Assembly (NCBI GenBank): GCA_021846265.1
Contig: JAJZCF010000001.1
Location: 1 to 38,162, forward strand
Direction: 5' to 3'
Source of the DNA: Actinomycetes bacterium
GTDB taxonomy: Bacteria > Actinomycetota > Acidimicrobiia > Acidimicrobiales > Acidimicrobiaceae
Length of the DNA stretch: 38,162 bases
The translations under genes were made by a program, and so were the position numbers. Under the pieces are notes generated by a model. The model saw only the letters and a program-made list of their open reading frames with translations, did no database searches and was not told the origin of the DNA. Position 1 is the first letter of the stretch. Every line of letters begins with the position of its first letter. Positions 1 to 38,162 of the stretch are shown here, in pieces.

Positions 1-19
1 TAAGAGTACTGATCAAGTC

Positions 20-256
20 CTATAGGTAGACTTTTTTGCCGAGAAGCAAAGTCTGAAGAAGAGTCTGCGGCTTACTTGCTCCTGAATTCGCTTGGCTGGC
101 ATTGCTAGCCTGCGAGTTGGATGTCTTGGTCGAGGAATTCGAGTTTTTCGAACTCTCTACACCGTGGTCTCCGTCTCCGTCGCTCTTTTTTTGGGGGCCA
201 GAGATCGTGGAATACTTGTTGATGTTCTGTTGCATCCCAACGTTTGAAATAGACAA
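20..256 (-). CDS. Ser/Asn-rich small hypothetical protein
   Basis: A 78-residue ORF with a TTG start. An AGAGAGG purine stretch lies about 7 bases upstream of the TTG and supports it as a real start. The middle (about residues 24-60) is a low-complexity run rich in Ser, Asn, Gln, Thr and Lys with no hydrophobic segment. The C-terminus has a short Leu-rich stretch (TLLQTLLLGKK). There are no Cys residues, no signal peptide and no domain I recognise. It is divergent from the M20 peptidase, with 221 bases between them. It may be a disordered small protein; a spurious low-complexity ORF is the alternative. Confidence 0.4.
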   Translation of the reverse strand: MSISNVGMQQNINKYSTISGPQKKSDGDGDHGVESSKNSNSSTKTSNSQASNASQANSGASKPQTLLQTLLLGKKVYL

Positions 257-454
257 TCCGATACCTCTCTATTAAGGTTCCCTAGAAGTCGGAATTATTT
301 CAAAATTACTTTAATCGGCCCTCTCATCTGCCCTTCAGCTTGATCTGGAACTTTGGTTCCACAGGTGCAACCTGGTTATAAACCTTTGCTTTCCCGACCG
401 AAGTCGGCGAATTAATCGGTTATCCGGCGCAAAAATGGATGAAGTGGGCCGAGG

Positions 455-474
455 CTAGACCATTTAGGGTCTAG
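455..474. promoter_or_regulatory. inverted repeat abutting the M20 peptidase start
   Basis: CTAGACC (455-461) and GGTCTAG (468-474) form a perfect 7-bp inverted repeat with a 6-base loop. It ends three bases before the ATG at 478. It could be an operator, or an RNA hairpin that buries the GAGG just before the start codon. Its function is inferred only from its position. Confidence 0.35.
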
Positions 475-477
475 AGG

Positions 478-1890
478 ATGAGTTCGTTTTTTTCCCAAGC
501 AGATAGATCGTTTCGCTCTCGGGCTGTTCCAACGCTTTTGGATTATGTGAGGATCAAGAGCTTATCGCCTGCCTTCGACCCCAGATGGGAACAGACGGGA
601 GAAATAGCAAAGGCGATGGATCTCATCAAAAGTTGGGCCGAAGGTGCAGATATCCCGGGGCTTAGTGCCCGAGTGTCGAGCCTAAAGGGACGGACTCCAG
701 CTCTTGTGATCGAGGTGCCGGGGACCAGGGCCGACCTTGGCTCGGTCCTTATCTACGGACATCTAGATAAGCAGCCAGCGGTGGGTCCGTGGTTGCATGG
801 CGATGATCCCTTTGAAGCCGTAGTCGTCCAGGATGCAATCTTTGGCAGGGGTGTTGCGGACGACGGTTATTCCTGCTTCGCAGCAATTACGGGAGTTGAG
901 GTCCTTTCGGCTGAAGGAAAAGATTATCCAAAGGTGGTCATTCTGATTGAGGCTAGCGAGGAGAGTGGAAGTCCTGACCTCGAATACCACTTGGAGGAGA
1001 TCCAGGGTGACCTGCAGGATCTGCGGCTAGTCGTCTGTCTCGATTCGGGCGGCCTCGACTTCGAGCGCCTTTGGGTTACGAGTTCCCTCAGGGGCAATCT
1101 CGTGGTGACAATTGATGTAAAAGTACTCGAGCAAGGTGTCCATTCCGGCTCAGCGGGTGGGGTCGTTCCATCTTCATTTAGAATCCTACGCTCCCTCCTC
1201 TCGGCGATTGAGGATGCTGAGACGGGCAGGATCTTGCCTGAATGGCTTAATTCAGAGATTCCGGATCTTTATCTGAACCGCTCAGTCGAGTTAGATCAGC
1301 AGTTGAATGACCCTTTAGCTAAGGCATTCCCAAGCGTCGCCGGATTGAAGCTAATGGGTGAAAGTGGTTCCGAGAGAATCCTTAATCAGACCTGGCGCCC
1401 GTCTTTGGCTCTGACCGGCATTGAAGGAATACCAGACGTACAAAGCGGAGGTAATGTGCTTCGGTCTCATACCAAGGCCAAGATCTCCTTGCGGATACCT
1501 CCAGATGTAGATGCTGAAAAGTCACTAGAAAAGCTCGTCGAACTCTTGGAAAGCCAATCCTCAGAAGGGGCCGAAGTTATTGTCCAGACCGAAGCGCCGG
1601 CTCAAGGTTGGCTTGCTCCTGAACCGATAGCTTGGGTAAAGGAAGCGTTGGACTCCGCCTCGCTTGAAGCATTTTCTCGGCCTGTGGGCTTTTGTGGTGA
1701 AGGGGGTTCAATTCCTTTTCTTTCGACGTTGGGATCGAAGTTTCCCCTCGCACAGGTGGTGGCTACTGGGGCATTAGGACCCGGTTCAAACCATCATGGC
1801 CCCGATGAGTCCCTTCGCATTCCGATGGCGGTCGCGGTGTCTGCCGCCGTGGCACATCTTCTTTCGAACGCTGCTTCGAGCAAGGCCTAA
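478..1890 (+). CDS. M20 family metallopeptidase (dipeptidase-like)
   Basis: This 470-residue protein has the full set of M20 di-zinc peptidase motifs. GHLDKQP holds the first His/Asp and GRGVADDGYS the bridging Asp. EASEESGSPD holds the catalytic Glu pair, CLDSGG another Asp ligand, and GSNHHGPDE near the C-terminus the last His. The dimerisation (lid) domain lies roughly between residues 200 and 370. The length fits the CNDP/dipeptidase branch rather than ArgE or DapE, so cleavage of short peptides is likely but the substrate is not determined. No signal peptide is visible, so it is probably cytoplasmic. The ATG at 478 has only an adjoining GAGG and a hairpin upstream. The gene stands alone. 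Confidence 0.9.
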   Translation: MSSFFSQADRSFRSRAVPTLLDYVRIKSLSPAFDPRWEQTGEIAKAMDLIKSWAEGADIPGLSARVSSLKGRTPALVIEVPGTRADLGSVLIYGHLDKQPAVGPWLHGDDPFEAVVVQDAIFGRGVADDGYSCFAAITGVEVLSAEGKDYPKVVILIEASEESGSPDLEYHLEEIQGDLQDLRLVVCLDSGGLDFERLWVTSSLRGNLVVTIDVKVLEQGVHSGSAGGVVPSSFRILRSLLSAIEDAETGRILPEWLNSEIPDLYLNRSVELDQQLNDPLAKAFPSVAGLKLMGESGSERILNQTWRPSLALTGIEGIPDVQSGGNVLRSHTKAKISLRIPPDVDAEKSLEKLVELLESQSSEGAEVIVQTEAPAQGWLAPEPIAWVKEALDSASLEAFSRPVGFCGEGGSIPFLSTLGSKFPLAQVVATGALGPGSNHHGPDESLRIPMAVAVSAAVAHLLSNAASSKA

Positions 1891-1908
1891 TTGCTATTGA
1901 GAGCAATT
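1889..1908 (+). terminator. hairpin at the M20 gene stop
   Basis: AATTGCT (1889-1895) and AGCAATT (1902-1908) form a 7-bp stem with a 6-base loop, starting at the stop codon. No T-run follows, so it is a weak terminator candidate or a 3' stabilising hairpin. Confidence 0.3.
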
Positions 1909-2034
1909 GATTGGCGAAGGCTTTGGGCGGCGTGACAAGCGCATTGGAGATGAAGAGCCTTTCTTCGATGGGTCATCAAAATTTGATTTGGATTTGATAA
2001 AGGGTTGGCCGCCTCAGTTCCAGCGGCACTTCCC

Positions 2035-2793
2035 CTATCCGAAAGATTTCTGGGTAAAGAATGCTATCCAGCTGTGGGCGTATGGAACGAATCGAAGGCC
2101 AAGACCGACGCCAATCCCCAAAGCTATCAAGACCAAGGTGGAGCGATTCCATGAACTCGTCGAGGCCTTTGTATCTTTGGATTTGAGGCGGATTAATTCT
2201 CGGTAGCTGGTGTTGGTGGCCCTGAGGAGGTAGGCGAACACGTGGGGAACCATGAGTATGAACCAAAGTACAAATGAGACTTCGTGAAGCGGTTTCCATA
2301 GCGTGAATGACAGCCCTTTTGGTCCTGTCAGCGCGAGTTCGATCCCGCTCGCCATCATTACGACGGTCGTGAAGATGATAAGTGGCGCAATAAGTCGGAG
2401 GGGCATCCAAGGTGGCCCTGCATTGACAAAATCTTGCTTTTTGAGATAGTACTGGGTAAATCTGTAGGAAGTTACCGCTATTTTGAGCGCCATGACCGGA
2501 ACGAGTATCATGCCGACAAGCACATGCAGTGTCATGAGCTTGGAAACTATAGGTATCGAGATTCCTTCTACTGCGAGAAGCAAAAACAGCAAAATCCCAA
2601 GCAGAGAAGTTAGCCGGGCAACGTATTTGACCCTAAAAGATGGTCCTCTGACATCATTTGCCAATTGCTCAGTCAGCGCTTCGTCGATAAATTTCTGAGA
2701 GAGTCCTCGCTCTCTACCCATTAGTTGCAATTCTGGATCTCCAACACGATTTCTGTACAGAGTATTACGGTAACCAGGGCTAGGTGAACCCAA
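2035..2793 (-). CDS. DUF4405/cytochrome b561-like membrane protein
   Basis: A 252-residue protein with five predicted hydrophobic helices, at about residues 62-82, 88-110, 131-152, 166-188 and 218-236. His residues sit near the ends of helices (KLMTLHVLVG, KPLHEVSF, MVPHVFAYL), a pattern typical of membrane b-haem proteins and DUF4405. It may carry haem and move electrons in the membrane, but no partner oxidoreductase is nearby. The N-terminal 50 residues are polar. The start is uncertain: the TTG at 2793 has no Shine-Dalgarno, and an internal ATG (MGRERGLSQ) is possible. A plus-strand ORF overlapping its 3' end (1907-2206) looks like a shadow. Confidence 0.7.
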   Translation of the reverse strand: MGSPSPGYRNTLYRNRVGDPELQLMGRERGLSQKFIDEALTEQLANDVRGPSFRVKYVARLTSLLGILLFLLLAVEGISIPIVSKLMTLHVLVGMILVPVMALKIAVTSYRFTQYYLKKQDFVNAGPPWMPLRLIAPLIIFTTVVMMASGIELALTGPKGLSFTLWKPLHEVSFVLWFILMVPHVFAYLLRATNTSYRELIRLKSKDTKASTSSWNRSTLVLIALGIGVGLGLRFVPYAHSWIAFFTQKSFG

Positions 2794-2839
2794 GATTAAG
2801 GGATATATTTACAAATTGAGTAGAAGGTAGTCCTTTTCT

Positions 2840-3076
2840 TCATCCGCCCGATACCGGAGGAATAAGAGCCAGCTCGTCCCCGTCTGAACATGGGTCTGAC
2901 ATTCCAACTGGTTCACCATTGAGCCAGATTCCGCAAGATGGCAGAATTTTGAGAAATTCTGCTGGGAGTTGCTCGGAGGCAAGGCCTAGCGATTCACCCA
3001 CGGTACTTCCCTGAATTTGCAGGGAGCTGAATCCAGCTGCTTCCCTAGCAGCTGCGAAAAAAAGTATTTTGGGCAC
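2840..3076 (-). CDS. moaD: MoaD/ThiS-family sulfur-carrier protein
   Basis: A 78-residue beta-grasp ubiquitin-like protein ending in PPVSGG. The terminal Gly-Gly is the tail that is adenylated and thiocarboxylated in MoaD and ThiS. DGDELALIPPVSGG is the classic MoaD C-terminus, so it is probably the small subunit of molybdopterin synthase, which passes sulfur to precursor Z. The start is GTG. It lies just upstream (minus strand) of the haem-type membrane protein, with 46 bases between them. No moaE or other cofactor gene is next to it. A different sulfur-carrier role (tungsten cofactor or a dedicated pathway) cannot be excluded. Confidence 0.85.
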   Translation of the reverse strand: MPKILFFAAAREAAGFSSLQIQGSTVGESLGLASEQLPAEFLKILPSCGIWLNGEPVGMSDPCSDGDELALIPPVSGG

Positions 3077-3167
3077 GGTTAAACGCTAGTCAGGGTCGGG
3101 GGTGCCGTGGGATGAAAGCCCGAGATTACGTCGGTAATTTGCACTTGGACCGAACCCAGAGAAGGCC

Positions 3168-3326
3168 TTATGGTTCCTCAATCCCTCTAAGGATTGAGTC
3201 GATCTGCGCCATCTGATCCTTGAGTGTCGCTAACAATTCGGGCAAATGGTCCGGATCTTGCTCTAGGTCAACTGCAGGCTTCGTCATCGAGTCACGCTCG
3301 GTGTTCCGTCCATGATTTATCTCCAT
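3168..3326 (-). CDS. possible 52-residue small protein
   Basis: ATG at 3326 opens a 52-residue frame starting MEINHGRNTERDSMTKPAVD and ending SILRGIEEP. The C-terminal half (about residues 27-50) reads as an amphipathic helix rich in Leu, Asp and Gln, which resembles a real coding sequence more than noise. A weak GAG lies 6-9 bases upstream. There is no known domain. It sits upstream of moaD on the same strand with 91 bases between, so co-transcription is possible. Confidence 0.4.
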   Translation of the reverse strand: MEINHGRNTERDSMTKPAVDLEQDPDHLPELLATLKDQMAQIDSILRGIEEP

Positions 3327-3515
3327 ATCAACTCATGAGACTAGTACTTACGAGACTTTCAATGACCCGAGGCACGACGCAAAATGGCGCTGCTAATCGT
3401 TGAATGCCGGTCTCAACGCTTCATCAAGGGAGTTGGAATAGACAACATTTTCCAGAATTTCGACGACCAGACAGAAAGCGAATGCCGCTACTATCTTTAG
3501 AGCACAAAGCGATCC

Positions 3516-3591
3516 GGGCCGCTAGCTCATCGGGTAGAGCAGGGGACTTTTAATCCCAAGGTGCGGGGATCGAGACCCCGGCGGCCCACCA
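3516..3591 (+). tRNA. tRNA-Lys (TTT)
   Basis: The acceptor stem GGGCCGC/GCGGCCC (3516-3522 with 3581-3587) is perfect. The D stem is GCTC/GAGC, the anticodon loop CTTTTAA gives anticodon TTT, and the T stem is CGGGG/CCCCG. The discriminator is A and CCA is encoded (3589-3591). Oddities are a G-A mismatch at the base of the anticodon stem and a T-loop reading ATCGAGA, with A in place of the usual T54. An integrase remnant follows directly, so the 3' end probably served as an attachment site. Confidence 0.93.
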
Positions 3592-3629
3592 GGTCAGAGC
3601 ATGTTTGTTAGTTGTTTCGAACCCTTCAT

Positions 3630-3657
3630 TTGACAGCGTCACATAAAATTACATAAT
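3630..3657 (+). promoter_or_regulatory. sigma70-type promoter of the integrase remnant
   Basis: TTGACA (3630-3635), a 16-base spacer and CATAAT (3652-3657) make a near-consensus promoter. The expected start of transcription, about seven bases after the -10, falls on the ATG at 3664, so the transcript would be leaderless. Confidence 0.6.
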
Positions 3658-3663
3658 TGTGAA

Positions 3664-4136
3664 ATGACGGGACACAAGAAAGAGGTCCAACCCGGAGTGT
3701 GGAGATTGGGGCGTCTGCTGGAAAGGACCCCATAACCGGGAAGTACAAGTACCTTTACAAGACAGTCAAAGGAGGTCCGCACATTGCGGATCAAGAGTTG
3801 GCTCGCCTTGTGACAAAAAGTAAACAGCTAGGCACCAGTACTTCCATCACCGTCGAACGGTTCCTTGACGAGTGGATGAAAGCTCCAGCCACTCGCAACT
3901 TGGCACCGGGGACAATCCAAGGCTATGCGAACCTAATAAGCTCCCACATAACGCCAGCTATTGGCTCGATCAAGATCAAGGTTTTAACCGCACGCCTTCG
4001 GGACGAACTGCATGAGGAAATGCTTGGCAAAAGACTTTCAAGGTCGAGGATAAGACATGTTCATGGAACTCCTTCACCAGCGGGGTTATCTCTCCGTTCC
4101 ACAACTCCCACTGTTTTAGGCAAGAATGCCCAATAA
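3664..4136 (+). pseudogene. tyrosine recombinase (integrase) remnant, frameshifted
   Basis: A frame from ATG 3664 reads MTGHKKEVQPGVWRL, the usual opening of actinobacterial phage-type integrases. It then leaves frame in the G-rich stretch near 3706-3711 and soon ends. The neighbouring frame continues with AGKDPITGKYKYLYKTVKGG (Arm-binding region) and a SAM-like core-binding domain (VERFLDEWMKAP through TPAIGSIK). After about residue 120 of that frame (RSRIRHVHG) homology is lost and it stops at 4136. The catalytic domain with the Arg-His-Arg-Tyr residues is absent. It lies 72 bases after tRNA-Lys, the classic position of an integrase next to its attachment site. It is a dead relic. Confidence 0.75.
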
Positions 4137-4273
4137 GGTTTTCGGCGAAGAGATCAATAGAGCGACACCGTCTGGCGGGTCCCTATGAGCTTGATAGATG
4201 TTTTAGGAGCCGGCCACAGTCATAACCGGTACCCAAGTATCGTAAACTGCAGGGAGTCCTTTTGGGGGAACTC

Positions 4274-4873
4274 ATGAAGCGTCTGATTGGATCCCTTGCA
4301 ACCTTGGCTATCGTTGCTGCTCTGGTGATCGTGTCGATGGTGCACAATCACGACGCGACTTTCCCAAACGATGTTCGTGTCACCGTTGTTCATACATGCT
4401 CCACGGGTGCACTATCTGTCAAGTTGGGCGCTAGGGGGCACGCAGGCATGAGCAGTGCAGGTTTTGCGATCGCCGTTACCAACAAAGAAACAGTCCCATG
4501 CTCTCTCGACGGGTTCGCAACGGTTACCGCTCTCACAGAGACCACCAGTGCCAAGCCCATCACATTTGTCCACTCCTCGCAGTCACAGTCATATGCGACA
4601 GTTTCGCCCAAGACGGTAGTCTTAGCCCCTAAAGGAACGGCTTCCTTCGGCATTTCATACACGGTTAACAAGGACCAGCAGTACGGTAACGCGACTGGTT
4701 GCCAAATGTACGCGATCAACGTCCGGTTGCCAGGCGTCAAGCCTAGCAACACGACAAGAATCTCGTTGGCCTCTATTGACGGCCCGGCAGAAAACTACGT
4801 GAACTCGTGTTTCACCAACTTCAAGTTCGGCCTAACCCCCCTCGTGGCGGGATCGAAACCACCACAGCCATAG
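4274..4873 (+). CDS. secreted/anchored DUF4232-like protein
   Basis: The likely start is ATG 4274, preceded by GGGGGAA five bases upstream; a longer TTG start at 4262 is less likely. MKRLIGSLATLAIVAALVIV is a signal peptide or N-terminal anchor. The mature part is a beta-rich domain with four Cys residues (HTCSTG, VPCSLDG, TGCQMY, NSCFTN) that could form two disulfides. It has the FAIAVTNKETVPCSLDGFA pattern of DUF4232 proteins of actinobacterial cell envelopes. The biochemical function is unknown. It stands alone between mobile-element remnants and may be cargo of the former element. Confidence 0.7.
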   Translation: MKRLIGSLATLAIVAALVIVSMVHNHDATFPNDVRVTVVHTCSTGALSVKLGARGHAGMSSAGFAIAVTNKETVPCSLDGFATVTALTETTSAKPITFVHSSQSQSYATVSPKTVVLAPKGTASFGISYTVNKDQQYGNATGCQMYAINVRLPGVKPSNTTRISLASIDGPAENYVNSCFTNFKFGLTPLVAGSKPPQP

Positions 4874-4993
4874 TTCATTCCGACTGACCAAAACATCATG
4901 AGCATTGCTACCAGGGTCTTTATGTTTTAGAATCCGCTCAAAAGCGACGCCGCATCACATTCTTGACCTTCAGTCAGTCGCCCACGAGATATT

Positions 4994-5013
4994 GGGGATC
5001 GTGAGGGATCCCC
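4994..5013. repeat. inverted repeat near the IS remnant end
   Basis: GGGGATC (4994-5000) and GATCCCC (5007-5013) pair perfectly. A second 6-bp palindrome, GGTCCA (5021-5026) with TGGACC (5034-5039), follows. Both lie just beyond the transposase fragment stop and may mark the old right end of the IS element. Confidence 0.35.
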
Positions 5014-5057
5014 GAAAGTTGGTCCACCTGATCTGGACCTCGTTTGGTAGACCACCC

Positions 5058-5342
5058 TCATGTGAGTTTGGACGGGTTCTTCGATGATTCTATAAGCTCG
5101 AATTCTCTGGGCGTAAGATATCCGAGAGAACTATGTCGTCTTTCGGCGTTGTAGAAATTACAGATATAGTCTGCCATGGCAATCGAGAACTTGACGATTG
5201 TGATCCACTTCTTCCGGTTTAGAACCTCAACCTGCATTCTCCCCCAAAATGCCTCCATGGGGGCATTATCGTAGCAATCCTCAATGGTTCCCATCGATCC
5301 CATTTGCTCTCGAGAATCTGCCGAAAAGTGATGCAGCGTCAC
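5058..5342 (-). pseudogene. IS3-family transposase OrfB C-terminal fragment
   Basis: The 94 residues hold the C-terminal part of an IS3-type integrase core. Visible features are GSMGTIEDCYDNAPMEAFWG, which carries the last acidic residue of the DDE triad in MEAFW, then EVLNRKKW and ERRHSSLGYLTPREFE. The catalytic Asp pair and the whole OrfA are missing, and the first 12 residues no longer match the family. It is a 5'-truncated relic that cannot transpose. No matching left end is visible in the window. Confidence 0.8.
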
Positions 5343-5565
5343 ATTTCTGGCTATCTATCGTCCCCCGGATCTTGAACGAGAGATTAATCCATCTGCTTTA
5401 TGAAACTAGATGTACAGGGTCAAGTGTGGTTGCTCCCTATCGATTCTGATTGTCAAGCTGGACACCCACATTAAGCCGTAAAAATGAAGCCGATAGTTAC
5501 ATGCAGGACAACGTTTCTCAAAACTTAAGTATCGTTAATAGTCGCCTTATCAGTCTACACTTGGG

Positions 5566-5571
5566 TATACT
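5566..5571 (+). promoter_or_regulatory. -10 element of the mazEF-like operon
   Basis: TATACT lies seven bases before the ATG at 5579, placing the predicted transcription start at or next to the start codon. No clear -35 hexamer is seen 16-18 bases upstream. Half-sites CTTAT (5546-5550) and ATAAG (5572-5576) flank the element and could be an antitoxin operator. Confidence 0.5.
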
Positions 5572-5578
5572 ATAAGTC

Positions 5579-5818
5579 ATGAGTACTACCATCAGGGTTA
5601 GCGAGAAGACTCGAGATCGTTTCGCCAAACTTGCTACTACCACAGGAAAGCCAATGATCTCTCTCCTGGAGGATGCTGCGGATGCTTTAGAGAGGCAGGT
5701 CTTCTTCGCCCAATTCTCGGAGCGCTATGCTCAACTTCGAGAGGATCGAGACGCTTGGGCAGAAATTGAGCAAGAGCGTCGCAGCGAGAGTAATGCAACG
5801 CGTGATAGCTCGACATGA
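5579..5818 (+). CDS. MazE-like ribbon-helix-helix antitoxin
   Basis: This 79-residue protein begins with TIRVSEKTRDRFAKLA, a short strand followed by two helices as in ribbon-helix-helix antitoxins. The C-terminal third is acidic and charged (QLREDRDAWAEIEQERR), the usual toxin-binding tail. It overlaps the toxin gene by four bases (ATGA), the standard coupling in type II pairs. As in related systems it should bind and neutralise the toxin and repress its own promoter. The ATG has no Shine-Dalgarno but sits right after a -10 element. The pair survives in a strip of dead mobile-element genes. Confidence 0.85.
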   Translation: MSTTIRVSEKTRDRFAKLATTTGKPMISLLEDAADALERQVFFAQFSERYAQLREDRDAWAEIEQERRSESNATRDSST

Positions 5819-6153
5819 GGCCCCGAAAAGACGAGGTATGGCTTGTTGATTTTGGCGATCCAATTGGCCGAGAACAAGCTGGGCGTCGACCTGCGGTAAT
5901 TGTATCGGTAAATTCCCTCAATGAAAGCCAAGCCGGAGTGGCGATTGTTGTTCCAATTACGCGAAGTCGCCGGAATCTACCCTCGCATGTAGAATTGGAG
6001 CCAGGCAGTTCGGGTTTGACTGAAGTGAGCTATGCCAAGTGCGAGGATGTCAAGTCAGTCTCCGAACACCGTCTTATAACACGCATGGGTTCAATTGCTG
6101 AAGAAGCAAGCTTCCAGATCAATCGAATACTGGGAATTCTGCTCGGCATGTAA
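5815..6153 (+). CDS. MazF/PemK-family toxin (endoribonuclease)
   Basis: At 112 residues it has the normal size of MazF. The N-terminus DEVWLVDFGDPIGREQAGRR carries the MazF motif in which the Arg of the EQAGRRP stretch is a conserved active-site residue. VVPITRS in strand 3 includes the conserved Thr, and LTEVSYAKCEDVKSVSEHRL is the typical C-terminal half. It probably cleaves mRNA at short sequence motifs; its specificity cannot be read from the sequence. Translation is coupled to the antitoxin by the ATGA overlap. It appears full length with the expected residues, so the toxin is likely active. Confidence 0.9.
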   Translation: MRPRKDEVWLVDFGDPIGREQAGRRPAVIVSVNSLNESQAGVAIVVPITRSRRNLPSHVELEPGSSGLTEVSYAKCEDVKSVSEHRLITRMGSIAEEASFQINRILGILLGM

Positions 6154-6307
6154 ATACACAGAATGTACAGACCCGTTTATTGTGTGCCTGAGATGGAGTC
6201 TTTCCGGGTTGCGGTGGAAACTGCGTGATGAACTCCTGTGCGTGATTGACGTCGGCGAACTCTGGAGGCGCGTCCAGGCTCATGAGGGCGAAGCGTTCCG
6301 GCAGTAA

Positions 6308-6592
6308 CTCGTAGAACTGCTCGCCTTTGTACGTGAAGGAGATAGCGTGGTAGTCCATTCAATGGATCGCCTTGCAAGAAACCTCGACGACCTGAGAAAG
6401 CTGGTGCAACAACTCACTCAACGAGGGGTGCGTGTCGAGTTCCAGAAGGAGACCTTGACCTTTACCGGTGACGATTCGTCAGTGTCACAACTACCGCTTT
6501 CTGTGATGGGATCCTTCGTTGACAAGCTTTTGGCACCTTGGCATCAACCGTTTTACCAGTCCAAAGGGCACTATTGCTTCGTGGGGATCTAG
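6308..6592 (+). pseudogene. serine recombinase (resolvase) remnant
   Basis: The frame from 6308 reads LVELLAFVREGDSVVVHSMD and continues RLARNLDDLRKLVQQLTQRG. This is the centre of the resolvase catalytic domain, including the DRLARN segment, and extends to QLPLSVMGSF. An in-frame TAA (6305-6307) sits where upstream homology should continue. After about 6520 the sequence no longer matches the family. The nucleophilic Ser region and the DNA-binding domain are both absent. It is a relic of a Tn3-type resolvase or invertase. The adjoining minus-strand frame 6119-6358 looks codon-like but matches nothing I recognise. Confidence 0.75.
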
Positions 6593-6620
6593 GTTAATCG
6601 TCGGCTTTGGTTTTTTTGGT

Positions 6621-7748
6621 TTATAGGTCTGCGGTCCAGAGAAGCTGTACTCCGCCGAGGTGCGAGATGTCGAAGGTCAGATCCCCGCCGAGTTGACGGG
6701 CGCGGTCTCTCATATTCTTTATCCCCATCCCGACTCGCCCATCAGTTTTCAGACCAACGCCGTCGTCCTCGACCTTTAATATCAAGGTTTGGGTGGCGGA
6801 AATGTTGATATCAACCCGGGTCGCTTGAGCGTGTCTAGCGATGTTCGAAAGCGCTTCACGCAGGACGGAAAGTAGATTTGACAACACCGGCTCTTCCACG
6901 AAAGCGTCGATTGGACCGGTGAAGGTTACCATCGGCTCGAAGCCTAGCGGTTGTACTGCCTCTGAAACTACCGTAAGTATTTTTGATCGTGCTGAAGACT
7001 GTCCGAGTCTTTGGGTGGTCTCGAGCGCAAAAATCGTAGTTCGGATCTGCTTGATCGTTTCATCTAGCTCGTCGATTGAATCCTGCAGGCGTCCTCTAAC
7101 TTGGTCGGAGTCGATTAACCTAGTCATCGACTGTAGGGACAGCCCTACCGCAAAGATCCGTTGGATCACCTCGTCGTGGAGGTCTCTAGCTATCCTTGCC
7201 CGGTCCTCGGTAAGGGTGAGTTCTCTAACTCGAGAGTGGAGGCGGGAGTTCTCGATCGCTATTCCGGCGGCCTGGGCCAAGGAAATTACAATCTCCTCAT
7301 CTCCATTCGTAAATTCCAGTCCCTGTTCCTTCTCTGTCAGGTAGATGTTCCCAAAGACCGTTCCAGAAACCTTGATCGGTACACCGAGAAAGGTTAACAT
7401 CTTTGGGTGGTGTAGCGGAAAGCCGTAGCTCTTCTCATGACCCGGGAGATTGGCGGTTCTGAGGGGAACGGCATCTGTGATAAGTGCCCCTAGAATTCCC
7501 CGACCGATCGGCTTGTTTCCGATGAGGCGAATCTCTTCATCGGAAAGACCTTCGGTAATAAACTCTGAAAGCTTCTCCCCAGATGAATCGAGCACGCCGA
7601 TCGCTCCATACTTAGCATCTGTTAGAGCGCAGGCTGCCTTTACAACTCGTCGCAGAACGACGGGCAGGGAAAGGTCAGACTCTATAAGAAGGACGGCCTG
7701 TAATAGCTCCTTCAATTTATCTGGGTCGTAAACGCCGATTGTTGGCAT
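6621..7748 (-). CDS. GAF-domain sensor histidine kinase (NarL/DevS type)
   Basis: The 375-residue protein has a GAF domain at about residues 20-170 (DAKYGAIGVLDSSGEKLSEF through AAGIAIENSRL). A HisKA_3 dimerisation helix follows with the phospho-acceptor His near residue 191 in ARDLHDEVIQRIF. The HATPase domain shows an N box (REALSNIARHA) and a G box (DDGVGLKTDG). There are no transmembrane segments, so it is a cytoplasmic sensor; related DevS/DosT proteins bind haem in GAF, but no haem ligand can be assigned here. No response regulator is adjacent, so it is an orphan. It diverges from the GalT-like gene. ATG 7748 follows a TAGAAT -10 at leaderless spacing. Confidence 0.9.
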   Translation of the reverse strand: MPTIGVYDPDKLKELLQAVLLIESDLSLPVVLRRVVKAACALTDAKYGAIGVLDSSGEKLSEFITEGLSDEEIRLIGNKPIGRGILGALITDAVPLRTANLPGHEKSYGFPLHHPKMLTFLGVPIKVSGTVFGNIYLTEKEQGLEFTNGDEEIVISLAQAAGIAIENSRLHSRVRELTLTEDRARIARDLHDEVIQRIFAVGLSLQSMTRLIDSDQVRGRLQDSIDELDETIKQIRTTIFALETTQRLGQSSARSKILTVVSEAVQPLGFEPMVTFTGPIDAFVEEPVLSNLLSVLREALSNIARHAQATRVDINISATQTLILKVEDDGVGLKTDGRVGMGIKNMRDRARQLGGDLTFDISHLGGVQLLWTADL

Positions 7749-7754
7749 GATCGG

Positions 7755-7760
7755 ATTCTA
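7755..7760 (-). promoter_or_regulatory. -10 element of the histidine kinase gene
   Basis: On the minus strand TAGAAT is followed by six bases and then the ATG at 7748. This gives a leaderless transcript. No consensus -35 is seen. Confidence 0.4.
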
Positions 7761-7910
7761 TTGCCTCGTATTGGCTAACTTAGATGTTGTCGGACAATTC
7801 GGTTTTCTTTACTCAAATCAGGGTGGTAAATGGAACTGTTTTGAGCTGGGGCAGCTCGAATTGCTCAAATTGGGTTAGAGTTTGCTCGTTGTGAACTAAA
7901 AGGAGCTCGC

Positions 7911-8933
7911 GTGATACCACTGGTCGAAGTAGATCTTGAAGCAAAGGCACCGAAGTTGAGTGACGGTGGAGCCTTTTCTGCAACGCCCCTCGTACAGAGG
8001 GTCGACCCTCTTTTTGGACACTCTTGTCGGATAGTGGCTGGCGCTAAACTTCAGCCGGAACAGTCGCCAAACCTTGGAGAGATCACCGATAGAAAGGGTT
8101 TCTGCCCGTTTTGCGCTGATACGATCGATTCCGCCACCTTTCCCTTCCCGACGGAGATGATTCCTAGCGGAAGGATCTCAAAGGGAGCGTGCCGAGTAGT
8201 TCCGAACATTCTCGCCTATTCGACCTACTCTGCGGTGGGAATCTATGATCCAGGGAGACACTTTCTATCGCTTAGTGACTTCACCTTCGATATCCTGAAC
8301 GATGCCATATCTGCCATGGCGGAACACGGGAGACTGGTGCGAAAGTACGATTCTCGCCTGAGTTACTCCTCGATTAATGCAAACTATCTCCCTTCCTCCG
8401 GCTCAAGTTTGATTCATCCTCATCTACAGTCGAGTCACGATTTTGTCCCGCTTGGTTCTCAAAGGAGGATGGCGGAGGTCTTTGACCAGTACTTCGAGGA
8501 AAACCGCTCTGGTTATTTGGACGATCTAGTTCTTCAAGAGCGCGTAGGACCGAGGTGGGTGGGATCGATTGGAAGTGTCGACTACCTGGTTCCATTTGCG
8601 CCTTCGGGTTTCCATGAGGTATGGGGAGTCGTCAATGGAGCAACAGATGTTGTTGATCTGACTCTGGACCAGATTGAAGATCTAGCGCACGGCATTGAAA
8701 AGATATTGGGAATCTACGAAGCCAAGCACCTGTCAGCCTTCAACTATTCGCTTCAGGGACTCCCTCATGGAGAGGGTGGAAATGGGGCGAAGATGCTCTA
8801 CCGGATCACCACCAGATCGAGCGTAGAGGCCTATTACAGGAGTGACATTACCTACTTCGAGAGACTCTGCGCCGAGCCGATGATCGACTACTCGCCCGAA
8901 GTATGGGCAAGCGAACTAGCGGCAATTTTCTAG
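7911..8933 (+). CDS. GalT-like nucleotidyltransferase (HIT superfamily)
   Basis: The 340-residue protein has the galactose-1-phosphate uridylyltransferase layout. A CPFC metal-binding pair lies near residue 65. SSLIHPHLQSSHDFVP at about residues 167-182 carries the HPHLQ version of the HIT-type catalytic H-x-H-x-Q motif, in which the middle His forms the nucleotidyl intermediate. A second half follows. The Leloir enzyme usually has HPHGQ; Leu here, plus overall divergence, point to a GalT-like enzyme whose sugar or nucleotide may differ. The GTG start has a good AAAAGGAG eight bases upstream. No galK or galE is adjacent. It converges with the SDR gene (28 bases between). Confidence 0.75.
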   Translation: MIPLVEVDLEAKAPKLSDGGAFSATPLVQRVDPLFGHSCRIVAGAKLQPEQSPNLGEITDRKGFCPFCADTIDSATFPFPTEMIPSGRISKGACRVVPNILAYSTYSAVGIYDPGRHFLSLSDFTFDILNDAISAMAEHGRLVRKYDSRLSYSSINANYLPSSGSSLIHPHLQSSHDFVPLGSQRRMAEVFDQYFEENRSGYLDDLVLQERVGPRWVGSIGSVDYLVPFAPSGFHEVWGVVNGATDVVDLTLDQIEDLAHGIEKILGIYEAKHLSAFNYSLQGLPHGEGGNGAKMLYRITTRSSVEAYYRSDITYFERLCAEPMIDYSPEVWASELAAIF

Positions 8934-8961
8934 GTTGCAAGCAAAAGGGCCAGTTTTCTTG

Positions 8962-9813
8962 CTATCTGAGTGGGTCTTGTAGTGCTCCAGATAACTTTTC
9001 CGAGATCCTAATCATTTGGGACAACCAAGTTTCGATATCCGAGGCCTTCTTGACCATGAACCCTGCCACTTCTGGATGGGGGAGGATTAGGAACTTGTCG
9101 TCCTTTATGCCTTGGATTGCTATTCGAGCGACATCCCCTGGTTCAAGTACCGTTCCAGCGGATGTCACCGCACTCTGCGCCACGGTATCCGCGAGGGTGT
9201 TGGAGAAATCCGATGTGCCTTTTTTGAGTTCTGGGAAGAGCATCGGAGTACGGACACCTTGTGGGCAGATGCACGACACCGAAATCCCAAGTGGTCGGTA
9301 GGTGATTGCCATCCACTCGGATAGGGCCACCGCCGCATGTTTAGTGACCGCATATGGAGCCGCCCCAAGGACGCTGAGTAGACCAGCCGCCGAAGCGGTC
9401 TGGACTAAGTGACCTTTTTTTCGTTCGGACATCTTTGGGACGAGAAATCTAGCTGCGTAGATGTGTGCCATAACGTTCACATCCCACGAATCGAGCCAGT
9501 CTTCGTCGCTGGCATCGACGCCTCCGGACCTTGAAATTCCAGCGTTCGAAAAGAAGATGTCGATTGGCCCGATTTCGTTTTCTATCTTCTGTAGTGCTGC
9601 TTTGATCTGAGGCTCGGAGCCAACGTTGACCTGGTAGGTCGACAGTCTGGAGCTATATCGCTCTCTTTTAGCTAGAGCGGTTCGCAGCCCTTCGCCGTCG
9701 AAATCCATCATTGCCACATGAGCTGCTCCGCTACTAAGCAGCTCATCGACCAAGGCTAGACCGATACCAGAAGCCGCTCCGGTTACTCCACAAATTCGAC
9801 CAGTTGGATCCAC
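8962..9813 (-). CDS. short-chain dehydrogenase/reductase (SDR)
   Basis: Classical SDR motifs are present: TGAASGIG for NAD(P) binding, NAG in FFSNAGIS, and the catalytic Ser-Tyr-Lys in QTASAAG and PYAVTKHAA. After the first strand, MMDFDGEG has an Asp, which favours NAD over NADP. The substrate is unknown. I place the start at GTG 9813, giving a normal 10-residue lead before the glycine motif. The frame stays open to an ATG at 9903, which would add 30 residues without SDR character and has no Shine-Dalgarno. The 200-base region upstream holds no supported gene. The C-terminal extension beyond residue 240 is helical. Confidence 0.85.
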   Translation of the reverse strand: MDPTGRICGVTGAASGIGLALVDELLSSGAAHVAMMDFDGEGLRTALAKRERYSSRLSTYQVNVGSEPQIKAALQKIENEIGPIDIFFSNAGISRSGGVDASDEDWLDSWDVNVMAHIYAARFLVPKMSERKKGHLVQTASAAGLLSVLGAAPYAVTKHAAVALSEWMAITYRPLGISVSCICPQGVRTPMLFPELKKGTSDFSNTLADTVAQSAVTSAGTVLEPGDVARIAIQGIKDDKFLILPHPEVAGFMVKKASDIETWLSQMIRISEKLSGALQDPLR

Positions 9814-10123
9814 GTCGAAAAGCCTAGCTTTGGTGGATTGACATTGCTGGGCAGGCCGAAGAGTTCCACCGATAGTCGAGGCCGACCGAGAGAATGGGAC
9901 CATAGCTCGAGAGTCTTTACATCAGCTTGTATCCCCGGGTAGCCTCCTGGAGATTTGAAAAGCATCACTTAGATGATTCAAATCTCCCGAGTGGCTGCTT
10001 GGTTCGGATTTCTGATCCGGTTGGACTGGTGTTTAGTCGCTGATATAGAAAGCAAGCTCATGGCAGCGAACTGGCCCGCAAGGAACTAGCGCCGCCAAGG
10101 CATAAGGAATAGGCCGTCGGGAA

Positions 10124-10726
10124 CTATCGGGAAATTCTGGTCTGCTTGATCTCGTTCAACTCGGGGAAGTCGCTGATATTGCCGATAATTCTCTCAATCA
10201 ATCCGATCGAGTAACCGGAATCGCCATTTGGCCTGGTCATGATTCGAGCAAAGGTTGCTGTGTCGTTTAAAAAGAAGGTTGGGACTCCAAAGACTTGGTA
10301 CTCTTCGACGGACTTCGTATGTCCAGCACGGTAGCTGTCCTTTGGCCATCCAGAATCTATCTGCTCTTTTACCTTTGCTGAGTCGATCCCTTTAGTCTGG
10401 AGAACGCTGCTGACAGCGTCCCATTCGAGGAGGTTTTTTCCTAGGTCGTGACGTGCGGAAAAGAGAGCCAGATGGGTGTCTAAGAAGAGTTCCGGATATA
10501 GATCCTTTACTACTAGTCCTGTTGAGACGGCGAGTAGATCATCAATACGGTCCGGGTCGTCAAAAACGGATAACTGATCTTCTTCAATGTGGGTCTGAGT
10601 AAGTGAGAACGGAATGAAATCTACTTCCCACTCTGCACCAGCCTTGAGTGCCGTGACCAAGTGTTCGTGTGCGTTTCGTGCGAAGGGGCACTTGTAGTCC
10701 CAGTTGACGCTGAAAGATATTGTCAT
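10124..10726 (-). CDS. DsbA/FrnE-like thioredoxin-fold protein
   Basis: This 200-residue protein has the thioredoxin fold with helical insertion of the DsbA family (FrnE/HCCA-isomerase branch). The opening strand ends in WDYKCPFARNAHEHLV. The active-site segment is C-P-F-A, so only the first Cys (Cys13) of a CxxC is present and dithiol oxidation is unlikely. EYQVFGVPTFFLND is the cis-Pro loop (GVPTF). No signal peptide is present, so it is cytoplasmic. A glutathione- or mycothiol-dependent isomerase or transferase role is more likely than disulfide formation. The ATG start lacks a clear ribosome site. It is monocistronic. Confidence 0.75.
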   Translation of the reverse strand: MTISFSVNWDYKCPFARNAHEHLVTALKAGAEWEVDFIPFSLTQTHIEEDQLSVFDDPDRIDDLLAVSTGLVVKDLYPELFLDTHLALFSARHDLGKNLLEWDAVSSVLQTKGIDSAKVKEQIDSGWPKDSYRAGHTKSVEEYQVFGVPTFFLNDTATFARIMTRPNGDSGYSIGLIERIIGNISDFPELNEIKQTRISR

Positions 10727-11431
10727 GCTCTATGCAACCAACCAATGCCTAGTAGTAATCCCCATTTTTTGCCTACATGATCAAGGAATTTTTCATAAGT
10801 TAGCTCTAAGGAGGCTGGGAGCGATATTAACCATTTTCGTCGGAGCAAACCCGGAGGATGCCCAATCGCTATATTTCCCAGCCGTCCGGTTTCGACCATT
10901 TTGATTTGGGAGAGGTAAGTGAGAAGACAGTCAAATGAAGCCGTAGTAGCGCGCGGTGATACACAATCGTCTAACAAAGTGCCGGTATGAGCTTCACCGT
11001 GGGGTTCGCAACTGGTACTAGTTGAGTTTGTTTTAATGTGCGAACTTATGTGCTTTTCTGTAGAAGTGAACCTATCAAAATGGGCGGATCGTGTGGGAGT
11101 GTATAAGCACACTGCCTACCGGACTAGAAACCTCATCCCGATGAACCACTGCGACTGACCGGAGATACAAGCCAGTTCTGGTCTAGCTGAGGCCAGCGCC
11201 CCTATTGATACCTAGGCCACCAGCGATGGCGGTACAGACCCAGGCTCGGAGCACGAGTCAACTCGTGTCCTAAGGAGCGACCGTAAGACCTACCCGCCAG
11301 GGAAGGCGAGTCGTAATGAGGCAAGAATCGAATTCCAAAAGGGGAAGAGAAACCCTCCAAAGGGATGCTACATGAATGACCTCTATGGATCGCGTCCGGC
11401 CGAAGGTTAGCTGGACACTTGAGATCCAGGG
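10727..11431. other. 705-base gap with clustered hairpins; possible structured RNA
   Basis: No ORF here has convincing protein character. The first half (to about 11040) is AT-richer. GTTCGCA and TGCGAAC pair across about 11008-11044. The second half contains a strong bulged hairpin (GGA-G-CACGAG, loop TCAA, CTCGTG-TCC, 11248-11270), a CGCC/GGCG hairpin (11295-11308), and GCCA/TGGC (11216-11230). This density suggests a structured RNA, for example a decayed group II intron without its reverse transcriptase. The identity is not established, and the functional strand is unknown. Confidence 0.3.
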
Positions 11432-11866
11432 CTAAGTAAGCAACTCCTTGGCTTGTTTAAGCACGTTTCGGTCTGATTGGTAGGTGACGAGGGAGATCGC
11501 CTTATCAAGTGGGATCCACTCCACTCGGGAGACCTCCGATGGGTCTTTGGTCTCGAGTTGGTGCGGAGGAATTCCTTTTACCTCCATCAACCAAAAGTGG
11601 ACCGTCTTTTCTGATCCATTGGGCAGTAGGTAGTGGACGCTGTCCAATCTGGTAGTCGCCAAAACCTCGACGCCCGTCTCTTCGGTAACTTCTCTCACCG
11701 CACAATCGACTTCGGACTCGCCACTGTCTAACTTCCCCTTCGGGAGGCTCCAGTCGTTGTGACCGCCACGGAAGACCAAGATAACATCGTGTGAGTGATC
11801 TGGTGACGATTTAGTCACCACTCCGCCTGCCGCAGTTACCGGGCCCTTTGTGCCGCTACCGGCCAT
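11432..11866 (-). CDS. Nudix hydrolase (MutT-like)
   Basis: At 144 residues it is a single Nudix domain. The Nudix box GKLDSGESEVDCAVREVTEE continues TGVEV and fits G-x5-E-x7-REUxEExGU exactly, with the REVTEE metal-binding glutamates. It hydrolyses a nucleoside diphosphate linked to another moiety. The DWSLPKGKLDSGE context resembles the N-terminal domain of mycobacterial MutT1 and diadenosine polyphosphate hydrolases, but the substrate is open. Its 5' end overlaps the upstream PAP2 gene by 11 bases, and a GGTAGCGG lies before ATG. It is the last gene of a three-gene minus-strand operon. Confidence 0.9.
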   Translation of the reverse strand: MAGSGTKGPVTAAGGVVTKSSPDHSHDVILVFRGGHNDWSLPKGKLDSGESEVDCAVREVTEETGVEVLATTRLDSVHYLLPNGSEKTVHFWLMEVKGIPPHQLETKDPSEVSRVEWIPLDKAISLVTYQSDRNVLKQAKELLT

Positions 11867-12455
11867 ATAAAAAAACCCTTTTGATCAAGCGCCCTAGTAG
11901 CGTGCCGAGAATCATGCCACCAACAATGTCCGAAGCGTGGTGAATCTTGACGTGGAGCCGCGATATCGACACGATCGCAGCGACAACTAGATAGATCGGT
12001 GCAATCCCTTGCCCCCTGGTCATCAGTGTAGCCCACATGAAAGCTGCACTGGCGTGGCCGGAAGGAAAGCTGCTGGTAAGCGGCTGACGAAGCTTGTAAG
12101 GCCTCTCGCTATGGTTTGTTGGTCTCTGGCGGCCGAAGAGCGACTTGATAACTATGTTTACCAATGCTGACTCGAACAAAAGGGAGCCGGAGATGACCTT
12201 CGATCTTCGTGCACCCTTCCTTGTTGTTCCCATTACGGATGAAACTAGGAACCAGATCAGCGAGTGATCGGCTAGGGCTGAAGCCGAGTAGAAGAGGCGA
12301 TTGAGAATCGAGGAAGAACGAAGCGGGTCATAGATGCGATCTACCGCATCGTCGAAGTCGTCGACAAGACGGGACAGCTTGAGGCCGCTGGTCTCCACGA
12401 ACTCGATCTGGTCTTCGGGGGGAACATCTGGGCCGGGAGTTTTGTCGCTCACCAC
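11856..12455 (-). CDS. PAP2-family membrane phosphatase
   Basis: The 199-residue protein carries the three PAP2 signature motifs: KSLFGRQRP, PSGHAS and SRLHVKIHHASD. The conserved Lys-Arg-Pro, Ser-Gly-His and Arg-His-Asp form the lipid-phosphatase active site. Three or four hydrophobic segments place it in the membrane, with an N-terminal cytoplasmic tail of about 60 residues. Candidate substrates are undecaprenyl-PP, phosphatidic acid or PGP; the sequence does not decide. GTG codons at 12455 and 12452 are both possible, with GGAG just upstream. It lies 16 bases after the RecB-like gene and overlaps the Nudix gene, so the three are co-transcribed. Confidence 0.88.
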   Translation of the reverse strand: MVSDKTPGPDVPPEDQIEFVETSGLKLSRLVDDFDDAVDRIYDPLRSSSILNRLFYSASALADHSLIWFLVSSVMGTTRKGARRSKVISGSLLFESALVNIVIKSLFGRQRPTNHSERPYKLRQPLTSSFPSGHASAAFMWATLMTRGQGIAPIYLVVAAIVSISRLHVKIHHASDIVGGMILGTLLGRLIKRVFLYGR

Positions 12456-12471
12456 TCCAAGCTAGTTGGAA

Positions 12472-13284
12472 CTACAGTTGGCTTGGTCCGCAGTCATCAG
12501 TGGCACCTAGTACTGGTTGAGCTGGACAGATTGACGAATAGCAGCAGTGGCCACAAAGGCGGGAGACCCGTGGCCGGAAGTTGTCGTTTTCGCAAGCGTG
12601 TACCACCGCCTTCCAGATCGCTTGAGTCTGACTCTGGGTGGCCTTTAGTGTCTGGGGTGTCGGTCTTGAAATGATCGCCATCGACTCTTTGAGGTAGATG
12701 AGCTGGACCGAAGCTGGACTTACCCCCAATACCTTTTCGCAAAGCAAGGCATAGAATTGCACTCCGCCCAGCTTGTCTCGTTCTTGCATGGTTCCAGGAA
12801 CACGGCCTGTTTTGTAGTCTGTAACCGTGATAGAACCGTCGCCGTTGAGATCGAGTCGATCGATTATCCCGCGGAGAATTAGCCCGTTAAATTCGAACTC
12901 TAAAAGAAGTTCGGTTGCAATAGCTGTGATCGAATTTGGGTCTTCGACCTCAAAGTCTTTCTCGACCATTTCCCAAGTGGATTGCCGGAATTGCTCCATC
13001 TTGGCTTCGTCGGACCACTCCTTGAGGGGGCAAAGCTCCCCCTGGGCTAGCGACTTTCCCCAGACTTCGTCGAAGATCTCCCGTGCCGTACCCCTGTTCC
13101 TGTCGCCCCTTTTGACTTCGAAGTAGAGTCGGTCGAGGGTTCGGTGGGCTAGGGTTCCACGAAGTGCCCAAAGATTTGTGGGCTGGGGCACCTTGTCGAT
13201 GACGGACAGCTTGAAAGAGTACCCGCACTCCCTAAAGGTATTTACTTTCGAAGGTGATAGTGAACTCGGTAACTTTAAAGCCAT
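12472..13284 (-). CDS. RecB-like PD-(D/E)XK nuclease with Cys cluster
   Basis: The 270-residue protein is a stand-alone RecB/AddB-type C-terminal nuclease. It begins LSPSKVNTFRECGYSFKL, an N-terminal Cys segment. GTLAHRTLDRLY holds the conserved His, GIIDRLD the metal-binding Asp and VTDYKTGR the Asp-x-Lys pair. It ends with LCGHCCYSSICP. One N-terminal Cys plus three C-terminal ones is the iron-sulfur arrangement of AddB and Cas4. The ATG start has GGAG eight bases upstream. Similar single-domain exonucleases are widespread in actinobacteria, with unclear roles in DNA repair. No Cas genes or CRISPR array are present, so there is no basis for calling it Cas4. Confidence 0.85.
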   Translation of the reverse strand: MALKLPSSLSPSKVNTFRECGYSFKLSVIDKVPQPTNLWALRGTLAHRTLDRLYFEVKRGDRNRGTAREIFDEVWGKSLAQGELCPLKEWSDEAKMEQFRQSTWEMVEKDFEVEDPNSITAIATELLLEFEFNGLILRGIIDRLDLNGDGSITVTDYKTGRVPGTMQERDKLGGVQFYALLCEKVLGVSPASVQLIYLKESMAIISRPTPQTLKATQSQTQAIWKAVVHACENDNFRPRVSRLCGHCCYSSICPAQPVLGATDDCGPSQL

Positions 13285-13396
13285 CTTGATACTCCATGAT
13301 AGGCCGCCAAGGGACCGAGTTGTGGCGTGTTCGATAACGCAACGATAAACATCGCTCGCACGCGGCGCATGTTCGACGGTTTTGCCGATTGGAAGT

Positions 13397-14248
13397 TCAG
13401 CTGGTTTTCAGTCCAAGCTTTATTCGCTCGGCGAAAACTGCAGGTACGCACATAGGGCCAAAGTGGTCGACATCCGTTACCTCTTCGAAGTTTCCAGCAG
13501 GCAAGATCGAGGCGATAGTTTTATAGTAGGGTCCGCTAAAGGCATCGGAGTTTGAGCCCCAGGCGATAACCGTTGGGACGCTGATCTCCTCGAGCCTGGA
13601 GTAGGTCCTAGTGCTCGCCATAGAGGTATAGATGGCGGCTTCGTCTTCTTTAGCGCAGCTCAGGGTGACCTCGCCGGAGGGCAGTTCCTTTAGGCAGTGC
13701 TCGACGTAGGACCGTTGCGATAATGCACTGAAAGACATCATGGGAGGCTTGCCAGCAAAGTTTTCAAATGCTTCCAGCCTGGAGGGGAATACTTCACGTC
13801 TTTTCATCGTCAAATCGGCCAGGGGGGTACTTACGTATGGTGTGTCCTCCATCTCTGCCGGAACGATGATCGGTTCGTAGAGATATAGGGATTCGGTTAG
13901 GCCGGGTTCCTTTAGTTCAGAGGCCAAAAGCGCCAATCCACCACAAGAGTGGCCAAATCCATATACTGGGGTCCCAGATGGATATTGCCTCCGAATTTCC
14001 AATAGCGCCGTTCGCACGTCATCGCCGAAGTTGCTCCAGTTAAAGCTCCCCGTGGCCGACCTCTCGGAGTCACCTTGGAATCTTAGGTCAACTCCAAAAA
14101 CAGTAAAGGAGTCGGCGAGGAGGTTGGCGAGCTCTTGATATACCAACGCTGCGAAGCCGGTGGCGTGGACAAGCAGGAGGGGATTTCCGATGCCGCCCAT
14201 TTCGTGTAATGCAATCTTGGTTCCATCGGGGCTAATCAAATAGTGCAT
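13397..14248 (-). CDS. alpha/beta hydrolase
   Basis: The protein is about 283 residues from ATG 14248. This start gives the usual opening MHYLISPDGTKIALHEMG and follows a TAGTTT -10-like element at leaderless spacing. The frame extends to a TTG at 14269. LLLVHATGF is the oxyanion-hole HG-type segment, GFGHSCGG the nucleophile elbow (Ser), and DVDHFGP the catalytic His near the C-terminus. An Asp in the GSNSDAF segment is the probable third residue. There is no signal peptide. It is an esterase, epoxide hydrolase or C-C hydrolase type; the substrate is unknown. It is divergent from the dedA gene. Confidence 0.85.
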   Translation of the reverse strand: MHYLISPDGTKIALHEMGGIGNPLLLVHATGFAALVYQELANLLADSFTVFGVDLRFQGDSERSATGSFNWSNFGDDVRTALLEIRRQYPSGTPVYGFGHSCGGLALLASELKEPGLTESLYLYEPIIVPAEMEDTPYVSTPLADLTMKRREVFPSRLEAFENFAGKPPMMSFSALSQRSYVEHCLKELPSGEVTLSCAKEDEAAIYTSMASTRTYSRLEEISVPTVIAWGSNSDAFSGPYYKTIASILPAGNFEEVTDVDHFGPMCVPAVFAERIKLGLKTS

Positions 14249-14446
14249 TGAATCTAAACTACAGGCCAATCCTAACTTAATGGGGGCGGGTTGTCAGTGT
14301 TTTTCAACCTTGCCTTGTGAGCTTGACCGGTGAACATGACCCTCAATATCGAGATTGTTGAATGGTTGATGAAAAAAAGTCAGATTTAAGGATCGGCTCA
14401 TAGCTCTTCGGTCCCAAAGTCAAGTCGTTTCTAGTAGCTTGTTCTC

Positions 14447-15031
14447 GTGCAACACCTTGTTTCCAGCTATGGGCTAATTGCGGTTTTTTTACTTATGACT
14501 GCCGAGTCTGCCTGCATACCAATACCATCTGAACTGATTATGACCTTTGCTGGCGCCTTGGCGGCGACTGGAAGGATGAATTTTGTAGGAGCCGTCATTG
14601 CTGGCATCCTCGGAAATCTCTTGGGGAGCTACGTCGCATGGATTGTCGGGCGAACCGGCGGCAGAGCGGCCGTTTTGAGATACGGGAAGTACGTGTGGCT
14701 CAAGGAAGAAGACCTGCATAAGGCGGAGAGGTGGTTTGAACGCAAAGGAGACATGGCTGTCTTGGTAGGTCGACTACTCCCGGTAATTAGGACGTTTATA
14801 TCTCTTCCCGCCGGAGTAGCTGAGATGAAGCCGGGTCGTTTTGGGCTCTATACCGCAGCCGGGAGCATCCCGTTTGTGTTGGCCTTGACAGCTATTGGCT
14901 ACGCTCTTGGTTCTAACTTTAATACCGCTGCGAAGGCCGTTCAGGATCTCGGGTACGTAATTGGACTTGTGGTCGTGGTAGCGGTGGTCGCCTTCTTTGT
15001 TCGCAGATCGAAGCAGGCACACGCCAACTAG
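14447..15031 (+). CDS. DedA-family membrane protein
   Basis: At 194 residues it has the SNARE-associated/DedA fold. SACIPIPSELIM is the conserved acidic-Pro segment, a hydrophobic GILGNLLGSYVAWIVGRTGG stretch follows, and GRLLPVIRTFISLPAG is the signature re-entrant segment with essential Arg residues. Four to five membrane helices are predicted. The family is implicated in undecaprenyl phosphate or phospholipid translocation and in envelope homeostasis. The GTG start has no Shine-Dalgarno. tRNA genes follow 54 bases downstream. Confidence 0.92.
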   Translation: MQHLVSSYGLIAVFLLMTAESACIPIPSELIMTFAGALAATGRMNFVGAVIAGILGNLLGSYVAWIVGRTGGRAAVLRYGKYVWLKEEDLHKAERWFERKGDMAVLVGRLLPVIRTFISLPAGVAEMKPGRFGLYTAAGSIPFVLALTAIGYALGSNFNTAAKAVQDLGYVIGLVVVVAVVAFFVRRSKQAHAN

Positions 15032-15085
15032 TTCGCATGAGTGGACGTTTTAGTAACGGCGAGCGGCTAAATTAGTCATTCGGCA

Positions 15086-15159
15086 CGGGGAGTGGCGCAG
15101 CTTGGAAGCGTACCTGCTTTGGGAGCAGGGGGCCGCGGGTTCAAATCCCGCCTCCCCGA
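15086..15159 (+). tRNA. tRNA-Pro (TGG)
   Basis: The acceptor stem CGGGGAG/CTCCCCG is perfect. The anticodon stem CCTGC/GCAGG has loop TTTGGGA, which gives anticodon TGG. The T arm GCGGG TTCAAAT CCCGC is canonical and the discriminator is A. CCA is not encoded, unlike the neighbouring tRNA-Gly and the tRNA-Lys. Confidence 0.96.
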
Positions 15160-15178
15160 CGTAGCTGAAGAGCGATCT

Positions 15179-15252
<74 letters not shown>

Positions 15253-15892
15253 AGTGACAGGCTTAGCTAAGGCGGGCCTTGGAAATCTATTAGGGGTTTA
15301 TTTAAAATTGCTGCCCGGTTAGGGTGGGCGGACAGTAATGGGAAACGGCTTAGCCGGCCTATCGATGTATTTATTTCAGCTGCGCTCGAGCATTGCCAAG
15401 GTCGGGACGACCCACTGCAAAGGATTCGTGGAGGGTTCGGAAGACCGGTCAGGGGGTCGGGTGATAGTTCGAATCCCCAGTTTGGGTAGTTTGGCCGGTA
15501 ACGGCTTTTTTGCTTGGTTTACGGCCTCGAATCGAGCCTAGCTTCGGTAATTGGCTCCGAATTGGTGATTTGGGTCTTGAACCGTTCGCTAGTCCCCAAC
15601 GGCTCGCTGGCCAAACGCAGGATTATTAGTGTTTTCCTAGCGGCCACGTAGCGGGAATTACGCGATTGCTCGGCTCAGCTTTCTAAAAGGCGTGGATCGG
15701 ACGAGGATCTCGGTGCAACCTTCACTTAGGAAGCGATCACAGACTTGCCGAATTCATCTTGGCACAAAAGTCTGGCAAAACATTTAGGTTTGTGTCCTGT
15801 TGAGTCTGGGCGAAACTAGCGCAACTGATACTTCGATACTCGGGGGATGGCAATGGTTGGCGAGTGTCGTTGCTCCGACTTGTGACGTTCTT
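15253..15892. other. gene-free region downstream of the tRNA pair
   Basis: About 640 bases with no supported protein gene. It holds a terminator (15494-15511) preceded by roughly 200 bases that include a tRNA-like T-loop word (AGTTCGAATCCCC, near 15467-15479) without matching stems. From 15540 to 15892 I see nothing recognisable. A small RNA ending at the terminator is possible. Confidence 0.35.
15494..15511 (+). terminator. rho-independent terminator
   Basis: GCCG, loop GTAA, CGGC and then six T residues. It probably ends a transcript that begins with the tRNA-Pro/tRNA-Gly genes or a small RNA located after them. Confidence 0.6.
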
Positions 15893-15909
15893 GGTGCCCT
15901 AGGGGGTAT
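15893..15909. promoter_or_regulatory. candidate CsoR/CstR operator upstream of the repressor gene
   Basis: The sequence GGTGCCCTAGGGGGTAT has a perfect CCCTAGGG core and one complete GGGGGTAT half-site. It resembles the ATACCCC...GGGGTAT palindromes bound by CsoR-family repressors. It lies 67 bases upstream of the repressor start, as expected for autoregulation. Confidence 0.5.
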
Positions 15910-15975
15910 CGGTCCGAAAGGCAATTAGAATGTGCTCAAAATACGGGTGCTGGGTATATTTTGGAGGTAGGCAGA

Positions 15976-16341
15976 ATGAAGACTAACCGTGATGCTGCCA
16001 CCGATCACATGGCTGAAGGGGTTATCTTGTCTGACTCGTTGGTAGACGACGGCAAAGTCCGGGACCATAAGTCGCCATTTCAAGGCTCCGACCTCGAAGC
16101 TGTTCAAAAGCGGCTCTCTCGCATCGAAGGACAGATTCGGGGAATCAAAAAGATGATTACGGAGGGGCGAGACTGTAAAGATGTTGTCACTCAGTTCGCT
16201 GCAGTGTCTCATGCGCTTGAACAGGCGGCATTTGGTCTAGTTACTTCTCAGTTGACATACTGCATCGAGTTTCCTCAGGAGGCGAAAGAGGCGGGTTACA
16301 GCGTCGAAGAGGTAAAGAAGCTGCTCAGCAAGCTTAGGTAG
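15976..16341 (+). CDS. CsoR/CstR-family transcriptional repressor
   Basis: The start is ATG 15976, with GGAGG eight bases upstream (an earlier in-frame TTG lies within that site). The 121-residue protein has a 35-residue polar N-terminal tail, then the DUF156 four-helix fold. VQKRLSRIEGQIRGIKKMI is its first helix and hallmark. Cys67 and Cys96 are spaced as in copper CsoR (C-x28-C). Position 92, where CsoR has a His copper ligand, is Gln. Loss of His with both Cys kept argues against Cu(I) sensing and favours persulfide sensing as in CstR. The convergent rhodanese gene agrees with that. It likely autoregulates via the upstream palindrome. Confidence 0.88.
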   Translation: MKTNRDAATDHMAEGVILSDSLVDDGKVRDHKSPFQGSDLEAVQKRLSRIEGQIRGIKKMITEGRDCKDVVTQFAAVSHALEQAAFGLVTSQLTYCIEFPQEAKEAGYSVEEVKKLLSKLR

Positions 16342-16518
16342 CACTCAATGCCGATGCTGAAATCGGAGCCTATGGTTCGTTTTGTTCAGATTGGCCCAAG
16401 TATGTGTTTGCGCTGTTCTAGGCCCGTCAGCGTCTTGTGCGCCGATACAGTTCGCTCTCTTTGGGAAGTTGCCCGGCCAGGCAATTCGAGATTTGTTAAG
16501 ATTTCGGAAGGTGCAAAA

Positions 16519-16869
16519 CTACTGGAGACTTCCTCGACCGCCCGACGCGTCCGTGAGGTGCTTCCCATGGGAGAGCCAGCCTTGAAGGCCACCAGAGAGG
16601 TTGACTGCTTCGACGCCTTGTCCCAACAACATCTCTGTGACGGCATTTGAACGCGCTCCGCTTCGACAAACCACCACGTATTTGTGCTCTTGCACTATCT
16701 TGTGGAACTCCTCCGCGAGTCTGGAGAGGGGAATGTGTAAGGCTCCTTTGATGTGCCCAGCTTGAAACTCGTGGGGCTCTCTGACGTCGAGCAGCCGATA
16801 ACCACGAGATAAATGGTCTTCCACTTCATTTGCGTGGATGGTTGGAGCGCTAGTGGAGTTGTTGAGCAT
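16519..16869 (-). CDS. single-domain rhodanese sulfurtransferase
   Basis: At 116 residues it is one rhodanese domain. LLDVREPHEFQAGHIKGALH is the structural signature and VVVCRSGARSNAV carries the active-site Cys68 in a six-residue loop CRSGARS. It transfers sulfane sulfur between donors such as thiosulfate or low-molecular persulfides and a thiol acceptor. The ATG start has GGAGG seven bases upstream. A near-perfect CsoR-type palindrome overlaps its putative -10 (16937-16942, TATGAT on the minus strand). This suggests repression by the neighbouring CsoR/CstR protein and induction by persulfide. Confidence 0.9.
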   Translation of the reverse strand: MLNNSTSAPTIHANEVEDHLSRGYRLLDVREPHEFQAGHIKGALHIPLSRLAEEFHKIVQEHKYVVVCRSGARSNAVTEMLLGQGVEAVNLSGGLQGWLSHGKHLTDASGGRGSLQ

Positions 16870-16939
16870 CCGTTATCCTCCGTTAAATATAAGAAATACG
16901 ATAAATCCATCGATATCGATCAAACTATTAGTAATGATC

Positions 16940-16955
16940 ATACCATATAGGGTAT
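16940..16955. promoter_or_regulatory. candidate CsoR/CstR operator of the rhodanese gene
   Basis: ATACCATATAGGGTAT is palindromic except for one base pair and has the ATACC...GGGTAT half-sites of CsoR-family operators. It overlaps TATGAT (16942-16937, minus strand), a likely -10 for the rhodanese gene. The leader from there to the ATG is about 60 bases. Between 16956 and 17208 I see no other gene or clear site. Confidence 0.55.
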
Positions 16956-17208
16956 AAAGGACCTACCGTTTTTTAAATTTGCTTTTGAGGCCGCAACCAT
17001 GCGTCGGTTATGGGGGCATAACAGAACTCTTTATGACTTTCGAGGTGTTTTGAAGTGACTTGTGGGTCAATTTTGAGTACTGGTCGCCAACCCAGCTTGA
17101 AATCGAGCCACCATCATCGCTACTGATCTACAGGGTCACTTTCTACTTTGTCCGTGAGAATTATGATTTAAAGAGGTGTTTTGCCTAGGCGACTGCTGGG
17201 TGTGTTAA

Positions 17209-17388
17209 ATGCAAAACCAAACTGGAGAATCCGCGGTTTTTTGTGATGGTTTTTCCACTCCTTGTCGGGTCCGGCTGATCTATTCCGCTCGTGAGTCGAA
17301 GGTGATCTTCTGGCGACCAGGAGAGATTATTAAGGTTAACTCTGCTGAAAAGGAACTCTTCGGCTCAAGGATGCACTTTGCTCTGTAA
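17209..17388 (+). CDS. 59-residue small protein upstream of trigger factor
   Basis: ATG 17209 opens a 59-residue frame beginning MQNQTGESAVFCDGFSTPCR and ending FGSRMHFAL. The centre (RVRLIYSARESKVIFWRPGE) alternates hydrophobic and charged residues like beta-strands, and two Cys lie eight apart. It has no signal peptide. The stop is 14 bases before the trigger-factor ATG, which lacks its own ribosome site, so translation of the two may be coupled. No strong Shine-Dalgarno is present (GGG about 8 bases upstream). I do not recognise the family. The codon pattern and residue mix look genuine. Confidence 0.5.
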   Translation: MQNQTGESAVFCDGFSTPCRVRLIYSARESKVIFWRPGEIIKVNSAEKELFGSRMHFAL

Positions 17389-17402
17389 GCTTGTTGATCG
17401 CT

Positions 17403-18845
17403 ATGCGCTCATCTGCTGAAAAGTCTGAAGGTAATCAAGTAGACCTCCGAATCGAGATCGACGAGGAGGAGCTTGCTCCATTTATTGAATCATCTATCCG
17501 GAAGTTGGCCAAACAGGTGCGGATACCGGGCTTTAGGCCCGGTAAGGCTCCCAAAAAGGTTGTCGAGAGTCGGATCGGTCTAAAGGCCATCAGACTCGAG
17601 GCGATTGAAGAGTCTCTTGACTCTTTTTACCGCCAGGCAGTGTTGGACAACGACCTCGATGTCATCGAGCCGCCGCGAGTCACGATTGCCGAGGGTGAAG
17701 ATTCCGGCAATGTTGCGGTAATCGCGACCGTTGCTGTTCGCCCACAGGTCAGTGTGCAGGGCTACGATTCTTTGGTGGTAAACCTCCCAGTCCATACCTA
17801 TGGTACGGAGGAAGACATCAGTTTAGCTATCGAACGGATGAGGGAGCAGCAGGCGGAGACGGCTGAAGTAACTCGTAGCGTTCAGACGGGCGACCAAGTG
17901 ACCGTCGATATCGAAGTTAGCCAACAGGGCGAGCCTCAACGGGACGACTCGGCGGTAGACCTGGGCTTCCGGGTAGGCAAAGGCGAAGTGTCGGCCGACG
18001 TGGACGAAGCCGTCGTAGGCCTCCTGGTCGGCGAATCCAAGGAGTTCGAGCGCCAACCAGCCGAGGGCGATTCTGGGCCGGCTACTCAAGTGAAAGTCAC
18101 CCTCAAAGCGGTCAGGGAGGTAAAACTTCCCGACTTGAACGACGAATTTGCGGCGGACGTGTCTGAATTTACAACCCTTGGCGAGTTGAAAGACGACCTG
18201 AAGAAATCTTTCGACAACATGCGCAGGGCCCAAGCTCGCCAGTTGTATCCCGACCACGTGATCTCGGCATTTCTGAACATCGTCGAGCCAAAGACGATTC
18301 CTGATTCCCTGATCAAAGAGGAAGTCAACAGCCAGATCCATACTTTCGGCCACCGCCTAGACCAACAGGGTATGTCCCTTGGGCAGTACTTGGACATGAC
18401 CGGTATGTCTCAGACCGACCTCTTGATGCAATTTCAGCAGGGAGCGGCACAATCGGTTTTGTTAGATCTAGCGCTTCGCTCACTTGCTGACGCTCTCTCA
18501 ATAGAGATCAGCATGTCCGACCAGGACGAGGAGTTGGTGAGGATTTCCGAGGCTCTCAATGAAGAGATCACCGAAACACGCCAGAGGTACTCGACTATCG
18601 AGGCCGAGAAGTCTTTCAAGGTTGAGTTGAGAAAGTCTAAGGCCGCCGATTGGCTGATGGAGAATGCCGTCGTCCTCGACCCAGACGGGATGCCCGTTTC
18701 GTTCGCAGAACTCAAAGAGGCGACAGCAGAGGAATCACTTTCTACTGCAGGAGGCGACGCCGAGTTACCTGACGAAACTGCGCTTGACGTCGAGTCAATT
18801 ACCGAAAATTCCGGGGCCAACCTAGACTCAGACCAACAGGCTTAA
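17403..18845 (+). CDS. tig: trigger factor (ribosome-bound chaperone, PPIase)
   Basis: The ATG at 17403 (MRSSAEKSEGNQVDLRIEID) matches the family N-terminus better than the TTG at 17391. The ribosome-binding domain carries IPGFRPGKAP, the L23-docking loop. A PPIase domain of FKBP type spans about residues 145-240 and a helical C-terminal domain follows. The tail beyond about residue 435 is acidic and Ser/Glu-rich, without family character. It helps nascent chains fold at the ribosome exit. It has no Shine-Dalgarno, and a small ORF ends 14 bases upstream. clpP follows after 27 bases, as is common in bacteria. Confidence 0.96.
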   Translation: MRSSAEKSEGNQVDLRIEIDEEELAPFIESSIRKLAKQVRIPGFRPGKAPKKVVESRIGLKAIRLEAIEESLDSFYRQAVLDNDLDVIEPPRVTIAEGEDSGNVAVIATVAVRPQVSVQGYDSLVVNLPVHTYGTEEDISLAIERMREQQAETAEVTRSVQTGDQVTVDIEVSQQGEPQRDDSAVDLGFRVGKGEVSADVDEAVVGLLVGESKEFERQPAEGDSGPATQVKVTLKAVREVKLPDLNDEFAADVSEFTTLGELKDDLKKSFDNMRRAQARQLYPDHVISAFLNIVEPKTIPDSLIKEEVNSQIHTFGHRLDQQGMSLGQYLDMTGMSQTDLLMQFQQGAAQSVLLDLALRSLADALSIEISMSDQDEELVRISEALNEEITETRQRYSTIEAEKSFKVELRKSKAADWLMENAVVLDPDGMPVSFAELKEATAEESLSTAGGDAELPDETALDVESITENSGANLDSDQQA

Positions 18846-18872
18846 GTTGGGTAGCGTGCGGAGGTCGAATAG

Positions 18873-19502
18873 ATGAAAGCATATAACTATCTGGTTCCCA
18901 CGGTGGTGGAATCCAGCTCACGCGGCGAGAGGGCGTATGATCTCTACTCGAGGCTCCTCAAGGAGAGGCTGATCATCCTGGGCACGCAGGTCGACGATGC
19001 AGTCGCTAACCTCATCTGCTCCCAGTTGCTATTTTTAGAGTACGAAGACCCGGAAAAGGACATCAGCCTGTACATCAACTCTCCGGGTGGGGATATTACG
19101 GGACTCTTTGCTATCTACGACACGATGAAGTACATCAAGCCTGATGTATCTACCTTCTGTTTTGGACAGGCAGCATCCGCTGCGGCGGTTCTTTTGGCGG
19201 CTGGCACTAAGGGGAAGCGTTTTGCACTCCCGCACTCGCGAATCCTCCTCCATCAACCATACGGTGGTGTGGGTGGTCAAGCCACCGACATCGAGATCCA
19301 GGCCAAGGAGATCATGAGGATGAAGGATCTTCTGAACCAGATGCTTTCTGATGATACCGGACAACCGGTCGAAAAGATCGCAAAAGATACCGACCGGGAT
19401 TTTATCCTCGAGGGTCAAGATGCAGTGGCATATGGTGTCATAGACGAGGTCTTGACAACTAGGGAAGACGCTTCGGCTTTAGTCGACACAGCGATTCGTT
19501 AA
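18873..19502 (+). CDS. clpP: ATP-dependent Clp protease proteolytic subunit
   Basis: The 209-residue serine protease has Ser in GQAASAAA, His in [11 protein letters not shown] and Asp in [11 protein letters not shown], the full catalytic triad. NSPGGD provides the oxyanion loop. The motif has Ala-Ala after the Ser where Met-Gly is usual (GQAASMGA). It forms tetradecameric chambers fed by ClpX. The ATG has GGAGG nine bases upstream. Many actinobacteria have tandem clpP1-clpP2; only one copy stands here before clpX. Confidence 0.97.
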
Positions 19503-19523
19503 ACGCTGAGCCAATTTTACTAT

Positions 19524-19547
19524 GCGTATCACACAGTTGTGATACGC
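19524..19547. terminator. 10-bp hairpin between clpP and clpX
   Basis: GCGTATCACA and TGTGATACGC form a perfect 10-bp stem with loop CAGT, 21 bases after the clpP stop. No T-run follows on the plus strand. It may be a transcription terminator without a U-tract, an RNA-stability element, or an operator for a dimeric repressor. Confidence 0.45.
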
Positions 19548-19729
19548 CCTAATTTCGGATGATTTCATTTACACTTACCTTATGAAGACTGTTTTGTCTG
19601 CTGCTAAGTCGATTGCAGTGCTTTCGAAGGAAACGATGAAAGCTCGTGTTTTGGTTTCGGGCTCAAGTCGAATATGGGATAATGCCGAAATAGCTGGATA
19701 TACGTCGGCCAATGGAACGAGGGGACGCA

Positions 19730-21004
19730 ATGGCCAAGTTTGGTGAAGGCCAAGAGGTCGTGAAGTGTAGCTTTTGCGGTATGTCCCAAAAGCAGGTTAG
19801 AAAGCTGATTGCCGGACCCGGCGTATATATCTGTGACAAGTGTATCGAGCTTTGTAACGACATAATTGAAGATGAGTTAGTAGACGCTAATGAAGTTAAA
19901 TTCGACAAACTCCCGAAGCCCAAGGAGATCTTTGATTTTTTGAGCGGGTATGTCGTGGGACAGGACGACGCAAAAAAGAGGTTGTCCGTCGCCGTCTACA
20001 ATCATTACAAAAGGATTCAATCGTCGCCCAAGCGTAACAGTGACGTTGAACTGCAAAAGTCAAATATCTTGCTTTTGGGTCCCACGGGATGTGGGAAGAC
20101 CCTGCTGGCTCAGACTCTGGCGAGGATGCTAAATGTTCCCTTCGCTATTGCAGATGCGACCGCCCTTACCGAGGCGGGCTACGTCGGCGAGGATGTTGAA
20201 AATATACTTCTGAAGCTGATTCAGGCCGCCGAATACGACGTCAAGAAGGCCGAGACCGGGATTATCTATATTGACGAGATTGATAAGATCGCTCGCAAGT
20301 CAGAGAATCCATCTATCACACGGGACGTTTCTGGAGAAGGTGTCCAACAGGCACTATTGAAGATTTTGGAAGGAACCGTAGCTTCGGTTCCACCCCAAGG
20401 GGGCAGAAAGCACCCTCACCAGGAGTTCATCCAGATAGATACGACGAATGTCCTATTTATCTGTGGTGGGGCCTTTGCCGGATTGGACAGGCTTATCGAG
20501 TCTCGGGTCGGAAGGAAGTCGATGGGCTTCAGGGCCGAGCTTAAGTCCGGCAACTACAACGAGGGTGAAATTCTAAAGAAGGTTTTGCCTGAGGATCTTT
20601 TGAAGTTCGGCCTGATCCCCGAGTTTGTCGGGAGACTTCCAGTTATCGGAGCGGTCTCCAACCTCGACAAAGAGGCGCTGATTCAGATATTGGTAGAGCC
20701 AAAGAATGCCCTTGTCAAGCAGTATCAGACGGTATTTGAGCTAGACGGTGTCGAATTAGAGTTCACCGACGATGCCCAGAGCGCGATAGCCGAGCAAGCC
20801 CTTCTAAGGGGTACCGGTGCTAGAGGGCTGAGGGCGATAATCGAAGAGGTCCTTTTGGACGCGATGTACGATATTCCGTCTCGTAGTGACGTTGGCAAAT
20901 GCGTTATCGATCGAGAAACAGTGCTGAATAACGTCGCTCCTACATTGCAGCCGAAGATTCCGGGAACGAACAGGCCAGATCGTTCTAGGAGGGCGGCCTC
21001 TTAG
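19730..21004 (+). CDS. clpX: ClpX AAA+ unfoldase
   Basis: The 424-residue protein has an N-terminal zinc-binding domain with two CxxC pairs (CSFC, CDKC). It then shows Walker A GPTGCGKT, pore loop GYVGED, Walker B IIYIDEID, the RKH loop (GGRKHPHQE) and GAFAGLDR. It recognises tagged substrates and unfolds them into ClpP. The ATG at 19730 gives MAKFGEGQ and has GAGGGGA five bases upstream. An ATG 18 bases earlier is less likely. A 227-base gap from clpP suggests its own promoter. folC overlaps its stop by one base. Confidence 0.98.
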
Positions 21005-22317
21005 TGGTCGACGGAATTACTCCTCTCGATGCGGAATCCTGGTTTGAATCTCTTCTAGATACCGAGCTAGACCCGATATCTAGGGAGAGTTTTGAACCGT
21101 CGATCATCCCGGTGCAGATGGTGCTCGACTGCTTGGGTGACCCTCAGAAAAACTACGCTGCTATCCACGTGACGGGTACCAATGGGAAGGGTTCGGTAGT
21201 AGCGGTGGCATCGGCGATTCTCGATGCCGCAGGCTGTTCGACCGGAAGCCTTACTTCGCCCGACCTTGGTTCAGTGAGGGAGAGAATTAAGGTCTGTCTC
21301 AACGAGATCCCGAAAGACGAGTTCGATGCCGAGCTATTCACTGTGGCGGCGTTAGTCGACGAGTTTTCTCTTCCTAAGCCCTCTAGATTTGAAGCACTTG
21401 TTGCAACAGCAATGTCAATCTTTTCTAACAATGGCGTCGAAGTAGCTGTCGTCGAAGTAGGAATGGGGGGGGAGCTAGACGCTACAAATGTTTTGAATGC
21501 TCGGGTAGTGGTCTGCACCAACGTCGGCACGGACCATATGGCGCAGCTCGGCGGGAGCCGTGAGGGTATCGCTAAATCGAAGGCGGGCATAGTCCATGGT
21601 CAATCGAAGGTCATCCTTGGCGATGTTGAAGAGGCCTATGCCGAATTCTTTACTAAAAGGACCGACGAGAAAGTAATCAAGCTCGATAGAGAGATAAAAA
21701 TCGAATCGGATCTGTTGGCTATCGGCGGTCGTCAGATCAGTTTTAGTACTCCGAGGTCTAGCTTTGAGGATATATTCGCCCCTCTTTCGGGTTCATTTCA
21801 GAGCAAAAATATCGCCCTAGCTACGGCGGCGGCAGAGGAGTATCTAGAGAGGAGCGTCTCTCCGGATCTCCTGCAGAGTGTGCTTTTAGACTTGAAGATC
21901 CCGGGGCGCATGGAGATTGTGGGTCATAATCCCCTTTGCATTCTTGACGTGGCCCACAACTTTGAGGCGGCAAGCGAACTGGGAAAGTCGCTTCGAGACG
22001 GTTTTGGTTATGAGACCGGATGGGTAGTGCTCTATGCAGCGACCCATAAGAGAGATCCGAGAAAGTTTCTCGAAGCCTTGGGCCCCTCAAGTATCGATCG
22101 GCTCATTTCAGTCGATCTGGGCCTAAAGATCCAAGTCGATCCCTATGACGTGGCAGCTGCTGCATCGAGCCTAGGTATTTTGTCTACTGTGGCCGGTGAC
22201 CCTGGTTCAGCATTGATTGCTGCGAGAGAGAAACTTGTGGAGGGCCAACTGGTCTTAAGCACCGGTAGCCACTATCTGGTTGGTGGAATTCGAAGATTAC
22301 TGTTAGGGTTCGATTAG
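21004..22317 (+). CDS. folC: folylpolyglutamate/dihydrofolate synthase
   Basis: The 437-residue Mur-ligase-like enzyme has the P-loop GTNGKGSV near residue 60, [12 protein letters not shown] and the C-terminal ILDVAHN. It adds L-glutamate to folates and may make dihydrofolate from dihydropteroate. The GTG start overlaps the clpX TAG by one base, so the two are translationally coupled. Streptomyces has valS between clpX and folC; here they are fused into one transcription unit. A folC-ndk junction of 46 bases follows. Confidence 0.95.
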
Positions 22318-22363
22318 AAACCGCCCTTGGATACCTGGTCCCCTGCTAGGATTAACCCCTCGT

Positions 22364-22777
22364 ATGGGAAGAACTCTGCTTATTTGTAAACCGGACGCAG
22401 TCGAGAGGGGCCTCGTCGGCGAGATATTATCTCGGATTGAGAAAAAAGGCCTCAAGATTGAAGTGCTCGAGCTCCGCCAGTTAGACGAGGCTACCGCCAA
22501 GACTCACTACCAAGAGCACGACGGGAAGGGCTTTTTTGGAGAACTAGTTGCCTTTATAACTAGGTCACCGGCGGTTTTAGCAGTGGTTTCTGGCCCGGAA
22601 GACGTCTACGCTATCGTGCGGTCAATGATGGGTGCGACCAATCCAGCTGTTGCGGCTCCAGGGACAATCAGGGGGGATTTAGCAGTATCGGTTGGGGAAA
22701 ACTTGGTGCATGGCTCTGATTCGTTGGAGGCGGCCGCTCGGGAGATAGAGCTTTTTTTCCCGGGGCTAGCACAATAA
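22364..22777 (+). CDS. ndk: nucleoside diphosphate kinase
   Basis: At 137 residues it has the usual size. [12 protein letters not shown] is the N-terminal signature, and NLVHGSDS carries the phosphorylated His with the family Ser-Asp-Ser context. It balances NTP pools by transferring gamma-phosphate from ATP. A TAGGAT -10-like element lies about 11 bases before ATG, so a short-leader transcript from its own promoter is possible besides read-through from folC. Confidence 0.98.
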
Positions 22778-22843
22778 GTTTCGACTAATTAAGGTTTGGC
22801 GACCTTATATATATTTATCCACCAGGATCTGGAGGTTCAAAAA

Positions 22844-23875
22844 GTGGCTCGATTCTCACCCTTTATGGGCAGGGACATGGCGGTGGACCTGGGTACGGCA
22901 AATACCTTGGTTTACGTAAGGGGCAAAGGTATCGTCCTAGACGAGCCATCGGTGGTCGCGATCAATACCAAAGATGGTAGACCGTTAGCCGTTGGGGTAG
23001 AAGCCAAGAGGATGATCGGTCGTACTCCGTCGAACATCCAGGCGATCCGTCCACTCAAGGACGGCGTAATCGCCGACTTCGAGATCTGCGAGAAGATGCT
23101 TCGCTACTTCATTCACAAGGTACACCAATCTAAGTTCTCTAAGCCGAGGATGATCATCTGTGTTCCCTCTGGGATAACCGGCGTCGAACAGCGAGCGGTT
23201 CAAGAGGCGGCCGAATATGCGGGGGCCCGCAAGCCCGCCTACATAATCGAAGAGCCGATGGCGGCGGCAATCGGAGCGGGTCTGCCGATACACGAACCGA
23301 CCGGCAACATGGTGGTCGACATCGGTGGCGGAACAACTGAGGTCGCAGTGATCTCGCTTGGGGGCATTGTAACCTCCCGTTCGATCAGGATTGGCGGAGA
23401 CGAGCTCGATGAGGCCATCATCTCCTTTGTCAAGAAGGAGTACAACTTGGCGCTAGGGGAGAGGACCGCCGAAGAGATCAAGATGGCTCTAGGGTCTGCT
23501 TTCCCTCTGGAAGAGGAGCTTCAGGCGGAGATCAGGGGACGTGACCTGATTACCGGCCTACCGAAGACGATACTCATCTCTACTCAGGAGATTCGCAAGG
23601 CGATAGAGGAGCCCATTGCGGCGATTGTCGACGCTGTAAAGGTCACGTTGGACGCGACTCCTCCAGAGCTTTCTGCGGACATCATGGAGCAGGGAATCGT
23701 TCTGACTGGGGGTGGAGCCATGCTCACCGGGCTGGAGCGAAGGATTCAGGCCGAAACGGGAATGCCGATAGTGGTAGCAAAAAACCCATTGCAGTGTGTA
23801 GCGATCGGATCTGGGCAGTGTCTAGAGGAGTTTGACGCTCTCAAGCAGGTGTTGATTTCGGCTTCCAGCCGCTGA
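22844..23875 (+). CDS. mreB: MreB actin-like cell-shape protein
   Basis: The start is GTG 22844, preceded by GGAGG with eight-base spacing; the frame is open 48 bases further upstream but without a site. [20 protein letters not shown] is the family N-terminus, with phosphate-1 loop DLGTAN, phosphate-2 DIGGGTTE and the adenosine loop LTGGGAML. The 343 residues match MreB. It polymerises at the membrane and directs lateral wall synthesis with MreC, MreD and PBP2, all encoded next. Its presence indicates a rod-shaped or filamentous cell, or a sporulating one as in Streptomyces. Confidence 0.97.
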
Positions 23876-23890
23876 TTGCTTGGGGGATAG

Positions 23891-24721
23891 TTGGCAAAGC
23901 TCTTTGAGCGCCCTCGAATCACCCTGTTTATCTTGGTTCTGGCGTCGGCATCGCTGATCACACTGAACTACAGGGGAGGGTCAAGGTTCTCTTTCGTGTC
24001 GGTAAAGGCCGCAGTGAGGGATGTTATAACGCCGGTACGCTCTACTCTTGATAACGCCTTTAGCCCAGTCGGTAACGTCATTACTGGTGCCTTTAATTAC
24101 GGTTCACTGAAGGTGGAGAATCAGAAACTCAAGAGTCAGATTTACAGCGCCGAAATGACTAAGTTAGCCTCTGGGGATGCTCAGCGCCAGCTTAACCAGC
24201 TCCTGCGGCTTGATAATATCCAGTTTGCCCAAGGGATAGCTTCGGTTCCCGCTCAGGTGATCTCGATGACGCCATCCAATCTGCAGCTGAGCTTTGAAAT
24301 TGACAAGGGACAGTCCGCTGGGATAAAGCTCGGAATGGTCGTAGTTGGCGGCAGTGGGCTCGCAGGACAGATTGTGGCGGTAGGGTCAACGACATCGACC
24401 GTCTTGATGGTCAATGACCCGAACTTCGCTGCCGGTGTTAGATTTGGGCCGGGCGGTAATATTGCGCTACTTAATGGCCAGGGGATGAACCAGGCTTTGA
24501 AGATTAATCTTGTAGATCCTGGTTCCCCAATTAGGGTCGGACAGGTGCTCGTAACTTCCGGTCTTCAAGGAGAGGTGTTCCCTCCCGGTATCCCGATCGC
24601 GAGGATTACATCCATCTCTAACCCGCTAGGCGCCTTGCAGGAGAGTGTTAAAGCTGCACCGGTTGTCGACTATGCGGGGCTGCAATACGTGCGGGTACTG
24701 AAGTGGCAGCCGCCGTCGTGA
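23891..24721 (+). CDS. mreC: MreC rod-shape protein
   Basis: A TTG start follows GGGGGA. The 276-residue protein has one N-terminal membrane helix (ITLFILVLASASLITL). A coiled coil follows at about residues 72-105 (ENQKLKSQIYSAEM). The extracellular double beta-barrel domain ends in RVLKWQPPS. It links MreB to PBP2 outside the membrane. The mreD GTG overlaps its stop by four bases (GTGA). The gap to mreB is 15 bases. Confidence 0.95.
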   Translation: MAKLFERPRITLFILVLASASLITLNYRGGSRFSFVSVKAAVRDVITPVRSTLDNAFSPVGNVITGAFNYGSLKVENQKLKSQIYSAEMTKLASGDAQRQLNQLLRLDNIQFAQGIASVPAQVISMTPSNLQLSFEIDKGQSAGIKLGMVVVGGSGLAGQIVAVGSTTSTVLMVNDPNFAAGVRFGPGGNIALLNGQGMNQALKINLVDPGSPIRVGQVLVTSGLQGEVFPPGIPIARITSISNPLGALQESVKAAPVVDYAGLQYVRVLKWQPPS

Positions 24722-25239
24722 ACTCGAGGCTATTTTTTATCCGTTTGCCGCTCCTGCTGATCACGGTTGTGGTTTTGCAGCATTCAGGGGTTGGCGGTTT
24801 GTCGATTTCGGGTGTCCACCCAGATATTATCTTGGGCCTCGTATGCGCAACCGGAATAGTGGCTGGCAGGGAGAAGGGTGCACTAATAGGTTTCTTGGCC
24901 GGGATACTTGCCGACTCATTTCTAGTCACCCCCTATGGACTTTCCGCGCTGATATACACCGTCGTCGGCTACCTCTCAGGGGAGCTGGAGCGCTTCGAAC
25001 TGGCAGATTCTAGGATCGTTTCGTTTTTAGCCGTTGGCGCCATGTCGGGCGTCGGGGTCGTCTTGTTCTATGGAACCGAGTTTGTACTGGGAATTCATAA
25101 TCCACTCAGTCACCAGGTATTAGCAGAAGTATCTGTAGTAAGTCTTCTCAATGTCGTGGTTTCGCCAATTTTAGTTTTTGCGGCGAGTTTCTCGCTGAAA
25201 CCTAGTGGCGTCGATTCACGATTTGAATCGCGGAGGTAG
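24718..25239 (+). CDS. mreD: MreD rod-shape membrane protein
   Basis: From GTG 24718 (four-base overlap with mreC) the protein has 173 residues with five hydrophobic helices. Between them is the hallmark Asp/Pro segment HPDIILGLVCATGIVAG, and GFLAGILADSF is the family motif. It is a scaffold of the elongasome. The C-terminal tail is polar. pbp2 begins three bases after its stop, with GGAGG inside the mreD 3' end. Confidence 0.93.
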   Translation: MNSRLFFIRLPLLLITVVVLQHSGVGGLSISGVHPDIILGLVCATGIVAGREKGALIGFLAGILADSFLVTPYGLSALIYTVVGYLSGELERFELADSRIVSFLAVGAMSGVGVVLFYGTEFVLGIHNPLSHQVLAEVSVVSLLNVVVSPILVFAASFSLKPSGVDSRFESRR

Positions 25240-25242
25240 TCC

Positions 25243-27324
25243 GTGGGAAATATGTCGGCCGTCGAATCGACGGAGTTGAGTCAAAAGAGGGTCAAGCGGC
25301 GGACTCGCGCTTTAGGATTTGCGGCGGCGGCCCTGTTCGCGGGAATGTTGGCTCGTCTTTACTCTCTGCAGATTCTCCAGGCGCCGATCTATCAGGCGCA
25401 AGCGACCGCAAATCAGGTTCGGACCGTCTCTGTTGAGCCCCCCAGGGGACTAATTCTGGATAGAAATGGTCGAGTACTCGTTGGAAATAAGGTAGTAGAG
25501 GTGCTGGCGGTATCTCAGCATGCCGCAACGACCTACCCTAAGGTGATTCCCAACCTAGCAAAACTTCTCAAAGTTCCAGTGGCCCAGGTGACGCTGGCAC
25601 TGAATAATTCGCAGTTCAGCCCGTATGAGCCGACGCCAGTGGCCTTTGGGATTTCCAAGCAGATAGCGATATATGTCCAGGAGCATTCTAAGCAGTTTCC
25701 TGGAGTGATCACCGAACTAACGACTCAGCGCACCTACCCAGAGGGGTCGACTGCGGCGCAAGTGTTGGGGTATGTCGGTCAGATCAAGCCGAAACAACTT
25801 GTGAAACTAGCCCAAAAGGGATATACCGCTCAGTCTCAGATTGGCCTAGCTGGGGTCGAGGCGACCTACGAATCCTACCTAAGAGGAGTGCCGGGCCAAA
25901 CCAAACTCGAAGTCACCGCTTCGGGTGCGGTAGTCGGGACTCTGGGCGAAACGCCTGCTAAACCCGGGGGCAATTTAGTCCTCTCGATCGATACATCCCT
26001 CCAGAAGGTGGTCGAGCAGGCGCTAGGTGCTGAGATCAAGGCTCTTTCCCACACCTACGATCCGTACTTTCATACCTATCTACCCGAGCTCACAGGGGCT
26101 GCGGTTGTCGAGAATCCCAATACCGGGTCGGTGCTAGCGATGGCCTCCTTACCGTCCTACAATCCCTCGATCTGGGTCGGGGGGATATCGACTCAGAACT
26201 ACAACATCCTTACGAACCCCGCCAACAACGATCCTCTTCTAAATAGGGCTATTCAGGGCGAGTACACCCCCGGTTCGACCTTTAAGCTCGCAACCGCCTC
26301 GGCGGCTTTGAATTCGGGCCTCGTAACCCCTTATACCTTGATACACGACCCCGGGTACTTCGCTATTCCAGGCTGCACCGTCGGCAAATGCTCATTTCAC
26401 AACTCGGGTGGCGAGTCATTGGGAAACATTAACATTGTCACTGCCCTTTCAGCGTCGGACGACGTCTTTTTCTATACCCTGGGATACCGCTTTTACGCCG
26501 CTACCCAGCAGTACGGAAACACGCCGATTCAGAACATGGCCGCCGAGTATGGCTGGGGATCTCCGACGGGGATCAAGCTACCCGGAGAGGCTGCGGGCAT
26601 GGTCGACTCTCTGTCGCTGCGTCAGGAGCTTCATAAGCTCTACCCGCAGGCCTATCCCTATGCTAACTGGTATACCGCCGACCAACTGGAAATGGCTTTC
26701 GGCCAGGGAGAGACCTTGATAACACCGTTGCAGATGGCTAACGCTTATGCGACCTTCGCAAACGGTGGGACGAGGTACGTTCCACGAATTGCCGTGGGAG
26801 TCGTCAACGGACAAGGAAAGGTGATCGACAAGTTTCCCCCGAAGGTAGCGACTCACGTCAACTTGTCAGCGTATAACCATGCTGCGATGCTGGCTGGATT
26901 TGAAGGAGCGGTGTCAGGACCGCTTGGTACTGCGTCTGGAGCTTTTCAGGGATTTCCCTTCAACAAGTTTCCTTTAGCCGGAAAGACTGGAACCGCATCG
27001 GTACAGGGGCTAAACCCAAACTCTTGGTTTGTAGCATTTGGACCCGTCCAATCCCCGCAATATGTTGTAGCGGTCGTTATAAAGGAGGGCGGTTTCGGTG
27101 CCTCCGCTGCCGCACCGGTTGCAAGGAAGATTTTTGAGTACCTGATGGCCCATCCTGTCGGACCGGTAAAGTTCGGGGTGGGGCACCTCGCCGCTGGCAG
27201 CATTGCCGCCATTGGCAAAAATGGCCAGATCACCTCCACTACTACTACCACTACTTCAGTTCCTGGTTCCAAGTCGACTCCGTCAGGGAGCACCACAACT
27301 ACGGCGGCAAAAGCCGCTGGTTGA
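25243..27324 (+). CDS. mrdA: penicillin-binding protein 2 (elongasome transpeptidase)
   Basis: The 693-residue class B PBP has a GTG start with GGAGG seven bases upstream. A membrane anchor lies at about residues 25-47 and the PBP dimerisation domain at about 60-220. The transpeptidase domain has SxxK in PGSTFK (near residue 345), a second motif region around SASDD, and KTGT in AGKTGTAS near residue 580. The C-terminus is a Thr/Ser-rich low-complexity tail (about residues 668-693), probably extracellular. It cross-links peptidoglycan during lateral growth. rodA, its glycosyltransferase partner, does not follow, unlike in Streptomyces; a terminator does. Confidence 0.95.
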   Translation: MGNMSAVESTELSQKRVKRRTRALGFAAAALFAGMLARLYSLQILQAPIYQAQATANQVRTVSVEPPRGLILDRNGRVLVGNKVVEVLAVSQHAATTYPKVIPNLAKLLKVPVAQVTLALNNSQFSPYEPTPVAFGISKQIAIYVQEHSKQFPGVITELTTQRTYPEGSTAAQVLGYVGQIKPKQLVKLAQKGYTAQSQIGLAGVEATYESYLRGVPGQTKLEVTASGAVVGTLGETPAKPGGNLVLSIDTSLQKVVEQALGAEIKALSHTYDPYFHTYLPELTGAAVVENPNTGSVLAMASLPSYNPSIWVGGISTQNYNILTNPANNDPLLNRAIQGEYTPGSTFKLATASAALNSGLVTPYTLIHDPGYFAIPGCTVGKCSFHNSGGESLGNINIVTALSASDDVFFYTLGYRFYAATQQYGNTPIQNMAAEYGWGSPTGIKLPGEAAGMVDSLSLRQELHKLYPQAYPYANWYTADQLEMAFGQGETLITPLQMANAYATFANGGTRYVPRIAVGVVNGQGKVIDKFPPKVATHVNLSAYNHAAMLAGFEGAVSGPLGTASGAFQGFPFNKFPLAGKTGTASVQGLNPNSWFVAFGPVQSPQYVVAVVIKEGGFGASAAAPVARKIFEYLMAHPVGPVKFGVGHLAAGSIAAIGKNGQITSTTTTTTSVPGSKSTPSGSTTTTAAKAAG

Positions 27325-27375
27325 CCCGAGCAGAAAAGGTTCACCGCTCGGCGCCGCATAATTCTTCAACGACTG

Positions 27376-27415
27376 TTCGCTAAGGTGGGCTTTTCGGTTC
27401 ATAGCGAAGTTTTTT
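27376..27415 (+). terminator. rho-independent terminator after pbp2
   Basis: TTCGCTA (27376-27382) pairs with TAGCGAA (27402-27408); the 19-base loop is followed by G and six T residues (27410-27415). It closes the mreBCD-pbp2 operon 50 bases after its stop. The rest of 27325-27717 holds no certain gene. A 128-residue frame (27432-27818) with one hydrophobic helix overlaps the RNase gene and has no ribosome site. Confidence 0.55.
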
Positions 27416-27717
27416 GGGTTAGGCTGTCGTTATGTCGTTCGCTGGCTATATTTCATGGATTGCTGGCATGTCCGTTTTGGTTTTGGCCGCCCTCTCTCAC
27501 GGGCGTAATTTTGTGAACCCATTGGACGAGAACGACCGTAAATTTGAAATTGCCCTTCCGGATAGGGATTTGATAGAGCTTTCCTCTACTTGTCCGGTGG
27601 GCCCTGCGGCGGCTGCCGTTTCCGATTTTGGCCCTTCTTGGAAAGGGAGCAGTCTTGGATTTTCCGGTTTTTCGGCCGGACGCAAGCCTCCGCACACAGC
27701 GGAAAGGTCTCACACAG

Positions 27718-29838
27718 ATGTCACAACAGGAATTCCCTCAGACACCGCCGGGCGGCGATGCCAAGGCCGACGCGACAGAGTCGCGTCCTGCCCAGTCTCA
27801 AGGTCAGCCCAGATCTAACTCCAGACGGCGACCACCGACGAGGCGGCCGACTAGATCGAAAGCGCAGGAGGAGTCTAGCGAGCCGTCCGAAGGTCTAAAA
27901 GTTATTCCAGAGGTACCCGTTGAGGAGCGGACAAAGTCGGCTACGTTCGAGCTTCCACCTCCGCTTAAGGCCTACACCCAGGATGCCAAGGGACGACAAG
28001 GCGAACCTAAAAGGCCTATGCCCAGAAGTGTTCCTCCGAAGGTTGAGCCATCTAAGGAGACGGAGTCTTCTGCAAAGCCTTCCCAAGGAGACGTAACTCC
28101 TAGTCAAGGCAGTCCAAATCCACAGAAATCGTTCGCGAGACCTTCGATGACCCCTAAAGCGAGCGATACTCCGGTGGGAGGTTCCGCTGGGGCCGAAACC
28201 CGAGAGCCACCTCAGGCTGCGAAGTCGTCTGGTTATCTGTCTCGCTTAAAGACCCCGAAGATCCCGTTACGCCCGAAGGTGGGGGATGTCATCCCGGTGG
28301 AGGAGGTAGAGAAGCTCCGCCAGCTCCACCAGCACGACATCGCCGAGAAGCCCAAAGTCGCCTCGGAGCCGGCTAAACCGGCGCAGCCTTCGCAAAGGCG
28401 GAAAAAGCGTTACGGTCGCTCTAAGAATGAGCGTGACAAGCTCCTAGCTCAGGGTCCGGTCGTCTACAGCGTCCCTGACCAGCTGGCGGATGCAATTGAA
28501 TTCGGCTCGCAGTCTGACCGCAGGGCTAACCAGCGGGTTGGTCGTCAGCGTAATGGCCGGCCAGTCGGCCGGTATCTTATGTGTGTTCAGCTCCGCGACG
28601 ACGTCACCCAAATCGCGATTCTCGAGGGCCGAACTCTCATCGAGCACTACGTGGCCCGAGAGTCAGACAACCAGTACAGCATCGACGGGAATATTTACCT
28701 TGGTCGTGTAACTAACGTCCTACCTGGGATGGAAGCCGCCTTTGTCGATATTGGGACCTCCAAGAACGCCGTTTTATACCGGGGTGATGTCAGATTCGAG
28801 CGCGACGATATCGAAGTTGGCGATCGTAATGTAAGGATCGAACAGCTCCTTAGGCCGAGGCAGACCGTGATCTGCCAGGTGACGAAGAACCCAATCGGGT
28901 CCAAGGGAGCCCGCCTTACCCAAGAGGTATCGTTGCCGGGACGTTTCGTGGTGCTAATACCCAACTCCAACAGTTACGGGATTTCGAAGAGACTACCAGA
29001 CGACGAACGGAAACGCCTTCGCAAGATTCTCGACGACGTCAAGCCCGAGGGTTTTGGCGTTATCGTTCGCACAGCGGCGGAAGGTTCTTCGCCAGACGAG
29101 CTCCGGCGCGACGTGGCGAGGCTGAAGGAGATCTGGGACAAGATAGAGACCAGGGCTCGTTTGGCACATGCCCCGACCCTCCTCTACCGAGAGCCGCAGG
29201 TTGCGCTTAGGGTCGTCAGGGAAGAGTTCAACCGCAACTACCGAGGAATCGTAATTGACGATTTCGAGCTCTATGAAGAGGTCGTAAGCTACGTGTCTGC
29301 GATCTCTCCTGAGTTGGCTGACAGGGTGGAGTACTATGACAACTCCACGACGCAGATCCCGGTATTTGAGTCCTATCATGTTCACGAACAGCTTCATAAG
29401 GCTTTAGAGAGAAAAGTCTGGCTTCCCTCGGGCGGATCTATCGTTATCGACCGGGCGGAAGCCCTGACGGTTATCGACGTAAATACGGGTAAGAACGTGG
29501 GAACCGTCTCTTTGGAAGAGACTATTCATAGGAATAACCTTGAAGCGGTCGAAGAGATTGCGCGGCAACTGCGCCTCCGTGACATCGGCGGGATTATAGT
29601 GATCGACTTCATCGATATGTTGATCAAAGAAAATCGTGAAGACGTGATGCGCGCTTTTAGGGCCGCCTTGGCTAGGGATAAGACCAAGACTCACGTATAT
29701 GACATGAGCCAGCTGGGGCTGGTAGAAATGACCCGTCAGCGGGTTTCAGAAGGATTGGTTGAAGCTTTTTCGGAAAACTGCCCAAACTGTGGCGGTAGAG
29801 GAATCATCTTTGATCAGGTATTGCTCAGAGACGTATAG
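27718..29838 (+). CDS. rne: ribonuclease E/G
   Basis: The start is ATG 27718 (MSQQEFPQTPPGG); the frame is open 90 bases upstream, but that stretch lacks a site. The first 200 residues are a disordered Pro/Lys/Ser-rich extension with basic patches, as in actinobacterial RNase E. An S1 domain is near residues 320-390 (YLGRVTNVLPGMEAAFVDIG). The catalytic DNase-I-like part follows, with its metal Asp in VIDVNTGKN and again in IVIDFIDM, then the zinc-link CPNCGG near residue 687. It lacks a C-terminal scaffold. It processes rRNA and starts mRNA decay. rplU follows 12 bases later. Confidence 0.95.
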   Translation: MSQQEFPQTPPGGDAKADATESRPAQSQGQPRSNSRRRPPTRRPTRSKAQEESSEPSEGLKVIPEVPVEERTKSATFELPPPLKAYTQDAKGRQGEPKRPMPRSVPPKVEPSKETESSAKPSQGDVTPSQGSPNPQKSFARPSMTPKASDTPVGGSAGAETREPPQAAKSSGYLSRLKTPKIPLRPKVGDVIPVEEVEKLRQLHQHDIAEKPKVASEPAKPAQPSQRRKKRYGRSKNERDKLLAQGPVVYSVPDQLADAIEFGSQSDRRANQRVGRQRNGRPVGRYLMCVQLRDDVTQIAILEGRTLIEHYVARESDNQYSIDGNIYLGRVTNVLPGMEAAFVDIGTSKNAVLYRGDVRFERDDIEVGDRNVRIEQLLRPRQTVICQVTKNPIGSKGARLTQEVSLPGRFVVLIPNSNSYGISKRLPDDERKRLRKILDDVKPEGFGVIVRTAAEGSSPDELRRDVARLKEIWDKIETRARLAHAPTLLYREPQVALRVVREEFNRNYRGIVIDDFELYEEVVSYVSAISPELADRVEYYDNSTTQIPVFESYHVHEQLHKALERKVWLPSGGSIVIDRAEALTVIDVNTGKNVGTVSLEETIHRNNLEAVEEIARQLRLRDIGGIIVIDFIDMLIKENREDVMRAFRAALARDKTKTHVYDMSQLGLVEMTRQRVSEGLVEAFSENCPNCGGRGIIFDQVLLRDV

Positions 29839-29850
29839 GATGGTTGGGCT

Positions 29851-30159
29851 ATGTACGCAATCATAAGTACCGGTGGAAAACAAGAGCGAGTCGAAGAAGG
29901 CTCGGTAGTGGCGGTGGAGCTTTTGGGCACCTCCGATGGTGCCGAGGTTAATTTCACTCCCGTCTTGGTAGTTGATGGAGATCGCGTGCTGTCAAAACCA
30001 GCAGACTTGGCCGGAACTTCGGTCACTGCGGTGGTCGTAGGCGAAGCTAAAGGACCGAAAATTATCGGTTTCAAGTACAAGTCTAAGGCCAACCAGCGCA
30101 AGCGTTGGGGACACAGACAGCATTATTCGGTGATCAAAGTCACCTCCATTTCCGCGTAA
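29851..30159 (+). CDS. rplU: 50S ribosomal protein L21
   Basis: At 102 residues with [20 protein letters not shown] at the N-terminus and [20 protein letters not shown] at the C-terminus, it is an unmistakable L21. It starts 12 bases after the RNase E/G stop and is followed 43 bases later by rpmA. The RNase-L21-L27-Obg order is conserved in many bacteria. Confidence 0.98.
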
Positions 30160-30202
30160 GTTAGAGTTTTTTCGGGTTGTACCCGTATTTTTAGGGAGTG
30201 AG

Positions 30203-30463
30203 ATGTCTAAGACGAAGGGCGGAGGTTCCACTAGGAACGGCCGCGATTCAAATGCTCAGAGATTAGGCGTCAAGGTTTTTGATGGGACCGAGGTAAGGGC
30301 CGGAGCGATCATCGTTCGCCAGAGGGGAACAAAGTTCCACCCTGGCATTAATGTGGGTCGTGGTGGGGACGATACTTTGTTCGCAACCGCGCCGGGGAAG
30401 GTCAAGTTTGGATCCCGCAGGGGTCGCAAGCTTGTCGACATCGTTTCCGATTCGCAGGCCTGA
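30203..30463 (+). CDS. rpmA: 50S ribosomal protein L27
   Basis: At 86 residues, it opens [20 protein letters not shown], the tail that reaches the peptidyl-transferase centre. [11 protein letters not shown] is the family signature. There is no N-terminal propeptide of the kind found in Firmicutes. A GGGAG lies seven bases before ATG. It sits 54 bases before obg. Confidence 0.98.
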
Positions 30464-30466
30464 CTA

Positions 30467-31820
<1,354 letters not shown>

Positions 31821-31821
<1 letters not shown>

Positions 31822-32918
31822 TGAAGGTCGTGGTCAAGCTCGGGTCGTCTTCTGTGACCAATGAGCATGGCGGTACTAGCCTCGGGCTGTTGGACCGAGT
31901 GGCCGGAGAGATTTCCGAGTTGAGCTCTCTCGGAAACCAGTTCGTGCTAGTGACTTCCGGGGCCATTGCCGCCGGGCTATTTGAGCTTGGTTTTGGCTCG
32001 AATCGGCCGAACGACGTCGCTGTATTGCAGGCGGCGTCTGCCGTTGGGCAGGGTCGACTTATCGAAGCTTACCGAATGCTTTTTGCTCAGCGGAGTCTGA
32101 AAGTTGGTCAGGTCCTTTTGGACCCTGGGGACTTCTCGGATAGAAGGCAATACCTGCGGGCGAGGCAGACGATTTCGGAGCTTTGGAACTTAGGCGCAAT
32201 TCCGGTGGTCAATGAGAACGATGCCATCGCTGTTGATGAGATCCGATTTGGTGACAATGACCGACTAGCGGCTTTGACGGCAAATCTCGTCGGAGCCGAC
32301 CTTTTGATCCTCCTCACTGATCAGGCGGGCGTCTATACCGGTGATCCAAGGAGGGACGAGGAAGCTTCGCTGATCGAGGTGATATCTGAGATAGACCACC
32401 GAGTGGCCGACTACGGCGGAGGAGCCGGGACGACACGGGGGACTGGCGGGATGAGTTCCAAGCTTCAGGCCGCAAAGATGGCGTCATTTTCAGGTGTTAC
32501 AACGGTGATCGCCGCCGCAGAGAGGCGTTCAGTAATAATCGACGCAGTGAAAAAGTCGCCGGCCGGTGTCGGAACTTTGATTAAGGCTCGGGACGCTCAC
32601 TTACCCGCAAGGAAGCTCTGGATAGCCTTCGCAACAGTTTCGGAGGGGGTAGTTGTCGTAGATGAGGGAGCGAGAAGAGCATTAGAGCTCAATTCGAAAT
32701 CTCTTCTGCCGGCGGGTATTCGATCCGTGGAAGGCGACTTCTTTTCTGGTGCAGCAGCTTCGATCGCCGATGAGAGCGGCGAGGTTTTCGCCAAGGGGAT
32801 AGTGAAGCGGGATTCCACTTCCATTAGAGAGATTATGGGTCGCAAAAGTTCAGAGCTAGGCGATGACGGATCCAGCGAGGTTGTCCATCGTGATGACCTG
32901 GTGCTACTGCGGGCCTGA
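31821..32918 (+). CDS. proB: glutamate 5-kinase
   Basis: The 365-residue protein has an amino-acid kinase domain (VVVKLGSSSVT, then VNENDAIAVDEIRFGDND) and a C-terminal PUA domain (about residues 275-360). It phosphorylates L-glutamate in the first step of proline synthesis and is normally inhibited by proline. The GTG start overlaps the obg stop codon. proA follows 36 bases later and may also have its own promoter (TATAGG just before its ATG). Confidence 0.97.
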
Positions 32919-32954
32919 GTAACTTTAGAGCCGTAAAGACTATAGGCTCTTTGG

Positions 32955-34208
32955 ATGGATCAAATTTCAAATCCCGCCCTTTTAGAGCAGGCGGAGAGGG
33001 CTAAGAGAGCCTCCAGAGTACTCTTCTCTTCGACCGCAGCGGTAAGAAATGACGCCCTGGGGTACATCTCAGAGTCGATCTTGAACTCTAAAGAGTCGAT
33101 ACTCGAGGCCAACGTCAAAGACCTCGAAGCTGCCTCCGCAGCGAAAATGCCTCCAACCCAGATGGATCGGCTCCGCCTCGACTCAAAGCGAATCGACTCG
33201 ATGGCCCTTGGAGTCAGGGACGTGCAGAAGCTCCCCGAGATTGTGGGAAACGTACAAGATGGCTGGGTACGACCGAATGGACTCAGGGTAAAAAGGGTGA
33301 GAGTCCCGCTCGGACTAGTGGGCATCATCTACGAGAATCGTCCAAATGTGACCTCCGATGCAGCGGCCCTGTGTCTGAAAAGCGCCAATGCCACAATGCT
33401 CCGAGGTTCTTCCTCGGCCTACCATTCCAACTTAGCGATCTGCGATCTGATCGCTGATTCGCTTGAAAAGGCCGGATTACCCCGTGATGCGGTGAGCCTC
33501 GTGAAAGATACAAGGAGGGAATCCGCAATCGACTTCATGCGCCTAGAGGGTTTCATTGACTGCCTGATCCCAAGGGGCGGCAAGTCTTTGATCAGGGCGA
33601 TCAAAGAGAATGCTACGGTTCCTTATATTGTCGACGGTGACGGCAATTGCCATATCTACGTTGATCAGCACGCCGATTTAAAGATGGCGAGTTCGATTGT
33701 GGTCAACGCAAAATGTCAAAGACCCGGCGTATGCAATGCCGCCGAGTCGCTAATCGTCCACACAAAGGTGGCGGAACAGTTTCTTTCTATGCTTCGGTTG
33801 GATCTCGTGGGAGTGGAGGTGAGGGGGGACGAGCGCACGCTCGAATACTACCCGGGATCGGTGTTAGCCACCGAAGAGGATTATGCGACTGAATTCTTGG
33901 ATCTCATCCTCTCCGTCAAGGTGGTCGACTCGATCGAAGAGGCGACTGCACACATTCAAAGGTACGGTAGCGGCCACTCCGAAGCGATAGTGACTTCCGA
34001 CATCTCTAGCGCAAACTTCTTTGTCGCAAACGTTGATTCGGCGGCAGTTCTGGTAAATGCGTCTACGAGGTTCGTCGATGGCGGAGAAGTCGGTTTCGGA
34101 GCGGAGATCGGCATCTCGACTCAGAAGCTCCATGCGAGGGGTCCAATGGGATTAGAGGCGTTGACGACCCTTCGATTTGTAATTGAGGGAGAGGGGCAGG
34201 TCAGATAG
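32955..34208 (+). CDS. proA: gamma-glutamyl phosphate reductase
   Basis: The 417-residue aldehyde-dehydrogenase-fold enzyme contains GLVGIIYENRPNVTSDAAAL for the nucleotide site and NAKCQRPGVCNAAES with the catalytic Cys (the PGVC Cys). It makes glutamate-5-semialdehyde with NADPH. ATG 32955 follows TATAGG at about eight bases, suggesting a nearly leaderless transcript. Its TAG overlaps the GTG of the MoxR-like gene by one base, so that gene is translated in step with proline synthesis. Confidence 0.97.
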   Translation: MDQISNPALLEQAERAKRASRVLFSSTAAVRNDALGYISESILNSKESILEANVKDLEAASAAKMPPTQMDRLRLDSKRIDSMALGVRDVQKLPEIVGNVQDGWVRPNGLRVKRVRVPLGLVGIIYENRPNVTSDAAALCLKSANATMLRGSSSAYHSNLAICDLIADSLEKAGLPRDAVSLVKDTRRESAIDFMRLEGFIDCLIPRGGKSLIRAIKENATVPYIVDGDGNCHIYVDQHADLKMASSIVVNAKCQRPGVCNAAESLIVHTKVAEQFLSMLRLDLVGVEVRGDERTLEYYPGSVLATEEDYATEFLDLILSVKVVDSIEEATAHIQRYGSGHSEAIVTSDISSANFFVANVDSAAVLVNASTRFVDGGEVGFGAEIGISTQKLHARGPMGLEALTTLRFVIEGEGQVR

Positions 34209-35122
34209 TGATTAGAAACGACTGGAGGGACCACGAGAGGCTTCAGGGCATCGAAGTGGTAGCCGATTCACTGCGAACGGTAGGGTACCTTCCCTCCCGA
34301 CAGATTGCTACGACTGTATACCTCGCGGCTCGCCTCGCCAAACCTATTCTGGTTGAAGGTCCCGCTGGCACGGGCAAGACTGAACTTGCCAAGGCAGTAG
34401 CTAGCTTTGCCCAGGCTGAACTGATCCGACTCCAGTGCTACGAGGGACTAGACGAATCGAAAGCCCTCTACGAGTGGAACTACCGAAAGCAGCTCTTGCG
34501 AATTCAAGCCGACGGTGCGGCCGTTGAGGGACTAGAACAAAAAGGCGGTTGGTCCAAGGTCGGCCAGGACATCTTCGACGAGGAGTTCCTTCTGGAACGT
34601 CCACTTTTGCATGCCATTCGATCCCGGGAATCCTCGGTGCTTCTCGTCGACGAAGTGGATCGGATGGAGGTTGAGACCGAGGCCCTCCTCCTCGAGATAC
34701 TTTCGGATTTTCAAGTTAGCGTCCCCGAGCTAGGCACCATAGTGGCCGAGAGCCTGCCGCTGGTCTTTTTGACCTCGAATGGTACGCGGGATCTATCTGA
34801 GGCGTTGAAGAGACGGTGCCTCTTTTTATATATCGATTATCCAACGCAGGAGCGAGAGCTGGAGATCCTCTCCGCCAAGGTCCCGGGGTTGAACTCAAAG
34901 CTGGCGAAGCAGATCGTGGGATTTGTAGCCGGCCTTCGGAGCCTCGATCTCAAGAAGTCTCCATCGATATCAGAGAGCCTCGATTGGACTAGAGCCTTGC
35001 TGGAGATGGGAATTGTAACCCTCGAGGACTCATCTGTTCCAGACACCCTGCACCTTTTGCTAAAGTACAGGACCGACGTAGAGGCGGGGATCAAGGAACT
35101 GACCTCTTCGGATCGCGGCTAG
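34208..35122 (+). CDS. MoxR-family AAA+ ATPase (CoxD-like)
   Basis: The 304-residue protein has Walker A GPAGTGKTE near residue 54, Walker B SVLLVDEVD and sensor-1 LTSNGTRDL, the MoxR layout. Related CoxD and NorQ proteins work with a VWA partner to remodel or load metal into oxidoreductases. Here the VWA protein is encoded six bases downstream. No oxidoreductase is adjacent, so the client is unknown. The GTG start overlaps proA. In most actinobacteria nadD or other genes follow proA, so this position is distinctive. Confidence 0.88.
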   Translation: MIRNDWRDHERLQGIEVVADSLRTVGYLPSRQIATTVYLAARLAKPILVEGPAGTGKTELAKAVASFAQAELIRLQCYEGLDESKALYEWNYRKQLLRIQADGAAVEGLEQKGGWSKVGQDIFDEEFLLERPLLHAIRSRESSVLLVDEVDRMEVETEALLLEILSDFQVSVPELGTIVAESLPLVFLTSNGTRDLSEALKRRCLFLYIDYPTQERELEILSAKVPGLNSKLAKQIVGFVAGLRSLDLKKSPSISESLDWTRALLEMGIVTLEDSSVPDTLHLLLKYRTDVEAGIKELTSSDRG

Positions 35123-35128
35123 AGCTCC

Positions 35129-36496
35129 ATGCTCGAACTTCTTGTCGGCTTTGCCACTGCACTTCGGGCGTCGGGAATCTCATGTTCTCAGTCGGAGCTG
35201 ATTGACGCTTCGCAGATTTTGGGTGAAATAGATTTCTTGAATCGAGACGAGTTGAGGGACTCCCTAAGGAGCGCGATGGTAAAGGACCCATTGCACATCG
35301 AAGCATTTGACCGTCTTTTTGACGTATTTTTCAGCCTAAGGAGCTTCGACTCAGCGGAGTCAGAGGACGATCCCGGAAACCCTAAAGAGGGGGATTACCA
35401 GGACGACATCGATCTTACGGATTTTTTGGCCAAAGCCCTCCTGCAAAACGATCGTGATAAGTTGTCCCGCTACGTCCGCCAGGCGGTAAGTAGATTTGGG
35501 GGAATAGAAAAGGGAAGGGCGGTAAGCGGGCTTTACTACGCCTATCGAACCCTGCGCCAGATCGATCTGGATCGGCTCTTGGCGCTACTGGAGGGAGCAC
35601 TTGACCTTGAGTCTGGGTCGGACTTTGATAGGAAGCTTCACAAGTTAGATGCAAAAAGACTGATCGATTTGCTCAAGGCCCAGGTGACCAAGGAGGTGAC
35701 CGAGCTACTCGTCGAGGATCGTGGACCCGTTGCCGTAGCAAAGACTTTGGCGGTTACTTTGCCAGAGGATATCGAGATCGTCAGGGCCTCTCGGGAAGAG
35801 TTAGCTCGTATGCAAAGAACTGTCGAACCGCTGGCTAGAAAGCTCGCTGCGAGGCTCGCACAGAAGCACAGAAGTCAGAATAGGGGCCAAGTCGACATGA
35901 GAAAGACTATGAGGGCGTCTCTTAGCTACGGTGGAACTCCTGTCGAACTTGTTACCAAACCTCCTAGGCCACATAAACCAGAGATATTTTTGGTCACCGA
36001 CGTATCTGGGTCGGTAGCCAGCTTCTCAAGGTTTACGATGCAGTTGGTTTTCGCAATGAGCTCGCAATTCTCCAAGGTTCGTTCCTTCGCTTTTATCGAT
36101 GAGGTTGACGAGGTCACGAGTTACTTCAACTCAGCCAGCGATATCAACGAAGCAATGAGATTGGTCAACACCCAAGCGAAGGTTGTCTGGCTGGACGGAC
36201 ACTCAGATTACGGCAGGTGCCTGGAAAGCTTTTGGGAAAGATACCATTCGGACCTGACTAGAAGGTCGAGCGTTATTATCTGTGGAGACGCAAGAAATAA
36301 CTACCATTCGGCCAAGCCAGAAGTTCTAAAACTTATCAAAGGGGCGTCCAAGCACCTGTACTGGCTGAATCCAGAACCCCATGCCTACTGGAACAGCGGC
36401 GACTCGGTCATTTCTAGCTATGCACAGTACTGCGACGGGGTATATGAAGTCAGGTCTCTTCGCCACCTCGAGCGGTTCATCACCGAAGCTATTTGA
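35129..36496 (+). CDS. VWA-domain protein (CoxE-like)
   Basis: The 455-residue protein has an all-helical N-terminal half and a VWA domain at about residues 280-450. The MIDAS motif is DVSGSVASF; further metal contacts are DGHSDYG and ICGDARNNY. YWLNPEPHAYWNSGDSV is typical of CoxE proteins. With the MoxR ATPase it probably forms a two-part metallo-chaperone or remodelling machine. ATG 35129 is six bases after the moxR stop. The histidine phosphatase follows 12 bases later. Confidence 0.88.
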   Translation: MLELLVGFATALRASGISCSQSELIDASQILGEIDFLNRDELRDSLRSAMVKDPLHIEAFDRLFDVFFSLRSFDSAESEDDPGNPKEGDYQDDIDLTDFLAKALLQNDRDKLSRYVRQAVSRFGGIEKGRAVSGLYYAYRTLRQIDLDRLLALLEGALDLESGSDFDRKLHKLDAKRLIDLLKAQVTKEVTELLVEDRGPVAVAKTLAVTLPEDIEIVRASREELARMQRTVEPLARKLAARLAQKHRSQNRGQVDMRKTMRASLSYGGTPVELVTKPPRPHKPEIFLVTDVSGSVASFSRFTMQLVFAMSSQFSKVRSFAFIDEVDEVTSYFNSASDINEAMRLVNTQAKVVWLDGHSDYGRCLESFWERYHSDLTRRSSVIICGDARNNYHSAKPEVLKLIKGASKHLYWLNPEPHAYWNSGDSVISSYAQYCDGVYEVRSLRHLERFITEAI

Positions 36497-36508
36497 TCGG
36501 GGCCGCCG

Positions 36509-37102
36509 ATGCTCGTAGTGATAAGACATGGTTCTGGACTCTCTAGCGAGCTGGGGGTAGTAGGCGGTCATCGTGGCTGCCGTGGTCTCAGCCAGAAGGG
36601 CAGACTAGAGGCTTTGGCACAGGCCGCGAAGCTAAAGGCCATGGGGGTCAAACTCGAAATCTTAGGTCAGAGCATGATTTTGCGTTCCCAAGAGACGGCG
36701 GAGATTATTGCCCCATACATCTCAGCAAAACTTATTGCACCCTCGTGCGGTATCTGCGAACTGCACCCTGGACCCTACGATGGCCAACCGGTCGGTTCGC
36801 TTCCGGAGTCCGTTGATCCCTATTCCAACCCCGATGTCCCATACCTGCCCGGAGCGGAAAGGGTCTCGGACCTCAACAAGAGGGTGAAAAGCTACCTCTC
36901 CAACCTTGCCGACTACGCAGTGGAACACGGGGTGGGGATCGTAACACACCTCGGTGTGATTAGATCGATCGCCGAAATGACCGTTGGAGTAGACCCGGAC
37001 GAAATCGTAAGGATGACTTCCCCAGCGAGTGCATGGATCTTTGGTTCCTCAAAGCTCAAAGGAGAGGGACCTCGCTTTCAGCTCCTAGGTGCTAGCAGGT
37101 GA
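36509..37102 (+). CDS. histidine phosphatase superfamily protein
   Basis: The 197-residue protein has the RHG-type core: VIRHGSG with the phosphorylated His, LRSQETAEIIA with the second Arg, and VTHLGVIRS with the second catalytic His. It resembles phosphoglycerate-mutase-like phosphatases; the substrate is unknown. The ATG start lies 12 bases after the VWA gene, so it is likely part of that operon. Its 3' end overlaps the convergent repeat-protein gene by 11 bases. Confidence 0.88.
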   Translation: MLVVIRHGSGLSSELGVVGGHRGCRGLSQKGRLEALAQAAKLKAMGVKLEILGQSMILRSQETAEIIAPYISAKLIAPSCGICELHPGPYDGQPVGSLPESVDPYSNPDVPYLPGAERVSDLNKRVKSYLSNLADYAVEHGVGIVTHLGVIRSIAEMTVGVDPDEIVRMTSPASAWIFGSSKLKGEGPRFQLLGASR

Positions 37103-38162
37103 GGTCGGTATCGTAGGTATGGCCATTGATCGTTGCCGATCCGGTTTGTACCAATACCACCTGGCCTCCGCCGAAGGAGTTAGAGGCTGAACAAGCGGTG
37201 GACGGATCCACCCCGGGCAGAGCCACCCATATTTGGGTATTCGCCGGCAGAATCGCCCCGCCGGTGATCTGTCCCCACTGTCTAGGAGTAGAGTAGACAC
37301 CTACGGCGACTCCGACGGACTTGAAGAAGTTGATCGCACCGAGTATGTCCTGATAGTCCTGGGCCTGAGCCGCAGGAGCGAGCAGGTTCGGACCCTGAGT
37401 TGTCGCTGCCCACTGCCCGCTAGTCTCCACATCGAGCCACCAGTTTGGTGAGGAGACATTCGAAGTCTGAGCGTACTGATAGGAGTACTGAGCCTGCTTG
37501 AATCCGAAGTTGTAAGCCTGGCAATTTAGGTCCGTAGCTGCGCAATTGCCCGCGGGCCCCGTCATAAATGACGGCGATCCGAAATTCGTAGGACTGTTGG
37601 TGCCGTCTGATGGCCAGTTGATAAATGCGTATAGCGATAGATTTTGACCCGCCCACTGTGCCTCTTGTGCCAGGCAAGGATTTTGGTAGCTGAAGCTCCA
37701 ACCAGTGGCCTCTACTATCGCCAGCGGAGCAGTAGGCGGAAGGGCCGAACATTGGAAGTTAGAGACGTCATAACCGGTAGCCCCGGGGGAATATGCAGTC
37801 GGAATGTTGACCGCAGCTATCCCGACGACAGGGGCCGAAACTGGGGTCCCGGCGGCTGAACCGTAGTAGGTCGCATCACCGAAGGAGAAGATTCCACCGT
37901 CGGAAGCCACCAGCCAGTAACCTAATCCGTCCTGTGAAGCAGCCATACCGACGATCGGCTTGTTCAGTGTCATCGCGCCGGTCGAGCCGTAGTACGCAGC
38001 GTCACCGAAGGAGAAGATTCCACCGTCGGAAGCGACTAACCAATAGCCCCTACCATCTGGAGTCGAGGCCATCCCGACGATCGGCTTGTTCAGTGTCATC
38101 GCGCCGGTCGAGCCGTAGTACGCAGCGTCACCGAAGGAGAAGATTCCACCGTCGGAAGCGAC
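37092..38162 (-). CDS. repeat-bearing GH25-like secreted protein (5' end missing)
   Basis: The frame runs off the right edge, so the N-terminus and signal peptide are not visible. The visible N-terminal part consists of 42-residue repeats (VGMASTPDGRGYWLVASDGG and IFSFGDAAYYGS), with two nearly full copies plus a piece of a third. The C-terminal half from GYDVSNFQCSALPP is glycoside-hydrolase-25-like. It has an Asp at the first strand and D-x-E in WWLDVETSG, the pair used by GH25 muramidases. Several Cys residues suggest export. It could be a wall hydrolase or surface protein with a repeat-built adhesive or propeller module. It is convergent with the phosphatase gene. Confidence 0.7.
   Translation of the reverse strand, partial: VASDGGIFSFGDAAYYGSTGAMTLNKPIVGMASTPDGRGYWLVASDGGIFSFGDAAYYGSTGAMTLNKPIVGMAASQDGLGYWLVASDGGIFSFGDATYYGSAAGTPVSAPVVGIAAVNIPTAYSPGATGYDVSNFQCSALPPTAPLAIVEATGWSFSYQNPCLAQEAQWAGQNLSLYAFINWPSDGTNSPTNFGSPSFMTGPAGNCAATDLNCQAYNFGFKQAQYSYQYAQTSNVSSPNWWLDVETSGQWAATTQGPNLLAPAAQAQDYQDILGAINFFKSVGVAVGVYSTPRQWGQITGGAILPANTQIWVALPGVDPSTACSASNSFGGGQVVLVQTGSATINGHTYDTDLTC
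37948..38162. repeat. 126-bp tandem repeat coding for 42-residue units
   Basis: The stretches 37948-38036 and 38074-38162 are identical over 89 bases with a period of 126 bases. A more diverged copy lies at about 37850-37920. Because the repeat reaches the window edge, more copies are likely beyond it. Near-identity at the DNA level suggests recent duplication or gene conversion. Confidence 0.9.

Follow-up and report, generated by a model that had tools for sequence, protein, structure and literature searches.

The repressor gene and its surroundings

The window, the whole 38,162-nucleotide stretch of DNA that was analysed, is contig C157 of a 2.4 Mb genome that is 81% complete. The following features are considered below.

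15086..15252, forward strand: tRNA-Pro and tRNA-Gly, upstream of the repressor gene (context only)
15894..15909, no strand: predicted operator site 1, GTGCCCTAGGGGGTAT, located 66 bp ahead of the repressor start, its left half degenerate
15941..15957, no strand: possible auxiliary half-sites, ATACGGGTGCTGGGTAT, with spacing one base longer and one mismatch, near the ribosome-binding site; a weak candidate
15976..16341, forward strand: CsoR-family (PF02583) repressor, 121 aa, with Cys67 and Cys96 as its dithiol, Gln92 where Cu(I) sensors have the ligand His, and an N-terminal extension of ca. 40 residues
16519..16869, reverse strand: single-domain rhodanese of 116 aa with the active loop CRSGARS (PF00581, 4e-19); its gene converges on that of the repressor
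16940..16955, no strand: predicted operator site 2, ATACCATATAGGGTAT, a perfect ATACC-N6-GGTAT that overlaps the -10-like TATGAT of the rhodanese gene

The repressor gene starts at ATG15976, with a GGAGG ribosome-binding site 8 nt upstream, and its product is matched by the PF02583 profile over the whole domain (1.1e-23; 83.9 bits, cut-off 22.8). The cysteines lie at CsoR spacing (C67-x28-C96) and do not vary among 13 aligned relatives or at any locus of the 145-locus comparison described below. Residue 92 is a Gln that aligns with the His of GtCsoR (4m1p, Geobacillus CsoR) and InrS (5fmn) and with an Asn of 7mq1, the best sequence match to the repressor among PDB structures; 7mq1 was deposited under the name csoR, and we take it to be pneumococcal CstR. 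Both the cysteine spacing and the Gln at the position of the Cu(I) ligand had been claimed in a preliminary description of this DNA, and are borne out by the ORF translation and the alignments, none of which places another His at the ligand position. The first Cys is preceded by Asp66, where copper sensors carry Tyr. At the His position, the window protein and a close relative have Q, the sister genus has E, most relatives have G and staphylococcal CstR has N; H is confined to copper-type proteins.

Among named records, the closest is a MAG carrying the label Acidimicrobiaceae (JABEUM010000002), whose protein is 94% identical to the repressor; this genome, which also supplies the close relative with Q, is referred to as G148. 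The identities RcnR and FrmR were dropped because the NCBIfam scores (32.5 versus a cut-off of 138 bits, and 25.9 versus 133 bits, respectively) are far under the equivalog cut-offs. The N-terminal extension (window 15976-16090) is matched in the sister genus in length, not in sequence, and most relatives from the order begin ca. five residues before the domain.

The convergent gene is a rhodanese with a CRSGARS loop, as had been described, and is confirmed by its ORF and the PF00581 match. Persulfide dioxygenase, TauE and SQR genes were looked for among the window ORFs and none was found; a TauE protein is encoded elsewhere in the same genome. The order tRNA-Pro, tRNA-Gly, repressor, trigger factor (window 15086-17391) is kept in the sister genus (L056), which has no rhodanese gene between the repressor and the trigger factor.

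Predicted operator sites and candidate target genes

Perfect ATACC-N6-GGTAT occurs once in the window, at site 2, versus 0.03 occurrences expected by shuffling. Site 2 is found upstream of the rhodanese gene, 71 bp from its ATG, and the last three bases of the site, TAT, are shared with a -10-like TATGAT on the minus strand, which was assigned by eye; a sigma-70 consensus scan found no promoter at the repressor or the rhodanese gene. In G148, the 16-mer of site 2 is unchanged while the adjacent bases differ, the -10-like element being TATACT. A palindrome overlapping a probable -10 upstream of the rhodanese gene, as originally proposed, is thus both perfect and conserved.

The matching palindrome proposed upstream of the repressor gene (15893-15909) fared less well, and is better written as 15894-15909. 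The right half of site 1 fits the motif, while its left half is GTGCC instead of ATACC (two mismatches). Two-mismatch matches are common in the window (12 seen versus 8.5 expected), and the bare pattern therefore gives site 1 no support. However, when 35 operators from relatives and reference loci were used to build a weight matrix, site 2 scored highest of the 38147 positions in the window, followed by site 1. The site is also conserved in G148, where it reads GTGCCCTACGGGGTAT, with one change, in the centre; since the DNA downstream of it is conserved as well, this is weaker evidence than the conservation of site 2. A sister-genus genome (G032) carries a perfect operator copy, ATACCTGGTAGGGTAT, upstream of the orthologous repressor gene. 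If TAGAAT (15926-15931) is the -10 element, the corresponding -35 region would coincide in part with site 1. Because site 1 is degenerate, autoregulation of the repressor is uncertain.

Exact palindromes were found at four places in the genome, two of which are one locus. This number is not above random expectation, and the argument therefore rests on position and conservation. A genome-wide count of one-mismatch sites was uninformative (60 versus 51 for the reversed pattern) and was set aside, as were an exact place in contig C17 and sites in contig C101 (one of them in carB), which resemble chance matches or coding sequence. The remaining meaningful exact sites precede a DUF302 gene that is followed by a CMD/AhpD-like gene. 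In addition, a one-mismatch site, ATACTCTATAGGGTAT, lies before an Rv2466c-like (PF22234) nitroreductase gene and is unchanged in G148, where the predicted target sites besides site 2 are also conserved. The DUF302 and AhpD-like (CMD) pair and the Rv2466c-like nitroreductase gene are therefore probable further targets in this genome, as judged from site position and conservation. An exact operator is near the gene in 4 of 30 DUF302 loci in general, so DUF302 is not always under control of this motif. The DUF302/CMD site is present on two redundant contigs, L018 (G000:C78) and L019 (G000:C172:1-3500), that are 96.7% identical over 3.5 kb and carry DUF302, CMD and ATP-grasp-like genes and an acyl-CoA dehydrogenase-like end; they represent either strain variants or a duplication. 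A one-mismatch site in contig C162 precedes an MFS transporter gene.

In other genomes of the family, exact sites precede a thioredoxin gene in four cases (L284, L290, L295 and L297); no clear ortholog of this thioredoxin was found in the 81%-complete assembly studied here. Exact sites are also at or near genes for CoA-disulfide-reductase/rhodanese fusions (L288, L291), an MBL-fold/rhodanese (persulfide-dioxygenase-like) protein (L287) and FAD proteins (L292, L298) that may be sulfide:quinone oxidoreductases, a name that we infer. This set of candidate targets would fit sulfide and persulfide stress, and the regulon appears larger than the two genes considered in the preliminary description. 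In L299:1672-3166 (G082:C45), from a member of the family, an exact operator is located ca. 50 bp before the gene for subunit I of cytochrome bd, a sulfide-tolerant oxidase. In L284:1571-3560 (G148:C104), the exact operator mentioned above lies between the thioredoxin gene and a divergent gene for a beta-eliminating lyase (PF01212, tryptophanase/tyrosine phenol-lyase type), possibly a sulfide-releasing enzyme.

Comparison with CsoR-family loci and characterised regulators

To place the repressor within its family, 145 CsoR-family loci were compared, drawn from relatives in the order, from named genomes (80 loci) and from plasmids (five loci). Both cysteines without the His were found at 123 loci; the residue replacing the His is G in most of them and otherwise E, Q, N, S, T or Y, and the first Cys nearly always follows D or E. 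The remaining 22 loci have Cys-His-Cys, and in every one of them the first Cys follows a Tyr. One or more exact operators were present at 87 of the 123 His-less loci versus none of the 22 His-bearing ones (Fisher 1e-10), a rhodanese domain at 64 versus 1 (Fisher 1e-5) and DUF302 at 33 versus 0 (Fisher 0.004); these p-values are a guide only, because the loci are related by descent, the two samples may overlap in some genomes, and a His-less alignment was used to find the 80 named-genome loci. One locus, L107, which had been chosen as a presumed copper control, turned out to be His-less, with an operator and a rhodanese. The residue argument of the preliminary description stands in part: absence of the Cu(I) His is diagnostic, while Gln itself is not.

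In a tree, the window repressor falls in a His-less actinobacterial branch together with proteins of Streptomyces, Mycobacterium and Nocardia, and this branch is split from the His-bearing proteins at 96/96. Staphylococcus CstR is on a very long branch (3.36) outside the window's branch, beside a divergent copper paralog, so that it is at best a possible strict ortholog of the window repressor.

Several members of the family are characterised. In S. coelicolor, ScCsoR binds the promoters of a persulfide dioxygenase gene, its own gene and a rhodanese gene at ATACCn6GGTAT, and is released from DNA by polysulfide; both Cys are required, and Cys37 alone is persulfidated (PMC7533328). E. faecalis CstR controls the rhodaneses RhdA and RhdB and a CoA-persulfide reductase, CoAPR (PMC9405070), and B. 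licheniformis YrkD senses sulfane sulfur (PMC9918477). The window repressor resembles ScCsoR in its C-x28-C dithiol, ATACC-N6-GGTAT operator and candidate rhodanese target, a likeness that is drawn through Streptomyces homologs in the same His-less branch, through gene context and through the published description. It differs from the Streptomyces homologs in having Q rather than G and an N-terminal extension, and its locus, unlike that of ScCsoR, has no adjacent persulfide dioxygenase or TauE gene and a rhodanese gene that is convergent rather than divergent. Persulfide dioxygenase or TauE genes in the cluster are common, not universal, among such loci, E. faecalis CstR being an exception (PMC9405070). 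The CstR proteins of Staphylococcus, Enterococcus and pneumococcus likewise have both Cys and no His, sulfurtransferase targets and the same operator motif between cstA and cstR, but identity to the window repressor is ca. 33%, Staphylococcus CstR did not join its branch in the tree, and cstA, cstB and tauE are absent from the window. On these comparisons, the nearest characterised relative is judged to be ScCsoR rather than Staphylococcus CstR, which corrects our first reading. Among the plasmid loci, two exact operators lie in the interval from cstA to cstR of the staphylococcal cst locus. A Streptomyces clavifer plasmid with a single exact operator is laid out in a similar way, with rhodaneses, TauE, an MBL-fold hydrolase and DUF302 among its annotations.

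A candidate sulfane-sulfur switch and the alternatives to it

The family of the repressor, its two cysteines, the loss of the His, the operator motifs with their conservation, the gene linkage and the copper-type paralog considered below were computed directly. We consider it likely, with a probability of roughly 0.88, that the repressor is a sulfane-sulfur (persulfide/polysulfide) sensor of the ScCsoR/CstR type that acts on the rhodanese gene and partner genes. The persulfide switch suggested at the outset is supported by the lack of a His at the ligand position in any alignment, by an operator of the ScCsoR type (PMC7533328) and by a linkage to rhodanese and operator that holds throughout the branch and is missing in His-bearing paralogs. 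Points that count against it are the lack of persulfide dioxygenase, TauE and SQR genes next to the repressor gene, the degeneracy of site 1, the chance-level number of exact palindromes in the genome, the place of Staphylococcus CstR in the tree and the missing rhodanese gene at the sister-genus locus.

DNA binding, chemistry and direction of regulation we infer as follows. The reduced repressor would bind ATACC-N6-GGTAT operators overlapping the promoters of the rhodanese gene and of the distant DUF302 and CMD pair, probably also at the Rv2466c-like gene and, more weakly, at its own gene; at site 2 it would block the rhodanese promoter by covering the -10 element. Upon build-up of persulfide or polysulfide, Cys67 would become persulfidated and/or form a di- to tetrasulfide bridge to Cys96' of a neighbouring subunit, the sequence being compatible with either chemistry. 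The modified repressor would leave the DNA, the rhodanese and partner proteins would be made, and these would move sulfane sulfur on until the repressor thiols were reduced again. Gln92 is unlikely to be the cause of specificity, because His loss, and not Gln, is common to the branch.

CsoR and RicR, the Cu(I) sensors, share the PF02583 fold and both cysteines with the window repressor. It could accordingly be a Cu(I)-sensing CsoR that uses variant ligands to control copper genes and lies next to a rhodanese gene by coincidence; its PF02583 membership is compatible with this, and its top NCBIfam score is to the copper repressor RicR, though at 58 versus a cut-off of 175 bits. The RicR score does not discriminate, however, since staphylococcal CstR scores about equally on the same model (56 bits). 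Unlike the Cu(I) sensors, the repressor has neither the His ligand nor a Tyr before the first Cys, which is replaced by Asp; none of the 22 His-bearing loci, all with this Tyr, has an ATACC-N6-GGTAT operator, and there is no copper gene near the repressor. One other PF02583 gene was found in the genome (contig C166). In its product, a Tyr precedes the first Cys and the ligand position is occupied by His, and the C166 gene is followed by a gene for an 839-residue P-type ATPase of the copper type with two GMTCASC domains. Copper sensing thus has a candidate gene of its own, and on residues, gene context and the separate paralog, copper sensing by the window repressor was rejected as very improbable.

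The same cysteines might instead serve a general thiol-oxidation switch (disulfide/peroxide or reactive electrophile), with persulfide as one of several inducers, which we regard as improbable. The Sox regulator TTHA1953 of Thermus thermophilus provides a precedent: it is CsoR-like and cysteine-controlled, has sulfur gene targets and loses DNA binding on disulfide formation, not with NaHS (PMC10318464). It differs from the window repressor in its operator (TACNNTACNNNNGTANNGTA), its distant regulon and the absence of a reported NaHS response. The predicted targets do include thiol-redox proteins (thioredoxin in related genomes, the Rv2466c-like protein and the AhpD-like CMD protein), but the persistent partners across the branch are proteins of sulfur transfer or oxidation, namely rhodanese, CoA-disulfide-reductase/rhodanese fusions and MBL-fold plus rhodanese, and sulfane sulfur acts both on ScCsoR, which by gene context belongs to the same branch (PMC7533328), and on YrkD (PMC9918477). 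That the repressor and rhodanese genes are unrelated neighbours and the palindromes chance occurrences would agree with the frequency of two-mismatch matches in the window, with the small excess of one-mismatch sites over the reversed pattern in the genome and with the missing rhodanese in the sister genus. Against this, the two top-scoring motif positions of the 38 kb lie on either side of this very gene pair, site 2 is unchanged in G148, and both rhodanese linkage and operator are enriched across the 123 His-less loci; the probability of mere coincidence is close to nil.

A sulfane-sulfur sensor at this locus would extend a characterised sulfur switch to the Acidimicrobiia. The type of switch is already known; what is added here is the candidate regulon, some of whose genes had no earlier link to such a switch, in particular DUF302, CMD and the Rv2466c-like protein. 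More tentatively, and at somewhat less than even odds, the repressor may head a wider persulfide regulon in Acidimicrobiaceae and other actinobacteria that includes DUF302, the AhpD-like CMD protein, an Rv2466c-like mycothiol-dependent nitroreductase and a dedicated thioredoxin. In the literature searched, no link between Rv2466c and persulfide was found, and two papers mentioned DUF302 together with persulfide, once each. If the wider regulon is real, DUF302 and CMD would serve to clear persulfide or to relay sulfur, and the Rv2466c-like protein would reduce mycothiol persulfide. The comparison also yields a sequence rule for sulfur sensors (two Cys without the His, a first Cys that follows Asp or Glu, and ATACC-N6-GGTAT nearby), which would separate them from copper sensors, both being now annotated as 'metal-sensitive transcriptional regulator', and the DUF302 and CMD proteins would gain a testable physiological setting.
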